A DNA stretch of 64,000 nt, taken from contig NC_014831.1 in the NCBI RefSeq assembly GCF_000184705.1, positions 2,604,001 through 2,668,000 of the forward strand, given 5' to 3'. The position numbers were made by a program, and so were the translations under genes. The DNA is from Thermaerobacter marianensis DSM 12885. Lineage in GTDB: Bacteria > Bacillota > Sulfobacillia > Thermaerobacterales > Thermaerobacteraceae. Positions 1-64,000 of this stretch are shown piece after piece. The number at the start of each line of letters is the position of its first letter. Within the stretch, counting starts at the first letter, position 1. The notes under the pieces were generated by a model. The model was given only the letters and a program-made list of their open reading frames with translations, was not told the DNA's origin and ran no database searches.

Positions 1-1865
1 GCCATGGCCTCCAGGATGGCCTCGAAGTCCGCCTGCTGCATGGCGGCCAGCTCGGCCAGGGCCGCCTCCCGCTCCTCCCGGGTCTCGGCCAGGATCATGC
101 GCTGGACGGCGGGCAGCCGCTCGGGGCCCATGAACATGTGCTCGGTCCGGCAGAGGCCGATGCCCTCGGCGCCGAACTCCCGCGCCCGGCGGGCGTCTTC
201 CGGCGTGTCGGCGTTGGCCAGCACCCCGAGCCGCCGCGCCTGGTCCGCCCACTCCAAGAGCTGCCGGAACTCGGGCGACAGCTCCGGTTCGACCAGCGGC
301 ACCTCGCCGGCGAACACCCGCCCCGTGGCCCCGTCGATGGTGATCACGTCGCCCTTGCGGAAGACCCGGCCCCCCACCTGGAACTCCTCCCGCTCCAGGT
401 CGATGCGCAGCGCCTCGCAGCCGCAAACCGCGGGCTTCCCCATGCCGCGGGCCACCACGGCCGCGTGGCTGGTCATGCCGCCGCGGCTGGTCAGGACGCC
501 CTGGGCCGCCACGATGCCGTGGATGTCGTCGGGGGTGGTCTCGGGACGAACCAGGATCACCGCCTGGCCGTCCCGGCCCAGCCGTTCCGCCTCGTCGGCA
601 TCGAAGACGGTGGCCCCCACGGCCGCCCCCGGCGAGGCGGGCAGCCCCTGGGCCAGCGGCTCGACCGCCGCGTTGGGGTCCACGTGCTTGTGCAGGAGGC
701 GCGCCACCTGGTCCGGGTCGACCCGCAGCAGCGCCGTATCCCGGTCGATCAGGCCCTCCCGCACCATGTCGCAGGCGATGCGCACGGCGGCCGCCGCCGT
801 CCGCTTGCCGCTGCGGGTCTGCAAGAGGAAGAGCCGGCCGCGATCGACGGTGAACTCGATGTCCTGCATGTCCCGGTAGTGGCGCTCCAGGCGCTCCGCC
901 ACCTGCTCCAGCTGGCGGTAGAGCGCCGGCCGCTCCTCCTTCAGCCGGGCGATGGGCTCGGGCGTGCGGATGCCCGCCACCACGTCCTCGCCCTGGGCGT
1001 TGGGCAGGTACTCGCCGTAGAGCTCGCGGGCCCCCGTCGAGGGATTGCGGGTGAACATCACCCCGGTTCCCGAGTCCGGACCCGTGTTGCCGAAGACCAT
1101 GGCCTGGACGTTGACGCCGGTGCCCAGGTCGTCGGGGATCTTGTGGATGCGGCGGTAGACCTTGGCCCGCTCGTTGTTCCACGAGTCGAACACGGCCCGG
1201 ATGGCCAGCTCCAGCTGCGCCCGCGGGTCCTGGGGGAAGTCGCGACCGGCCTCCTGCCGGACGATCTCCTTGAAGGTCGCCACCAGCCGCTCCAGTTCCT
1301 CCGCCGGGAGCTCGTGGTCGAACCGGACGCCGCGCCGCTGCCGGGCGGCTTCCAGGGCGTGCTCGAAGCGGGCGGCCGGTACCCGCAGGACCACGTCGCC
1401 GAACATCTGGATCAGCCGCCGGTAGCAGTCGAAGGCGAACCGGGCGTCCCCCGTCTCCCGCGCCAGGCCCTGGACGGCCTCGTCGTTGAGGCCCAGGTTG
1501 AGGATGGTGTCCATCATGCCGGGCATGGACACGGGGGCGCCGGAGCGCACCGAGACCAGGAGGGGCCGAACGGGGTCTCCGAACCGACGGCCGATCTCCC
1601 GCTCCAGGCGCGCCAGCTGCTGCTCCACCTGCTCCATCAGGCCGGGCGGAAACGCCCCTCCGGCGGCCAGGTAGGCCTTGCAAGCCTCGGTGGTGATGGT
1701 GAAGCCCGGCGGGACGGGCAGGCCGATGCGGGTCATCTCGGCCAGGTTGGCGCCCTTGCCGCCCAGCAGGCTGCGGTCGGCACCCGACCCCTCGTCGAAG
1801 AAGTAGACCCACCGCCGCGGCGCCGCCTGGGAACGGGCCGCGCTCTCAGGGATCCCCGTGCTCAC
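1..1865 (-). CDS. ppdK: Pyruvate, phosphate dikinase (3'-truncated by window edge)
   Basis: Interconverts pyruvate, ATP and phosphate with phosphoenolpyruvate, AMP and pyrophosphate in the cytoplasm. About 621 codons are present; the family is near 880 residues, so the C-terminal PEP/pyruvate domain with its catalytic Cys lies outside. The N-terminus (start GTG at 1865) has the ATP-grasp opening GGKGANLAEMT followed by GLPVPPGFTI. The phosphohistidine motif TSRGGMTSHAAVVARG is intact, with the swivelling His near residue 467. The frame is still open at base 1 (last residues DFEAILEAM). The start overlaps the end of the regulator gene ppsR by 20 bases, so the two are probably co-transcribed and translationally coupled. 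Identification is firm; only the exact GTG is inferred. Confidence 0.96.
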   Translation of the reverse strand, partial: MSTGIPESAARSQAAPRRWVYFFDEGSGADRSLLGGKGANLAEMTRIGLPVPPGFTITTEACKAYLAAGGAFPPGLMEQVEQQLARLEREIGRRFGDPVRPLLVSVRSGAPVSMPGMMDTILNLGLNDEAVQGLARETGDARFAFDCYRRLIQMFGDVVLRVPAARFEHALEAARQRRGVRFDHELPAEELERLVATFKEIVRQEAGRDFPQDPRAQLELAIRAVFDSWNNERAKVYRRIHKIPDDLGTGVNVQAMVFGNTGPDSGTGVMFTRNPSTGARELYGEYLPNAQGEDVVAGIRTPEPIARLKEERPALYRQLEQVAERLERHYRDMQDIEFTVDRGRLFLLQTRSGKRTAAAAVRIACDMVREGLIDRDTALLRVDPDQVARLLHKHVDPNAAVEPLAQGLPASPGAAVGATVFDADEAERLGRDGQAVILVRPETTPDDIHGIVAAQGVLTSRGGMTSHAAVVARGMGKPAVCGCEALRIDLEREEFQVGGRVFRKGDVITIDGATGRVFAGEVPLVEPELSPEFRQLLEWADQARRLGVLANADTPEDARRAREFGAEGIGLCRTEHMFMGPERLPAVQRMILAETREEREAALAELAAMQQADFEAILEAM

Positions 1866-2676
1866 GGCGCTCCCCCCTTGCCAGAATCGCCAGGACCTGG
1901 TTCGCCGTCTCCTCGACGGCCTTGTTCGTCACGTCGATGACGGGGCAGCCCAGCTCCCGGAAGATGCGCTGGGCGTAGGCCAGTTCTTCCTGGATGCGCT
2001 GCATGCTGCCGTAGCTGGAGTCCTCACCGAGGCCGATGGCCTTCAGCCGCTCCCGGCGGATGCGCTGGAGGGCGTCGGGACGGATGATCAGGCCCACCAG
2101 CCGGTTCCGCGGTACCTTATACAGCTCGGGGGGCGGTTCCACCTCCGGGATCAGGGGCACGTTGGCCACCTTGTACATGCGGTGGGCCAGGTACATGCTG
2201 ACCGGCGTCTTGGAGGTCCGGGAGACGCCCAGCAACACGATGTCCGCCTGGAGCAGGCCGCGGGGATCTTTGCCGTCGTCGTACTTGACGGCGAACTCCA
2301 CGGCTTCCACCCGCCGGAAGTACTCCTCGTCCAGGCGGTGGCGCAGGCCGGGCTGCAGCCGCGGCGGGCGCTCGGCCACCCGCATCCAGGCGGCCATCAT
2401 CGGCCCCATGATGTCCACGACCGGAACACCCGCCGCCTGGGCCTTCTCGTTCAGGGCCCGGCGCAGGTCCTCCAGGATCAGGGTGTGGACGATCAGGCTG
2501 CGCTCCTCGCGGCGGGCCCGCTCGACGATCTCGTCCACGGTCTCCATGCGATCGACGTAGGGGAAGCGGTGAAAGGTGGAGCGATGACCGTTGAACTGGC
2601 TGGCCGCCGCCCGTGCCACCAGCTCGGCGGTCTCGCCCAGGGAATCGGAGACGATGAACACCACCGGCTCGCCCAC
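1846..2676 (-). CDS. ppsR: PPDK regulatory kinase/phosphorylase (DUF299)
   Basis: Bifunctional regulator that inactivates PPDK by ADP-dependent threonine phosphorylation and reactivates it by phosphate-dependent removal. The 276-residue product matches family length. It has the N-terminal VVFIVSDSLGETAE motif and the family P-loop GVSRTSKT at residues 150-157. I chose GTG at 2676 because a GGGAGG ribosome site lies just upstream and conservation begins there; the frame is open further upstream but that part is low-complexity. Its target ppdK overlaps its 3' end. In Bacillus the neighbour upstream is ccpN, a CBS/HTH repressor; here no such gene is present and only a short stub is found. Function follows from the family plus the adjacent substrate gene. 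Confidence 0.95.
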   Translation of the reverse strand: MGEPVVFIVSDSLGETAELVARAAASQFNGHRSTFHRFPYVDRMETVDEIVERARREERSLIVHTLILEDLRRALNEKAQAAGVPVVDIMGPMMAAWMRVAERPPRLQPGLRHRLDEEYFRRVEAVEFAVKYDDGKDPRGLLQADIVLLGVSRTSKTPVSMYLAHRMYKVANVPLIPEVEPPPELYKVPRNRLVGLIIRPDALQRIRRERLKAIGLGEDSSYGSMQRIQEELAYAQRIFRELGCPVIDVTNKAVEETANQVLAILARGERREHGDP

Positions 2677-2848
2677 CCCGTTCCCTCCCTCCCCCGCGGG
2701 AACCTCCCGTCTCCTGGCCCGGCGGCCGCACCATGCCGGGTATCCGGCCCGCGGTCCCGGCGACCGGCCGGAGGCGCCCGGCACACCCGCCGGCCCCGAG
2801 GGCACCAGGCCCGTCCGGGGGGAGAAGCCCACGGCGCCCGCGGTCCGG

Positions 2849-2989
2849 TCACCCCGCGGATGCGGCCCCGGGCGTGCCCCCTCGTGCCGGCACCATGTCC
2901 CAGGTCCCGATGTCCCGGAAACCGACCCGCTCCGCGGCGAGAAATTCCAGGGTGGCCTGGCGGTCGGCCTCGGTGAGCAACCGGATCAC
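2849..2989 (-). CDS. Short ORF resembling the N-terminus of a GNAT acetyltransferase
   Basis: A 46-codon frame beginning MIRLLTEADRQATLEFL after a GGGGGAGGG ribosome site about 11 bases upstream; a second GTG at 2998 is possible. The first 20 residues look like the typical start of a GNAT-fold N-acetyltransferase, but the remaining residues are not recognisable and the acetyl-CoA binding region is absent. No continuation was found in the other minus frames down to ppsR. It may be the surviving 5' end of a decayed gene or a small peptide of unknown role. It occupies the slot where ccpN precedes ppsR in Bacillus. Function unknown; resemblance is by eye only. Confidence 0.35.
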   Translation of the reverse strand: MIRLLTEADRQATLEFLAAERVGFRDIGTWDMVPARGGTPGAASAG

Positions 2990-3178
2990 GGGTTGCACGT
3001 CCCTCCCCCGGAGCACCCTGGCCGCGCCGGCGGGGCCACGGAACCCGCCTGGCGGGGGAACAGCGTGGCCGGCACCGGTGCCGGCGTTCCCGGATGCGAT
3101 CTCTGTAAAGCATTGGACACCCCCGGTGGAATCCCTGGTTCCGCCGCCACCGGGGCTTGGACCGCGACAAGGACAGAG

Positions 3179-3209
3179 GGGGCCGGGCGGCCATGGCCCG
3201 CCCGGCCCC
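3179..3209 (-). terminator. GC-rich hairpin after glyS
   Basis: A 12-bp perfect inverted repeat (3179-3190 with 3198-3209) with a 7-base loop lies 35-65 bases downstream of the glyS stop. On the minus strand it is followed by CCCTCTGTCCTTGTC, which is only moderately U-rich. It probably ends the glyQS transcript. The stem is certain; termination is inferred. Confidence 0.55.
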
Positions 3210-3243
3210 GCACACAGACGGCCGCTGCACGGACGGTCGCCGG

Positions 3244-5544
3244 TCACACGGTGGCGGCCAGTTCCCCGAGGGCCGCCACCCGGCCGGCCAGGTCGGCTAC
3301 CCGCTTCAGCAAGGCGAGGCGGTTGGCCCGCAGGGCCGGGTCCTCCGCCATGACCAGCACCCGGTCGAGGAAGGCGTCGACGGCGGGCCGCAGCCCGGCG
3401 ATGGCCCGGAAGTAGGCGCCATAATCCCGGACCGCAAGGGCCTCCTGCACCGCCCCGGCGGCCGCTTCCACGGCGGCGTGCAGCGCCTGTTCCTCGGGCT
3501 CGCGGAACAGGGCCGGGTCGACGGCGTCCGCCTCCGCCCGCCCGGCCAGGTTGGCCGCCCGCCGGTGCACGGTCAGCACGTCGGCGGCCAGGGGCGAGGC
3601 CAGCAGGCCCGCCACCGCCCGGGCCCGCGCCCAGACCCCGGGCACGTCGCGGCCGTCGACCGCCAGCACCGCCTGGATGACGTCATGGGCGTAACCCGCC
3701 TCGGCCAGCAATCCGCGCAGCCGCGCCGCCAGGAAGTCCAGCAGCCTGGCCCGCACCTCCCCAGGGTCGAACCGCACTTCCACCGTCGGCGGCGCCACCG
3801 GCGGCAGGTAGCCGGCCAGGGCCTCGTCGAGCAAGGCATCCAGGGGTGGCATGACCGCGCCCGACCACAGGACCAGCCCGGCCGGGGCCTCGGCATGGCT
3901 CAGCCCGGTGGCCGAGCCTGCCGGAACGGCTGCCTCCTGCCCTGCGCCGTCCTGGCCGGCCGGCCCGCGCCCGTCCCCCTCGGTGCCGGGCAACTCGCCG
4001 GGGCCATCCACCGGGCCGGACGCCGCCGGCCCGTCCGCCGCGGGCCCGGCCAGCAGGCGGAGCAGGCCCACCCCCGCCCGGCGCAGGCCGTAGGGGTCCT
4101 GGGAGCCCGTGGGCTCGAGGCCCGCGGCGAAGCAGCCCGCCAGGGTATCGGCCCGGTCGGCGATGGCCAGCAGGAGCCCCGGCCAGGTGGACGGCAGCTC
4201 GCCGTCGTCCCCGCCCCGCGGCAGGTACTGCTCGGCCAGGGCCTCCGCCACGGCCGGCGGCTCGCCGTCCAGCAGAGCGTACTCCCGCCCCATGCGCCCG
4301 GCCAGTTCGGTGAACTCGTAGACCAGGGAGGTCACCAGGTCGGCCTTGGCCAGGTGGGCCGCCCGAGCGGCCTGCTCCCGCTCCGGCGACGGCAGGTCCA
4401 GCCGCTGCGCCAGCCAGCCCACCAGCCGCTCCAGCCGCCGCGTCTTGTCCAGCAGCGTGCCAAGGCCCGGCAGGAAGGAGACCCGCTCCAGGTCCGCCAC
4501 CCGGTCCGCCAGCCGCCGCTGGCGGTCCTGCTGGAAGAAGAACCGGGCGTCGGCCAGCCGGGCGCGGATCACCCGCTCGTTCCCCTGGCGAACCGTGTCC
4601 AGGTGCCGCCGGTCGCCGTTGCGAACGGCGATGAAGTAGGGCAGCAGCCGGCTCTCGCCCGGCTGGCGCACGGGGAAGTAGCGCTGGTGGACCTTCATGG
4701 TGGTGACCAGCACGTCCCGCGGCAGCTCCAGCATCTCGGCGGCGAACGAGCCCGTGAAGGCCGTGGGATACTCCACCAGGTCGACCACCTCATCCAGCAG
4801 CTCGGGGTCGATCTCCGCCTCGCCCCCCACGGCGGCGGCCACCGCCCGCGCCTGCTCCACGATCCGCTGCCGGCGCTCCTCGGGGTCGACCACCACGTAG
4901 GCCTCCGCCAGCCGGCGGCGGTACTCGTCTTCCGAAGCCGATGCCAGTTCCACCGCCCCGGGATGGAGGAACCGGTGACCGTAGGTCTTCCGGCCCGCCC
5001 GCACGCCGGCGAAGGATACCGGCAGCACCTCTTCCCCCAGCAGGGCCACCAGCCAGTGGACCGGCCGGACAAACCGGTGCTCGCCGGCCCCCCAGCGCAT
5101 GGTGCGGCGGAACTCCAGGCCGCCCAGGATGGCCGGCAGCTGCTCCGCCAGCACCTCCGCCGCGGGCCGCCCCTCCCGCACCTTGCGAGCGAAGACGTAC
5201 TCGCCCTGGAGCGTCTGCCGCACCACCAGGTCGGCCACATCGACCCCCTGCCCGCGGGCGAAACCCAGGGCCGCCCGGGTGGGCTCGCCGTCGGGCCCGA
5301 AGGCCGCCGCCTTGGACGGGCCGCGCACCCACTCCTCCCGGGCTTCCTGGCGCGCCGCCAGCCCCTTGACGATCAAGGTCAGCCGGCGCGGCGTCCCCAG
5401 GGTGCGGACCACCTCATAGGGCAGGCCGGCCTCGGCCAGGGCGGTGCCGGCCCGCTCCGCCAGCTGCCGCCGGGCCTCGGCGCAGTCGCCGGCGGGGATC
5501 TCCTCGCAACCTACTTCCACCAAAAGATCCAGCCGCTCGTCCAT
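3244..5544 (-). CDS. glyS: Glycyl-tRNA synthetase beta subunit
   Basis: Beta chain of the alpha2beta2 glycyl-tRNA synthetase, needed for tRNA-Gly binding and charging. The product begins MDERLDLLVEVGCEEIPAGD, the conserved start of the family, behind an AAGGAG site. At 766 residues it is longer than the usual 690 or so. The excess is mostly an Ala/Gly/Pro-rich insert around residues 480-540 (coordinates about 3890-4080), which looks disordered. Lies 46 bases after glyQ and shares its T-box control. Identification is firm from sequence and partner gene; the insert is unlikely to be catalytic. Confidence 0.97.
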   Translation of the reverse strand: MDERLDLLVEVGCEEIPAGDCAEARRQLAERAGTALAEAGLPYEVVRTLGTPRRLTLIVKGLAARQEAREEWVRGPSKAAAFGPDGEPTRAALGFARGQGVDVADLVVRQTLQGEYVFARKVREGRPAAEVLAEQLPAILGGLEFRRTMRWGAGEHRFVRPVHWLVALLGEEVLPVSFAGVRAGRKTYGHRFLHPGAVELASASEDEYRRRLAEAYVVVDPEERRQRIVEQARAVAAAVGGEAEIDPELLDEVVDLVEYPTAFTGSFAAEMLELPRDVLVTTMKVHQRYFPVRQPGESRLLPYFIAVRNGDRRHLDTVRQGNERVIRARLADARFFFQQDRQRRLADRVADLERVSFLPGLGTLLDKTRRLERLVGWLAQRLDLPSPEREQAARAAHLAKADLVTSLVYEFTELAGRMGREYALLDGEPPAVAEALAEQYLPRGGDDGELPSTWPGLLLAIADRADTLAGCFAAGLEPTGSQDPYGLRRAGVGLLRLLAGPAADGPAASGPVDGPGELPGTEGDGRGPAGQDGAGQEAAVPAGSATGLSHAEAPAGLVLWSGAVMPPLDALLDEALAGYLPPVAPPTVEVRFDPGEVRARLLDFLAARLRGLLAEAGYAHDVIQAVLAVDGRDVPGVWARARAVAGLLASPLAADVLTVHRRAANLAGRAEADAVDPALFREPEEQALHAAVEAAAGAVQEALAVRDYGAYFRAIAGLRPAVDAFLDRVLVMAEDPALRANRLALLKRVADLAGRVAALGELAATV

Positions 5545-5590
5545 GGTCCCTGCTCCTTCCCCCGGAACCTGAGCCCCACGAGCCGGCACC

Positions 5591-6517
<927 letters not shown>

Positions 6518-6616
6518 CGGGCTCGTCCCTCCTCTGCATCGTTTGGACTTTCGTCCGGAGCCCATCGGGGAGCCGGACCGTGATCCGGCGTCCCGGCGAA
6601 AATCGCCCCGTCCTCC

Positions 6617-6970
6617 AAAATGAAGGCCGCCCGCCCCCTCAGGGACGGGCGGCCCAAGCCCCCGCGGTTCCACCCTGCTTGACCCGCCTGGCGCGCCGCG
6701 CCGCACGGTGCGCACGCGGCCCGGTCTGGCGGCGGGCCCACCTCGTCGGTGCGGGCTTTACTCGGCCGCGCCGGCACGGGTGCCGCCCTCCCCGGCCCGG
6801 TCCCCGCGGGGCACCGGCCCGGGGATCCGGTTACGGCGGCTACCGGCACGCCTTTCCTCCCGCCGGCTCCGGGGCGCCTTCCCCCGGGTTCCGGGCCGGC
6901 CTTCCACCGCCGCCGGCTCGCTGCTCCGGATGCACCGGGGTACTCCTCCCCTTCCTTGCCGCGAAGCTTC
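6617..6970 (-). promoter_or_regulatory. T-box riboswitch, glycine specifier, upstream of glyQS
   Basis: The transcribed strand has every T-box landmark in order. Stem I arms CCCCGG (6935-6940) and CCGGGG (6882-6887) flank the specifier loop. AGTA (6941-6944) faces GAA (6879-6881), and the specifier codon GGC (Gly) is at 6876-6878. A distal loop of AGCGAG type follows near 6920. The T-box sequence AGGGTGGAACCGCGG is at 6662-6676; its UGGA bulge suits the U73-CCA end expected of tRNA-Gly. A terminator stem (6625-6633 with 6646-6654) ends in TTCATTTT. No convincing sigma-A promoter was found upstream: a TTGACA at 7000-7005 lacks a -10 at the right distance. A 9-bp GC-rich inverted repeat (6970-6978 with 6985-6993) marks the 5' edge. 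Confidence 0.93.
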
Positions 6971-7058
6971 CGGCCGGGCCGGCACCCGGCCGGCTGGACT
7001 GTCAAGGTCGAGACACGCTGCCGTTCGCCAGCCGATGGCGAAATCCTTCCGTCGCCCG

Positions 7059-7556
7059 TCAGTGGCGCGGGCCGGTGTCCTGGGGGCCGCCGGGCCCGGC
7101 ATCACCCGTGGCACCCCAGCCCCCGCTGGCGTCGTCCTTGCCTCCGGCATCGCCGGTGCCGGTGCCGCCCCGGGCGCCGCCGTCGTTGCGGCGTTCCACC
7201 ACGATGGTCGCCCGGGTCACCAGCGCCGCGATGACCCCGACCACCGCCAGCATGGGCGCCAGCAGGGCCCCCAGGGCGCCCACGGTCACGGGGAGCTCCA
7301 CCAGGGTCTGGCCGTCCTGGTTGCGGATGACGATCCGCCGCACGTTACCCTCGTTGATCAGCTGCCGCACCCGGTCGACCAACTCGGCGCCCTGGACCTG
7401 GATGCGCTCCTGCCAGGTGTTGCGGCGGGACTCCTCCTCCAGGCGAATCAGCGCCTCGACCACGTCGCCGCCACACTGGTCGAGGAGCTCCTTGGCCCGC
7501 CGGTAGCTGACCCCGGCCCGCTCCCGCAGGATGTCGATCTTCTCCAGCTCGGTCAC
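7059..7556 (-). CDS. DUF4342 membrane-associated protein with UBA-like N-terminus
   Basis: 165 residues. The N-terminal 45 (VTELEKIDILRERAGVSYRRAKELLD) form a UBA/EF-Ts-like helical module followed by a DUF4342 segment ending in a hydrophobic span (GALGALLAPMLAVVGVIAALV), then a Gly-rich tail. The module resembles those that bind polypeptides or elongation factors, but the role of this family is not known to me. GTG at 7556 is chosen because AGAGGGG lies about 9 bases upstream and the conserved region starts there. It stands between recO and glyQ, where Bacillus has the short gene yqzL. Confidence 0.7.
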   Translation of the reverse strand: MTELEKIDILRERAGVSYRRAKELLDQCGGDVVEALIRLEEESRRNTWQERIQVQGAELVDRVRQLINEGNVRRIVIRNQDGQTLVELPVTVGALGALLAPMLAVVGVIAALVTRATIVVERRNDGGARGGTGTGDAGGKDDASGGWGATGDAGPGGPQDTGPRH

Positions 7557-7616
7557 CCGATCCACCCCCTCTGGTTCCAGCGCCCGCCCCCGGCGCACCG
7601 GCCCGTCCCGGCCGCC

Positions 7617-8528
7617 TCATCCCGGTGCGCCCGGCGACCTCGCCTCATCCAGTATGGCCAAAAACCCCGGGGACCGAAAGGAGCGGCCCAGGTGGTAGAC
7701 CAGGTGGGTCTGCACCACGTCCGCCGCCCGGGCCAGGACCGCCGCCCCCGGCCGTAACCGCACCGCCAGCTCGGGTGTGAGGCGGCGGGCCTGCCGCAGG
7801 ACCTGCCACGTGGCGGCATCCAGGGGCAGCGCCGCCGGGCGGCCGGGCAGGCATCCCTGGCAGAGGGCGCCGCCCAGCTCCGCGCTATAGCCCGCAGGAC
7901 GGCCGGCCTCCATGCCCGTTCCCGCCTCCTCCCGCCTCGCCCCGGTGCCGGACGCCCCGCCAGGCAGGGTGGCGGACCTCGCCCCCGCGGATCCCGGCAC
8001 CGTCCGGCCCGCGGCGGGGCCGCCGCCCGGAGGCGCCAGCGGCCGCCCGCAATCCTGGCAGGCGTCGAGCTGTGGCCCAAGGCCCGCCAGGTCCAGCAAC
8101 CGGAGCTCGGCGTGACGCAGCCAGAGGGCGTGGGCCACCCCGTCGCCAGGCGCCGCCGCCAGGCCGCGCAGCCCTTGCAGCACCACCGGGAAGACCCCCG
8201 GGCTCGGCGCCCCCTCCTGGGTGAAAGCCTCGGCCAGCTCGGCCACGTAGGCCGCCGCCGCCAGGGCTTCCAGGCTTCCCCGCAGGCCGGTCAGGGCATC
8301 GAGGACCTGCACCTGGCTGACCCCGTCCAGGGACCGCCCCTTCCACAGGAGGAACCGGCTGTAGGTGTAGGGTTGCACCCCGGCGGCCAGGGAGCTGCGC
8401 GGCCGGCGCACGCCCTTGGCCAGCACGGTGCGGCGGGTGCCCTCCCGGTCCACCAGGGTGACCAGCCGGTCCCGCTCACCGTACTCCCGGGTCCGCAGCA
8501 CGATGCCTTCCACCGTGTACAGGGGCAC
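7617..8528 (-). CDS. recO: DNA repair protein RecO
   Basis: Loads RecA onto SSB-coated single-stranded DNA in the RecFOR pathway. The 303-residue product has the N-terminal OB-fold (VEGIVLRTREYGERDRLVTL), a helical middle and a C-terminal zinc site with cysteine pairs at 157/160 (CQDC) and 223/226 (CQGC). The stretch between the two pairs is extended by a Gly/Ala-rich insert. GTG at 8528 follows GGAGGTGGGGGC. Placement after era matches Firmicutes, except that mgtE is inserted between them. Confidence 0.94.
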   Translation of the reverse strand: MPLYTVEGIVLRTREYGERDRLVTLVDREGTRRTVLAKGVRRPRSSLAAGVQPYTYSRFLLWKGRSLDGVSQVQVLDALTGLRGSLEALAAAAYVAELAEAFTQEGAPSPGVFPVVLQGLRGLAAAPGDGVAHALWLRHAELRLLDLAGLGPQLDACQDCGRPLAPPGGGPAAGRTVPGSAGARSATLPGGASGTGARREEAGTGMEAGRPAGYSAELGGALCQGCLPGRPAALPLDAATWQVLRQARRLTPELAVRLRPGAAVLARAADVVQTHLVYHLGRSFRSPGFLAILDEARSPGAPG

Positions 8529-8582
8529 GCCCCCACCTCCACCTCTGCGCAGGACCCCCAAGGTCTCCTTCCCGCCGCCGGT

Positions 8583-10073
8583 TCATCCCGCGGCGCGGAA
8601 CAGCAGCCACGTGGCGGTGAGAAAGTACACCAGGGTCCCCACCACGTCCAGGGTGGTGGTCACGAAAGGGCCCGACGCCACCGCCGGGTCGACCCGCAGC
8701 CAGTGCAGGGCCAGCGGCACCAGCACGCCGATCCCCGCCGCCACCAGGGTGTTCACCCCCATGGCGACGCCCACCGTCACCGCCACGGGCCCGTTGCCCA
8801 GGACCGCGTAGACCAGCCCGGCGCTGGTTGTGGCCAGCACCACCGCCAGAAGCAGCCCCACCTGCAGTTCCCGCAGCAGGACCCGCGGCGCCTGCCCGCG
8901 GGCGATCTCCCCGGTTGCCAGGCCGCGCACCGCCGTGGCCAGGGACTGGGTCCCCACGTTACCTGCCGTCGCCGCCAGCAAGGGGATGAAGTACGCCAGC
9001 TCGGCCACCCGCTCCAGGGTCCCCTCGAACCCCTGGATCACCTTGGCCACCACCAGCTCGCCCAGCAAGAGCCCCACCAGCCACGGCATCCGCAGTCGCG
9101 CCCGCAGCCAGGAGGTGCCGGCGCCCGCGGCTCCCTCCGGCGTGGCGGTGAGCCGGTAGATGTCCTCGCTGGCCTCCTCCTCCAGGACGTCCACCACATC
9201 GTCCACGGTGACGATGCCCAGGATCCGGCCCGAGGCGTCCACCACGGGCACCGCCAAAAGATCGTACTTGGCCACCACCCGGGCGACGTCTTCCTGGTCC
9301 ATGTCCGGCGGCACCGTCACCACTCGGGTCCGCATGATCCGGCGGATGGGCGTCTCGGGCGGCGCCACGATGAGCTCCCGCAGGGAGAGGACCCCCTGCA
9401 GCCGCTCCTCGCGGTCCACCACGTAGACGTAGTAGATCGTCTCGGCGTCGGGCGCCAGCCGGCGCAGGGCGTCGATGGCCTCGGCGGCCGTCAGGTCGTC
9501 CTGCAGGGCGACGAACTCGGTGGTCATGAGGCCGCCGGCGGTGTCGTCCAGGTACGCCAGCAGCGACCGCACGTCGGCGGCTTCCTCTTCCTTGAGCAGG
9601 CCCAGCAGGTCCACGGCCCGCTGGGGCGGCAGCTCGCCCAGCAGGTCCGCCACCTCGTCGCTGGACATCTCCTCCAGCACCGCCCCCGCCCGCTGCCGGC
9701 CCAGGACGGCCAGGACCTCCGACTGGACCGCGGGCGGCAACTGCTCCACCACCAGGGCCGCCCGGTCCGCCGGCAGCCAGCCGAGCAGCCGGGACCGGGC
9801 CGCCGGCGCCACCTGCAGGACGAACTCGGCCAGGTCGGCGGGGTGCACCTCGGCGGCCAGCCGCACCGCCGCCTGGCCGTCGCCGGCCTCCAAAGCCCGG
9901 GCCAGCTGATCCTGCCAGCGGGACGCGCCCACCGCGCCCCGACCACCGGACGTCCCGCCGGCCTTTGGGGAGCCCTTCCCAGCCGCCGGTTCTTCCGGCA
10001 CGGAAGGAGGGGTCGCAGGACCGGCCGGCGCACCCCGTCCCGCAGCTTCCCGGGTTCGCGTGCCGTCGCCCAC
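8583..10073 (-). CDS. mgtE: Magnesium transporter MgtE
   Basis: Homodimeric Mg2+ channel of the inner membrane. The 496-residue product has the N-domain of helical repeats (DLAEFVLQ..., EEMSSDEVADLLGELP), two CBS domains (IMRTRVVTV, VPVVDASGRILGIVTVDDVVDVLEEEASED) that act as the Mg2+ sensor, and a C-terminal five-helix pore (GNVGTQSLA, TTTLDVVGTLVYFLTATW). GTG at 10073 has GGAGG 8 bases upstream; about 55 low-complexity residues precede the first conserved helix. It separates era from recO, an unusual place, but shares their direction and close spacing. No Mg2+ riboswitch was seen in the 128-base gap upstream. Confidence 0.95.
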   Translation of the reverse strand: MGDGTRTREAAGRGAPAGPATPPSVPEEPAAGKGSPKAGGTSGGRGAVGASRWQDQLARALEAGDGQAAVRLAAEVHPADLAEFVLQVAPAARSRLLGWLPADRAALVVEQLPPAVQSEVLAVLGRQRAGAVLEEMSSDEVADLLGELPPQRAVDLLGLLKEEEAADVRSLLAYLDDTAGGLMTTEFVALQDDLTAAEAIDALRRLAPDAETIYYVYVVDREERLQGVLSLRELIVAPPETPIRRIMRTRVVTVPPDMDQEDVARVVAKYDLLAVPVVDASGRILGIVTVDDVVDVLEEEASEDIYRLTATPEGAAGAGTSWLRARLRMPWLVGLLLGELVVAKVIQGFEGTLERVAELAYFIPLLAATAGNVGTQSLATAVRGLATGEIARGQAPRVLLRELQVGLLLAVVLATTSAGLVYAVLGNGPVAVTVGVAMGVNTLVAAGIGVLVPLALHWLRVDPAVASGPFVTTTLDVVGTLVYFLTATWLLFRAAG

Positions 10074-10201
10074 GCCCCCCACCTCCTCTCCCCGTGCCTT
10101 CCCGGAGCGTCCCGGCCAGGCCACGGTCCCCCGCCCGCCGGCCCGTCCCGGCCCATCGGCCGTCCCCGGCGGCCGTCCCCGGCCCCCGGCGGGCGCCCGC
10201 C

Positions 10202-11377
10202 TCACGCCCGGAAGCCGAAGTTGCTCAGGGCGCCCTGCTTGTTGCGCCAGTCCGGCTTGACCTTGACCCACAGGTCGAGGTAGATCTTCGAGCCCAGGAG
10301 CGCCTCGATCTCCAGCCGGGCCAGCCGCCCGATCTCCTTCAGCATGCGCCCCTGCTCGCCGATGAGGATGCGCTTCTGTCCCTCCCGCTCCACGTAGATC
10401 GTCGCCGGCACGTAGACCACGCCGTTGGGGCGGCGCTCCACCTTCTCGATCAGCACCGCCACCGCGTGGGGCACTTCCTCCCGGGTCCGGTGGAGGATCT
10501 GCTCGCGGATCAGCTCGGCCATGATCTGCGCCTCGGGCTGGTCGGTGATCATGTCCTCGGGGAAGAACCGGGGGCCCTGGGGCAGCCGTCCTTCCAGCTC
10601 CTCCACCAGCTCCGGCACGCCGACGCCGTGCAGGGCGGAGACGGGATGGACCGCGGCAAACTGGCCCAGCTGGGCGAACCGTTGGGCGATGGCCGGCACC
10701 TCGCCCGGCGCCACCTGGTCGATCTTGTTGACCACCAGGATCTTCGGGGTCTTGACCTCCACCAGCTGCTCGGCGATGTAGCGGTCGCCCGGACCCGGCT
10801 CGCGGTCGGGGGCCTCGACCAGCCAGCAGACCACCTCGACCTCCTGCAGGGTGCGGCGGGCGACGCGGACCATGTGCTCGCCCAGCAGGTGCTGGGGCTT
10901 GTGGATGCCCGGCGTGTCGACGAAGATCAGCTGGGCCCCGGGCCGGTTCAGCACCCCCAGGATCCGGGTCCGGGTGGTCTGGGGCTTGTCGGACATGATG
11001 GCGATCTTGCGGCCGATCAGCTGGTTGAGCAGCGTCGACTTGCCCACGTTGGGCCGGCCGATCAGGGCGACGAAGCCCGAGCGAAAGCCCTCGGGCTGGC
11101 CGGCGGCGCGGGCGGGCGCCCGCCCGTCGGCCTCATCGGCCGGGCCGCCGGCCCCCCGCTCCGCCGTCGGCCCCGTGGCCCGCGGGGCGGCCGGTGCTGC
11201 CCGGGGTCCGGCCGATTCCGCTGCCTCGCCGGCCACGGCCGCCATGGCCGCGGGTCCTGCCTCCGCCGCCGCCGGGGGCGCCGGCGCTGCCGGACCGGCC
11301 GCCCGTGCCACGGCCGCCTCCGCCCCCTGCTTGGCTGACGCCCCCTCCGGATCCGGGTGGCGCCGGGTCCCCGTCAT
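10202..11377 (-). CDS. era: GTPase Era
   Basis: Ribosome-assembly GTPase that binds the 3' end of 16S rRNA. The core carries G1 GRPNVGKS (residues 107-114), G3 DTPGIH, G4 NKID and a C-terminal KH domain (ATIYVEREGQKRILIGEQGRMLKEIG). At 391 residues it is about 90 longer than usual because of an Ala/Pro-rich N-terminal extension. ATG at 11377 has AGGAGGGG about 8 bases upstream, so the extension appears to be translated. It follows the DUF3048 lipoprotein gene with a short gap. Confidence 0.97.
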   Translation of the reverse strand: MTGTRRHPDPEGASAKQGAEAAVARAAGPAAPAPPAAAEAGPAAMAAVAGEAAESAGPRAAPAAPRATGPTAERGAGGPADEADGRAPARAAGQPEGFRSGFVALIGRPNVGKSTLLNQLIGRKIAIMSDKPQTTRTRILGVLNRPGAQLIFVDTPGIHKPQHLLGEHMVRVARRTLQEVEVVCWLVEAPDREPGPGDRYIAEQLVEVKTPKILVVNKIDQVAPGEVPAIAQRFAQLGQFAAVHPVSALHGVGVPELVEELEGRLPQGPRFFPEDMITDQPEAQIMAELIREQILHRTREEVPHAVAVLIEKVERRPNGVVYVPATIYVEREGQKRILIGEQGRMLKEIGRLARLEIEALLGSKIYLDLWVKVKPDWRNKQGALSNFGFRA

Positions 11378-11433
11378 GCCGTCACCCCTCCTTGTTCCGC
11401 CGTGATCGGTTCACCGCCGCACCGGAGACCGCG

Positions 11434-12735
11434 TCACTTCCCATCCCGGTCCCCCGCCGGGGCGCGGCCTTCGCCCCCGTCCCCGCCCGCCGCCGGCCCC
11501 GTGACGTCGATCCGGGTGGAGGCGGGCACCAGGTGGATCCAGGTGCTGCCGGGAACCAGCTGGACGGGCCCGCCTCCGGCCTCCAGCCACCGGGTGGGGG
11601 CGTCGGGGGCCGTCTTCTCCCAGCGACCCTCCCGCAGGCGGCCGCCGCTGGCGATGAGAAGCCGCCCCTGGCCCACCACGTCGACGTCCAGGCGCCCGGC
11701 GGCGTCACCGGGGATCCGCCGCGCCGGCACGAACTGGATCAGCAGGTTGGCCGGCGCCAGGGGCTGCCCGGTCTCCTCGGCCGTATGGGGACCGAAGGCC
11801 GTTTCCCGCAGAAAACCTGCACCTGTCCAGCGATAGCGCACCCAACCCTGGCGCCAGCCCGGCCAGTGGATCACCAGCTCCTGCACCGGGTCGCCCGCCG
11901 GCTCGTCCCCCTCGGCGAGGAAGCGGAAAGGCGCCGGCGGCGGCGCTGCCGTGACCGCCCATCCCCGCTCGCGGGCGGCGGCCAGCGCCACGGGCAGGGA
12001 CGCATAAAGATTATGGGGCATGGCGCGGCGGCCGTCGCGGGTGAAGACGCGGCGCCCCCCGCCCTTGGGATCGGAGCGGACGCCATCCAGGTCGTCCAGG
12101 CCCGTGCGGCCGATGCGCTCGTAGTGCTGGGGGCTTCCCCCGGCGTGGACGTAGAGGGCATCCCACTCCAGGGCCAGGTCGAGGAAGTAGTGGCGCGAGC
12201 TGCGCACCGGCCCCACCCGTTCCGGCCGCTGGGTGACGAACAAGGCGAGAAGCCGGGTGATGCCCCCTTCGGCGGGGATCTCGTAGACCAGATCGGCGGC
12301 GGTCAACCCCGCTTGCGGCCGGGCGTCGGGGTGGTTGTCGATGCTGACCAGGACGGGGCGCTGGTGGAGCGACTCCTGGCCGGGGGCAGGCAGGCCCGTG
12401 AGGGGATTGATGACCGGAGGCGGGGCAGAAGGCCCGGGTTGTGCAGGGGACGGCGGGGAGGGTGCCGTGGGCGCCGTCGCCGGGGCCCAGCGGCTGCAAG
12501 CCGCCAGGAAGGCGGAGGCCAGCATCATGACGACGGCCAGCGCCCGCCGGATGCGGAGCGCCACCGGCCGAGCCGGTGTGGCAGGTGGCGCGGTGCCCGG
12601 CAGCAGGCGGGACGTCCCGAAGTCCGGCCCGCGGTCGTTGAGCCGGCGAGAGCCGGCCACGGCGCGGCCGCCGGGCCCGTGGCGAGGCGGCCGGCTCCCG
12701 GGCACGGCCGGGTTGCGGGGTGACGGGTTGGGCAC
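11434..12735 (-). CDS. DUF3048 (YerB-type) lipoprotein
   Basis: 433 residues. After about 65 variable residues comes a lipoprotein signal (ALRIRRALAVVMMLASAFLA then the lipobox Cys), so the mature protein is predicted to be anchored outside the membrane. The body matches DUF3048: PLTGLPAPGQESLHQRPVLVSIDN, YEIPAEGGITRLLALF, GPVRSSRHYFLDLALEW. Bacillus YerB is a member of this family; its function is not established. GTG at 12735 follows GGGGAGGACC, but the long stretch before the signal peptide is odd, and a start nearer the signal is possible although no ribosome site was found there. It occupies the place of cdd between dgkA and era. Confidence 0.8.
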   Translation of the reverse strand: MPNPSPRNPAVPGSRPPRHGPGGRAVAGSRRLNDRGPDFGTSRLLPGTAPPATPARPVALRIRRALAVVMMLASAFLAACSRWAPATAPTAPSPPSPAQPGPSAPPPVINPLTGLPAPGQESLHQRPVLVSIDNHPDARPQAGLTAADLVYEIPAEGGITRLLALFVTQRPERVGPVRSSRHYFLDLALEWDALYVHAGGSPQHYERIGRTGLDDLDGVRSDPKGGGRRVFTRDGRRAMPHNLYASLPVALAAARERGWAVTAAPPPAPFRFLAEGDEPAGDPVQELVIHWPGWRQGWVRYRWTGAGFLRETAFGPHTAEETGQPLAPANLLIQFVPARRIPGDAAGRLDVDVVGQGRLLIASGGRLREGRWEKTAPDAPTRWLEAGGGPVQLVPGSTWIHLVPASTRIDVTGPAAGGDGGEGRAPAGDRDGK

Positions 12736-12803
12736 GGTCCTCCCCTCCTCGGCAGGGTTTGGCGTGGGATGTGGCTTCCGCGCGGCCCGGGCATTCCGGC
12801 CCT

Positions 12804-13421
12804 TCAAGGGCGCCACCGGCTGGAGCCCGCAGGCCGGCGGGACGCCGGTTCGTCCGCGTTGGCCCGGCGCACGCCAAGGGAACTCCAGGCAAAATAGAGG
12901 GCCGCCAGCAGGGGCAAGAGTCGCCAGGGCTGCCCCCGGGCATAGGCGACGAGCAGGCCCGGCAAACGCACCACGTCCGGGCCAAGCACCAGCAAGCCGG
13001 TGACGGTGGCCAGCAGGGCGGCAACCAGGACGGCTCCCGCCGCCACGTCCTTGACCCGGCCCGCCAGGGGGCGGAACTCGTCGGTGGCCAGGTCCACGGC
13101 CCCCTCAATGGCCGTGTTGATCCACTCGAACAGCACGACCAGGCCGGCCGCCAGGAGCAGCACCGCCCACTGCCAGGTGGCGGCCTCCAGCCACCACGCG
13201 GCGGTGAAGAGCAGGGTCGCGGCGGCGAAGTGCAGCCGCATGTTGGCCTCGGTGCCCCAGATCCAGACGAACCCCGCCCACGCGTAACGAAAGGACTCCG
13301 CCAGGGTGGCGGCCCGCCCGGAGCCCGGCCGGCGCGCGCCGGTCCGGCCGTCGCCCGGTGCGCGCCGGGACCCCGGGCTGTCGCCCCCGGCCCCGGGGCC
13401 GCCCGCCGAACCCGGGCTCAT
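12804..13421 (-). CDS. dgkA: Diacylglycerol/undecaprenol kinase
   Basis: Small integral membrane lipid kinase; in Gram-positive bacteria the substrate is undecaprenol. The 205-residue product has the family signature FEWINTAIEGAVDL followed by RPLAGRVKDVAAGAVL, with three or more hydrophobic helices. It is longer than the roughly 130-residue norm because of a Gly/Arg-rich N-terminal 40 residues and an extra C-terminal helix and tail. ATG at 13421 overlaps the ybeY stop (ATGA), a coupled start. Order ybeY-dgkA matches Bacillus. Confidence 0.92.
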   Translation of the reverse strand: MSPGSAGGPGAGGDSPGSRRAPGDGRTGARRPGSGRAATLAESFRYAWAGFVWIWGTEANMRLHFAAATLLFTAAWWLEAATWQWAVLLLAAGLVVLFEWINTAIEGAVDLATDEFRPLAGRVKDVAAGAVLVAALLATVTGLLVLGPDVVRLPGLLVAYARGQPWRLLPLLAALYFAWSSLGVRRANADEPASRRPAGSSRWRP

Positions 13422-13939
13422 GGCCGGACCAGCCCGCAGGCGGCCAGGGCGGCTTCAGCCTTGGCGTGCATGAGCCGCTCGCCCTCCGCATCGGGATGGT
13501 CATAGCCCAAAAGGTGCAGGACGCCGTGGGCCAGCAGATAGCCCACCTCCCGGTCCAGGGAGTGGCCGTACTCCCGGGCCTGGGCGGCGGCCCGCTCCAG
13601 GGAGATCACCACGTCGCCCAGGGGCAGGAGATCGGGCCCGAGCACGGCCGGAACCGGGTCCCGCAGGGCCGCGATCTCTTCCTGCTCCAGCTGGGGAAAG
13701 GAGAGCACGTCGGTGGGCGCGTCCTTGCCCCGGTAGCGGCGGTTGAGCTCGTGGATCGCGGCGTCGTCCACGAAGGTCAGGGAGACCTCCACCGGCACCG
13801 CCAGGCCTTCCGCCGCCAGCAGGCGTTCCACCACCGCCGGCAGCAGCGAAGGCCAGTGATCGGGCACCGCCACCCGATCCTGCCGGTTGTCCACGGCCAC
13901 CACGGGCCGGAGGCCCGCCCGCATGCCGTCACCGCTCAT
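13418..13939 (-). CDS. ybeY: Endoribonuclease YbeY
   Basis: Metal-dependent endoribonuclease acting in 16S rRNA 3'-end maturation and ribosome quality control. The 173-residue product has the zinc motif HGVLHLLGYDH with ligands H138, H142 and H148, and the upstream conserved LNRRYRGKDAPTDVLSFP. ATG at 13939 follows GGGAGGGAAGGGC. Located between pgpH and dgkA as in other Firmicutes; the stop overlaps the dgkA start. Confidence 0.96.
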   Translation of the reverse strand: MSGDGMRAGLRPVVAVDNRQDRVAVPDHWPSLLPAVVERLLAAEGLAVPVEVSLTFVDDAAIHELNRRYRGKDAPTDVLSFPQLEQEEIAALRDPVPAVLGPDLLPLGDVVISLERAAAQAREYGHSLDREVGYLLAHGVLHLLGYDHPDAEGERLMHAKAEAALAACGLVRP

Positions 13940-14061
13940 GCCCTTCCCTCCCCGGCCGCGCCGGCCGTCCCCGGACCGGCGTCGTCGTGGTCGGACCTGC
14001 CGCCTGGGCCTTCCGGAGCCTGGGCGGATGGCCCGGGGTCCCCGTGGTCCCCGGCGGGCTG

Positions 14062-16425
14062 TCACGGACCATCCTTCGGGTTGGCGTCCTCCGGCGCCCT
14101 GGTGCCCCTGGTGGCGCCGGCGTCCTCCGGCTTCCGGGAACCCTTCTCCTGCCGTCCGGAATGGCCGGCCTCCTTGCCGGGCGAGGCGCCTTCCCTGGCG
14201 GAGCCGGCGGCCTCCTTGCCGGGGCCGTCCCGGCGCCGGGACCGCTCCATCTCCTTGAGCACCACGTCGGGGTACTCGATGCGGTGGTGGAACACGCCCG
14301 TCAGCACCCGCACGAAGGTGCCCGCGATGCGGTCCAGATCGCGCAGGGTCAGGTCGGCACGATCCAGCTGGCCATCGTTGAGCCGGTCCTTGATGATCTT
14401 CCGCACCACCTGCTCGATGCGGCCCGGCGTCAGGTGGCCCAAGGACCGCACCGTGGCCTCGACGGCGTCGGCCAGCATGACCACCGCCGTCTCCCGGGTG
14501 GTGGGCGGCGGCCCGTCGTACCGGAAGTTGGCCTCCAGCACCTCCGGCTCCCCCTGCTCCTGGGCGCGGCGCAGGAAGTATTCCACCCGCGTGGTGCCGT
14601 GGTGCTCGCGGATGAACCGGACGATCTCCTCGGGCAGCCCGTGCTGGCGCGCCAGCTCGATGCCGTCCTTGACGTGGGCGGTGATGATCAGGGCGCTGAG
14701 GTTGGGCGAGAGCTTGTCGTGGGGGTTCTCGCCGCCGAACTGGTTCTCGATGAAGAAGTAGGGACGCCGTACCTTGCCCACGTCGTGGTAGTACGCCCCC
14801 ACCCGGGCCAGCAGCGAGTTGCCGCCGATCTCCTCCACCGCCGCCTCGGCCAGGTTCGCCACCATCAGACTGTGGTGATAGGTGCCCGGCGCTTCGACCA
14901 GCAGCCGGCGCAGCAGGGGCTGGTTGGGGTTGGCCAGCTCGATGAGACGGACCGGGGTCACCAGTCCGAAGAAGCTCTCCAGGAACGGCAAGAGCCCGAT
15001 GGTCAGGATGGCCGCCAAAAGCCCGCCGAAGGCCGCCCATCCCACCTGCTTCCAGACCTCCAGCCCCGCCAGGGGCGGGCTGCCGAACATCAAGGCCAGG
15101 CCCAGGGTCGTGGCGGCGTTCACGGCGGCCACCACGGCGCCCGCCCGCATGAAGTCGGACCGGTGCCCCAGGCGCGAGATGGCGAAGGTCGCCGCTGCCC
15201 CGCCGAGCCACGCCATGATGCCCAGCCGCAACCCGTCGCCCGCCATGACGCCCACCGCCGCGGCCAGCAGCATCGCTGCCACCAGGGCCGTGCGCGGGTT
15301 GAGCAACACCGCCAGCAGCATGGGTCCCGTCGCCACCGGCATCAGATAGGGCGACACCGGCTGCAGCAACCGGGCGAAGACCAGGGTGATCAGCGGCACC
15401 AGGCCGAAGAGGACGAACCGGGGCTCATCCTCGTACACCCGGCGGTCGAAGGTGGCCAGGTAGGCCCCTCCGGCCGCCATGCCCAGCAGCACCAGGAGGC
15501 CGGTCCCGGCCCAGATCCCCGCCAGTCCCCAGAGGTCTTCCTGGAGCAGGCCGGCGTCCCGCAGCCGGACCATGTCCTCCTCGGTGACCTTTTCGCCCGC
15601 CTCGACGATGACCTCACCGGGCACGATGACCACCGGGTCCACCTGCTCCATGGCCCGGCGGCGGGCCTCCTCGGTGCCCGCCCGGTCGAAGATCAGGTTG
15701 GGCCGCAGGGCGCGGCCGCCCACCAGGCGCAGGAATTCCTGCAGCGGCCGCGGGTGGTCCAGGGTGCCGATCTCGTCGCCCAGCCGCATGCGGGTCGCCG
15801 CCAGCTGGTCTTCCTTGATGCCCTGGTCCAGCTCCCGCTGCAGCAGCGCCAGCAGGTCGCGGCGCATGGCGGCCAGGGTCGTGTCGCTGGCCGTGAGGAC
15901 GGCGTCGGCCACCTCGGCCGGCAGGCTGAAGCCCAGCCGCTCGGCCAGCAGGGCGCGGTCGGCTTCGGTCGGGGCGGGCAGGCCCCCATCGCCGGACGAA
16001 CCGGTGCCGGGGGCCGCGCCTCCGGCCTGCCCCGTTCCCTGGTCCGCGCCCTGCTGCCGCACACGGCGGGCCATGGCCTCCCGGACGCCGTCCACCGCCT
16101 GAAAGGCCCGTTCCACGTCCTGCCGCGCCTGCTGCGCGGCGGTGTCGTCTTCCTGGTACTGGTCGGGTACGGCCCGGGCCGCCTCCTGGCGAAGGCGCTC
16201 CGTGGCCGGCCGGTCGACCAGCTGTTTGGGCGCCACCAGGTCCCGCGGCGCCGCCTGACCGGGACGCACCCGGACCTGGGCCGGCGCCACGGCCGTCGCC
16301 AGCAGCAGGGTGAAGCACACGAAGAACAAGCCGCCCCACATGAAGCGCCGCACCTGGGGCTCGCGCCACTGCTCGCCCAGGTGGCGGTCGAGCCACTGGC
16401 CCAGGCCGGCAAATCCTCCACCCAT
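14062..16425 (-). CDS. pgpH: 7TM-HD cyclic-di-AMP phosphodiesterase (PgpH/YqfF family)
   Basis: Membrane phosphodiesterase that degrades c-di-AMP. The 787-residue product has one N-terminal transmembrane helix (FMWGGLFFVCFTLLLATAV), a large extracytoplasmic 7TMR-HDED domain, a block of seven helices (about 380-560) and a cytoplasmic HD domain with the motif AYYHDVGK and downstream ENPHDKLSPN, AHVKDG and REHHGTTRVEYF. ATG at 16425 is preferred because GGAG lies 8 bases upstream; a GTG at 16434 is the alternative. The last 45 residues are charged and low-complexity. Order phoH-pgpH-ybeY is the Firmicutes arrangement. Confidence 0.96.
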   Translation of the reverse strand: MGGGFAGLGQWLDRHLGEQWREPQVRRFMWGGLFFVCFTLLLATAVAPAQVRVRPGQAAPRDLVAPKQLVDRPATERLRQEAARAVPDQYQEDDTAAQQARQDVERAFQAVDGVREAMARRVRQQGADQGTGQAGGAAPGTGSSGDGGLPAPTEADRALLAERLGFSLPAEVADAVLTASDTTLAAMRRDLLALLQRELDQGIKEDQLAATRMRLGDEIGTLDHPRPLQEFLRLVGGRALRPNLIFDRAGTEEARRRAMEQVDPVVIVPGEVIVEAGEKVTEEDMVRLRDAGLLQEDLWGLAGIWAGTGLLVLLGMAAGGAYLATFDRRVYEDEPRFVLFGLVPLITLVFARLLQPVSPYLMPVATGPMLLAVLLNPRTALVAAMLLAAAVGVMAGDGLRLGIMAWLGGAAATFAISRLGHRSDFMRAGAVVAAVNAATTLGLALMFGSPPLAGLEVWKQVGWAAFGGLLAAILTIGLLPFLESFFGLVTPVRLIELANPNQPLLRRLLVEAPGTYHHSLMVANLAEAAVEEIGGNSLLARVGAYYHDVGKVRRPYFFIENQFGGENPHDKLSPNLSALIITAHVKDGIELARQHGLPEEIVRFIREHHGTTRVEYFLRRAQEQGEPEVLEANFRYDGPPPTTRETAVVMLADAVEATVRSLGHLTPGRIEQVVRKIIKDRLNDGQLDRADLTLRDLDRIAGTFVRVLTGVFHHRIEYPDVVLKEMERSRRRDGPGKEAAGSAREGASPGKEAGHSGRQEKGSRKPEDAGATRGTRAPEDANPKDGP

Positions 16426-16564
16426 CTTGTCCACTCCACAAAGCCGAATCCCCGCGCAGCGGTCGCGCCCGGCGACCCGCCGGCCCTCTGGCGGCCGGTG
16501 ACCTGGCCGTCTCCCGGCCGGTGGCCGGCCTGCCGGCGCCCGGTCCGGCGCCCGCGGCCCGCCG

Positions 16565-17644
16565 TTACCTCCCGGTCCCGCCCGTCCCGCCGGGCGGCCC
16601 CTCGTCGTCCCGGGCTGCCGCGGCAGCCTGTTCTTCCTGGCGCTCGTACGCCTCGTAGGCCAGGATGATCCGCTGCACCAGCGGGTGCCGCACCACGTCC
16701 CGCTCGGTCAGGTAGACGAACTCGATCCCCTCGATGCCATGCAGCACCTGCTGGACGTGGGCCAGGCCGGAGTGGCGGCCGCGGGGCAGGTCCACCTGGG
16801 TGACGTCGCCCGTCACGACGGCTTTGGAGCCGAAGCCCAGGCGGGTCAGGAACATCTTCATCTGCTCCGGCGTGGTGTTCTGCGCTTCGTCCAGGATGAT
16901 GAACGAGTCGTCCAGGGTGCGGCCGCGCATGTAGGCCAGCGGGGCCACCTCGATCAGGCCGCGGTTCATGTACTTCTGGAAGGTCTCGACGCCCAGCATG
17001 TCCCATAGGGCATCGTACAGGGGCCGCAGGTAGGGGTCGACCTTCTCTTGCAGGTCCCCGGGGAGGAAGCCCAGCTTCTCCCCCGCCTCCACCGCCGGCC
17101 GGGTCAGGATGATCCGCGCCACCTGGTGGGCCTTCAGGCTCGCGATGGCCACCGCCATGGCCAGGTACGTCTTGCCCGTCCCGGCCGGACCGATGCCGAA
17201 GACGATGCCGTTGTTGCGGATGGCCTCCACATAGCGCCGCTGGCCCAGGGTCTTGGGCCGGACCGGCTTGCCCCGGGCCGTGGTGACGATGACGTCGTCG
17301 GAGACCTCGGCGATGCGGTCGACCCGGCCCTCCCGGGCCAACTGGATGGCGTACCGCACGTCTTCGGGGCCCAGGGCCACACCGCGGCGCACCTGCTCCA
17401 GCAGCCCCTGGAACAGCGTGGCCACCTGCCGCACCTCGTCGGGCTGGCCGCGCACGCGGATGTGGTCGCCCCGCGACACGATCTGGACCGGGAAGCTGTC
17501 CTGGATCAGGCGCAGGTTCTGGTCCCCGCGCCCGAAGAGCTGCAGCGCTTCGCTGTGGTCGGCCAAATCGATGACGGCCACGTGACCTTCGGCGGCCGGC
17601 GGCGCCGCGCCGTTGGGCTGCCGCGTTTCGGGCAAGGAGCCCAT
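16565..17644 (-). CDS. phoH: PhoH-like ATPase
   Basis: Cytoplasmic P-loop ATPase of the PhoH/YbeZ family, linked to RNA metabolism with YbeY. The 359-residue product has Walker A GPAGTGKT at 152-159 and a Walker B region FIILDEAQNTT at about 249-258, and an N-terminal KH-like nucleic-acid-binding segment around residues 40-80. ATG at 17644 follows AAGGAGGGCG closely. Starts 27 bases after the yqfD stop, so part of the yqfC-yqfD-phoH-pgpH-ybeY unit. Confidence 0.96.
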   Translation of the reverse strand: MGSLPETRQPNGAAPPAAEGHVAVIDLADHSEALQLFGRGDQNLRLIQDSFPVQIVSRGDHIRVRGQPDEVRQVATLFQGLLEQVRRGVALGPEDVRYAIQLAREGRVDRIAEVSDDVIVTTARGKPVRPKTLGQRRYVEAIRNNGIVFGIGPAGTGKTYLAMAVAIASLKAHQVARIILTRPAVEAGEKLGFLPGDLQEKVDPYLRPLYDALWDMLGVETFQKYMNRGLIEVAPLAYMRGRTLDDSFIILDEAQNTTPEQMKMFLTRLGFGSKAVVTGDVTQVDLPRGRHSGLAHVQQVLHGIEGIEFVYLTERDVVRHPLVQRIILAYEAYERQEEQAAAAARDDEGPPGGTGGTGR

Positions 17645-17671
17645 CGCCCTCCTTCGCGCACCTGGCAGGTG

Positions 17672-18988
17672 TTACCGGACCGTGAAGGGGCGCTGAACGC
17701 CGATGTCCTCGATCGCCTCCACGGTGGTGCGGATGCCGACGAACCCGGCGCCCTGCTGCACCACCTGGCTGCGCACCGCCACCACCCGGCCACCCGGCGC
17801 CAGCCCGGCCGCCACCTGCGCCGCCAGCTGCCGCTCCACCTGCCGCACCGCCTGCTGCAGGGTCAGGGTTTGCCGGGTCAGCACCACCTGGTGGCGGGTT
17901 TCCCTCACCAGTTCGACAGGCGCCGGGCCATCCCTCCAGGACGGAACGGCCCAGAGGACGCGGCGTTCCACCTCGTAACGACCCGGTTCCCCTCGCTGCC
18001 AGTATACCGGCACCCGCCAGGGTCCGATACGCAGGACCACCTGTTGCCACGCCCGGCCCGTGCGGACCGCCAGGGTTTGCTCCAGGCGAACCTCCCGGTA
18101 CTGGCTGTACCAGGTGCGCGCCAGCACGCGCCCCAAGGCCGCCACGGCCTTGCCCCGTCCCGGCGGGGGAGCCCCCTGGCGGCCCGCACCGGGCGGCGGC
18201 GCCGGCGGCAGGTACTGCCCGCGGATGAGGATCTGCCCCGCCCGGACGACCTGGCCGGGCCGGACCACCGGCTCCCCCCGCAAGGCCAGGACCTGCACGA
18301 TCACCCCCGGCCGCCGCGCCACCACGTGCGCGGGCCGGTCGGCGGGCACCGCCGGCGGCGGCTCCTTCTCCACCACGTCCAGGACGACCTTGACGCCGTA
18401 GTGGGTGATCCCCACCCAGGCCACCCCCGGCACCTCCAGGGGCAACCGCTCCGCCAGCCGCCGCAGGTCGATGTCCGCCTTGCGCACCCCGGGCCGCAGC
18501 CCGACCCGGGCCAGTTCCTGGCGCAGGACGGCCTCGGGCAAGTGCTCCAGCCCTTGGATCTCGATGAACCAGATGCTGCCGGAGAGGTAGTACAGCAGCA
18601 GAGCGGTGACCAGCCCTCCCGCCAGCAGCACCCGGCGGCGGACCAGCCGGCGCCACAGGAAGGGCCAGCCCACCCGCCGGCCGAACCGCACCCGGCAGCG
18701 GGCCTGCCGGGCCACCGCCCGCAAGGTGCCCAGCTGGTCCAGGGCGACCCAAGCCCGCAGGCCGCCGTCCGGCTCCCGGCGAACCCGCCAGAGGATCATC
18801 CCTGCCGCTGCCGCCCCGTTGAGGAAGGCTTCGGGGCCCGTGCGCGGCCGGCCGGGATCGCGCCCTGCCCCGGGCTGCCTGCCGCCCCGCCCGGTGCCGT
18901 TCCGCCAGGGGACGGGTGCTGGCCGCCTTGGCGACGGGGTGACGACCACCTCCACCGATCCCAGGACGAACCGCCAGAGCCCCCTCAC
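17672..18988 (-). CDS. yqfD: Sporulation protein YqfD
   Basis: Mother-cell sporulation membrane protein. The 438-residue product has the YqfD core: RGLWRFVLGSVEVVV at the start, one membrane span (VLLAGGLVTALLLYYLSGSIWFIEI), then a POTRA-like segment (IEIQGLEHLPEAVLRQEL) and a C-terminal beta-rich region. An insert of about 35 Arg/Gly/Pro-rich residues (roughly 18-52) interrupts the N-terminal part. GTG at 18988 overlaps the yqfC stop by 4 bases, so translation is coupled. Pairing with yqfC supports the call. Confidence 0.93.
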   Translation of the reverse strand: MRGLWRFVLGSVEVVVTPSPRRPAPVPWRNGTGRGGRQPGAGRDPGRPRTGPEAFLNGAAAAGMILWRVRREPDGGLRAWVALDQLGTLRAVARQARCRVRFGRRVGWPFLWRRLVRRRVLLAGGLVTALLLYYLSGSIWFIEIQGLEHLPEAVLRQELARVGLRPGVRKADIDLRRLAERLPLEVPGVAWVGITHYGVKVVLDVVEKEPPPAVPADRPAHVVARRPGVIVQVLALRGEPVVRPGQVVRAGQILIRGQYLPPAPPPGAGRQGAPPPGRGKAVAALGRVLARTWYSQYREVRLEQTLAVRTGRAWQQVVLRIGPWRVPVYWQRGEPGRYEVERRVLWAVPSWRDGPAPVELVRETRHQVVLTRQTLTLQQAVRQVERQLAAQVAAGLAPGGRVVAVRSQVVQQGAGFVGIRTTVEAIEDIGVQRPFTVR

Positions 18989-19317
18989 CGGCCCTCACCC
19001 TCCGGTCCGGGCTGGAAGCGGACCTGGCCGATGCGTCCCTGCAGGCGCAGTTCCTCCCGGTCGATGCGGGCGATGGTCAGCCGGTCGCCCGTGACCTCCA
19101 GGCGGCCCCCGGGCACGACCACCAGCACCCGGGCGGTGTCGAAGAAGAGGACACCCCGGTGGTTCTCCACCACCATTTCCAGGGGACCCATGAGGGTGAT
19201 GCGGGGGAGGTTGCGCACCGCGTCCCGCGGCAGCTCCAGGGCGCCGGCCAGGGAGTCCTCCAGGCCGGCCAGCCAGTGGCGCCAACCTTCACCGCCCCCG
19301 CGCCCGTCCCGCGCCAA
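18985..19317 (-). CDS. yqfC: Sporulation protein YqfC
   Basis: 110-residue YabP/YqfC-family protein, made under sigma-E in the mother cell in Bacillus. The core LPRDAVRNLPRITLMGPLEMVVENHRGVL and VVVPGGRLEVTGDRLTI matches the family. TTG at 19317 is supported by AAAGGGGG 8 bases upstream. Upstream (19360-19400) a CATA-containing stretch could be part of a sigma-E promoter, but no matching -35 was convincing. Overlaps yqfD. Confidence 0.92.
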   Translation of the reverse strand: MARDGRGGGEGWRHWLAGLEDSLAGALELPRDAVRNLPRITLMGPLEMVVENHRGVLFFDTARVLVVVPGGRLEVTGDRLTIARIDREELRLQGRIGQVRFQPGPEGEGR

Positions 19318-19452
19318 GGCGCCGCCCCCTTTGCGTGCACAAGCCTCCGCTGAAGGTTACGGCGGGGGGCGGGGGGATATGATGGGGGTTGCAAAACAGC
19401 GACCGGCGGGACCATGTGGCATCCAGGTCCCGACCCGCCGGGCGGGATGGCC

Positions 19453-20478
19453 TCACGCGCCGGGCCGGTGCGGGGGCGCCGGACGCCAGGGTCGCAGGGC
19501 GCGGGGCGGGCCCAGGACCTCCATCCAGAGCCAGGCGGTGCGCAAGGCGGCCCGCCGTGCCTCCGGCGCGGTCACGGCCGCCACGGCCGCCGGCGGTGGC
19601 AGCGGCACCCCCTGCACCGGAGCGAGGGGAACCGCCGGGCCGCTGGAACGGGGGATCCCTTCCCCGCCCGGTACCGGCATACCCTCCCGATGGGGGCGTC
19701 CTTCCCCGCCGGGAGCCCCCTCCCGGCCCGGCAGGCCCTCCCCGCCGGGCATGCCTTCGGTCCCGGGCGTCCCCTCCAGGCTGGGAAGGTCCTCGTCCTG
19801 CCGGCCGGGCCGGTCACCCGGTTGCGCAGGACCGGACCCGGCAGGCCGGCCGCCGGGTGCCACCAGGGTGCGCTCCGGCACGGGCCGCTGGCGCGGGGCG
19901 CCGGTCCCCGCGGGCGCGGGCGGCACCTCGGGTTCCCTCGGGAGCCGGGTGGGTGCGGGCGCGGGACCGCCGTCGTCCAGCAGCTCCTCCAGCTGGCGCA
20001 TGAGATCGCCCCAAAGGTCCCCCCAGAGATCGCCCCAGGAGCCGCCGCCCCCGGGACCTCCGCCGGGGCCTGGCCTGGGGGTACCCATCCCGCGCCGTTC
20101 TGCCGGCAGGCGGCCCGCGCCGGCGGACGGCGTGCGGGCCGCCTCCGCCACGGGTTCAGGGGCGGACCCGGCGGTCGTACCCTCCCCCTGGCGGGCCGGT
20201 GGGAGCGTCACCGGGCGGGTTGTGCCCCGGCCCGGAACCCGTGACGTGCCGGCCCGGGGCCCGGCGTCCGGGCCGGCGCGGTCCTGGGAGACGCGGCGGG
20301 GCCCGGGGGTGCCGCCGGCGCGATCCGGTGCCCCGGCCGGGCCCCCTCTACGGCCCCGGCCCGGCTGCTTCTGGTAATAGTCGACCAGGCTCCGGACGAC
20401 GCTGGCCAGCACGCCCAGGAGGACGGCAAGTTGGATCCCCGATCCGACCAGCCATTCGAACCAGCCCGGCACTGCCAT
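19453..20478 (-). CDS. Unrecognised membrane-anchored, collagen-like low-complexity protein
   Basis: 341 residues, not recognised as a named family. One predicted N-terminal membrane span (WLVGSGIQLAVLLGVLASVV) is followed by a long Pro/Gly/Arg-rich disordered region, a triple WGDL repeat leading into an acidic helix (RQLEELLDD), and about 35 residues of G-X-P-G-X-E repeats resembling collagen triplets (about 19640-19780). It ends in a short ordered segment (RRAALRTAWLWMEVLGPPRALRP); I have the impression that short proteins beside floA in other Clostridia end similarly, which was not checked. Start ATG 20478 or GTG 20472, both behind GGGAGGGG. Lies between floA and yqfC; codon use matches neighbours. 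Confidence 0.6.
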   Translation of the reverse strand: MAVPGWFEWLVGSGIQLAVLLGVLASVVRSLVDYYQKQPGRGRRGGPAGAPDRAGGTPGPRRVSQDRAGPDAGPRAGTSRVPGRGTTRPVTLPPARQGEGTTAGSAPEPVAEAARTPSAGAGRLPAERRGMGTPRPGPGGGPGGGGSWGDLWGDLWGDLMRQLEELLDDGGPAPAPTRLPREPEVPPAPAGTGAPRQRPVPERTLVAPGGRPAGSGPAQPGDRPGRQDEDLPSLEGTPGTEGMPGGEGLPGREGAPGGEGRPHREGMPVPGGEGIPRSSGPAVPLAPVQGVPLPPPAAVAAVTAPEARRAALRTAWLWMEVLGPPRALRPWRPAPPHRPGA

Positions 20479-20628
20479 CCCCTCCCGGGCACCCGCGCCG
20501 GCGTCCTCAACCCACCGCGGGTGCGGCGCCCGCCGTGTTCATGGGGCGCCCTCCATTTCGGCTGCCGCCCGTTCACCGGTGGCCGTGCCCCACCGCGGAA
20601 CCTGGGCCCGCGCGCCTCCGGCAGCCGG

Positions 20629-21639
20629 TCAGCGACCCTCGCCGCCCTGCGGCGGCGCCGCCTCCTCGCGGCCGGTGCCCCCGGCCAGGGACGAGCGCAT
20701 CTCCGTATCCGCCTGCAGGTTGCGCAGGGTGTAGTAGTCGAAGACGCCCAGGCGCCCCTGGCGGAAGGCCTCGGCGATGGCCAGGGGAATCTGGGCCTCG
20801 GCCTCCACCACCTTGGCCCGCATCTCCTGGACCCGGGCCCGCATCTCCTGCTCGGCGGCCACCGCCATGGCGCGGCGTTCCTCCGCCTTGGCCTGGGCGA
20901 TGTTCTTGTCCGCCTCGGCCCGGTCCATCTGCAACTGGGCGCCGATGTTCCGGCCCACGTCCACGTCGGCGATGTCGATGGACAGGATCTCGAAGGCGGT
21001 ACCGGCGTCCAGGCCCTTGCTCAGCACGACCCGGGAGATGGAGTCGGGATTCTCCAGCACCGCCTTGTGGTCTTCGGCGGAGCCGACGGTGGTGACGATC
21101 CCCTCGCCCACCCGGGCGATGATGGTCTCCTCGCCGGCGCCGCCCACCAGCCGGTCGATGTTGGCGCGGACGGTGACCCGCGCCTTGACCCGCAGCTCGA
21201 TGCCGTCCTTGGCCACCGCCGCCACCACGGGCGTCTCCACCACCCGCGGGTTGACGCTGACCTGCACCGCCTGCAGCACGTCGCGGCCCGCCAGGTCGAT
21301 GGCCGCCGCCCGCTCGAAGGTCAGGGGGATCTCCGCCCGCTGGGCGGCGATCAGGGCGTCGACCACCCGGTCCACGTTGCCCCCGGCCAGGTAGTGGGCC
21401 TCCAGCTTGTCCAGGCTCACCTCGATGCCCGCTTTGTCGGCCTTGATCAGCGGGTTGATGATCCGGTGCGGTGGAACGCGGCGGAGCCGCATCCCGACCA
21501 GCGTGATGATGGGCACCCGCACCCCCGCCGCCAGGGCCGAGATCCAGAGGCCCACGGGGATGAAGCTGAACAGCACCGTCAGGGCCACCAGAACCAGGCC
21601 GATGGTGACCAGCAGAATCGGCCACGAAAGGTCCGCCAA
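20629..21639 (-). CDS. floA: Flotillin-like protein FloA
   Basis: Membrane scaffold of functional membrane microdomains. The 336-residue product begins with a hydrophobic hairpin ([34 protein letters not shown]), then the SPFH/YqfA body ([24 protein letters not shown]...[19 protein letters not shown]) and a coiled coil rich in Ala/Glu ([30 protein letters not shown]). TTG at 21639 follows AGGGAGGGGAGGACC and matches the conserved N-terminus. Directly downstream of nfeD, the usual partner. Confidence 0.96.
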
Positions 21640-21814
21640 GGTCCTCCCCTCCCTCTGCCCGGCCGGGTCCGGAGGAACGCGGCCCCTTCGCCTCCCGCGC
21701 ACCCGCGAACCCCGTGCCGCGCTGTCGTCCCCGCAGCCGGTGCCGCCGGAACGGGGCGCGTCCCGCCGTCAGGGGCGGGCGGGTCTCCCCTGCGGGATCC
21801 CTTGGGGCATCCCC

Positions 21815-23227
21815 TCAGGCATCCCCGCCGGCATCGCCGGGACCTTCCCCCGGTTCACCGCCCGCGGCCCGCACCACCACCCGGCGCCCTTCCACCCGGA
21901 TGATCTCGATGGCGGTGCCGGCCGGCAGGTACTCCCCTTCCGTCACCACGTCCACCCGGCGCCCGCCCACCGCGGCGGCGCCCGCGGGCCGCAGCGGCGT
22001 CAGGGCCCGGCCCCGCTGGCCGACCAAGGCCGGATCCTCCGCCGTCGACCGGAAGCCCTCGGCCTCGCTCAGGCGGGTGGGCAGGGCCAGCTTCCGCCAC
22101 AGGCCGCGCCGCCCCGCCACCCGTCCCAGTACCGCCAGCACCAGCGCCGTCACGACGAGGCCGCTGAGCAGGGCCTGCAGCCCCCTGGTCACGTCGCCGG
22201 TGACCAGCACCACGGCCGCGCCCATGGCCAGCAGGCCCGTGATGCCGAAGATGCCGAACCCCGGCATGACCAGTTCCACCGCTATCAGGAGCGCACCCAC
22301 CAGGAAGAGCAACAGCACCTCCCAGCCGGCGACGCCGGCCAGCAGGTGGCCGCCGAAGAACAGGCCAAGGCTCAGCAGGCCCACGATGCCGGGAAAGCCG
22401 AAGCCGGGGACGTAGAACTCCGCCACCAGGCCGGCCATGCCGATGGACAGCAGGATGGGCGCCACCACGGGGTCGGTGACGAACCGGGCGACCCGCTCGG
22501 CGGCCGTGGGGGCCAGTTCCTCCACCGGCAACTCACCCCAGCCGGCCGCCTCCAGCGCCTGTTGCCGGCTGCTGGCCAGCCCCTCGATGAACCCGATCTC
22601 CCGGGCCTTCTCACCGGTAAGGGTGAGGATCTGCCCCTTCTCCACCAGGTTGGGGATGGCCACGTCCTTGTCGACCATGGCCGCCGCCACCTGGGGGTCG
22701 CGGCCGCGGTGGCGGGCGGCGGCCTCGAACTCGGCGCGGACGAAGGAGATGGTCTTCTCGTCGGCAGGGCGGGGCTCGGCGGCGCCCAGGGTGGCGTCGG
22801 GCGCCATGTAGAGCGACGGCGCGGCGATGGCGATCAGGGCCCCCGCCGAGATGGCCCGGTCGGGCACCCAGGCCGCCACGGGAACCCCGGCGGCCACGGC
22901 GGCGTTGATGGCGCCGCGGATGTCGGTGGCGCCGTCCACCCGGCCGCCGAAGGTGCTGATCTCCAGCAGCACCGCGGCCCGGTCCCGCCGTGCCTGCTCG
23001 AAACCCCGCGTGACGAAGCGGGCCAGCCCCGGCTCGATGTTGCCGCGGACGGGGATCACCAGCACCCGCTGGGGCGGCCCGGCGGCCGGCGAAGCCTCCG
23101 CGGCGGCCGCCGGCAGGGGCTTCGGCCCGGGCCACCCTGGCCCCCCGCCCACCACCAGGGCCGCCAGGGCCAGCACCCAGGCCACCCGGGCCAGGCCCCG
23201 CGGCATGCGCATGACCAGCCGATCCAC
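21815..23227 (-). CDS. nfeD: NfeD-type membrane serine protease
   Basis: Long-form NfeD: an N-terminal signal or anchor (LARVAWVLALAALVVGG), a ClpP-like protease domain (about 55-240; LLEISTFGGRVDGATDIR, with the presumed nucleophile in DRAISAGALIAIAA), four or five membrane helices (270-400) and a C-terminal OB-fold (about 410-465; VGQRGRALTPLRPAGAA...VVTEGEYLPAGTAIEIIRVEG). 470 residues, normal for the long form. GTG at 23227 has GGAGGATGGG upstream; ATG at 23212 is possible. Acts with the flotillin encoded next to it; substrate unknown here. Confidence 0.94.
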   Translation of the reverse strand: MDRLVMRMPRGLARVAWVLALAALVVGGGPGWPGPKPLPAAAAEASPAAGPPQRVLVIPVRGNIEPGLARFVTRGFEQARRDRAAVLLEISTFGGRVDGATDIRGAINAAVAAGVPVAAWVPDRAISAGALIAIAAPSLYMAPDATLGAAEPRPADEKTISFVRAEFEAAARHRGRDPQVAAAMVDKDVAIPNLVEKGQILTLTGEKAREIGFIEGLASSRQQALEAAGWGELPVEELAPTAAERVARFVTDPVVAPILLSIGMAGLVAEFYVPGFGFPGIVGLLSLGLFFGGHLLAGVAGWEVLLLFLVGALLIAVELVMPGFGIFGITGLLAMGAAVVLVTGDVTRGLQALLSGLVVTALVLAVLGRVAGRRGLWRKLALPTRLSEAEGFRSTAEDPALVGQRGRALTPLRPAGAAAVGGRRVDVVTEGEYLPAGTAIEIIRVEGRRVVVRAAGGEPGEGPGDAGGDA

Positions 23228-23363
23228 CCCAGCCCATCCTCCCCCGGCCGCCGGCGCCGGCGTCCGGAGCCCGCCGCCGGGCTCCGGCTCGGCCCCGCTC
23301 CCCGTCGCCCGGGCGGGCCGCCCGCGCCCCGGATCCGGCCGGCCCGCCCTCCCGCTTCGCCTC

Positions 23364-23825
23364 TTACTGCGCCATCCGGCCCAGCAGATCCCGGACGATG
23401 CGGCTGGCGTCGCTGCCCTCGGCCCGGCCGCGGATCCGCGGCATGAGCTGGCCCATGACCTTGCCCATGTCCTGGGGCCCGCGGGCGCCCACCTGGGCGA
23501 TGACTTCCTCGGCCAGCCGCGTCAGCTCCGCCTCGCTGAGGGGCTCGGGCAGGTAGGACGCCAGGACCTGGATCTCCGCCTCCATCTGCTCGACCAGGTC
23601 GTCGCGGCCGGCCCGGCGATACTCCTCCAGGGCCTCCTGTCGCTGGCGCTTTTCCCGGGCCAGCACCTGCAGCACCTCGTCGTCGCTCAGGGGGTGCCCC
23701 CGCTCGATCTCCTCGTTCTTGATGGCGGCCCGGGCCATGCGAATGACCGAGAGGCGGGTCTTGCCCGCCTCCCGCGCCTTCAGGGCCTCCTTCATGTCCT
23801 GCTCCAGCCGTTCTTTCAAGGACAT
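23364..23825 (-). CDS. yqeY: GatB/YqeY domain protein
   Basis: 153-residue member of the YqeY family, which shares the tRNA-binding helical domain of GatB. Opens MSLKERLEQDMKEALKAREAGKTRLSVIRM and contains the conserved ALEEYRRAGRDDLVEQMEAEI and LMPRIRGRAEGS. Start ATG at 23825 follows GGAGGTTGCGCCA. Sits directly after rpsU as in most Firmicutes. A role in tRNA-dependent amidation is suggested by the domain but not shown. Confidence 0.94.
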   Translation of the reverse strand: MSLKERLEQDMKEALKAREAGKTRLSVIRMARAAIKNEEIERGHPLSDDEVLQVLAREKRQRQEALEEYRRAGRDDLVEQMEAEIQVLASYLPEPLSEAELTRLAEEVIAQVGARGPQDMGKVMGQLMPRIRGRAEGSDASRIVRDLLGRMAQ

Positions 23826-23867
23826 TGGCGCAACCTCCCCGCCCGCCTCGGGCGGCCGCCCTGGAGG

Positions 23868-24047
23868 CTAGCGGCCGCGCCGGCGACGCCGGGCGGCGTC
23901 GCTCTTCTTCTTGCGGCGGACGCTGGGCTTGTCGTAGTGCTCGCGGCGACGCACCTCGCTGAGGATGCCGGCCTTGCGCATGGCCTGGCGGAACCGGCGC
24001 AGGGCGTCGTCCAGGGACTCGTTCTCCCGGCGCTTGATCTCGGCCAC
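23868..24047 (-). CDS. rpsU: 30S ribosomal protein S21
   Basis: 59-residue basic protein of the small subunit near the anti-Shine-Dalgarno region of 16S r[22 protein letters not shown] and [17 protein letters not shown] are the family signature. GTG at 24047 follows AAGGAGGGA. Followed by yqeY with a 42-base gap; preceded by hinT. Confidence 0.97.
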
Positions 24048-24105
24048 CCCGGATCCCTCCTTCCCGACCACGACCTCCGGCCACCGGGGTGGCCGCAGGA
24101 ACCCA

Positions 24106-24450
24106 TCAACCGGGAGGCCACTGCATGGCGCGGCCGCCCAGCACGTGGTAGTGCACGTGGAAGACCGTCTGCAACGCATCCCGCCCGGTGTTGACCACCA
24201 CGCGGTACCCGCTCTCGGCCACGCCCACTCGGCGGGCGACCTCGGGGATCACCCGCTGCAGGTGGCCCAGCACGGGGACGTCCTCGTCCCCGGCCTCGTT
24301 GAGGGAGGCGATGTGCCGCTTCGGGATCACCAGGACGTGCTGGGGTGCCTGGGGGTTGATGTCGCGAAAGGCCACGACGTGCTCGTCTTCGTAGACCTTG
24401 TCGGCGGGCAACTCGCCCTCGACGATCCGGCAGAACAGGCAGTCCGCCAC
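24106..24450 (-). CDS. hinT: HIT-family purine nucleoside phosphoramidase
   Basis: 114-residue Hint-type hydrolase of nucleoside phosphoramidates and adenylated lysine-type substrates. It has the N-terminal [13 protein letters not shown], the substrate-pocket motif [22 protein letters not shown] and the histidine triad HVHYH (98, 100, 102) with the preceding [15 protein letters not shown] at 24450 is placed 9 bases after GGGGAGG. This position between rsmE and rpsU is held by mtaB in Bacillus. Confidence 0.95.
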
Positions 24451-24552
24451 GGGCTTCACCTCCCCGCACCGCAGGGTGCCGCGGCAACCGCGGGCAGGAT
24501 GGTCCACAGATTCGCCATGGGCGATGCCGGATCCTGCCCGGCCGTGCCCCTC

Positions 24553-25974
24553 CTAGGCACCCGGCCCGCCGGGGTCGCCGGCGCCGCCCGCCGTCCCGGT
24601 CCCGTCTCCAACCGCCCCGGCGCCGTGGTCACCCGCTTCAGCCCCCTCGCCATCCGCTCCGTCCCCGTCTCCATAGGATGTCCGCAGCCGGGCTCTTTCA
24701 CCGTGCCGTTCCAGCGCCAGCTCGATCAGCCGGGTGATCAGGTCGCGGTAGGACAGGCCCGCCGCCTCCCAGAGCTTCGGATACATGCTGAGGGCGGTGA
24801 AGCCGGGGATGGTGTTGATCTCGTTGACCAGCAGCCGGCCCGTGGCCCGCTCGAGGAAGAAGTCGACCCGCGCCAGGCCGGCGGCGTCGATGGCCTGGAA
24901 GGCCGCCACCGCCAGCCGCTGCATCTCCGCCACCAGCCGCGGCGGCAGGGACGCCGGCACGATGAGCTCCGCCCCGCCCTCGGTGTACTTCGCCTCGTAG
25001 GTGTAGAACTCGGCCCGCGGCCGGATCTCCCCGGGCAGCGAGGCCACCGGCTCGTCGTTGCCGAGGACGCTGATCTCCAGCTCCCGGGCGTCGACGCCGC
25101 GTTCCACCACGACCTTGCGGTCGTAGGCGAAGGCTTCCGCCAGGCCGGCCTCCAGCTGCCGGCGGTCGCGGCACCGGCGGATGGCCACGCTGGATCCCAG
25201 GTTGGCGGGCTTGGTGAAGCAAGGATAGCCCAGGGCGCCCTCGATCTCGTCGATCACGGCCGCCGGCTCCCGGCGCCAGCGGGCGGCGGTCACCACCAGG
25301 AAGGGGACCACCGGCAGCCCCCGGGCCCGGAACAGCTCTTTCATCACGGCCTTGTCCATCCCCACCGCCGAGCCGAGGACCCCGGCCCCCACATAGGGGA
25401 TGCCCGCCAGCTCCAACAACCCCTGCACCGTGCCGTCCTCGCCGAAGGTGCCGTGAAGCACCGGGAAGACCACGTCCAGCGGCTCCAGCCACCGCCCGCC
25501 CGGGGCGCCGGCCGCCCCTGCACCGCCGGCGTCGCCCGTACCGGACGAACCGGCCCCGGCGCCGTCCCCGCCGGGCCCGCCGTCCAGGACCAGCAGCCGG
25601 CGCCCCTCCGGGCCGGGTACCACGGCCAGAGGCACGCCGTCGGCCGGTTCGACCCCCCGGCCGGCCTCCAGCAGCGCCTCCGCGTCCCGGGGCAGGATCC
25701 ACTGCCCCGCCCTGGTGATGCCGATGGGGACCGGCTCGAACCGCTCCCGGTCGATGGCCCGGTACACCGACCGGGCGGACATCAGCGAAACCTCGTGCTC
25801 GCCCGAACGGCCCCCGAAGAGGATGCCGACCCGCAGCCGCCGCCGGCCGGCCCCGCCCCCCCGGGGACCGGCACCGCCGTCCGGGCCCGGACCGCCTTCC
25901 GGCTCCCTCCCGGGGTCCGGACCGGCCCCGGGAGCGCCCGTGCTCGGGCCCCGGGCCGCCGCCTGTTCCTCCAC
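24553..25974 (-). CDS. ddl: D-alanine--D-alanine ligase
   Basis: ATP-grasp ligase making D-Ala-D-Ala for peptidoglycan. The core has VGILFGGRSGEHEVSLMSARSV, FPVLHGTFGEDGTVQGLLE, CFTKPANLGSSVAI and the C-terminal NEINTIPGFTALSMYPKLW. At 473 residues it is about 100 longer than typical. The excess is a Pro/Gly-rich N-terminal 48, a Gly/Ala insert around residues 135-165 and a Gly/Ala/Asp-rich tail. GTG at 25974 is the best available start but its ribosome site is weak. It lies apart from other cell-wall genes, between rsmE and hinT. Confidence 0.94.
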   Translation of the reverse strand: MEEQAAARGPSTGAPGAGPDPGREPEGGPGPDGGAGPRGGGAGRRRLRVGILFGGRSGEHEVSLMSARSVYRAIDRERFEPVPIGITRAGQWILPRDAEALLEAGRGVEPADGVPLAVVPGPEGRRLLVLDGGPGGDGAGAGSSGTGDAGGAGAAGAPGGRWLEPLDVVFPVLHGTFGEDGTVQGLLELAGIPYVGAGVLGSAVGMDKAVMKELFRARGLPVVPFLVVTAARWRREPAAVIDEIEGALGYPCFTKPANLGSSVAIRRCRDRRQLEAGLAEAFAYDRKVVVERGVDARELEISVLGNDEPVASLPGEIRPRAEFYTYEAKYTEGGAELIVPASLPPRLVAEMQRLAVAAFQAIDAAGLARVDFFLERATGRLLVNEINTIPGFTALSMYPKLWEAAGLSYRDLITRLIELALERHGERARLRTSYGDGDGADGEGAEAGDHGAGAVGDGTGTAGGAGDPGGPGA

Positions 25975-26101
25975 GGTTTCCCCGCCTTTCCGCCGGCCGC
26001 TGCACCACGGCCGTCCCGCGCGTCCACCGGCCGCAGCGCCCGGTGGGTTCGATCGCAGTGGGTTCCTATGCAGGATGGCACGCCCTCTCGCCCGCTGCAA
26101 G

Positions 26102-26860
26102 CTATCCCAGATCGCCCAGCACGTGCAGGACCAGCCCGGCCACCAGGACCCCGGCCGTCTCCGTGCGGAGGATCCTCGGCCCCAGGGTGACCACCCGGGC
26201 GCCGGCCCGGCGGGCGGCTTCAACTTCCGCCGGGTCCCAGCCGCCCTCGGGGCCCACCAGGACCAGCACCCGCCGCCCGGCGGCGGGCCGGCCCCAGACC
26301 GCGGCCACGGCCTCCAGCTCCTCCCGCAGGCCGCGGCTTTCCTCTTCCTCCCAGGGCATGAGGATCAGGTCCCACGGCCCCTCCTCGGCCAGCAGGCCCT
26401 CCAGGGGCCGCGGCGGATCGACCTGCGGCACCGCCGACCGCTGGGCTTGCCGCGCCGCCTCGCGGGCGATGCGCTGCCACCGCTGGAGGCGCCGGGCTGC
26501 GGCATCGGCCTCCGGCCGGCTGACGGAGCGGGCCGCCAGCACCGGGACGAACCGGCTGACGCCGACCTCGGTGCCGTGGCGGACGACCTCCTCCATCTTG
26601 GGGCCTTTGGGCAGGCCCTGGCCCAGGGTGACGTGCAGGGGCGGCTCGCTGGACGGCAGGCGCTCCTGGGCCACCACGTGGGGCGGCGTCCCCGGTTCCA
26701 GCTGGCCCAGCCAGCGGCACCCCCCGGGCGAGACGGCCACCACCTGGTCCCCGGGGCCGCGGCGCAACACCCGCAGCAAGTGGTGGGCGTCGTCGGCGGG
26801 CAGGGGCGCCCGGGCGCCCGGTTCCAACTCCCGGTCGACGAAGACGTGGGGGACGAACAT
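26102..26860 (-). CDS. rsmE: 16S rRNA (uracil-1498-N3)-methyltransferase
   Basis: SPOUT-fold methyltransferase acting on 16S rRNA. The 252-residue product has an N-terminal PUA-like domain (MFVPHVFVDRELEPG...HHLLRVLRRGPGDQV) and the trefoil-knot motif VLVGPEGGWDPAEVEAARRAGA and LGPRILRTETA. ATG at 26860 follows GGAGAGGGAGC. Sits after prmA as in other heat-shock operons. Confidence 0.96.
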   Translation of the reverse strand: MFVPHVFVDRELEPGARAPLPADDAHHLLRVLRRGPGDQVVAVSPGGCRWLGQLEPGTPPHVVAQERLPSSEPPLHVTLGQGLPKGPKMEEVVRHGTEVGVSRFVPVLAARSVSRPEADAAARRLQRWQRIAREAARQAQRSAVPQVDPPRPLEGLLAEEGPWDLILMPWEEEESRGLREELEAVAAVWGRPAAGRRVLVLVGPEGGWDPAEVEAARRAGARVVTLGPRILRTETAGVLVAGLVLHVLGDLG

Positions 26861-26991
26861 GCTCCCTCTCCTGTGGCGCGTGCTGGGTGTTGGCCGGCGG
26901 CACCGGGCCGGTACCGTGACGGGGCTTCATGGGAGGGGTGCCGGCCCCGCACCCGTCCGCCGCTGCCGGCGCGGTGCGCCTTTCCCCGCCT

Positions 26992-28020
26992 TCAGGTGCG
27001 GCGCCGCCTGAGGCGCCAGGCCTCCCAGCCCTCGGCCTGGCGGCGGTCGGCGACGTGCCACCCCAGCGCCCGGCCGCGTTCTTCCAGATCGCGGGTGTCG
27101 GGCGCCCCGGCCAGCAGGCCGGAGAGGATCAGCACGCCGCCGGGCCGGGTGAGAGCGGTCAGGTCGTCCAGCATCCCGGCCAGGACTTCGGCGGTGATGT
27201 TGGCCACCGTCACCGCGGCCGGCAGGTGGCCGGACCAGCCCGCCGGCGGCTGCCGCCGCAGGTCCGCCGGGGTCCCTCCCGCCACCTGCACCCGGTCCGC
27301 CACGCCGTTGACGGCGGCGTTCTCCCGTGCCACCTTGACGGCCACGGGATCGACGTCGATGCCCAGAACGGGGCGGGCACCCAGCAGGGCGGCGGCGATG
27401 GCCAGGATGCCGGAGCCCGTGCCCACGTCCAGCACGGTGACGCCGGCCCCGGGTTCCCCGTCCCCTGGCGCCACGGCCGGGCCGCCGGTCGGCTCTGCAC
27501 CGCCGCGGGATTCCCCGGGGCCCTGGAGGGCGTCACCGCTCCCGGCGGCCTCCGGAGCCCGCCCCATGGCATCCAGGGCTTCTTCCAGCAGCTCCAGGGC
27601 CAAGCGGGTGGAGGCGTGCTGGCCCGTGCCGAACGCCATGCCCGGGTCCAGGATCAGCGGGATCCGCGGGCCCGCGTCGGTCCGGTCCCGCAGCCAGCTG
27701 GGCACCACCAGAAGGCGCCGCCCCACCGGCAGGGGCTGGAAGTAGGCCTTCCAGGCCTCCGCCCACTCCTCCTCGGCCCGCGCCCGCACGGCGGGCGCCC
27801 ACGGTCCCACCGCCGGGAACACCTGCCGGACCCGGCGCCACCGCTCGCCCAGCTGGCGGTAGCGTTCCTCGAAGCCCTCCTCCGGCAGGTAGGCGCGGAG
27901 GCGCACGGTGCCCTCCCGCTCCTCCCAGGCCAGCCCGGCCCCCACCACATCCAGGAGCGCGGCGGCCGCCGCCTCGGCCGCCTGGGCCGGCACGTCGATC
28001 ACCATCTCCAGCCAGCGCAC
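26992..28020 (-). CDS. prmA: Ribosomal protein L11 methyltransferase
   Basis: Trimethylates ribosomal protein L11 using S-adenosylmethionine. 342 residues with an N-terminal substrate domain (VRWLEMVIDVPAQAAEAA), the conserved DPGMAFGTGQHASTRL and the SAM motif VLDVGTGSGILAIAAALLGA, then GIDVDPVAV. A Gly/Ala-rich insert (coordinates about 27450-27545) separates the substrate loop from the SAM motif. GTG at 28020 is chosen over an in-frame TTG at 28026 because GGAGGG is 6 bases upstream. Directly follows dnaJ. Confidence 0.95.
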   Translation of the reverse strand: MRWLEMVIDVPAQAAEAAAAALLDVVGAGLAWEEREGTVRLRAYLPEEGFEERYRQLGERWRRVRQVFPAVGPWAPAVRARAEEEWAEAWKAYFQPLPVGRRLLVVPSWLRDRTDAGPRIPLILDPGMAFGTGQHASTRLALELLEEALDAMGRAPEAAGSGDALQGPGESRGGAEPTGGPAVAPGDGEPGAGVTVLDVGTGSGILAIAAALLGARPVLGIDVDPVAVKVARENAAVNGVADRVQVAGGTPADLRRQPPAGWSGHLPAAVTVANITAEVLAGMLDDLTALTRPGGVLILSGLLAGAPDTRDLEERGRALGWHVADRRQAEGWEAWRLRRRRT

Positions 28021-28044
28021 GGGCAACCCTCCGGTTCGCCGCCG

Positions 28045-29217
28045 CTACAAGTTGAAGGCGTCCCGCATGCGCTGGAAGAGGCCGCGTTCCTCCGCCACGG
28101 CCTCGCCCCGCAGGCGGGCCAGTTCCAGCAAGAGTTCCCGCTCCCGGTCCGTCAGGCGCCGCGGCACCTCGACCCGGACCTGCACCAGCTGGTCGCCGCG
28201 GCCGCCGCCCCGCAGCCGGGGCATCCCCTTGCCCTTGAGGCGGATCACCTGGCCGGGCTGGGTGCCGGGCGGGATGAGGAGTTCTTCCTCGCCGTCCAGG
28301 GTCGGCACCCGCAAGCGGGTGCCCAGCGCCGCCTGCGCGATGCCCAGGCCCACCTCGGTGACCAGGTCGTCCCCCTCCCGCCGGAAAACGGGATGCGGCT
28401 TGATGCGGATGCGGACGTACAGGTCGCCGGGCGGCCCGCCGCGGCGGCCCGGCTGTCCCTGGCCCCGCAGGCGCAGGCGCATGCCGTCGTCGACGCCTGC
28501 GGGAACGTCGACCTCCAGGGTCCGCCGCCGGCGCACCTGGCCGCGGCCGCCACAGGTCCGGCAGGCGGCCGCCGCCAGGCGCCCGGCACCCCCGCAGCGC
28601 GGGCAGGTCTGGACGGTGACGAACTGGCCGAACGGCGTGGCCCGCGCCGAGCGCACCTGCCCGGCGCCGCCGCACTGGGGGCAGGCCACCAGCCGGCCGC
28701 CCTCGGCGCCCGTACCGTGACAGTCCGGGCACTCCTCCGGCCGCTCGACCCGGATCTCCCGGCGGCCGCCGCGGGCGGCCTCCTCCAGGGTGAGTTCCAG
28801 CTCCGTCTCCAGGTCGGCCCCGGCCACCGGACCGGCCCGCCGGGCCGACCGCCCGCCGCCGAAGACGGCGTCGAACAGGTCGCCGATGCCGAAGTCGCCG
28901 AACCCCTCGAAGCCCTCGAAGCCGCCGAAGGGACCGAACCCGCCACCGGCCCCGCCGGCACCGGACGGCCCGCCGCCCGCCCACGGCCCTGCGCCGGGGC
29001 CCTCCGCGGTGCCGAAGCGGTCGTAGGCGGCTCGCTTGTCCGGGTCGCTCAGGACCTGGTACGCCTCGTTGATCTCCTTGAACCGGCGCTCCGCCTCGGG
29101 GTCGCCGGGGTTGGCGTCCGGGTGGTAGCGGCGGGCCAGCCGCCGGTAGGCTTTCTTGATCTCCTCCTGGGAGGCGTCCCGCGACACCCCCAGGATCTCA
29201 TAGTAGTCCTTCGCCAC
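28045..29217 (-). CDS. dnaJ: Chaperone DnaJ
   Basis: Hsp40 co-chaperone that delivers substrates to DnaK and stimulates its ATPase. 390 residues: J domain with the HPD motif at 32-34, a Gly/Phe-rich linker (about 80-120), four zinc-binding CxxCxGxG-type repeats ([32 protein letters not shown]) and the C-terminal substrate domains. GTG at 29217 follows GGGGGAGGT. Part of the hrcA operon. Confidence 0.98.
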
Positions 29218-29404
29218 GCCGCACCTCCCCCTTCACCGGGCCGGCGCCCGCGGCCCGCCGATCCGGACCTCCCTGCCCGGGGGCTCCGCCTCGGGGGCCG
29301 GGCATCCGCCCTGCACACCCCGCGGCGGGCCGCCTCCATGGCGGAAGGGCCGTTCAGCAAGGAGGGACCGTTCCCGCCCCGGGCAGGCGGGACGGGAGGG
29401 CGGC

Positions 29405-31369
<1,965 letters not shown>

Positions 31370-31591
31370 ACCCGCGTCGCCTCCTCCGCACCGTGCCATC
31401 GGATGCTGGGGTGTTGTGTCGTCGACCTGGCCGGCGTTGCCCGGCCTGCCGCCCCGTCCTCGCAACGAGCCGCCGGCCCGCGGCCGGCCTGCCGCCCGCA
31501 CTCTCCTGGCGGTCGAACCGGCCGGGCCGGGCGCCGGCCGGGTCCGCGGCCCGGCCCCCACCGCAGGCAGGCCTCAGCACCGGGGCGGCGT

Positions 31592-32527
31592 TCAGGAGGC
31601 ACCGCCCGCTGCCCCGGAGCCCGGCTCCTGGCCGGCGCTCCCGGCGGCTTGCCCGTCACCGCGTGCCGGTGCACCGGGCGGGGATCCCGCGCCGGGTGGG
31701 GCGCCCTCTCCGCCGTCCGGGCCCGCTTCACCCGGCCCGGACGGCGCCCCGGCGGGCGCCACCGCCACCTTGACCATGGCGGGGCGCAGCGTTCGTCCCC
31801 GGTATAGGTAGCCCCGCTGGAAGACTTCTATCACCGTGCCGTCGGGGTGGTCGGCCGTCTCCACCCGCGCCACCGCCTCGTGGCGGTGGGGGTCGAAGGG
31901 CTGGCCCTCGGCGTCCATGGGCTCCACCCCGGCCTGGCGCAGGACGTCCAGGAACTGCCGGTGGACCATGGCCACCCCCTGGACCACGGGATGGCTGGCG
32001 TCGCCACCCGCCGCCAGGGCCCGCTCCAGATTGTCCACCACCGGAAGCAGGGCCCGGGCCAGCTCCGCCTCGGCGTCCTGGCGCCAGCGGCTCTGTTCTT
32101 CCATCATGCGGCGCCGGTAGTTGGTGAAGTCGGCCTGCAGCCGTCGCAGCTGGTCCAGGTACACCTCGGCCTGCTGCCGGGCGGCGGCGGCTTCGGCCCG
32201 GGCCGCCTCGGCTTCCGCCCGGGCGGCGTCGGCCGCGGCCCGCGCTTCCGCCGCCTCCCGCCGGGCCGCCTCCAAGGCTTGGAGGGCCTGGCCCAGGTCC
32301 GCGACCTCGGCGGCACCGGGCTGGCCGGGCGCGTCATCGGGCCCACCGGCGTCCCCGGCCGCCGGCGCACCGGATCGCCGCGCTGCAGCGTCCTGCGGGG
32401 CCGCGGCATCCGCCGCGGCCTGCGGGTCTGCACCGGGGGCCGCTTCTGCGCCCGGCGCCGCCTGCGGTTCCACCACCGTCCCGTTCCCCTGCTCCTTCGC
32501 GTGGTCTTGCGGTCGTCCAGCTGCCAT
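31592..32527 (-). CDS. grpE: Nucleotide exchange factor GrpE
   Basis: Releases ADP from DnaK. The central part (about residues 95-250) has the long coiled coil (Ala/Glu/Arg repeats), the motif LQADFTNYRRRMMEEQSRW, LARALLPVVDNLERAL and the C-terminal beta domain FDPHRHEAVARVETADHPDGTVIEVFQRGY. The protein is 311 residues against about 200 for most members, owing to Ala/Pro-rich ends on both sides. ATG at 32527 is preferred over an upstream GTG at 32542 because of the GGGGGGAGA site. Lies between hrcA and dnaK. Confidence 0.96.
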   Translation of the reverse strand: MAAGRPQDHAKEQGNGTVVEPQAAPGAEAAPGADPQAAADAAAPQDAAARRSGAPAAGDAGGPDDAPGQPGAAEVADLGQALQALEAARREAAEARAAADAARAEAEAARAEAAAARQQAEVYLDQLRRLQADFTNYRRRMMEEQSRWRQDAEAELARALLPVVDNLERALAAGGDASHPVVQGVAMVHRQFLDVLRQAGVEPMDAEGQPFDPHRHEAVARVETADHPDGTVIEVFQRGYLYRGRTLRPAMVKVAVAPAGAPSGPGEAGPDGGEGAPPGAGSPPGAPARGDGQAAGSAGQEPGSGAAGGAS

Positions 32528-32665
32528 CGGGTCTCCCCCCACCTGGGGCGCCCCTCCTTCCCGCCGGCCCAGCCCGCGGTGCTTGCTGGCCGTCGCTTCA
32601 CGCCGGACAAAAAAGTCCCGCCACCGGCGGGCAGGGACAAGAATGCCGTCCGGCGGCGGGCCCGG

Positions 32666-33688
32666 TCACCGTACCGTGCGCTCGATGGCCTCCGTCAGCA
32701 GCTGGGCCAAAAGCTCCATCAGGCTGGTGATGCGGGCGTAGTGCATCCGCTTGGGCCCGAGGACGGCGATCCGCCCTGCCACGTCGCCCCCCAGCCGGTA
32801 GGTGGCGCTGACGACGCTGCAGTCGTACAGGTCCGGGTACGGGTTCTCGTGGCCGATGGTGATGACCAGCTCGTCGCCGCCTTGCCGGCCCAGAAGATCC
32901 CGCACCAGCTCCTGCTGCTCCACCAGGCCCAGCACCGCCTGGGCCCGCTCCACGTCCTGGAACTCCGGCTGGCGGAAGAGGCGCCGCGTGCCCAGGACGA
33001 ACACGAGATGGTCGTCGTCGGACGCCGGCGGGCGCAGGGCCTCCAGCGCCGCCTCCAGCAAGGCGCGGCACGCCGCCAGCTCGTTGTAGAGCTCCTGCAG
33101 CGCCGTCCGGCCCACCCGGTCCAGGGTGAGCCCCGCCAGCCGCCGCGTCAGGACGGTCGAGATGCGCTGCAGGTCCGCCTCCGCGGCGGGCTCGGGCAGT
33201 TCCACCAGCCGCTGCTGGACCAGGCCCTCGTCGGTCACCAGCACCAGCACCGCCCGCCGCTCGCTGAGGGGCAGCACCTGCAGGTGCCGGAAGGTCACCG
33301 GTTCCACCCGCGGCGACTCCACCAGGGCCAGGCAGTCCGTGGTCTCGCTCAGCACCTGGGCCGTCTGCCGCAACAGGCGGCTGATGTGGTCGACCCGCTC
33401 GGCGTACATCCGGCGCAGGCGCTCCACCAGCTGGGGCGGCGGGGTCACGGTCTCCATCAGCATGTCGACGAAGAAGCGGTACCCGCGGTCGGACGGGATC
33501 CGGCCCGCCGAGGTGTGGGGCTGCTCCAGGAACCCCATCTCCTCCAGGTCCGCCATCTCGTTGCGGATGGTGGCCGGGCTGACGCCCAGCCCGTACTTGC
33601 GGGCCAGGGTACGGGATCCGACCGGTTCCGCCGTGTCGACGTAGTCTTCCACCACCGCTTTGAGGACCTGCTGCTTGCGGCGGTCCAT
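32666..33688 (-). CDS. hrcA: Heat-inducible transcription repressor HrcA
   Basis: Repressor that binds the CIRCE operator and depends on GroEL for folding. 340 residues, normal length, with the N-terminal winged helix (MDRRKQQVLKAVVEDYVDTAEPVGSR, then GLGVSPATIRNEMADLEEMGFLEQPHTSAGRIPSDRGYRFFVD), a GAF-like domain, and GGDVAGRIAVLGPKRMHYARI near the end. ATG at 33688 follows AGGGGGGAT. A perfect CIRCE lies 93 bases upstream, so it should autoregulate the operon. Confidence 0.97.
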   Translation of the reverse strand: MDRRKQQVLKAVVEDYVDTAEPVGSRTLARKYGLGVSPATIRNEMADLEEMGFLEQPHTSAGRIPSDRGYRFFVDMLMETVTPPPQLVERLRRMYAERVDHISRLLRQTAQVLSETTDCLALVESPRVEPVTFRHLQVLPLSERRAVLVLVTDEGLVQQRLVELPEPAAEADLQRISTVLTRRLAGLTLDRVGRTALQELYNELAACRALLEAALEALRPPASDDDHLVFVLGTRRLFRQPEFQDVERAQAVLGLVEQQELVRDLLGRQGGDELVITIGHENPYPDLYDCSVVSATYRLGGDVAGRIAVLGPKRMHYARITSLMELLAQLLTEAIERTVR

Positions 33689-33780
33689 CGGGTGATCCCC
33701 CCTCGGCCCCGGACGCGGCCCCGGCGTCGCCATGCGGCGCGCCGTCACGGCTTCCGGCGACCTGCGGGCCGGCACCGGCC

Positions 33781-33807
33781 TTAGCACTCGATGCCGGAGA
33801 GTGCTAA
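33781..33807. promoter_or_regulatory. CIRCE operator
   Basis: Perfect CIRCE: arms TTAGCACTC and GAGTGCTAA separated by 9 bases. It lies just downstream of the hrcA -10 box, over the expected start of the transcript, where bound HrcA would block transcription. No second copy was seen before dnaK, so the chaperone genes here depend on this single site. Confidence 0.97.
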
Positions 33808-33820
33808 CGATCCTCCTTAC

Positions 33821-33849
33821 AAGGTAGCACCGGCGGGCCCTTCCGTCAA
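33821..33849 (-). promoter_or_regulatory. Sigma-A promoter of the hrcA heat-shock operon
   Basis: -35 TTGACG (33844-33849), 17-base spacer, -10 TACCTT (33821-33826). Placed 14 bases before CIRCE and immediately after the hemW stop. The hexamers are imperfect but the spacing and operator position support it. Confidence 0.75.
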
Positions 33850-33880
33850 CGGGACCCGCCGGCCGGCCCCACCTGCGGGC

Positions 33881-35172
33881 TCATTCCTCGGGCTCGACGA
33901 AGTAGGCCAGCACGCTGTTGGCCACCGGCACCGCGCCGGGGCTCAGCCGCAGGCGGCCGCCCTCCCGGACGAGCCAGCCCTCGTCCAGCAGCCGGGCCAC
34001 CGCCGCGGGGAAGGCCTCCGCCGGGGTGAGGCCGAACCGCCGGGCGAAGCGGGCCTCGTCGACCCCCTCGGCCAGCCGCAGGCCGAGGATCATGGTCTCC
34101 TCCATGGCCCGCCGCCGGTCCACCGGCTCTCGCACGTCCACCGGCAGCCGGTCCTCGGCCAGCTCGGCGGCATAAGCCGCGGGGTGCAGCCGGTTGCGCC
34201 GCCGCTCGCCCCGCCAGCACGACCACGCCCCGGGCCCGGCCCCCAGGTACGACCCGTTGAGCCAGTACACCCGGTTGTGGACCGATTCCCGCCCCGGGCG
34301 GGCGAAGTTCGAGATCTCGTACCGGACGAACCCGGCCGCGCCCAGCCGCTCGTACGCCAGGTCGAACATGGCGCGCTCCGCGTCCTCCCCGGGCAGCACC
34401 AGCTCGCCCGCTTCCCACCACCGGTGGAAGGGCGTGCCCGGGTGCAGCTCCAGGCCGTAGCAGGACACGTGCTCGGGATCCAGGTCGACCACGGCCCGCA
34501 GCGACGCCTCCCACTGGTCCAGGGTCTGCCCCGGCAGGCCGAAGATCAGGTCGATGTTCACGTTGTCGAACCCCGCCTGCCGCACCCGCCGGTAGGTGGC
34601 GCAAAAGTCCGCCCAGGTGTGGTCGCGCCCCATGGCGCGCAAAAGCTCGTCCTGCACGGCCTGCAGGCCGAGACTCAGGCGGGTGACCCCACCGTCCCGC
34701 AGGGCGGCCAGGCGTCCCTCGTCCAGGGTCCCGGGGTTGCACTCCACGGTGATCTCGGCATCCGGGGCGAGGCAGAAGTGGCGGTGCACCGCCCCCAGCA
34801 GCCGCTCCAGTTCCGCCGGCTCGAGGATGGAGGGCGTGCCGCCGCCCACGTACACCGAGACCAGCGGCCGCGTCAGGCCGGGGTCCGTGGCCAGCAGGGC
34901 CAGCTCCCGCTGCAGCGCCGCCAGGTAGCGCGCCTTGCCCTCGGGGTCCAGCAGGTAGGTGTTGAAGTCGCAGTAGTAGCACCGCTGGCGGCAGTAGGGG
35001 ACGTGGACGTAGAGGGCGGGACCGGCATCCCACTCGGGCCAGGAGGCGGCGGGGCCGCAGGCGTCGCGGGTGCTGCCGTCCGGCCGGCCACCGGCCTTCC
35101 GGGCCGCCGGGCCCGCCGGGGCCGCGTTCGTCCCGGCCCCGAGTCCGGTCCTGGCCTCGGCCCGCGGCGCCT

Positions 35173-35176
<4 letters not shown>
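33881..35176 (-). CDS. hemW: Radical SAM heme chaperone HemW
   Basis: HemW (formerly HemN-like coproporphyrinogen oxidase) of 431 residues. After a 50-residue low-complexity N-terminus comes the radical SAM cluster motif CRQRCYYC with Cys 62, 66 and 69 (CxxxCxxC; true HemN also has a further Cys that HemW lacks), then [15 protein letters not shown] and the HemN C-terminal domain. GTG at 35176 overlaps the lepA stop by 4 bases behind GGGGAGGCGG. Family knowledge assigns a role in heme delivery rather than oxidation. Confidence 0.95.
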
Positions 35177-37011
<1,835 letters not shown>

Positions 37012-37093
37012 CCCGTCGGTTGACCTCTCCAAGACGCTGGATTCGAAAGGTCGAAGCCACCTTGGGTGCGCAGGCCGGCCGCGCCCGGGCCCG

Positions 37094-37915
37094 TCAATCG
37101 GGCGGGATGCCCAGGGCCTGGGCGATGGCGGACCACAGCACGTCGTCGGGCACGGCCCCGTCCAGGGCGACCCGGTCGTTGACCACCGTCTTCGGCACGG
37201 CCCACACCTGGTACTGGCGCGCCAGGTGCGGGAAGGAGCTGGCCTCCACCGCCTCGGCCACCACGCGGGGGCTGGCCAGCGCCAGCTGGATGGCGGAGCG
37301 CACGGCCCGCGGGCAGTGCGGTCACGTGGGGGTGAAGAACACCCGCAGGTGGACGGTTTCCCCCGCCGCCTCCAGCCGGGCCAGCCGGCCGGGATCCAGA
37401 GGGGCGACCGGTGCTCCGGGCTCCTCAGGTTCTGCAGGTTCTGCAGGTTCTACCGGTTCTGCCGGTGAAGCCCCGGTTGCCGCCGCCGGCCCTTCCGCTG
37501 CGGCCCCGGCGCCCGCCGGGTCTGCCGCGACCCCCGCCGCAGCGGCCGATGCGGGTCCGCGCCCCGCGTCGACCAGCGCCTCCAGAAGGCTGGCGAATTC
37601 GTAACCCATGGGTAGGCCGACGAACCGCACGCGGCCGCCGGCCCGCCCGTGGATCACCAGGGTGGGGGTGTGTTCGACCCCCAGTTCCCGGCCCCGCTCG
37701 GCTTCCCGGTCCAGGTCGCGCACCGTCAGGTGCAGGTGGGGGCTGAGCTGGCAAACCTCCTGGAGCAGCTGGACCGTCTCCTCGCAGCGGGGGCACTCCC
37801 GCCCCGGGACGAACAGGCGGGTGTCGCGGACGAACAGCTCGACCTCCACGGGGGCCGCCAGTTCCTCCAGCCGCTGGGCCACGGCCCGGCGCTGGGATTC
37901 CGCGAGGATCGCCAC
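37094..37915 (-). CDS. Two-domain thioredoxin-fold protein disulfide oxidoreductase with in-frame TGA at active-site Cys
   Basis: Read through one TGA, this is a 273-residue protein of the PDO/glutaredoxin-like type with two thioredoxin folds. Domain 1 has CPRC at 41-44 ([18 protein letters not shown]) and the cis-Pro motif HTPTLVI. Domain 2 has FFTPT then TGA (37322-37324, codon 198) then PHC, followed by [14 protein letters not shown] with its own cis-Pro. The TGA therefore stands exactly where the first Cys of CxxC belongs, as in UxxC selenoproteins. A Pro/Glu/Ala linker (about 135-180) joins the domains. GTG at 37915 has GGAGG 10 bases upstream. I could not find a convincing SECIS: hairpins exist after the TGA but miss the usual distance or loop G. 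Sec, a nonsense mutation or a base-call error remain open. Confidence 0.72.
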
Positions 37916-37937
37916 GGGCCCATCGCCTCCCCAAAGG

Positions 37938-37975
37938 GCGGCGGTTCCCGGCCGCCCCCGGCCGGGAACCGCCGC
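37938..37975 (-). terminator. 15-bp hairpin just upstream of the oxidoreductase ribosome site
   Basis: Perfect inverted repeat 37938-37952 with 37961-37975, 8-base loop, ending about 10 bases before the GGGGAGG ribosome site and followed by CTTTGGGG on the minus strand. It may end the spoIIP transcript or influence expression of the next gene. The U-run is short, so termination is uncertain. Confidence 0.45.
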
Positions 37976-38208
37976 TACCGTTGAGGATACCGGCGTCGCC
38001 CCGGGGCCACAAGCCTGGCCGGCCCCGGAGCCGCACGCCTGGCCGCCCCGGGCCTCCATGCCCCGCCCCGCCACCGGGCCTGGAGCGGAGGCCACGCCTG
38101 CCACCGCGGCGGCGACCGCCCCGGCGGCTCCCCCCGGCCCCGCCGGCGACAACGCCCCCCGGCGGGCGGGACGGCGCCGGCGCCTGCACCTCGCGGCGGT
38201 GGTGGTCC

Positions 38209-40308
38209 CTACTCCGGCGGCTTCACCCCCTCGGGGCACTGGAAGGGCTGGCCCGCCCGGGGCACCTTGCCCGCTTCGATCACCGCCGCCAGGGCCTCGG
38301 CGAACATCCGGGCGCTGCGGTCCGCCTCCTCGGGCGTGTTGCCGTAGCCACCGATCTCCACCAGGATGGCGCCGGGCCGCACGTGCTGGTTGTAGCGATT
38401 CTCCGAGACCAGCACCCCCTTGACCAGCCCCGGGGACCGCCGGTCCAGTTCGGCCACGATCCACTGCACGAAGCAGTAGTTCTTTTGCCACTGGGAGTGC
38501 TCCAACCGCCGGTCCGTGCCGACGACGAACAGGAGAGCGGCGGCCGGCTGGCCGCGCACCTGCACCACCGTGGCGTCGCGGCCGACGCCGTCGCGGTGGA
38601 CGTCCAGCACCACGTCCACCGTGGGGTACCGGTCCAGGAGGCCGGGCCGGTTCTTCCCGCCGACCAGCGCGGCCAGGGAGCGCTGGTAGTTGCCGATGCG
38701 GGTCACCCGCTCGCCGTCGCGGTCGAAGACCTGCCGCAGGTGGACGGTGCCGATACCCCGCTCCTGCAGCACCTGCTGGATCGCCGTGCCGGCGCCCACC
38801 ACGCTGGCACCGGGGTCGCTGGTGAAGGCCTCCACCGCGGGGTCGAACCCGGCCCCCGCCGGCACCGCGCCCACGTAGGCTTCGCTGGTATGGGTGTGGT
38901 AGATCAGCACCCGCGGCTCCTGGCCGGCCACCGCCACCTCCGGGCCGGCATCATCGCCCTGCTTCAGCCGGAAGCGCGGGAGCCCGCCGGCCAGGACGTC
39001 GGGCGGGGCCAGCCGCCCCACCACGGGCCCGCCCTCCTCCTCGAAAACCTCCAGGTGGTGCTCCCCGGGGAACTGGGCGGCCACCAGGGTCAGGGGCTCG
39101 TCCAGGCGCAGCCCGGCGATCTTCTCCAGCAGGAGGCCTGCCAGTTGCCGGCCCAGCTGGCCCGCGTCCGCACCGGGATCACCCGGCCCGCCGCCGGCTC
39201 CCGCACCGGGCGGCGCGCCCGTTCCGGCCGGGGCGCCGGGATCGCCCCCCGGGACCGGGGCGGAACCCGGCCAGGCGGAGCGCAGGACGGCCCGCCAGCC
39301 CCACAGGCGTTCGGCCAGGGCCTGCCACAGGTCGGGCTCGGACGGGGCGGCGTCGCCGGGCGTGCCGCCCGGGCCGGGAGCCGGCCCCTGGCTGCCGGCG
39401 GCCCCATCGATGCCGTCCAGGGCCGGGACGGCGGGTTCCGCCGGGACGCCGCCGGCCGGGGACGAACCAGCCGCTCCCGCTGCTGCACCCGGTGCGGCGG
39501 GTCCGGCCACGGCCGCACCGCCCGGCCGCGGGCTGCGCTCGGCCGGCGCTGCGGGCCGGTCCCACGGCAGCCCTCCGCCCAGGCCGGCCAGGAACAGGAA
39601 GACGGCCGCCACCAGACCGGCGTAGGTGGCCAGGGCCGTCCAGGCGTCGGCCTTGCCCGGACCTGCAGAAGGCGACTGGGAGGGGGCCGGGCCGGAAGCC
39701 GGCGGAGGGCCGGCCCCGCCCCCCTCGGCGGCCACGGGCTCGACGGTGGAGGCCACGGCCGGGTGGATGGCCGGAGCGCGCCCACGGCGCGCCGGATCCG
39801 GCCCGCGGCGGGCGGCCGCTCCCGGCCGCAAGCCCTCCATTGCAGCCGGCACCGCCGTCACCCTCCCCGCCTGCCGGGCGGCCGGCACCTCCCCGGTCCG
39901 CACGCCCGCGGGCGCAGGCACCGGCGGTACCGGCCCGCCTGCCACTCCCGGCGGCGCCGGCGCGGGATGTCCCGTCACCGCGTCCGGGCCCGACAGCCAC
40001 CTCCGGCGGCCTGCCACCGGCCGGCCGAGGGCAGCGGCCGGATCCCGCGGGTGCCGCTCGGGTCCCGGTCCGGCGCCGGCCCTCGCGCCCTGTGCGTTGG
40101 GGCCGCCAGGGCCTGTCCCATCGCCGCCTGGCGTGCGGGGACTGGCCGGTTCCGATGGGCAGGCCTCCCCTGCGTCCGGCGGCGGGGCCGGTGGATCGGG
40201 CGGATGGGGTTGCGGGTCGTCGCCGGCACGCAGGCCGTGTCGATGGTGCAATCCGTCCGGTGCGACGCATTCCGGTGTACCGCTGCCCGGAGGCCGGTAC
40301 GCGGGCAT
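38209..40308 (-). CDS. spoIIP: Stage II sporulation protein P with long N-terminal extension
   Basis: Peptidoglycan amidase/endopeptidase of the engulfment DMP complex. The catalytic domain (about 450-690) has IYHTHTSEAYVG, VDVVLDVHRDGVGR, and SENRYNQHVRPGAILVEIGGYGNT, with the metal-binding His/Glu residues of the Amidase_2-like SpoIIP family. A single membrane span (ALATYAGLVAAVFLFLAGLGGG) lies near residue 235. The 230 residues before it are Pro/Arg-rich and would be cytoplasmic. SpoIIP is usually near 400 residues; here 699. The ATG at 40308 has GGAGGG 6 bases upstream, which supports translation of the extension. Lies between rpsT and lepA as in Bacillus. Confidence 0.93.
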   Translation of the reverse strand: MPAYRPPGSGTPECVAPDGLHHRHGLRAGDDPQPHPPDPPAPPPDAGEACPSEPASPRTPGGDGTGPGGPNAQGARAGAGPGPERHPRDPAAALGRPVAGRRRWLSGPDAVTGHPAPAPPGVAGGPVPPVPAPAGVRTGEVPAARQAGRVTAVPAAMEGLRPGAAARRGPDPARRGRAPAIHPAVASTVEPVAAEGGGAGPPPASGPAPSQSPSAGPGKADAWTALATYAGLVAAVFLFLAGLGGGLPWDRPAAPAERSPRPGGAAVAGPAAPGAAAGAAGSSPAGGVPAEPAVPALDGIDGAAGSQGPAPGPGGTPGDAAPSEPDLWQALAERLWGWRAVLRSAWPGSAPVPGGDPGAPAGTGAPPGAGAGGGPGDPGADAGQLGRQLAGLLLEKIAGLRLDEPLTLVAAQFPGEHHLEVFEEEGGPVVGRLAPPDVLAGGLPRFRLKQGDDAGPEVAVAGQEPRVLIYHTHTSEAYVGAVPAGAGFDPAVEAFTSDPGASVVGAGTAIQQVLQERGIGTVHLRQVFDRDGERVTRIGNYQRSLAALVGGKNRPGLLDRYPTVDVVLDVHRDGVGRDATVVQVRGQPAAALLFVVGTDRRLEHSQWQKNYCFVQWIVAELDRRSPGLVKGVLVSENRYNQHVRPGAILVEIGGYGNTPEEADRSARMFAEALAAVIEAGKVPRAGQPFQCPEGVKPPE

Positions 40309-40336
40309 GGCTGTCCCTCCATTCGCCTCCGCAGCA

Positions 40337-40366
40337 GACCTATGCGCCGGTGGCGGGGGTCATGCC
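40337..40366 (-). promoter_or_regulatory. Candidate sigma-E-type promoter of spoIIP
   Basis: -35-like GGCATGAC (40359-40366), 14-base spacer, -10-like CATAGGTC (40337-40344), 29 bases before the spoIIP ATG. Spacing and the CATA core fit sigma-E, and spoIIP is a sigma-E gene in Bacillus, but several positions differ from consensus and the start would leave a very short leader. Confidence 0.3.
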
Positions 40367-40495
40367 GGGGGGCCGGGGAGGCGCCAGGGGGTGCCCGTCC
40401 GGCCTGGACGAGGGATGGGCTTGGGGGGCGGGGACACCCGGCCGGGGGTTGCGCCGGATGCCCGGCCGGCAGTGCGGGCGAAGGCCACGAAGATG

Positions 40496-40515
40496 CCCGG
40501 GAGTGCGCTCCCGGG
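40496..40515 (-). terminator. Hairpin after the holin-like gene
   Basis: 8-bp perfect stem (40496-40503 with 40508-40515) with a 4-base loop, 35 bases after the stop of the upstream gene, followed by CATCTTCG on the minus strand. Probably a weak terminator. Confidence 0.45.
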
Positions 40516-40550
40516 CCACGGGGTCCTCCTGGTGCGCACTGGGTCGCGGT

Positions 40551-40880
40551 CTAGCGCAACTCCGTGGGCACGAAGGCGTCGACGATCCCGATGATCAGCG
40601 AGGCCAGCAGGGCGCCGAGGATCGACACGCTCATGCCGGGCACGATGAACTGGACCGCATAGATGACCACCGCCGAGGTCAGGAAACCCACCAGACCGCG
40701 GGCCTGGGGCGAGACGTTCCGCCCTAGCAGGGCCTCGATGAGCCAGCCGATGGCGGCGATGGCCACGGCGGCCAGCAAGGCGTTGACGAAGCCCATGATC
40801 CGGAAGCCGGGGACCAGGAAGCCGACCAGCAACAGGACGATGGCGGAGACGATGAACCGGATGATGGCCCCAATCACCAC
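40551..40880 (-). CDS. Small membrane protein, phage-holin-4/YvlD-like
   Basis: 109 residues, almost entirely hydrophobic: four predicted helices (VVIGAIIRFIVSAIVLLLVGFLVPGF, FVNALLAAVAIAAIGWLIEALLG, GLVGFLTSAVVIYAVQFIVPG, ILGALLASLIIGIVDAFV). The pattern of G-F-x-x-A and ALLASLIIGIVDAFVP near the end fits the phage holin family 4 superfamily, found widely as chromosomal genes of unknown role. GTG at 40880 is preferred because AAGGAG ends 8 bases before it; a GTG at 40889 overlaps that site. Divergent from rpsT. Confidence 0.75.
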   Translation of the reverse strand: MVIGAIIRFIVSAIVLLLVGFLVPGFRIMGFVNALLAAVAIAAIGWLIEALLGRNVSPQARGLVGFLTSAVVIYAVQFIVPGMSVSILGALLASLIIGIVDAFVPTELR

Positions 40881-40993
40881 TCGGGTCACTCCTTCCAGCC
40901 GCTAGCTCCTTCACCGGCTGTAGGCTAACCCTTGGGCAGGCGCCCTATTCCCCTTTACCAGGAAGCGCTGGTGGCCGTGGCGCCATCCCTCCC

Positions 40994-41022
40994 TTGCTAC
41001 GCCCGGCCCCGTGGATTAACAT
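40994..41022 (+). promoter_or_regulatory. Sigma-A promoter of rpsT
   Basis: -35 TTGCTA (40994-40999), 17-base spacer, -10 TAACAT (41017-41022). Transcription would start near 41030, giving a leader of about 20 bases. It serves the only plus-strand gene in the window. Confidence 0.75.
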
Positions 41023-41048
41023 GAAAGTCTGGCACGGAGGTGAAGACG

Positions 41049-41321
41049 GTGCCCAACACTCGTTCGGCGCGCAAGCGGGTCCGGCAGTCGGAGCGCAACC
41101 GCCTGCGCAACAAGATGTACAAGAGCCGCATCAAGACGGCCATCCGCCGCCTGGAAGAGGCGCTGGCCGGCGGCGACGACGGCGCCATCCAGGCCGCCCT
41201 GCGCCGGGCCATGAGCGCCATCGACCGGGCCGCCCTGCGCGGCGCCATCCACCGGAACGCCGCGGCGCGGAAGAAGTCCCGCCTGGCGCAGCGGCTGAAG
41301 AAGCTGGGGCGCGCGTTGTAA
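41049..41321 (+). CDS. rpsT: 30S ribosomal protein S20
   Basis: 90-residue basic helical protein bound to the 16S rRNA 5' and 3' minor domains. NTRSARKRVRQSERNRLRNKMYKSRIKTAIR is the family signature and the C-terminus IHRNAAARKKSRLAQRLKKL is complete. GTG at 41049 follows GGAGGTGAAGACG; an in-frame upstream start would overlap the ribosome site. Convergent with holA. Being opposite to holA is usual in Firmicutes. Confidence 0.98.
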   Translation: MPNTRSARKRVRQSERNRLRNKMYKSRIKTAIRRLEEALAGGDDGAIQAALRRAMSAIDRAALRGAIHRNAAARKKSRLAQRLKKLGRAL

Positions 41322-41414
41322 GACGACGCAGGCGGACGGCAACTCCTCGCAATTCCCGGCACCTCCTGGGCCGCGCCGGAGCCGGTCGCCGTGCGTCTTC
41401 AACGGTCTTGTACA

Positions 41415-41445
41415 AGCCGCTTCTGGAATGGGAAGCGGCTCTTTT
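41415..41445 (+). terminator. Rho-independent terminator of rpsT
   Basis: Stem AGCCGCTTC (41415-41423) with GAAGCGGCT (41432-41440), 8-base loop, then CTTTTC on the plus strand. Lies 94 bases after rpsT and 19 bases before the holA stop from the other side. Confidence 0.85.
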
Positions 41446-41463
41446 CATGGCACCGCCCGCCGC

Positions 41464-42768
41464 TCATGGCACCGCCCGCCGCGCCGCGGGACCGCGGAGG
41501 CTGCCGGCGGCCGGGCGGCTGCCGAAGGGAGCGGGTCCGGGTCCACCGGAAGAACCGCTCAGGTACCATACCAGCCGCTCCAGGCCGATCCGGGCGGGCC
41601 ACCGGCCCTGCTTGATGCCCACGTCGGTCTCCAGTACCGCTTCCAGTGCCGCCATGGCCCGGTCCAGCGGCACGTCCCGGGCCTGCTGCCAGGCCTTGCG
41701 GGCGACGAAGGGATGCAGGCCGAGGAGCTGCTGCAACCGGGCGGCATCGCCGCCTTCGGCCCGCAGGCTGCAGGCGTAGGCAAGGATGCGGTACTGCCGG
41801 GCGATCAGGGCCAGGAGCCGCAGGGGCGGCTCGTTGGCATCGAGCAGCCGGCCCAGCAGGTCCATGGCCTGCCGGCGCCGGCCGGCGGCCACGGCGTCGA
41901 CCAGCTCGAACACGCCGGCCGTGGCCAGGGCCACGCCCACGGCCCGCAGGTCGGCGGCGGCGATCCGCCGCCGGTCACCCACGTAGGTCGCCACCTTGGC
42001 GATCTCGCTGGCCAGCCGCTGCAGGTCGGGCTCCCCCGACTCCAGCAGCCAGGCGAGGGCCTCGGGTTCCAGCTCCTTGCCCCAGGCGGCCGCCTGCTGC
42101 TGCAGCCATCGGGCCAGGGCGTCGTCCCGCAGAGGCTCGCAGGCCACCGCCCAACCCCGCTGGCGCAACCTGCGGACCACGGCGCGCCGCCCGTCGACGT
42201 CGCCCGGATGGCTGATCACCAGCACGGCCGTGGGCGCGGGGTCATCCAGGTACGCCAGCAGGGCTGCCTCGGAGCCGCCGGCCGCCTCCTCGCCGTCCCC
42301 GACCGCGTCGCCCCCGGGGCTGGCGGGTTCGGCATCCGGACCGGGTCCCGTATCGGGATGGGCAGGGCCGCGTTGCCCGGTGCCGGATCCCGGCCGCGCC
42401 CCCGCCACGGCCCCGCCCCCTCGCCGCCCCGAACCTTCACCCCCCTGGGAACCGGCCCGCGCGCCACCCCGACCGCCTCCGCTGCCGCCTCCCCGAGGGG
42501 CCAGCCACGCCGCATCCCGTACCACCAGCAGCCGCCGTTCGGCCAGAAAGGGCACGATGCGGGCCTGTTCGACCACCTCGGCGGCGCCGGCCACCCGGCC
42601 GTCGAGCTGCGTGAAGTTCATCACGTCTCCGGGTGGCAACAGCGCATCCCGCAGCGCCTGGACGATGGCATCGTGCCAATAGGTCTCGGGGCCGTGCAGC
42701 AGGTAGACGGGCTCGATCCTTCCCTTCCGGATGGCCTCAAGGATGGCCGGGGCCGGTGTCGACTCCAA
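41464..42768 (-). CDS. holA: DNA polymerase III delta subunit
   Basis: Clamp-loader subunit that opens the beta clamp. 434 residues: N-terminal LEAIRKGRIEPVYLLHGPETYWHDAIVQALRDALLP, then VMNFTQLDGR and ARIVPFLAERRLLVVRDA, and C-terminal AGVFELVDAVAAGRRRQAMDLLGRLLDANEPPLRLLALIARQYRIL. An Arg/Gly-rich insert of about 75 residues (roughly 100-170) interrupts domain 1 and explains most of the excess over about 340. TTG at 42768 follows GGAGGAACGCCG and matches the conserved start. Downstream of comEC as in Bacillus (comEC-holA-rpsT). Confidence 0.95.
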   Translation of the reverse strand: MESTPAPAILEAIRKGRIEPVYLLHGPETYWHDAIVQALRDALLPPGDVMNFTQLDGRVAGAAEVVEQARIVPFLAERRLLVVRDAAWLAPRGGGSGGGRGGARAGSQGGEGSGRRGGGAVAGARPGSGTGQRGPAHPDTGPGPDAEPASPGGDAVGDGEEAAGGSEAALLAYLDDPAPTAVLVISHPGDVDGRRAVVRRLRQRGWAVACEPLRDDALARWLQQQAAAWGKELEPEALAWLLESGEPDLQRLASEIAKVATYVGDRRRIAAADLRAVGVALATAGVFELVDAVAAGRRRQAMDLLGRLLDANEPPLRLLALIARQYRILAYACSLRAEGGDAARLQQLLGLHPFVARKAWQQARDVPLDRAMAALEAVLETDVGIKQGRWPARIGLERLVWYLSGSSGGPGPAPFGSRPAAGSLRGPAARRAVP

Positions 42769-43087
42769 CGGCGTTCCTCCTCCGAGCAGGCTCCGCGGCG
42801 GCAGCACCGGGGCCACGGCGGACCGGTCGCAGCGGCGCCGCCGCTCCTCCGTGGCACCACCGGCCACGGCGGGAGCGCTCGGGCGCTGAGGCCGCTGGCG
42901 CTGGACCGCCCCGGGCTCCCCTCCTCCCCGGCCGCCGTGGCCGGTGCGGAGAAGGGGCCGGGACGCGCTCTGCCCCGGGCTGCGGGCCGCCTAGCAGCAT
43001 GGTATCCCACCGCGGGCGCCGCGGCAGGCCCCATGGCGAACGGCCGGCGCCGGGCCGGTTCCGGAGGCCGGCGCCGCACCGGCCACC
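42769..43087 (-). other. Intergenic gap comEC-holA, no feature recognised
   Basis: 319 bases, GC-rich. The GGAGG ribosome site for holA lies at its low end. A TACCAT that could be a -10 occurs near 43000 but has no matching -35. No ORF with a credible start, hairpin with U-run or repeat was identified. Confidence 0.6.
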
Positions 43088-45997
43088 TCACCGTCCAAGC
43101 GCTGGTTGGGCGGCCTCGCCACCCAAGGGCGGCAGCGATTCCGGGATCATGGCTTGCACGATGAGCCGGCCCGACGGCTCCGCCTGGATCCGGATCGCCC
43201 CCGACCGGTCGGTGCGGAGGACGGGGATGCCCGCCCGGCGCAGGCGGGCCAGGGTTTCGACATGGGGCAGGCCGTACGGGTTCGGGCCCACCGAGACGAT
43301 GGCCAGGCGGGGCCGTACTGCCGCCAGGAAGGCCGCGGAGGTGGCGCCGCGGGAACCGTGGTGGGAAACCTTGAGCACCTCCGCCGCCACGTCGGTCCCC
43401 CGGGCCAGCAGGGCCGCCTCTCCCGCCTGTTCGAGGTCGCCGGTCTGCAGCAGGCGCGGCCCCCCGCAGCCCACCCGCAGGACCACGGACCGGTTGTTCT
43501 CCTCCGTCCCGCCGCCGGCCGAACGGCTCCCTTCCGCAGCCGCACCGGCGGGTCGCACTTCCGGCCCGGATGGCCTGGCGGGGTGCAGCACCTCCAGCCG
43601 GCAGCCCGGCGCCGGCTGCCAGGTCCAACCGGCCTCCGGGCGCTGGAGGGGCACCCTGCGGCGGGCGGCCAGTTCCACCAGGGCCCGGTCCAGGGAAGCG
43701 CCGGGCACCCCGCCCAGCCACACCCTGCCCGCACCCAGTCGTTCCAGCACCGCTCCCGCGCCGCCCGCGTGGTCGCGATCGGCGTGGGTCACCACCAGCA
43801 GGTCCGGGCCGCGGCCCAACAGGCGCCGCACCACGGGCACCGTGACCCCCTCGCCCACGGCGTCGGGGATGGCCGGTGGCCGGCCGGGCCAGTAACGGTC
43901 CGGGCCCGGGCCGGAGCCGTCCGGGGCACCCGCAGGGACGGCCAGCGCCTTGCCGCCGGTGTCCACCAGTGCGGCCCCGCCCCCGGGGAACCGGAGCAGG
44001 ACCGCGTCGCCCTGGCCCACGTCGAGGAACCAGGCCACCCAGGTGCCCGGCGGGGGCGGCTTCTGGACCAGGGCCGAGACCGCGACGGCCGCGGCCACCG
44101 CCACCCCGGCCGGCGCCAGGACCCAACCCGGCGCAAGGCGGACCGGGCGCAGCCGGCGGGCATAGGCGGGACGAGGATCGCCCAGACGCCATAGGACCCA
44201 CCCGGCGGCGAAGGCCAGCCATCCCGCGGCGGCGGCCGCCAGGCCGCCCGAGGCGGCAGGCAGCGCGCCCGCCACCATGGCCACCCGGACCATGGCGGTC
44301 AGGCACACCGCCGCCGGCCAGCCGGCGGCGCGGCTCAGGGCGGCCGCCGGTTCCTCCCACGCGGCGGGCAAGGGCAGCACGGCGGCCATGGCCCCGACCA
44401 CCGCCGCCGCGGCGGCCGCCGCCAGGCCGGCACCCGACAGCGGCACCACCACCAAATTCGCCACCAGGGCCAGCAGGGGCAGGCGGCCGAACAAGGCCAC
44501 CTGGACGGGGACCACGGCCACCTGGGCGGCGAGGGTGACGGCCAGGGCGTCGCCGGCCCAACCGGCCAGGTGCAGCGGGAGCCGGGCTCGGGTACCGGCC
44601 GCCGCGGCCCACCGTCGCCAACGGCGGCGCCAGGCCCGTTGCAGCGGGCCGGCCAGCAGGATCAAGCCCGCGGTGGCGGCGAAGGACAGTTGAAACCCTG
44701 GATCGAGGAAGACCAGGGGCCGGAAGGCCGCCTGAACGAAGGCCGCCCAGGCCAGCACCTCCAGGGGCGTCACGGGCCGGCCCACCGCCCGTGCCCCCTC
44801 GCCGAGCAGAAAGGTGGCGGTGGCCCGCAGCACCGACGGCGGGCCCCCCGTCAACCCTGCATAGAGGACGACGACGGCCGCCACCGCCAGGCGCCGGCGG
44901 CCGGGGAGCCACCCGGCCCGGCCGGCCAGCCACGCGGCCAGGGCCGCCGCCATGGCCACGTGCTGGCCGGAGACGGCCAGGGCGTGGATCAGCCCCGTAG
45001 CCGCCAGGGCTTCCCGGGCCGTGGCAGAAAGCCCCTGCCGCTCGTCCAGGAGAAGGGCGGCTGCCACGCCCCGAGGTCCCGGCGGCAAGGCCCGTTCCAG
45101 GCCGTCCAGCAACGCCTGCCGTAGCGTGGCCAGCGCACTCCCGCCGTCCGGAGCCCCGGCCACGGCCGGTGGCCCGGGTGGCGCTCCGGCACCCCTCCCT
45201 TCCCCAACGGGCCCGGCGTCCGGTCGCGGCCCGGACGCCGGCCCGGTACCCGGCGCGTCCTGGACCGGCGCCAGGCGGGACCAGCGAGCCACCCGCAGCT
45301 CGTAGGCGAAGCCTTCGCGCAAGCCGGCGGCGCGGGCGTCGTAACCGCCCGGGTTGGTGGCGGGGCGCAGGCGCCTGAGGGTCCCCCAGACGGCCACACG
45401 CTGGCCGGAGCCCGGGGCCAAGGAGCCGCCGCCAGGCCCCTGGTCCGCCGGCGGCCGCGGTGACGGAAGGGCGCCGGTCCCCGCCCCACCTGCCGGCCAG
45501 TCCAGCCGCAGGCGGGTGGCCACGGCGACGCCCGCCACCGTGTCGACCGCCATGACGTCCGGCGCCAGCAAGCGCCCGGTCACCGCGATCTCTCCAGCAC
45601 CCTCCCACGGGGCGGGACGCCAGGCCGCGCGGGTCCACGCCTCCGGTGCCAGCCATCCCGCCGCGGCGGCCAGGCCCACCAGGATCACCCCGCCCCACGG
45701 GCGGGCAGCGGGTCCGCTCGACGCCCAGGCTGCCCCAGCCTCTGAAACCGCCGGGGGAGGGCCGCCGCGGGGCGCCGCGGGGCGCGCCGGCGCCTGCGCC
45801 CGCAGCGCCTGCCACCTCCCGCCGGCTAGGGCTGCGATCCCCGCCGTGACAAGGCCGAGGACCGCCGCCTCCACCAGCGGACCGGCAGGCGTGCCGGTCT
45901 CCGGCGGCGGACCCGCGTGGTACGCGGGCCATCGCACCAGGGTCCAGAGGCCGATGGCCGCACCGTACGCCACGGCCCAACCCAGCCGCAGGCCCAT
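43088..45997 (-). CDS. comEC: Competence channel protein ComEC/Rec2
   Basis: Membrane channel for single-stranded DNA uptake in transformation. 969 residues: N-terminal hydrophobic region and OB-like domain (about 120-260), the Competence domain with VAAALLLDERQGLSATAREALAATGLIHALAVSGQHVA and several helices, and a C-terminal metallo-beta-lactamase domain with LDVGQGDAVLLRFPGG, THADRDHAGG and LKVSHHGSRGATS. ATG at 45997 follows GGGGTGAGGGG. Directly after comEA, in the classic operon order. Confidence 0.96.
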   Translation of the reverse strand: MGLRLGWAVAYGAAIGLWTLVRWPAYHAGPPPETGTPAGPLVEAAVLGLVTAGIAALAGGRWQALRAQAPARPAAPRGGPPPAVSEAGAAWASSGPAARPWGGVILVGLAAAAGWLAPEAWTRAAWRPAPWEGAGEIAVTGRLLAPDVMAVDTVAGVAVATRLRLDWPAGGAGTGALPSPRPPADQGPGGGSLAPGSGQRVAVWGTLRRLRPATNPGGYDARAAGLREGFAYELRVARWSRLAPVQDAPGTGPASGPRPDAGPVGEGRGAGAPPGPPAVAGAPDGGSALATLRQALLDGLERALPPGPRGVAAALLLDERQGLSATAREALAATGLIHALAVSGQHVAMAAALAAWLAGRAGWLPGRRRLAVAAVVVLYAGLTGGPPSVLRATATFLLGEGARAVGRPVTPLEVLAWAAFVQAAFRPLVFLDPGFQLSFAATAGLILLAGPLQRAWRRRWRRWAAAAGTRARLPLHLAGWAGDALAVTLAAQVAVVPVQVALFGRLPLLALVANLVVVPLSGAGLAAAAAAAVVGAMAAVLPLPAAWEEPAAALSRAAGWPAAVCLTAMVRVAMVAGALPAASGGLAAAAAGWLAFAAGWVLWRLGDPRPAYARRLRPVRLAPGWVLAPAGVAVAAAVAVSALVQKPPPPGTWVAWFLDVGQGDAVLLRFPGGGAALVDTGGKALAVPAGAPDGSGPGPDRYWPGRPPAIPDAVGEGVTVPVVRRLLGRGPDLLVVTHADRDHAGGAGAVLERLGAGRVWLGGVPGASLDRALVELAARRRVPLQRPEAGWTWQPAPGCRLEVLHPARPSGPEVRPAGAAAEGSRSAGGGTEENNRSVVLRVGCGGPRLLQTGDLEQAGEAALLARGTDVAAEVLKVSHHGSRGATSAAFLAAVRPRLAIVSVGPNPYGLPHVETLARLRRAGIPVLRTDRSGAIRIQAEPSGRLIVQAMIPESLPPLGGEAAQPALGR

Positions 45998-46115
45998 CCC
46001 CTCACCCCGTTTCCCGGGACCCGGGCGCGAAGGGCCGCGGGGCCGGATCGAGCCGGCCCCGCCATCCCTGGGAACGTCGTGGGAACGGTATCCTGTCCGA
46101 CCGACGGCCTGCCGT

Positions 46116-47315
46116 TCACGGGCCGGTGGTGATGTAGGGCAGCAACCGGGCCAGGGTCTTCTCGCCGATACCCGTCACCCGGCTCAGGTCCTGGGGACGG
46201 CGGAAGGGGCCGTTCACCTCGCGGTCGGCCACGATGCGCTGGGCCAGAGCCGGCCCGATTCCCGGCAGCGCCTCGAGTTCCGCCGCGCTGGCGCGGTTGA
46301 TGTCGATCCGCCGGGTGCCGTTGCCGGCCGCTCCCCCAGCAGCCGCCGTCCCTGGCCCCTCCGCCCGGGCCGTCCCGCCGGCCGGCGTGGTCCCGTCCTG
46401 CCCGGGGACGAACTGGCCGGCGGCCACCTCCTTTTGGGTCGGCACGTGCACCCGCATCCCGTCGGCCAGGGGAGCCGCCAGGTTGAGGGCGTGGAGCGCC
46501 GCCTCCGCCGCAGGACCGCCCGCGGCCGTCACCGCGTCGACCACCCGGGCGCCCGAGGGCAAAAGGTACACCCCGGGCTGGACCACCGCCCCCGCCACGT
46601 GGACGATGAGGGACGTGCCCGAACCGGCGGGACGTCCGCCCATCCCGGCGGACGCTCCCCCATAGGGGGCCGACCACATCACCCCGGGGCCGTCGCCGGT
46701 GTCCGGGCCGCTTCCCTCGCCGGAGGAACCGGCCCCGCTCGCCGGCGCACCGGATCCTTGCGAGCCAGAAGCCAGCGCGTCCGGCCCGCCGGGCGGAGGC
46801 CCGACCCCGGCCACCGCCGGACCGGCCGCGTCCCCCGCCTTCCCGGATGGGGCGACGTCGTCACCGGCCCGTTCCCGCTCTTCAGCGCCGGCGGCGGTAC
46901 CGCCCGCCGGCCCCGGGCTTGGTTCCAGGACCTCGCCGCCGTGGGTTCCGGTGACCGGACCTGCCCCCGCCTCGAAGACCACCGGGGAGGCGGCGCTGCT
47001 GGTGATGGCCCGCCAGGACCAGACGCCCGCCAGCAGGCACAGGCCGACCAGCGGCGCCAGGATGCCCGCCGCACGGCCGTGCCCGGCGGCAGCCGGGCGG
47101 TGCACGGCGGGCGGGGCCGGCGGCGGGGCCAGAGCCGGTTCGTCCGGCCTGGACGCGTGGGGCCGGCAGCCTCCCCGCGGTTTCCCTCCGCCCGCCATCC
47201 TGCCTCCCGGCCTCGGAGGTGGTAGAACGGCCCCTGCAGGCGGCCGCCCGGGGATACCCGGCGCACCCGCCCCGGCTTGCTGCGCGGGCGGATCTACCCG
47301 CCTTTGTCCGTCCAT
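46116..47315 (-). CDS. comEA: Competence DNA receptor ComEA
   Basis: Membrane-anchored double-stranded DNA receptor. 399 residues: a cytoplasmic Pro-rich N-terminus of about 85, one membrane span (AAGILAPLVGLCLLAGVWSWRAI), a long Gly/Ala/Pro linker, an SLBB domain (SLIVHVAGAVVQPGVYLLPSGARVVDAVTAAGG) and a C-terminal helix-hairpin-helix pair (IDINRASAAELEALPGIGPALAQRIVADRE). ATG at 47315 has AAGGGGG about 8 bases upstream; later starts are possible. A sigma-A promoter lies 75-103 bases upstream. Confidence 0.93.
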   Translation of the reverse strand: MDGQRRVDPPAQQAGAGAPGIPGRPPAGAVLPPPRPGGRMAGGGKPRGGCRPHASRPDEPALAPPPAPPAVHRPAAAGHGRAAGILAPLVGLCLLAGVWSWRAITSSAASPVVFEAGAGPVTGTHGGEVLEPSPGPAGGTAAGAEERERAGDDVAPSGKAGDAAGPAVAGVGPPPGGPDALASGSQGSGAPASGAGSSGEGSGPDTGDGPGVMWSAPYGGASAGMGGRPAGSGTSLIVHVAGAVVQPGVYLLPSGARVVDAVTAAGGPAAEAALHALNLAAPLADGMRVHVPTQKEVAAGQFVPGQDGTTPAGGTARAEGPGTAAAGGAAGNGTRRIDINRASAAELEALPGIGPALAQRIVADREVNGPFRRPQDLSRVTGIGEKTLARLLPYITTGP

Positions 47316-47389
47316 GGCCGCCGCCCCCTTGCCGCGACCTGCCAGGTGAAGGACCCGCCAGGCCTCCACCAACCCCTTGCACTGGCACC

Positions 47390-47418
47390 AATTTACTGTG
47401 GCGGCCCTGGAATGTCAA
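47390..47418 (-). promoter_or_regulatory. Sigma-A promoter of comEA-comEC-holA
   Basis: -35 TTGACA (47413-47418), 17-base spacer, -10 TAAATT (47390-47395). Start near 47383, giving a leader of about 70 bases to comEA. The surrounding 60 bases are AT-richer than the rest of the region. The remainder of the 450-base gap between leuS and comEA holds the leuS terminator and a 20-base tandem repeat (47661-47697). Confidence 0.85.
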
Positions 47419-47585
47419 TATCTGGATCAAGGCCGGTTGCGGGCGGCCTCTCGGGCGACCGCCTGTCCCCTCGCCGCGGGCTCTCACCCTGCCGTCCGCG
47501 GCGATGGCATGGCGTCACCCCGCGGAGCCGGTGTCCGCCCCCCCTCCCCCGCGTCTTGTCCCGCCTGGACCCCGATTCCCGTACG

Positions 47586-47623
47586 AAAACCCGCGCAGGC
47601 GCCGGCCGAGCCGGCGCCTGCGC
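47586..47623 (-). terminator. Rho-independent terminator of leuS
   Basis: 14-bp perfect stem (47593-47606 with 47610-47623) and a 3-base loop, followed on the minus strand by GGGTTTTCG. Lies about 145 bases after the leuS stop. Confidence 0.8.
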
Positions 47624-47765
47624 GTCCGTCGTCGTTCCCATCCGTGGTCCGGCGATTCCTTCTCCCGGGCTCCGGGTCCTTCTCCCGGGCTCCGGGCGGG
47701 TTGGTCACCCGCCCGGGCCCGGGCGCGCCGCGGGCGGGTGGTGCCTGCCATGAAGGCACGGGCGG

Positions 47766-50459
47766 TCATTTCACCACCACGTTGACCAGTCGTCCCGGCA
47801 CCGTGATCACGCGGGCCACGGTCTTCCCGTCGAGCCAGTCCCGGACCCGCGGGCTGGCCAGGGCCCGCTGGCGCAGTTCCTCTTCGCTGAGGTCCGCCGG
47901 GACCTGCAACCGGTCCCGTACCTTGCCGTTGACCTGGACCACGATCTCCACCGTGCCTGCTTCCAGCACGGCCGGGTCCCACGCCGGCCAGGGCTGCCGG
48001 TGGACGCTGCCCCTGGTGGCGCGCCAGCCCAGCAGCTCCCACGCTTCCTCGGCCAGGTAAGGCGTGAAGGGCGCCAGCATGCGCAGCAGCCGGTCCAGGG
48101 CCGCCGCCAGCAGGTCGGCCCGCTGGGCGGCCGGTTCCACCCGGTCGCGGTAGCCGTAGATGGCGTTGACCAGCTCCATCAGGGCGGCCACCGCCGTGTT
48201 GTACTGCATGCGCTCGGCGATGTCCGTCGTCACCCGGGCGATGGCGCGGTGCACCTCGCGCCAGAGGGCCTGTTCTTCCGGACCCCATCCCTGCATGGCC
48301 GGCTGGATCTCCCCCGCCCCGGCCGCCGCGGCACCCGGCCGCGCCCCCGCCGGGCCCGTGCCGCCCCGGACGTCCGTGGCCGCGTTCCCGTCCTCACCGG
48401 CGGCGCCTGCCAGCCCACGCCCGCCGGCCCCTGCAGCGTACCCGGCCGTCACGGCCCCCACGGCCTCCGCCACGGCGCCGTCCCGGGCCGCCGCCACCTG
48501 GCCCGCCGCGCCCCGGATGGCCTCGGCGCACCCGGTCACCAGCCGCCAGACCCGCTGGACGAACCGGCTGGCGCCTTCGATGCCGTGCTCCGACCACTCC
48601 AGGTCGCGCTCGGGCGGCGCCGCGAACAGGATGAACAGGCGGGTGGCGTCGGCGCCGTACTCCTCCAGGATGTCCTCGGGGCTCACCACGTTGCCCTTCG
48701 ACTTGGACATCTTGGCGCCGTCCTTGATCACCATGCCCTGGGTCAGCAGGCGCCGGAACGGCTCGGGGCTGGGCACCAGGCCCTCGTCGTAGAGCACCTT
48801 GGTGATGAACCGGGAGTAGAGCAGGTGCAGGACGGCGTGCTCGATCCCGCCGATGTACTGGTCCACCGGCAGCCAGTAGAACACCTTTTCCCGGTCGAAG
48901 GGCTGATGCTCGTCCCGGGGCGAGGTGTAGCGGTAGTAGTACCAGGACGAGTCCACGAAGGTGTCCATGGTGTCCGTCTCGCGCCGCGCGGGCCCGCCGC
49001 AGGACGGGCAGGTGGTGCGCACGAAGGACTCGGACGTGGCCAGCGGAGAGGCTCCCACCTGGAAGCGTACGTCATCGGGCAGGAGGACCGGCAGCTGGTC
49101 TTCGGGCACCGGCACGATGCCGCAGCGGTCGCAGTAGACGATGGGGATGGGCGCCCCCCAGTACCGCTGGCGGGAGATCAGCCAGTCCCGCAGCCGGTAG
49201 TTGACGGTGCGGCGGCCGATGCCGCGCCGTTCGAAGTCCTCGGCCATGCGCCGGTAGGCTTCCCGGCTGTCCATGCCGTCGTAGGGGCCGGAGTGGATCA
49301 TCCGCCCGGGCCCCGTGTAGGCCTCCTCCAGCCGGTCGCCGTCGGCCGGCACCCCCTCGCCCTGGATCACCACCCGGACGGGGAGCCCGTACTTGCGCGC
49401 GAACTCGAAGTCCCGCTGGTCGTGGGCGGGCACGGCCTGAATGGCGCCCGTGCCGTAATCCATCAGCACGTAGTTGGCCGTCCAGATGGGGATGCGCTCG
49501 CCCGTGACCGGGTTGATGGCATAGGCACCGGTGAAGACGCCCTCCTTGGCGTCCAGCGCCTCCGCCCTGTCCCGCACCGTCAGCCGCGTCACCCGCTCGA
49601 CGAAGGCGCGCACCGCCGCCTCCTGTTCCGTCCCCCGCGCCAGCTCCAGGGTCAGCGGGTGGTCGGGGGCCAGCACCATGAAGGTGGCCCCGTAGACCGT
49701 GTCGTGGCGCGTGGTGAAGACCGTCAGCTTCTCGTCCCGGCCGGCGATGGGGAAGTCCAGCTCCATGCCCTCGCTGCGGCCGATCCAGTTGCGCTGCATC
49801 ACCTTGACCCGCTCGGGCCAGCCCTCCAGAAGGTCGAGGTCTTTCAGCAGCCGGTCGGCGTAGGCGGTGATGCGGAAGAACCACTGTTCCAGCTCGCGCT
49901 TCTCCACCGGCGTGCCGCAGCGCCAGCAGGCGCCGTCCTCCACCTGCTCGTTGGCCAGCACCGTGGCGCAGCGCGGGCACCAGTTGACGGGCGCCTTCTT
50001 CCGCTCCACCAGCCCCCGCTTGTACAGCAGGAGGAACAGCCACTGGGTCCACTTGTAGTAGCCGGGGTGGGAGCAGGCGATCTCCCGCCGCCAGTCGTAG
50101 CTCAGGCCCAGGCGCTGCATCTGCTCGCGCATGGCGGCGATGTTGGCGTAGGTCCACTCCGCCGGGTGGGTCTGGTTGGCGATGGCGGCGTTCTCCGCCG
50201 GTAGCCCGAAGGAGTCCCAGCCCATGGGGTACAGGACGTTGTACCCGCGCATGCGGAGGAACCGGGCCGTGGCGTCGCCGATGGAGTAGTTGCGCACGTG
50301 GCCCATGTGGAGCTTGCCCGACGGATAGGGGTACATCTCGAGGCAGTAGAACTTCGGCCGCGACGGATCGGCCTCCACGTGGTAGAGGCCCTCCTCCGCC
50401 CAACGCTGCCGCCACTTCTTCTCGGCGGCGTGAAAGTTGTACCGGTCGTCGACGGCCAT
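47766..50459 (-). CDS. leuS: Leucyl-tRNA synthetase
   Basis: Class I synthetase charging tRNA-Leu. 897 residues: HIGH-type motif HMGH at 51-54 (YPYPSGKLHMGHVRNYSIGD), zinc-type CPRC/CWRC region, the CP1 editing domain (ATFMVLAPDHPLT, DYGTGAIQAVPAHDQRDFEFA), KMSKS (AKMSKSKGNVVS) near 580, and the anticodon-binding C-terminus. An Ala/Gly-rich insert of about 70 residues (coordinates 48300-48500) lies in the anticodon domain. ATG at 50459 is favoured over the ATG at 50465 by spacing from AGAGGAGG. Controlled by the T-box leader upstream. Confidence 0.98.
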   Translation of the reverse strand: MAVDDRYNFHAAEKKWRQRWAEEGLYHVEADPSRPKFYCLEMYPYPSGKLHMGHVRNYSIGDATARFLRMRGYNVLYPMGWDSFGLPAENAAIANQTHPAEWTYANIAAMREQMQRLGLSYDWRREIACSHPGYYKWTQWLFLLLYKRGLVERKKAPVNWCPRCATVLANEQVEDGACWRCGTPVEKRELEQWFFRITAYADRLLKDLDLLEGWPERVKVMQRNWIGRSEGMELDFPIAGRDEKLTVFTTRHDTVYGATFMVLAPDHPLTLELARGTEQEAAVRAFVERVTRLTVRDRAEALDAKEGVFTGAYAINPVTGERIPIWTANYVLMDYGTGAIQAVPAHDQRDFEFARKYGLPVRVVIQGEGVPADGDRLEEAYTGPGRMIHSGPYDGMDSREAYRRMAEDFERRGIGRRTVNYRLRDWLISRQRYWGAPIPIVYCDRCGIVPVPEDQLPVLLPDDVRFQVGASPLATSESFVRTTCPSCGGPARRETDTMDTFVDSSWYYYRYTSPRDEHQPFDREKVFYWLPVDQYIGGIEHAVLHLLYSRFITKVLYDEGLVPSPEPFRRLLTQGMVIKDGAKMSKSKGNVVSPEDILEEYGADATRLFILFAAPPERDLEWSEHGIEGASRFVQRVWRLVTGCAEAIRGAAGQVAAARDGAVAEAVGAVTAGYAAGAGGRGLAGAAGEDGNAATDVRGGTGPAGARPGAAAAGAGEIQPAMQGWGPEEQALWREVHRAIARVTTDIAERMQYNTAVAALMELVNAIYGYRDRVEPAAQRADLLAAALDRLLRMLAPFTPYLAEEAWELLGWRATRGSVHRQPWPAWDPAVLEAGTVEIVVQVNGKVRDRLQVPADLSEEELRQRALASPRVRDWLDGKTVARVITVPGRLVNVVVK

Positions 50460-50551
50460 GACCATTGCCTCCTCTTTCCGCTTGGCTGCCTGGCAACGGG
50501 GGTGGACCCGGGGCGCAAGGCCGGCGAAGGCTGCCGCCGAGCGGGCCGGCC

Positions 50552-50904
50552 GGGCCCATAACGCCGGGAGCCTCCCGTCCCCAAGGGACGGGAGGCTCCC
50601 GCGGTACCACCCTTCTTGATCAGTGTGGAGCGGATGGGACTCGAACCCACGACCTCGTCAATGCCATTGACGCGCTCTCCCAACTGAGCTACCGCCCCAC
50701 GCGTCTGACCCACTCGTGCCCTTAACGCGGGCGACGTCGCCGGCTCCGGCGGCGGCTTCCTGCCGCCCTGCCCTCGCCGGCGCGGCTCCCGGGCGAGTTC
50801 CCCTGCCGCGTACCGCCGGTTTGCACCGCCACCGGCTCTCTGGGGGCCGCCGGCAGGGTACTGCTCCCGTTCACGGCCTTTGCGCATCCGGTTGTCGAAC
50901 CGCG
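50552..50904 (-). promoter_or_regulatory. T-box riboswitch, leucine specifier, upstream of leuS
   Basis: Landmarks in transcript order are as follows. AGTA is at 50859-50862. Stem I arms CCCTGCCG (50851-50858) and CGGCAGGG (50801-50808) are perfectly complementary. The distal AGAGAG is at 50836-50841, with CCGGT/ACCGG closing a 10-base loop. GAA is at 50798-50800 and the specifier CTC (Leu) at 50795-50797. A IIA/B-like region follows, with GTTAA (50722-50726) and GAGTGGG (50709-50715). The T-box sequence AAGGGTGGTACCGCGG is at 50599-50614, with a UGGU bulge suited to A73-CCA of tRNA-Leu. The terminator has a 15-bp perfect stem (50566-50580 with 50586-50600). Stem III is replaced by a whole tRNA-Ala gene. 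Confidence 0.92.
50626..50698 (-). tRNA. tRNA-Ala (GGC)
   Basis: 73 bases folding as a canonical cloverleaf: acceptor GGGGCGG with CCGCTCC, D-arm GCTC/GAGC with an 8-base loop, anticodon stem CGTCA/TGACG with loop ATGGCAT giving anticodon GGC, 5-base variable loop, T-arm GTGGG/CCCAT with loop TTCGAGT, discriminator A73. The G3-U70 wobble pair that marks alanine identity is present. CCA is not encoded (the flank reads CAC). It lies inside the leuS T-box leader, 10 bases after the GAGTGGG element and 11 before the antiterminator sequence, with no promoter or terminator of its own that I can see. Confidence 0.96.
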
Positions 50905-50910
50905 TAGCCC

Positions 50911-50940
50911 ATTATAGAGAGCGTGCCGCCGCGGTGTCAA
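50911..50940 (-). promoter_or_regulatory. Sigma-A promoter of the tRNA-Ala/leuS transcript
   Basis: Consensus -35 TTGACA (50935-50940) and -10 TATAAT (50911-50916) with an 18-base spacer, the best promoter in the window. It begins 41 bases after the rsfS stop. The transcript would start near 50904 and carry Stem I, tRNA-Ala, the antiterminator and leuS. Confidence 0.93.
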
Positions 50941-50980
50941 GGCGATGCGCGGCGCCGCCGCTTCGCCGCACCGCCGGCCC

Positions 50981-51346
50981 TCACGAGCCCGGCAGGGACT
51001 CCAGCTCCAGCCGCCGGGCATCGCCCCAGAGCCGCTCCAGAGCGTAATACTCGCGCTCCGCCGCCAGGAAGACGTGCAGCACCACGTCGTCGAAGTCCAG
51101 CAGTACCCACCGGGCCGCGTCGTATCCCTCGCGGTGGCTCGGCATCTGGCCCTGCTCCGCCAGGTCTTCCTCCACGCCGTCGGCGATGGCGCGCACGTGG
51201 ATGGGATTCTGCCCGTGACAGATGACGAAGTAGTCGGCGATCAGGGTGAGGCCCTCCATGTCGAGGATCACGACATCCGCCGCCTTCTTCGCCTCGGCCG
51301 CCCGCGCGATGGCCAGCGCCTTCTCCCGGCTGGTCAACCGCCTCAT
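50981..51346 (-). CDS. rsfS: Ribosomal silencing factor RsfS
   Basis: Binds ribosomal protein L14 and blocks subunit joining during starvation. 121 residues with the DUF143 signature KKAADVVILDMEGLTLIADYFVI and REGYDAARWVLLDFDDVVLHVFLAAEREYYALERLW. ATG at 51346 overlaps the LCP gene stop (ATGA); a TTG at 51337 with better ribosome spacing is an alternative. Last gene of the obg-nadD-yqeK-LCP-rsfS set. Confidence 0.96.
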   Translation of the reverse strand: MRRLTSREKALAIARAAEAKKAADVVILDMEGLTLIADYFVICHGQNPIHVRAIADGVEEDLAEQGQMPSHREGYDAARWVLLDFDDVVLHVFLAAEREYYALERLWGDARRLELESLPGS

Positions 51347-52692
51347 CCCTCCCTGGTGTGCGGTGCCGCCCCCGTGGCCGCACTGCCGGCGGCGCTGCCG
51401 GTAGCGGTCCCGGTAAAGTCTTGCCCTACGACGATGCGCGCGTCGACGCCCTCGGGCAGGTCCGCCGTCGTCTCGACCCGGACCGAGGCCGCGGCCGGAT
51501 CCAGCACCTGCCGCAGCCGCTCGCCCACGTCGGTGTCGCCGGGCCGGACCAGCACCGTGGTCTCCTGGAAGTCGAAACGGCCGGCATTGCCCACGGTGAC
51601 CACCTGGAAACCGTATCCGCGCAGCAGGTCGGCGGCGCTGCTGGCCGCACCCCGGCGCCCGTTGCCGTTGAGCACCTCCAGGCGCACCTGGGCGTTGGCC
51701 TCCACGTCGATGCCGGCCAGGATCTTCATCGCCTCGCGGCGGGCCTCCTCCGGTTCGACCAGCCAGTAACTCAAACCGTCCAGGTAGCCCGGCCGCCCCG
51801 GCAGGATGCCCATCTCCAGCGCCGACGGGTCGAACTTGGGCAGCAGGGCGACCAGCCCCAGCATGCGGCTGGTCGGCATGTCCGTCGTCACCTGGCGGCC
51901 CAGGGTGCTGGCCAGCTGGGGCAGCTTCAGGACGCCCTGCATGCTCAGCACCTTGTCCACCAGCGCCTTGAGGAACTGCTGCTGGCGCTGGATGCGGAAG
52001 ATGTCGCCGTCCTGGCGGTACCGCACGTACTGCAGCGCCTTGTCGCCGTCCAGCGTCTGGCATCCGGGCTGCAGGTCGATGCGCAGGTTCTGGCTGCGGG
52101 CGGTGTAGTGCATCGGCTTGTCGATGCAGACCTCGACGCCGCCCACGGCGTCCACCAGGGCCCGGAAGGCGTCGAAGTCGACCTCGACGAAGTAGTCGAT
52201 CTGGATGCCCAGGAAGTTCTCGACGGTCTCGGCGACCCGCCGCGCGCCGGCCCCGGGCCCTCCCTCGGCCTGGCCGTAGGCGTGGGCGTGGGCGATCTTC
52301 TCAGGCTCGGGCCGGCCGGGGATCTCCACCCGGGTGTCACGGGGGATGGACAGCAGGCCCACCCGGCCCGTGGCGGGGTTCACGTTGACCACCATGATGG
52401 TATCCGAACGCTGGGGCGCAGGGGGCTCACCGGCACCGGCCCCGGCATCCACCCCGAGCACCAGGATGTTGATCGGCCGGTCGGCCACCACGCCGGGCTG
52501 CTCTTGCGGCTGCGGATCCGGCGGGACCTGCTGCACGCTGCTGAAGAACCCGTAGAGGGTCGAACCCAGCCACCCGGCGGACACGACGCCGGCGGCCGCC
52601 AGCACCGCCGCCACCACCAGCAGCACCCGGCCGGCCTTGCGGCGCCGGCGCTTGGACTCTTCTTTCATGGGCCCAACCAGCGGCATGCTCAC
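51343..52692 (-). CDS. LytR-CpsA-Psr (LCP) family cell-wall ligase
   Basis: Membrane-bound phosphotransferase that attaches anionic polymers to peptidoglycan. 449 residues: short basic cytoplasmic tail, one membrane span (RVLLVVAAVLAAAGVVSAGWLGSTLYGFF), the LCP domain (NILVLGVD, RSDTIMVVNVNPATGRVGLLSIPRDTRVEIPG, KIAHAHAYG, GDKALQYVRYRQDGDIFRIQRQQQFLKAL) with its conserved Arg and Asp residues, and a C-terminal LytR_C domain (ANAQVRLEVLNGNGRRGAAS). GTG at 52692 has AAAGGAG 9 bases upstream. Placement between yqeK and rsfS is common in Clostridia. Confidence 0.94.
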   Translation of the reverse strand: MSMPLVGPMKEESKRRRRKAGRVLLVVAAVLAAAGVVSAGWLGSTLYGFFSSVQQVPPDPQPQEQPGVVADRPINILVLGVDAGAGAGEPPAPQRSDTIMVVNVNPATGRVGLLSIPRDTRVEIPGRPEPEKIAHAHAYGQAEGGPGAGARRVAETVENFLGIQIDYFVEVDFDAFRALVDAVGGVEVCIDKPMHYTARSQNLRIDLQPGCQTLDGDKALQYVRYRQDGDIFRIQRQQQFLKALVDKVLSMQGVLKLPQLASTLGRQVTTDMPTSRMLGLVALLPKFDPSALEMGILPGRPGYLDGLSYWLVEPEEARREAMKILAGIDVEANAQVRLEVLNGNGRRGAASSAADLLRGYGFQVVTVGNAGRFDFQETTVLVRPGDTDVGERLRQVLDPAAASVRVETTADLPEGVDARIVVGQDFTGTATGSAAGSAATGAAPHTREG

Positions 52693-52805
52693 GGTAAAAC
52701 GCTCCTTTTCGCGCAAAACGCCCTGCAGAGGGCCATTCGAGTTTTACTGCCATGGTACCGGGGCACCGGCAACCGGCACCAGGGCGATGGGTACCAGCGT
52801 CCCCT

Positions 52806-53456
52806 TTAGGACTTCGGTGCCGGTGCGCCGGTTCCCGCACCCGCGGCATCCCCCTGCAGCGGGCGCCTCTGCCGCCAGTGGTTGCGGGCCGCCACCGTCG
52901 CCGCCGGCAACCAGAACCCGTTGCGCAGGCAATAGCGGATCAGGTCGTCCAGGACGGCCGCCATGGCGGCATCCACGTCGCGAGCCGCCAGGCGGCGCAG
53001 TTCGTCGACGCCCGGATAGCGGCGGGCGGGCTCCAGCTTGTCGGCCAGGAAGACCAGACACCCCACGGGTCCCAGGCCGGGCCGGGCCGTGGTATGCCAG
53101 CGGATCGCCTCCAGGACCTCCGGGTCCCGGGCCAGACCGCGCCGGGCCGCTTCCCAGGCGGCCACGGGCCCGTGCAGCAGGATGGGATCGGCCCGCTCGG
53201 CCGCGTCGGGCTCCCACCCCGCCTGCCGGGCGGCAGCCAGCAGCGCTTCCGGGGACCGCTCCCGGGCCAGGTCGTGCAGCCAGGCGGCCAGTTCCACCCG
53301 CAGCGGGTCGACACCGTGACGGAAGGCCAGGTCCCGAGCCGTCTCCACCACCCGGGCCACGTGCTGGAACCGGGCGGGGCTCAGGACCGCCTCTGCGGCC
53401 TGGCGGGCCCGTTCCAGATCGGCGGAACCGGCGTCGCGCAGCGCGTGCCCGGTCAT
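52806..53456 (-). CDS. yqeK: HD-domain Ap4A hydrolase YqeK
   Basis: 216-residue HD-family enzyme; Bacillus YqeK cleaves diadenosine tetraphosphate symmetrically to ADP. Conserved elements: RFQHVARVVETARDLA (H32), LAAWLHDLARE (H61, D62), ILLHGPVAAW and IRWHTTARPG, VFLADKLEPAR. The C-terminal 25 residues are low-complexity. ATG at 53456 overlaps the nadD stop (ATGA), coupling it to nadD. Confidence 0.95.
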   Translation of the reverse strand: MTGHALRDAGSADLERARQAAEAVLSPARFQHVARVVETARDLAFRHGVDPLRVELAAWLHDLARERSPEALLAAARQAGWEPDAAERADPILLHGPVAAWEAARRGLARDPEVLEAIRWHTTARPGLGPVGCLVFLADKLEPARRYPGVDELRRLAARDVDAAMAAVLDDLIRYCLRNGFWLPAATVAARNHWRQRRPLQGDAAGAGTGAPAPKS

Positions 53457-54268
53457 GCCCGCCCCGCGCCTCCCCCGGCCGCACCGGCGGCGCTGCCTGG
53501 ACCTGCCCCGGGGGCACCGGCGGCCTCCCCCGCCCCCTCGGGGGCGCCGGAGGTGCCCGCCCGCCGGAGGGCGGCCGCCTCGCCGGCCCGCTCGCTGCCG
53601 GCTCCGGCCCCGCGCGGCCGGTACAGCCCGTACTTGTGCACGTAGTCCTCCACCGCCGCCGGGACCAGGTAGCGGATCGAGCGGCCTGCCGCCACCCGCT
53701 CCCGCAAATCCGTGGAGGAGATGCCGATCTCGGGGATGGGGAGGAGGTGGACCCTGGCCCGCCGGGCCGCAGGCAGGCTGTCGAGGAACCGCTGCAAGGC
53801 CTCACCGGGCAATCCGGGGCGGGTGACGACGATCAGCTGGCAGGCATCCAGCAGGCCCAGGCCGCCCCGCCACGACGGCAGGGTGACCACCGAATCGGCG
53901 CCGGCGATGAAGTAGACCGTGGCCTCCGGCCCGGCCATGGCGGAGAGCTGGCGCAGGGTGTCGATGGTGTACGAGGGGCCTTCCCGGTCCAGTTCCAGGC
54001 GGGTGGTGTAGAAGTAGGGGTTGCCGGCAGTGGCCAGCACCGTCATCCGGTAGCGGTGCTCGGCGTCGCTGACCGCCGCGGGATCCTTGTGGGGCGGCCG
54101 GCCGGCGGGGACGAACAGCACCCGGTCCAGGCGAAAGTGGGTCCGGGCGGCTTCCGCCGCCACCAGATGCCCGATGTGGATCGGGTCGAAGGTCCCTCCG
54201 AGCACGCCCAGTTGCAGCGGCCGGCCGTCCCGCCGGGGCGCCAGCCACTCCTCAAGCCCTCTGGCCAC
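53453..54268 (-). CDS. nadD: Nicotinate-nucleotide adenylyltransferase
   Basis: Converts nicotinate mononucleotide and ATP to deamido-NAD+. 271 residues with the nucleotidyltransferase motif GGTFDPIHIGH (24-34) and C-terminal ISSTDLRERV. A Gly/Ala-rich tail of about 50 residues follows the last conserved region. GTG at 54268 has GAGGAGG upstream. An ATG at 54472 overlapping the obg stop (ATGA) is also in frame and would add 68 unconserved residues; I prefer the internal start. Confidence 0.95.
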   Translation of the reverse strand: MARGLEEWLAPRRDGRPLQLGVLGGTFDPIHIGHLVAAEAARTHFRLDRVLFVPAGRPPHKDPAAVSDAEHRYRMTVLATAGNPYFYTTRLELDREGPSYTIDTLRQLSAMAGPEATVYFIAGADSVVTLPSWRGGLGLLDACQLIVVTRPGLPGEALQRFLDSLPAARRARVHLLPIPEIGISSTDLRERVAAGRSIRYLVPAAVEDYVHKYGLYRPRGAGAGSERAGEAAALRRAGTSGAPEGAGEAAGAPGAGPGSAAGAAGGGAGRA

Positions 54269-54468
54269 CGGTATCCTCCTCTTGTCGCCCGCCGCCGACC
54301 GTTCCGCGCTGGCGGGCGCGGCCATCCCGCGCGGCCGGCCGGGCGCCCCGGCCCGGCATGCCCGGCACGACGCGGAGCGGCCGATCCTCTCCCGCCGGTT
54401 CCTCGCCGTCGCTTTGCGGGCACGGCGACCCGCACCGCCCCCGAATGCACCGGGCGCGAAGGCTGCGG

Positions 54469-56522
<2,054 letters not shown>

Positions 56523-56616
56523 CAGGATCCCCCCGCCCCGGGCACGCCCCGAATAGCAAAAAGCCCCCGCTGAACCGGTGCCGGCCGCAGCGGAGGCGCC
56601 TCCCGCGCGAATGGCT

Positions 56617-56925
56617 TCAGTCGGCCGCGATCTGGACGGTCTTGTCCGCCGGGAGGGGCATCACGTTGACCACCCGGCGGCCGCCGCGGGTGCCGAACGT
56701 CACCACGCCGTCGATCAGGGCGAACAGGGTGTCGTCACCGCCCCGGCCCACGTGCTTGCCGGGGTGGAACTTGGTCCCGCGCTGCCGCACCAGGATGGTG
56801 CCGGCCCGCACCACCTGCCCCTCGTACCGCTTGACGCCCAGGTACTTGGGGTTGCTGTCGCGGCCGTTGCGGGTGCTGCCGCCGCCCTTCTTGTGAGCAA
56901 AGAGCTGCAGGTGGATCCGGCGCAT
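56617..56925 (-). CDS. rpmA: 50S ribosomal protein L27
   Basis: 102 residues, near the peptidyl-transferase centre. Carries the Firmicutes-type N-terminal extension MRRIHLQLF before [15 protein letters not shown]; the extension is removed by the Prp protease after Phe9, exposing the functional N-terminus. The match to the usual LQFFA site is close but has Leu for the first Phe. ATG at 56925 follows GGGAGGTGAAGTCC, overlapping nothing, five bases after the prp stop. Confidence 0.98.
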
Positions 56926-56930
56926 GGACT

Positions 56931-57275
56931 TCACCTCCCTCCGGCATTGCGCTCCTCCACGCGCACGTAGTCGTCGTAGTCGCTGGCGATGGCCTGGATG
57001 CCGACGCGCGCCGTCTCCAGGATGGCCTGGGCGGCCCGGTGGACGTCGGGCGGCACCGCCGCCGGCAGTTGGCAGACCAGCCGGCCCTCCTCGTCCAGCT
57101 CCACGTCGGGCACCAGGTGCAGGACCTCTTCGAGGCCCAGGATGGCCGCCTGGCTCAGGGCCGACACGGCAGCGCAGACGATGTCCTCGCCGCGGTCGGC
57201 GAACCCGGCGTGGCCGGTGATCTCAAACCGGGTGATGGCGCCCTGTCCGTCGCGGTAGAACACGGCCCGGATCAC
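56931..57275 (-). CDS. prp: Ribosomal-processing cysteine protease Prp
   Basis: 114-residue protease (YsxB) that trims the L27 N-terminus. The active-site His22 and Cys34 are present in [23 protein letters not shown] at 57275 is 3 bases after the rplU stop. The arrangement rplU-prp-rpmA places the protease beside its substrate. Confidence 0.96.
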
Positions 57276-57278
57276 GGT

Positions 57279-57590
57279 TCACGCCTCGATGCGGTCGATC
57301 TTCACCCGGGTGAAGGGCTGGCGATGACCCCGCTTGCGCCGGTAGTTCACCTTGGGCCGGTATTTGAACACGATGATCTTGCGGCTGCGGCCGTGGCCCA
57401 GCACGTGGCCCGTGACCCGTGCACCCTCGACCACCGGCGTGCCGATGCGGAAGTCGTCGCCCTGCTTGACGGCCAGGACCCGGTCGAACACCACCGTGTC
57501 GTTCTCGGCCGCCGGCAGCTTCTCCAGGATCAGGACGTCGCCCTCCTGCACCCGGTACTGCTTGCCGCCCGTCTCGATGATGGCGTACAT
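57279..57590 (-). CDS. rplU: 50S ribosomal protein L21
   Basis: 103 residues, binds 23S rRNA with L20. [20 protein letters not shown] and [25 protein letters not shown] are characteristic. ATG at 57590 follows GGGGTGACGCC. First gene of the rplU-prp-rpmA-spo0B-obg unit, driven by its own promoter and leader. Confidence 0.98.
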
Positions 57591-57649
57591 GGCGTCACCC
57601 CGCCTCCACCTGGCTACGTCGCCCGGTCGCCGTCGTCCTTGCCTTGCCC

Positions 57650-57702
57650 GTGCAGGAAAAAGGCAGAAAAAGGGGCCCCCGCGATGCCGGGGCCTTGACA
57701 GC
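57650..57702 (-). promoter_or_regulatory. rplU leader with terminator-like attenuator
   Basis: About 10 bases after the predicted transcript start the minus strand forms a GC hairpin (GGCCCC pairing GGGGCC, 57674-57679 with 57689-57694, or an overlapping CCCCG/CGGGG stem) followed by CCTTTTTCTGCCTTTTTCC. A further 60 bases lead to the rplU start. Firmicutes have an L21 leader family at this place, but I could not match its consensus. It may be an autoregulatory attenuator. Confidence 0.5.
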
Positions 57703-57708
57703 GCTAGT

Positions 57709-57738
57709 ATTCTAGTCGCCGGCGCCCGGGGGTGTCAA
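57709..57738 (-). promoter_or_regulatory. Sigma-A promoter of the rplU operon
   Basis: -35 TTGACA (57733-57738), 18-base spacer, -10 TAGAAT (57709-57714). Lies between the rng stop and rplU. Confidence 0.88.
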
Positions 57739-57795
57739 GGCAAGCGGCGCCGGGCGCGTACGGTCGGAGCACCGCCGTCTCCCGGCAGGCGGCCT

Positions 57796-59493
57796 TCAGG
57801 ACACCACCCGCGCCCGGGCGTAGGTCCGATAGGCGCGGGTGATCTCCACCACCACCCGCTGGCCCACCCGGTCGCCGGCGCCCTGGATGTCGATGACGTA
57901 CCCCTCCAGCCGCGCGATGCCGTCGGCCTCGTTGGTGGCGTGCCGCTCCTCCACCTCCAGTTCCAGGCGCTGTCCGGCGTGAACGGGCAGCGCCTGGCGC
58001 TCCACCTCCTCCCGGCTGCCCAGGGCCACCAGGTTCATGGCCTCCAGGTGGACGTCGTCGCGGCCGCGGATGAACACGCTGCGCCCCGTCTCCCGCTCCA
58101 GCTCCCGCAGGTTGGCGCCGCCCGCGCCGATGAGCAGCGACGCCACCGACGGGTGGACCTCCACCAGGATGGCCTCGCTGGCGGAATGGCGCAGGATGCG
58201 CTTGATCTCCCGCCGCACCCGGCGCGCCGCGCTCTCCTCGCTGAGCACCCGGCCGCGCCCGTCGCAGTAGGGGCACTCCCGGGTGAGCTGTTCGAGCAGG
58301 CTACGGCGACCCTTCTTGCGCGTCATCTCGACCAGGCCCAGGCTGGTGATCCCCAGCACCGTAGCCTTGGTGTGGTCCCGGGCCAGGTGGCGCTCCAGTT
58401 CCTGGACCACCCGCTGGCGGTGGGACGGTTCCTCCATGTCGATGAAGTCGATGACGATGATGCCGCCGATGTCGCGCAGGCGAAGCTGCCGGGCGATCTC
58501 CGCCGCCGCCTCCATGTTGGTCCGGAAGACCGTGTCGGCCAGGTTCTTGGAGCCGACGAACTTGCCGGTGTTGACGTCGATGGCGGTCAGGGCCTCGGTC
58601 TGGTCGATCACCAGGTAGCCGCCACTCTTCAGCCACACCCGCCGCTTGAGGGCGCGCTCGATCTCCTCGTTGATGCCGTATTGCTCGAAGAGGCCCGCCT
58701 CCCGGTTCTGGTAGAGGTGCACCCGGTCGCGCAGCGGCGAGGCGAAGGCGGCCATGAGGTCCAGCATCCGGCGGTACTCGGTGGGGTCGTCGATCCACAC
58801 CTCGTCGACCTCGGGCGTCAGCATGTCCCGGACCACCCGGAAGACCAGGCCCAGGTCGCGGTAGAGCAGGACCGGCGCCCGCTCGCGGCGGGCGCGGCGC
58901 TGGATGTCGGCCCACAGCCGGGTCAGGTACTCCACGTCGCCCCGCAGCTCGGCCTCGCTTCGGCCCTCGGCGGCGGTGCGGACGATCAGGCCGGCGCCTG
59001 GCGGCTGCAGGCTCTGGGCCAGCTGCTTGAGCCGCTGGCGCTCCTTCTCGTCGTGGATGCGGCGGGAGACGCCCACGTAGTCGACCCCGGGCATCAGCAC
59101 CAGCAGCCGGCCCGGCAGGGTCAAGTGGCGGGTCACCCGCGCGCCCTTGTTGCCCGTGGGCTCCTTGACGATCTGGACGATGATCTCCTGACCGGGATGG
59201 AGGAGGTCGGTGATGGCGGCATGGCGGAGGTCGTCGGGCAGGTCGTCGTCCTCGGCATCCTCCCCGCGGGGCACCGCGTCGGCGACGTAGAGGAAGGCGT
59301 TGCGCTCCAGCCCGATGTTGACGAACGCGGCCTGCATGCCGGGGAGCACGTTCTCGACTTTGCCCTTGTAGACGTTGCCCGCCACCCGCTGGTTGGAGGG
59401 CCGCTCGTGGTAGATCTCGACCAGGCGATCGTCCTCCAGCACGGCGACCCGCGTCTCGTCGGGTTCCACCGTGACCAGGATGGATTTGCGCAT
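57796..59493 (-). CDS. rng: Ribonuclease E/G family protein
   Basis: Endoribonuclease of the RNase G type: 565 residues, with an S1 domain near the N-terminus (GNVYKGKVENVLPGMQAAFVNIG), the catalytic DNase I-like domain with acidic AIDVNTGKF and IIVIDFIDME, the zinc-link CPYC, and a small C-terminal domain. It lacks the long scaffold tail of E. coli RNase E. Acts in rRNA and mRNA processing. ATG at 59493 with GGAG upstream. Sits between spoIVFB and rplU, as in many Clostridia. The C-terminal 80 residues form an extra TRAM-like beta domain (GQRLELEVEERHATNEADGIARLEGYVI). Confidence 0.95.
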   Translation of the reverse strand: MRKSILVTVEPDETRVAVLEDDRLVEIYHERPSNQRVAGNVYKGKVENVLPGMQAAFVNIGLERNAFLYVADAVPRGEDAEDDDLPDDLRHAAITDLLHPGQEIIVQIVKEPTGNKGARVTRHLTLPGRLLVLMPGVDYVGVSRRIHDEKERQRLKQLAQSLQPPGAGLIVRTAAEGRSEAELRGDVEYLTRLWADIQRRARRERAPVLLYRDLGLVFRVVRDMLTPEVDEVWIDDPTEYRRMLDLMAAFASPLRDRVHLYQNREAGLFEQYGINEEIERALKRRVWLKSGGYLVIDQTEALTAIDVNTGKFVGSKNLADTVFRTNMEAAAEIARQLRLRDIGGIIVIDFIDMEEPSHRQRVVQELERHLARDHTKATVLGITSLGLVEMTRKKGRRSLLEQLTRECPYCDGRGRVLSEESAARRVRREIKRILRHSASEAILVEVHPSVASLLIGAGGANLRELERETGRSVFIRGRDDVHLEAMNLVALGSREEVERQALPVHAGQRLELEVEERHATNEADGIARLEGYVIDIQGAGDRVGQRVVVEITRAYRTYARARVVS

Positions 59494-59855
59494 GGAAAAA
59501 CCACTCCAAACTTGTAGATAACCTTAGTTTAATCCATCGCCGGGACCCGCTCCATTGGTCCCGCCGCCGCGTCGTGGGTGCCCCCGCAGCGCTCCCTTCG
59601 CCCCGCCCCCCGGTCGGGGCAGAACCCCGTATCGGAAGGAACCCTCATGGAGAAATATGGCGGCACCACCGGCCGGCGATGCGGGGGCGAGCGCCCTGCT
59701 TGCGAGCCGGTTCTTCCGCCACGGAGCGGCGTGCGGAGAGGGCCACGACCGGTTTGCCGGAGTGGACGGCCGTCACCGCAACGGGTGCACGGGCCGGTTC
59801 GCCCCAGCGGACCAGCAGGCGGGGACGGCCGGGGCGGGTAGGGGCCCGGACCCGT
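59494..59855 (-). other. Intergenic gap spoIVFB-rng, no gene recognised
   Basis: 362 bases. The low end, next to rng, is AT-richer (around 59505-59535) and probably holds the rng promoter, but no clear -35/-10 pair was found. A small plus-strand frame from ATG 59647 has GGAAGG upstream but no recognisable product. No strong terminator was seen after spoIVFB. Confidence 0.55.
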
Positions 59856-60737
59856 TTACGCGCGCCACTCCAGCAGGTCGCGCAGCGGGGCATCGAGCCC
59901 CAGGTGGAGGATGCCGCGCAGCAGGAGGCCCTCGTCCAGCTCGCCCAGGGGGCGCTGCTGCTCGTCGACCACCACGATCTCGTGGTAGCTGCCGGGGCGC
60001 AGGGCTTCGGCCACCTGGCGCAGGCTGGCGGTCTCCAGGGCGATCAGCCGGTGCACCGGCAAGATCCCCGCCCGGCGCAGCCGGCCGCGCTTGGTCCAAA
60101 GGCCCCGCAGGGCCGTCACGCCCACCCACTGCTCCTCCCGCGCCGTCCCGACCCAGATGGTGATGGCGGCGGCCAGGAGGTGGGGCGCCAGCACCCGCCA
60201 GTAGAACGCGAGAACCGTGGCGGCCGCCAGGCCCACGGCCACCGTGCGCCCCAGCCGGCCCAGCAGCGCCACCGCCGGCCTCGGCCCGCGGGTGCGCTTG
60301 AGGAAGGCCAGCAGGATGCGCCCGCCGTCTAAAGGGAGGGCGGGCAGCAGGTTGAAGAGGGCCATGGCCAGGTTGGCGGCCTGGAAGGGGGCGACCCACG
60401 GTCCTGCCAGCCAGCCGGCCTGGTGCAGGGCGATGCTGAGGGCGAGGAGCAGCAGGTTGTTGAGGGGACCGGCCAGGGCCACGACGGCTTCCACCAGCGG
60501 CTCGCGGCGCCCGGGGCCGCGGATGTCCACCACGGCGCCGTAGGGGAGCAGTTCGATGCGGGCGATCTCCAGACCGCACAGGCGGGCCGCCACCAGGTGG
60601 GCCAGCTCGTGGGTCGCCAGCACGGCCAGCAGGAGGAGCAGCTGCCCCGGCAATCCCAGGGCGGCCGCCAGGGCCACCAGGACCAGCAGCAGCGGATGGA
60701 CGAACACGGCCACGCCCAGGATGCTGCCCAGGTGCAG
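59856..60737 (-). CDS. spoIVFB: Site-2 protease SpoIVFB (M50)
   Basis: Membrane metalloprotease that processes pro-sigma-K. 293 residues when started at CTG 60737: zinc motif HELAH (43-47), second motif LPALPLDGGR with Asp near 137, six hydrophobic segments and a C-terminal CBS domain (VHRLIALETASLRQVAEALRPGSYHEIVVVDEQQRPLG). The start is unsettled: the conserved N-terminus HLGSILGVAVFVHP begins right after this CTG, which has GAGGAGG 9 bases upstream, while the nearest in-frame GTG (60884) would add 49 unconserved residues with no ribosome site. Follows spoIVFA as in Bacillus. Confidence 0.9.
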   Translation of the reverse strand: MHLGSILGVAVFVHPLLLVLVALAAALGLPGQLLLLLAVLATHELAHLVAARLCGLEIARIELLPYGAVVDIRGPGRREPLVEAVVALAGPLNNLLLLALSIALHQAGWLAGPWVAPFQAANLAMALFNLLPALPLDGGRILLAFLKRTRGPRPAVALLGRLGRTVAVGLAAATVLAFYWRVLAPHLLAAAITIWVGTAREEQWVGVTALRGLWTKRGRLRRAGILPVHRLIALETASLRQVAEALRPGSYHEIVVVDEQQRPLGELDEGLLLRGILHLGLDAPLRDLLEWRA

Positions 60738-60908
60738 GGGCCCTCGCCTCCTCGCAGGCGGGTACGGGCGCCGCCGGCCGGCGGCCACGGGCCAGGGCGG
60801 GCCGCAGCGCGCGACGGCGCCAGGCCCCGTCGCGGGCGGGGTGGGGCGGCACGGCGCGGTGTGGCATCGCGGAGGCGCCGGCACCGCGCCACGTGCCTTG
60901 CATCCCCG

Positions 60909-62156
60909 CTAGGCCTCCGGCGGCGGCAGGTGCAGTTCGGGGTCCACCGCCTGGCCGCGGCGCCGCATCTCGAAGTGCAGGTGCGGCCCGGCTCCCTCGC
61001 CCTCCGCCGCCACCGCGGCCAGCACCTGGCCCGCCGTCACCACATCCCGGTCGCGGACCACCACGTGGTCGACCGCGGCGTAGCGCGTCGCCCAGCCGCC
61101 CCCGTGGTCCACCTCCACCATCCAGCCCAGCCCGGCGCGGTCGTACCAGACCCGCGTGACCACCCCGCCCGCCGCGGCCCGGACGGCCGTCCCCGCCCGG
61201 GCCGCGATGTCGATCCCTTCGTGGAAGCGCGGGGCGTCACCGTCGTCCAGCTGCCAGCCGAAGGGCTCGGTGACCCGGCCCGTCACGGGCCAGCGCCATC
61301 CCGGTTCCCAGGGGCCGGCGCCGGAGGGCCCGGCCCCGCCGGAACCGCCGCCCGCGGCGCCCGAGCGGGCGTCGCCCTCGCCGGTGGCGGTACCGCCGCC
61401 CGAGCCGGAGCCGCCGCCACCGCCCGCCGTGTCGTCAGAAGGACCGGCGCCCCCGGGGCCGGCCGGGCCGGTCCCGGCCGGACCGGTTGCGGAGGCGGCA
61501 CCGTTGCCGCCCGGGGTACCGCCGCTGCCGGCCGGGGGGCTGGATGCGCCGCCGCCGGGGAGGCCGGCGCCGGCCCTCGACCCGCCGGCCGCGGGGACGC
61601 CTGGCGTGGCCGCCCCCCCGGCGCCGGCGGCGCCGGGGGCACCCTGGAGGGCCGGCGGATCGCGGCCGGCCGGATCCGAGCCGGGAAGGCTGCTTGGGTC
61701 TTCGCCGGGCAGGCCGGCCGGGCCCGACCCGCCCGCCCCGGTGGCGCCGGCCCCGGCGGGGTCCGGCGCCACCGGGGCCAGGGCGGGCACGCTGGCGCCG
61801 GGGGCGCCGGCGCCCTCCGCGCCGGCGCCCCCGGCGCCGTCCTGCTCGCGTCCCAGGACGGCCACCTGCAGCCATCCGCCGCCGGGGATCCACTCCATCC
61901 AGCGGGCCACCTGGGGCCGGTCCAGCCAGTTGGCCGTCACGAGCCCTTCCGCCGCCCGCGCCCAGGCGTCACCGGCCGCTCCCGGCAGCCAGCGCCCGGC
62001 TACCAGCACGACGGCCAGGAACACGGGAATCCACCAAGCCGAACCCTGGCCCGCACCCGGCATCCATCCTCCCCGCGGCGGGGCGAGGGGCGGGCCCCCG
62101 TCCGGGACGTCCGGCCCGCCCGGTGGAACGCCGTTGCCTGCGCCCGGGGAAACCAT
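60909..62156 (-). CDS. spoIVFA: M23/LytM-domain membrane protein, SpoIVFA-like
   Basis: 415 residues: a short N-terminus, one membrane span (SAWWIPVFLAVVLVAGRWL), a very long Gly/Ala/Pro-rich linker (about 105-280) and a C-terminal LytM domain (WRWPVTGRVTEPFGW, FHEGIDIAARAGTAVRAAAGG, and GPHLHFEMRRRG). The metal-ligand pattern HxxxD...HLH of M23 peptidases is present. In Bacillus SpoIVFA holds SpoIVFB inactive until forespore signalling; position immediately before spoIVFB and the architecture support that role here. A generic M23 peptidase is the alternative. ATG at 62156 follows GGGGAGGGACGG. Confidence 0.8.
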   Translation of the reverse strand: MVSPGAGNGVPPGGPDVPDGGPPLAPPRGGWMPGAGQGSAWWIPVFLAVVLVAGRWLPGAAGDAWARAAEGLVTANWLDRPQVARWMEWIPGGGWLQVAVLGREQDGAGGAGAEGAGAPGASVPALAPVAPDPAGAGATGAGGSGPAGLPGEDPSSLPGSDPAGRDPPALQGAPGAAGAGGAATPGVPAAGGSRAGAGLPGGGASSPPAGSGGTPGGNGAASATGPAGTGPAGPGGAGPSDDTAGGGGGSGSGGGTATGEGDARSGAAGGGSGGAGPSGAGPWEPGWRWPVTGRVTEPFGWQLDDGDAPRFHEGIDIAARAGTAVRAAAGGVVTRVWYDRAGLGWMVEVDHGGGWATRYAAVDHVVVRDRDVVTAGQVLAAVAAEGEGAGPHLHFEMRRRGQAVDPELHLPPPEA

Positions 62157-62363
62157 GGCCGTCCCTCCCCGGCGCAGTATATGGATGGCCGCCCCATCCC
62201 TATGCTCGCCGGGCCCACACCGGCGCCCGGCCCGGCAGGCCGGCACCCGGCGGCGGGGCAAGGCCGCCGGGCCCGGGGAGGACGGTCTTGCATCCCCTGA
62301 CGGCGGCGGGGAAGGGGCCGGCGAAGACACCCTGACGACGCCCCATGGTGGTCCGGCTGGAGG

Positions 62364-63506
62364 TCAGAAGAGGATCTTGTGCCGCCGGGCGTAGGCGCTC
62401 ATCAGCAGGCCGAGCCCGAGGCAGTTGGTCATGAGGTTGCTGCCGCCGTAACTGATGAAGGGCAGCGGCAGGCCGGTGATGGGCATGAGCCCTACCGTCA
62501 TGCCGGCGTTGATGATGAAGTGGGTCGCCAGCATGGACACCACCCCGGCCCCGAGGAGCATGCCGTAGGTGTCGGCGGCCTGGGTGGCGTCGTGCAGGGC
62601 GCGCAAGAGCAGCGCCAGCAACAGCAGCACCAGCACGGTGATGCCCACGAAGCCCAGGGTTTCGGCGGCCACGGCGAAGATGAAGTCCGTCTGGGGCTCG
62701 GGCAGGAAGCTGGTGGCCGTCTGGCTGGTGCCGGTCAGTCCCTGGCCGAAGAGCCGCCCGTTGCCCACGGCCAGGCGCGCCTGCAACACGTGATAGCCGG
62801 CGCCCAGCCCGTTCTGCCCGTCGTTGTAGGGGTTGATGAACACCACCAGGCGCATCAGCTGGTGGGGTTCCAGGAAGGAGATCTTGTCGGGGAAACGAAG
62901 CTGCGCCCACACCAGAGCGACGGCAGCACCCAGGCCCCCCAGCGCCAGGGCCAGCAGCCGACCGGCGGGATAGCCCGCCATGAGCAGCATGCCGCCCGCG
63001 ATGCCGAGGAACACCAGCACGGTGCCCAGGTCAGGCTGCTTGAGGACCAGCAGCGCCGGGGGCACCACCATCGCCGCCACCGGCACCAGGTCCAGCCAGG
63101 TCCACGGGCGGTCTTCGTGGCGGGCGAGCCAGTCGGCCAGCACCAGGATCAGGATGGGCTTGACGAACTCCGCCGGCTGGATGCTGATGGGACCGGTCTG
63201 GATCCAGCAGCGGCAGCCGTTGATCTCCGGCGCCACGGCCAGCATGGCCGCCAGCCCTGCCAGGGCCCCGCCGTAGAGGTACCACTGCAGGCGCGGAAGG
63301 GTGCGGTAGTCGACCCACAAGGTCACGGCCAGCATCAGCGCCAGCCCGACCACCGCGAAGATCGCCTGCTTCTCCACCAGGTCGATCATGCCGCGGGCCC
63401 GCACCGCCACGGAGATCAGCACCAGCCCGAAGGCCATGAGGACCATGACCAGGGCGATCAGCGGGATGTCCAGGGTTTTCAGCAGGCGGCGGTCCAGCAA
63501 GCCCAC
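62364..63506 (-). CDS. rodA: SEDS peptidoglycan polymerase RodA
   Basis: Polytopic glycosyltransferase for cell elongation. 380 residues with ten hydrophobic segments; EINGCRCWIQTGPISIQPAEFVK, LKQPDLGTVLVF, GTSQTATSFLPEPQTDFIFAVAAE and the C-terminal GLPLPFISYGGSNL are the SEDS hallmarks, including the catalytic Asp region near QPAE. GTG at 63506 follows AAGGAGGG. Following minE at this locus is usual for rod-shaped Firmicutes. Confidence 0.96.
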   Translation of the reverse strand: MGLLDRRLLKTLDIPLIALVMVLMAFGLVLISVAVRARGMIDLVEKQAIFAVVGLALMLAVTLWVDYRTLPRLQWYLYGGALAGLAAMLAVAPEINGCRCWIQTGPISIQPAEFVKPILILVLADWLARHEDRPWTWLDLVPVAAMVVPPALLVLKQPDLGTVLVFLGIAGGMLLMAGYPAGRLLALALGGLGAAVALVWAQLRFPDKISFLEPHQLMRLVVFINPYNDGQNGLGAGYHVLQARLAVGNGRLFGQGLTGTSQTATSFLPEPQTDFIFAVAAETLGFVGITVLVLLLLALLLRALHDATQAADTYGMLLGAGVVSMLATHFIINAGMTVGLMPITGLPLPFISYGGSNLMTNCLGLGLLMSAYARRHKILF

Positions 63507-63659
63507 GGGCCCTTCCCTCCTTTGCCGGCTGAGGCGGCATGCCGGCGGGCACGGTGCGGCTGGCCGAGCGCCGGCCGCGGCCCAGCGCGACCTGGTCCCG
63601 TGCCCTTCCCCATGATAGCAGCCGGCCCCCCCACCCTGCCGGTGGCGCTCCCCCCAGAC

Positions 63660-63911
63660 TCAGGCCTTCTCCTCGCCGGCCACCAGCGGCCGCCGGCGCA
63701 CGGCCCGCACGGGAATGGTCGCCACCAGGGCCACCGCCGCCGCCTCCCGATGCAGGCTGACCTCCATGGCGGACCGGTCGACCTCCAGATAGCGGGAGAT
63801 GGCGCGGATCAGGTCGTCCTTGAGCGCCTCCATCAACTCCGGCTCCATGTCGACCCGGTCGTGGACCAGCATGAGCTTGAGCCGTTCCCGGGCGATGTCC
63901 TTGCTGGCCAC
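63660..63911 (-). CDS. minE: Cell division topological specificity factor MinE
   Basis: 83 residues; binds MinD and drives Min oscillation. ARERLKLMLVHDRVDMEPELMEALKDDLIRAISRYLEVD is the anti-MinCD helix plus dimerisation region. GTG at 63911 has GGGGAG 8 bases upstream. The frame stays open to the window edge through Gly/Ala/Ser codons, so an N-terminal extension cannot be excluded; minD is expected just beyond. Presence of MinE sets this lineage apart from Bacillus, which uses DivIVA. Confidence 0.94.
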   Translation of the reverse strand: MASKDIARERLKLMLVHDRVDMEPELMEALKDDLIRAISRYLEVDRSAMEVSLHREAAAVALVATIPVRAVRRRPLVAGEEKA

Positions 63912-64000
63912 CCGGCCCGCTCCCCAGCCGGCGCCTGCGCCGGAGTAGGTCCCCCCGTTGGCGGAACCGCTGCCCCGGACCGCCCCGCCGGGCCCGCCTC

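Follow-up and report, generated by a model that had tools for sequence, protein, structure and literature searches.

Transfer RNAs that share a transcript with other genes are known from tRNA–mRNA co-transcripts and from rRNA operons, where the tRNA is excised by RNase P and 3′ enzymes and leader and trailer pair around it. In such transcripts the tRNA is located beside genes, whereas in the leader described here it is located within a ligand-sensing RNA. The canonical leuS T-box (RF00230; for example, loci L194, L200 and L209) shares with this leader Stem I, the CTC specifier, the RRRxG-Stem III-AA motif, the T-box core, the hairpin and the leuS gene, and rsfS is often found upstream. However, the canonical Stem III carries a small loop, while here it carries a complete tRNA gene. 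According to the recent structural studies covered by the review PMC7583486, the charge-sensing discriminator is given as 5′-RRRxG-Stem III-AA-3′, located 5′ of the antiterminator. Insertions of unknown structure and function are noted in that review for every T-box domain, and none of them is described as a functional tRNA gene.

The layout of a tRNA within a T-box was not found by term search in the T-box database paper, a T-box review and a T-box survey. No earlier description of it was found in the open-licence literature searched either, which agrees with an earlier note on this DNA, made from its letters, that knew of no such T-box. The T-box itself is of a known kind, and the novelty lies in one of the domains of the switch being a complete tRNA gene.

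Organization of the leuS Leader

The window (the whole 64-kb stretch of DNA that was analyzed) belongs to a genome of 2,844,696 bases in one contig. The leader and the genes flanking it are located on the minus strand. A promoter, TTGACA-18-TATAAT, with a 12/12 sigma-70 match was found at 50940–50911. No other sigma-70-like site was found in the region 50200–51200 and hence none between Stem I and the tRNA, as expected from the single upstream consensus promoter proposed in the earlier note. The ORF upstream of the leader (50981–52063) was attributed in its C-terminal part to rsfS (TIGR00090, 105.5 bits, residues 251–346). The gene downstream (47766–50465) is leuS, encoding leucyl-tRNA synthetase (TIGR00396, 1079.5 bits), in agreement with the same note.

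The Rfam cmscan search revealed a T-box match at 50883–50581 (77.8 bits, E 1.5e-16), which covers the full model (positions 1–219) and contains a 79-nt insertion within Stem III. A match to the tRNA model (50698–50626, 63.3 bits) was found inside the T-box match, and the embedded tRNA was classified by ARAGORN as tRNA-Ala with the anticodon GGC, the sole tRNA of the 64-kb window. Both Rfam models match the same RNA, ARAGORN agrees, and the T-box leader with a complete tRNA inside that the earlier note had described was thus confirmed. Stem I (50883–50785) was aligned with positions 1–103 of the RF00230 model, and the predicted CTC (Leu) specifier was found in the Rfam alignment at 50797–50795. 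This specifier, to be read by tRNA-Leu(GAG), fits the regulated amino acid, with a tRNA-Leu(GAG) gene in the genome and LeuS downstream.

Stem I is followed by the Stem II and IIA/B region with CGUUA (50784–50716; Rfam alignment, consensus of alignment A1). The order of the subsequent elements in the window is GAGUG-GGUCAG-ACGCGU-tRNA-CA-CUGAUC-AA-GAA-GGGUGGUACC. Here, GAGUG (50715–50711) corresponds to the 5′-RRRxG discriminator element and AA (50617–50616) to the 3′ part of the motif, as given in PMC7583486, so that the discriminator motif is kept around the tRNA. The strands of Stem III, GGUCAG (50710–50705) and CUGAUC (50623–50618), were assigned by MFE folding and covariation. The tRNA-Ala(GGC) gene between them (50698–50626; Rfam, ARAGORN, alignment) is 73 nt long and has G3-U70 and A73, and CCA is not encoded. 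According to the Rfam alignment, the antiterminator AGGGUGGUACCGCGGGAGCCUCCCGUCCCU is located at 50613–50584 and begins with the T-box core AGGGUGGUACCGCG (50613–50600), in which the UGGN bulge is present as UGGU (50609–50606), the bulge that pairs with tRNA ACCA ends.

A second T-box match in the window (L004; 6866–6959, minus strand, 38.4 bits) contains Stem I only. No embedded tRNA was found at the other T-box matches of the genome. In the T-boxes L005, L006 and L007 (G000 84362–84849, 1067643–1068070 and 1007758–1008204), Stem I is separated from the antiterminator by about 300 nt that contain no tRNA; these middle domains are expanded and very GC-rich.

A perfect 16-bp hairpin (50600–50566; −44 kcal/mol for the segment, z −5.2) shares strands with the antiterminator, and the two structures are mutually exclusive. 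It is followed by GGCGUUAUGGG, with at most three T per 8 nt, which falls short of the U-tract of an intrinsic terminator. A U-rich stretch (at least five T per 8 nt) was found after the hairpin region in 74 of 86 loci, and the window is among the 12 without it. The terminator that the earlier note had placed before leuS, with 15 bp, is in the window a 16-bp hairpin that lacks a U-tract. The absence of the U-tract makes termination at this hairpin uncertain. A U-tract is not required of every T-box, and termination in the window may occur without it or in another mode.

The T-box score of the window is below the Rfam gathering cut-off of 93, which is a curated threshold and not a structural feature. 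For this reason, the tRNA alone was reported in the window at the gathering threshold. Orthologues with the same tRNA insertion score 94–133 bits, above the cut-off. The low score and the hairpin without a U-tract could mean that only the tRNA matters and that the T-box is a fossil. This is very unlikely, since the specifier, the T-box core, the discriminator motif and the covariation of Stem III persist across great distances, and in relatives with true T-box losses (L198 and L211) the core and Stem I have vanished. By the defining sequence features tested, the leader is a T-box; the only exceptions in the window are the missing U-tract of the terminator and a score below the Rfam cut-off.

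Stem III and the Embedded tRNA

Unconstrained folding of 50725–50605 led to the cloverleaf together with a 6-bp GGUCAG/CUGAUC clamp. RNAalifold recovered the cloverleaf from the 60-sequence alignment but not the Stem III clamp; for this reason, pair counts and swaps of duplexes were used to examine the clamp itself. It was found that 80% of cells were paired in the Stem III columns 41–45/174–178, compared with 19–50% for slid partners, and that 67 cells carried a double change, whereas shuffles gave a mean of 22. In addition, duplexes of a locus's own 5′ and 3′ flanks (−11.3 kcal/mol) were more stable than swapped ones (−8.0 kcal/mol; Wilcoxon p 7e-6, 62 dereplicated loci). Stem III is therefore retained, with the tRNA as its loop. 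The earlier note had correctly located the tRNA at the site of Stem III, but its view that the tRNA takes the place of this stem has to be revised in light of the fold and the covariation. The clamp would keep the discriminator folded despite the 73-nt guest tRNA.

The set of loci used for comparison contained 89 members, 21 from the class of the window and 68 from the matches listed of a wider scan, with a few overlaps. All 89 carry a tRNA-Ala(GGC) with G3-U70, A73 and 7/7 acceptor pairs. In 60 of 60 aligned sequences, the pairs of the cloverleaf are intact except for a G-A at one D-stem position in four of them, and compensatory changes were found at 13 tRNA pairs. Judged by the sequences, both the T-box of the leader and the tRNA are under selection.

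The earlier note had also suggested that the ACCA end of the embedded tRNA matches the UGGU bulge in cis, in which case alanine status or the nascent tRNA would control leuS. The presence of A73 at all 89 loci and of an encoded CCA at 64 of them is in line with this idea. However, CCA is not encoded at the other 25 loci, and the encoded end after the tRNA in the window is A-CAC rather than ACCA; thus, pairing with UGGU in cis is not a conserved feature. There is also a mismatch between the GGC anticodon and the CTC specifier, which indicates that the embedded tRNA is not the ligand. Moreover, its end continues into the transcript and thus offers no free 3′ end, and tRNA-Leu, the discriminator base of which is also A73, already accounts for the UGGU bulge. 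Sensing in cis is therefore extremely improbable, and this claim was abandoned.

Of 59 positive genomes, 57 gave a single match to the tRNA-Ala(GGC) pattern, and two, both from Ktedonobacterales, gave two matches. The match is the embedded copy in 26 of the 26 cases checked. The genome of the window contains only one other GGC tRNA (G000:C1:16087–16160; L044 2088–2164), which has G3-C70 and not G3-U70, so that the embedded gene is probably the sole true tRNA-Ala(GGC) of the genome. The embedded tRNA-Ala gene is also probably essential. The other GGC tRNA has the acceptor GCGCCGG/CCGGCGC on an odd body; it is probably not charged with alanine and is perhaps a mobile-element tRNA.

In Ktedonobacterales and a single further member of Chloroflexota, the embedded tRNA-Ala(GGC) is preceded, at a distance of about 300–400 nt, by a tRNA-Ala(CGC) (L135 3114–3188, L088 4012–4085, L106 5715–5789, and, on the minus strand, L134 992–1065 and L066 2780–2855). 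Two alanine tRNAs thus flank the T-box Stem I in these loci.

Distribution of the Layout

To survey other genomes, 84,980 species genomes were scanned with a pattern that consists of a T-arm, 20–50 nt and the T-box core and is neutral to tRNA identity. Among the matches listed (80 loci), 68 contained an ARAGORN tRNA ending 8–33 nt before the T-box core. All of these 68 listed tRNAs are Ala(GGC), and no other tRNA identity was found inside a T-box among them. In a spread sample of the phylum of the window, the tRNA-then-T-box pattern was found in 82 of 398 genomes and the reversed control gave no matches, which excludes chance; among the matches listed of this sample, all but G166:C52, which has no tRNA, have an Ala-type 3′ end. 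The pattern was also found in 9 of 61 genomes of the Ktedonobacter phylum, and the leader with the tRNA occurs across the class of the window. At least 89 loci share the layout, 62 after the removal of near-copies.

The loci are labeled as Bacillota, Chloroflexota, Atribacterota, Coprothermobacterota, Caldisericota and Armatimonadota, that is, at least six phyla. The record titles name Syntrophomonas, Thermosyntropha, Desulfofundulus, Symbiobacterium, Ktedonobacter, Sphaerobacter and Anaerolineae, as well as Atribacteria, Coprothermobacterota, Caldisericota, Armatimonadetes and one Actinomycetota MAG. The locus L095 comes from a MAG titled Proteobacteria that is grouped with the Ktedonobacter phylum in the genome collection; titles of single MAGs should therefore be treated with caution.

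LeuS is encoded 3′ of the leader in 80 of the 89 loci, and most of the other nine run off the end of the locus. In three of the 80 (L081, L104 and L122), a distance of about 2 kb precedes LeuS. The CTC specifier was found in 85 of the 89 loci by a regular expression, and inspection of the sequences located it nearer the tRNA in L079, L125 and L141. These three leaders are very short, with Stem I passing almost directly into the tRNA-bearing Stem III, and they seem to be without Stem II and the IIA/B region.

A promoter-like site (at least 9/12) was found upstream of the leader in 72 of the 89 loci. Clearly internal promoter-like sites (TTGTCG-17-TATAAT or CATAAT, 9–10/12) are located between Stem I and the tRNA in four Ktedonobacterales loci; the tRNA may have its own promoter there and may be made independently. 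One weak internal site was found in L100. The other sites at a distance of up to 150 nt from the tRNA correspond either to the upstream promoters of leaders that are short or to weak matches (9/12).

Evolutionary History of the Leader

To evaluate the history of the leader, 30 genomes of the phylum picked for the absence of the tRNA-then-T-box pattern were sampled. One state of their leuS leaders is a T-box without a tRNA (for example, L194, L200 and L209), and the Stem III of L209 is a plain hairpin, GGTAATTTATTACC. A second state is a tRNA-Ala without a T-box (L198 and L211), and in a third state neither T-box nor tRNA was found by the simple patterns used. In L198 and L211, a relict of the T-box hairpin sequence is located 3′ of the tRNA, and the T-box core and Stem I are gone. 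In L211, CCTCGTCCCTAGC...GGTGAGGATTTTTTT comes after the tRNA and can be read as a remnant of this hairpin, which indicates that the T-box was probably lost there and the tRNA kept.

In the unrooted LeuS tree (95 rows), the tRNA label needs 11 changes, compared with 24 expected if shuffled, and most of the Chloroflexota/Thermomicrobiota carriers are located away from those of Bacillota. The nesting seems to be old and to have changed repeatedly. It is compatible with a single old origin followed by repeated losses, with a degree of transfer, or with both, between which an unrooted tree cannot discriminate. In L064 and L097, a LeuS of a divergent lineage follows the same leader and tRNA, a picture suggestive of a replacement of the synthetase gene under the leader.

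The existence of relatives with the T-box only and with the tRNA only indicates that neither part needs the other. Together with the variable linkers (10 to 106 nt among the loci), these relatives allow us to consider neutral parking: the tRNA would occupy the variable loop of Stem III through an accident of history, have no effect on the switch and be kept only as the sole tRNA-Ala(GGC). This explanation shares the dual-output layout discussed below and denies a benefit of the nesting. However, the same tRNA is found in the same loop across several phyla, and essentiality of a single copy would explain its retention but not the rarity of its relocation. We consider neutral parking about equally likely to be right or wrong.

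Proposed Mechanism

The leader probably works as a dual-output T-box, in which tRNA-Ala is made constitutively and leuS is attenuated via uncharged tRNA-Leu(GAG); we infer this dual output, the canonical control by tRNA-Leu and the following order of processing. Transcription from one promoter would yield Stem I, Stem III with the housekeeping tRNA-Ala(GGC) as its apical domain, and then the antiterminator/terminator and leuS. The tRNA is located before the decision point and, from its position, would be expected from every transcript. In turn, transcription would extend to leuS only if uncharged tRNA-Leu(GAG) connects the UGGU bulge with the CTC specifier. The transcript of the tRNA gene would, in the OFF state, be terminated by the T-box hairpin, and RNase P and 3′ processing would then release the tRNA. 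Their cuts would fall between the two sensing halves of the leader, and the Stem III duplex and bound tRNA-Leu could hold the cut halves together.

The cut sites between Stem I and the antiterminator, and a clamp able to keep the halves joined after cutting, would also suit a switch coupled to processing, in which pre-tRNA folding or cleavage by RNase P and 3′ enzymes times the decision or alters the stability of leuS mRNA. However, the decision would be made about 60 nt past the 3′ end of the tRNA, probably before cleavage, and such coupling seems rather unlikely. To a similar degree, it is doubtful that the embedded pre-tRNA contributes actively to the switch, with its folding and processing setting the time of contact between Stem I and the antiterminator, and that tRNA maturation and leucine sensing are thereby coupled in a single ancient RNA common to several phyla.

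Irrespective of the choice between these readings and the preferred dual-output leader, the finding relates to Stem III, which is now known to be an essential element of charge sensing by the T-box. It also explains why a search at the curated threshold reported only a tRNA here. The leader shows that a complete housekeeping tRNA gene can serve as a structural domain of a riboswitch and be retained there through very long periods of evolution, and it may provide a natural system in which RNase P, 3′ processing and a co-transcriptional decision would compete on one RNA.
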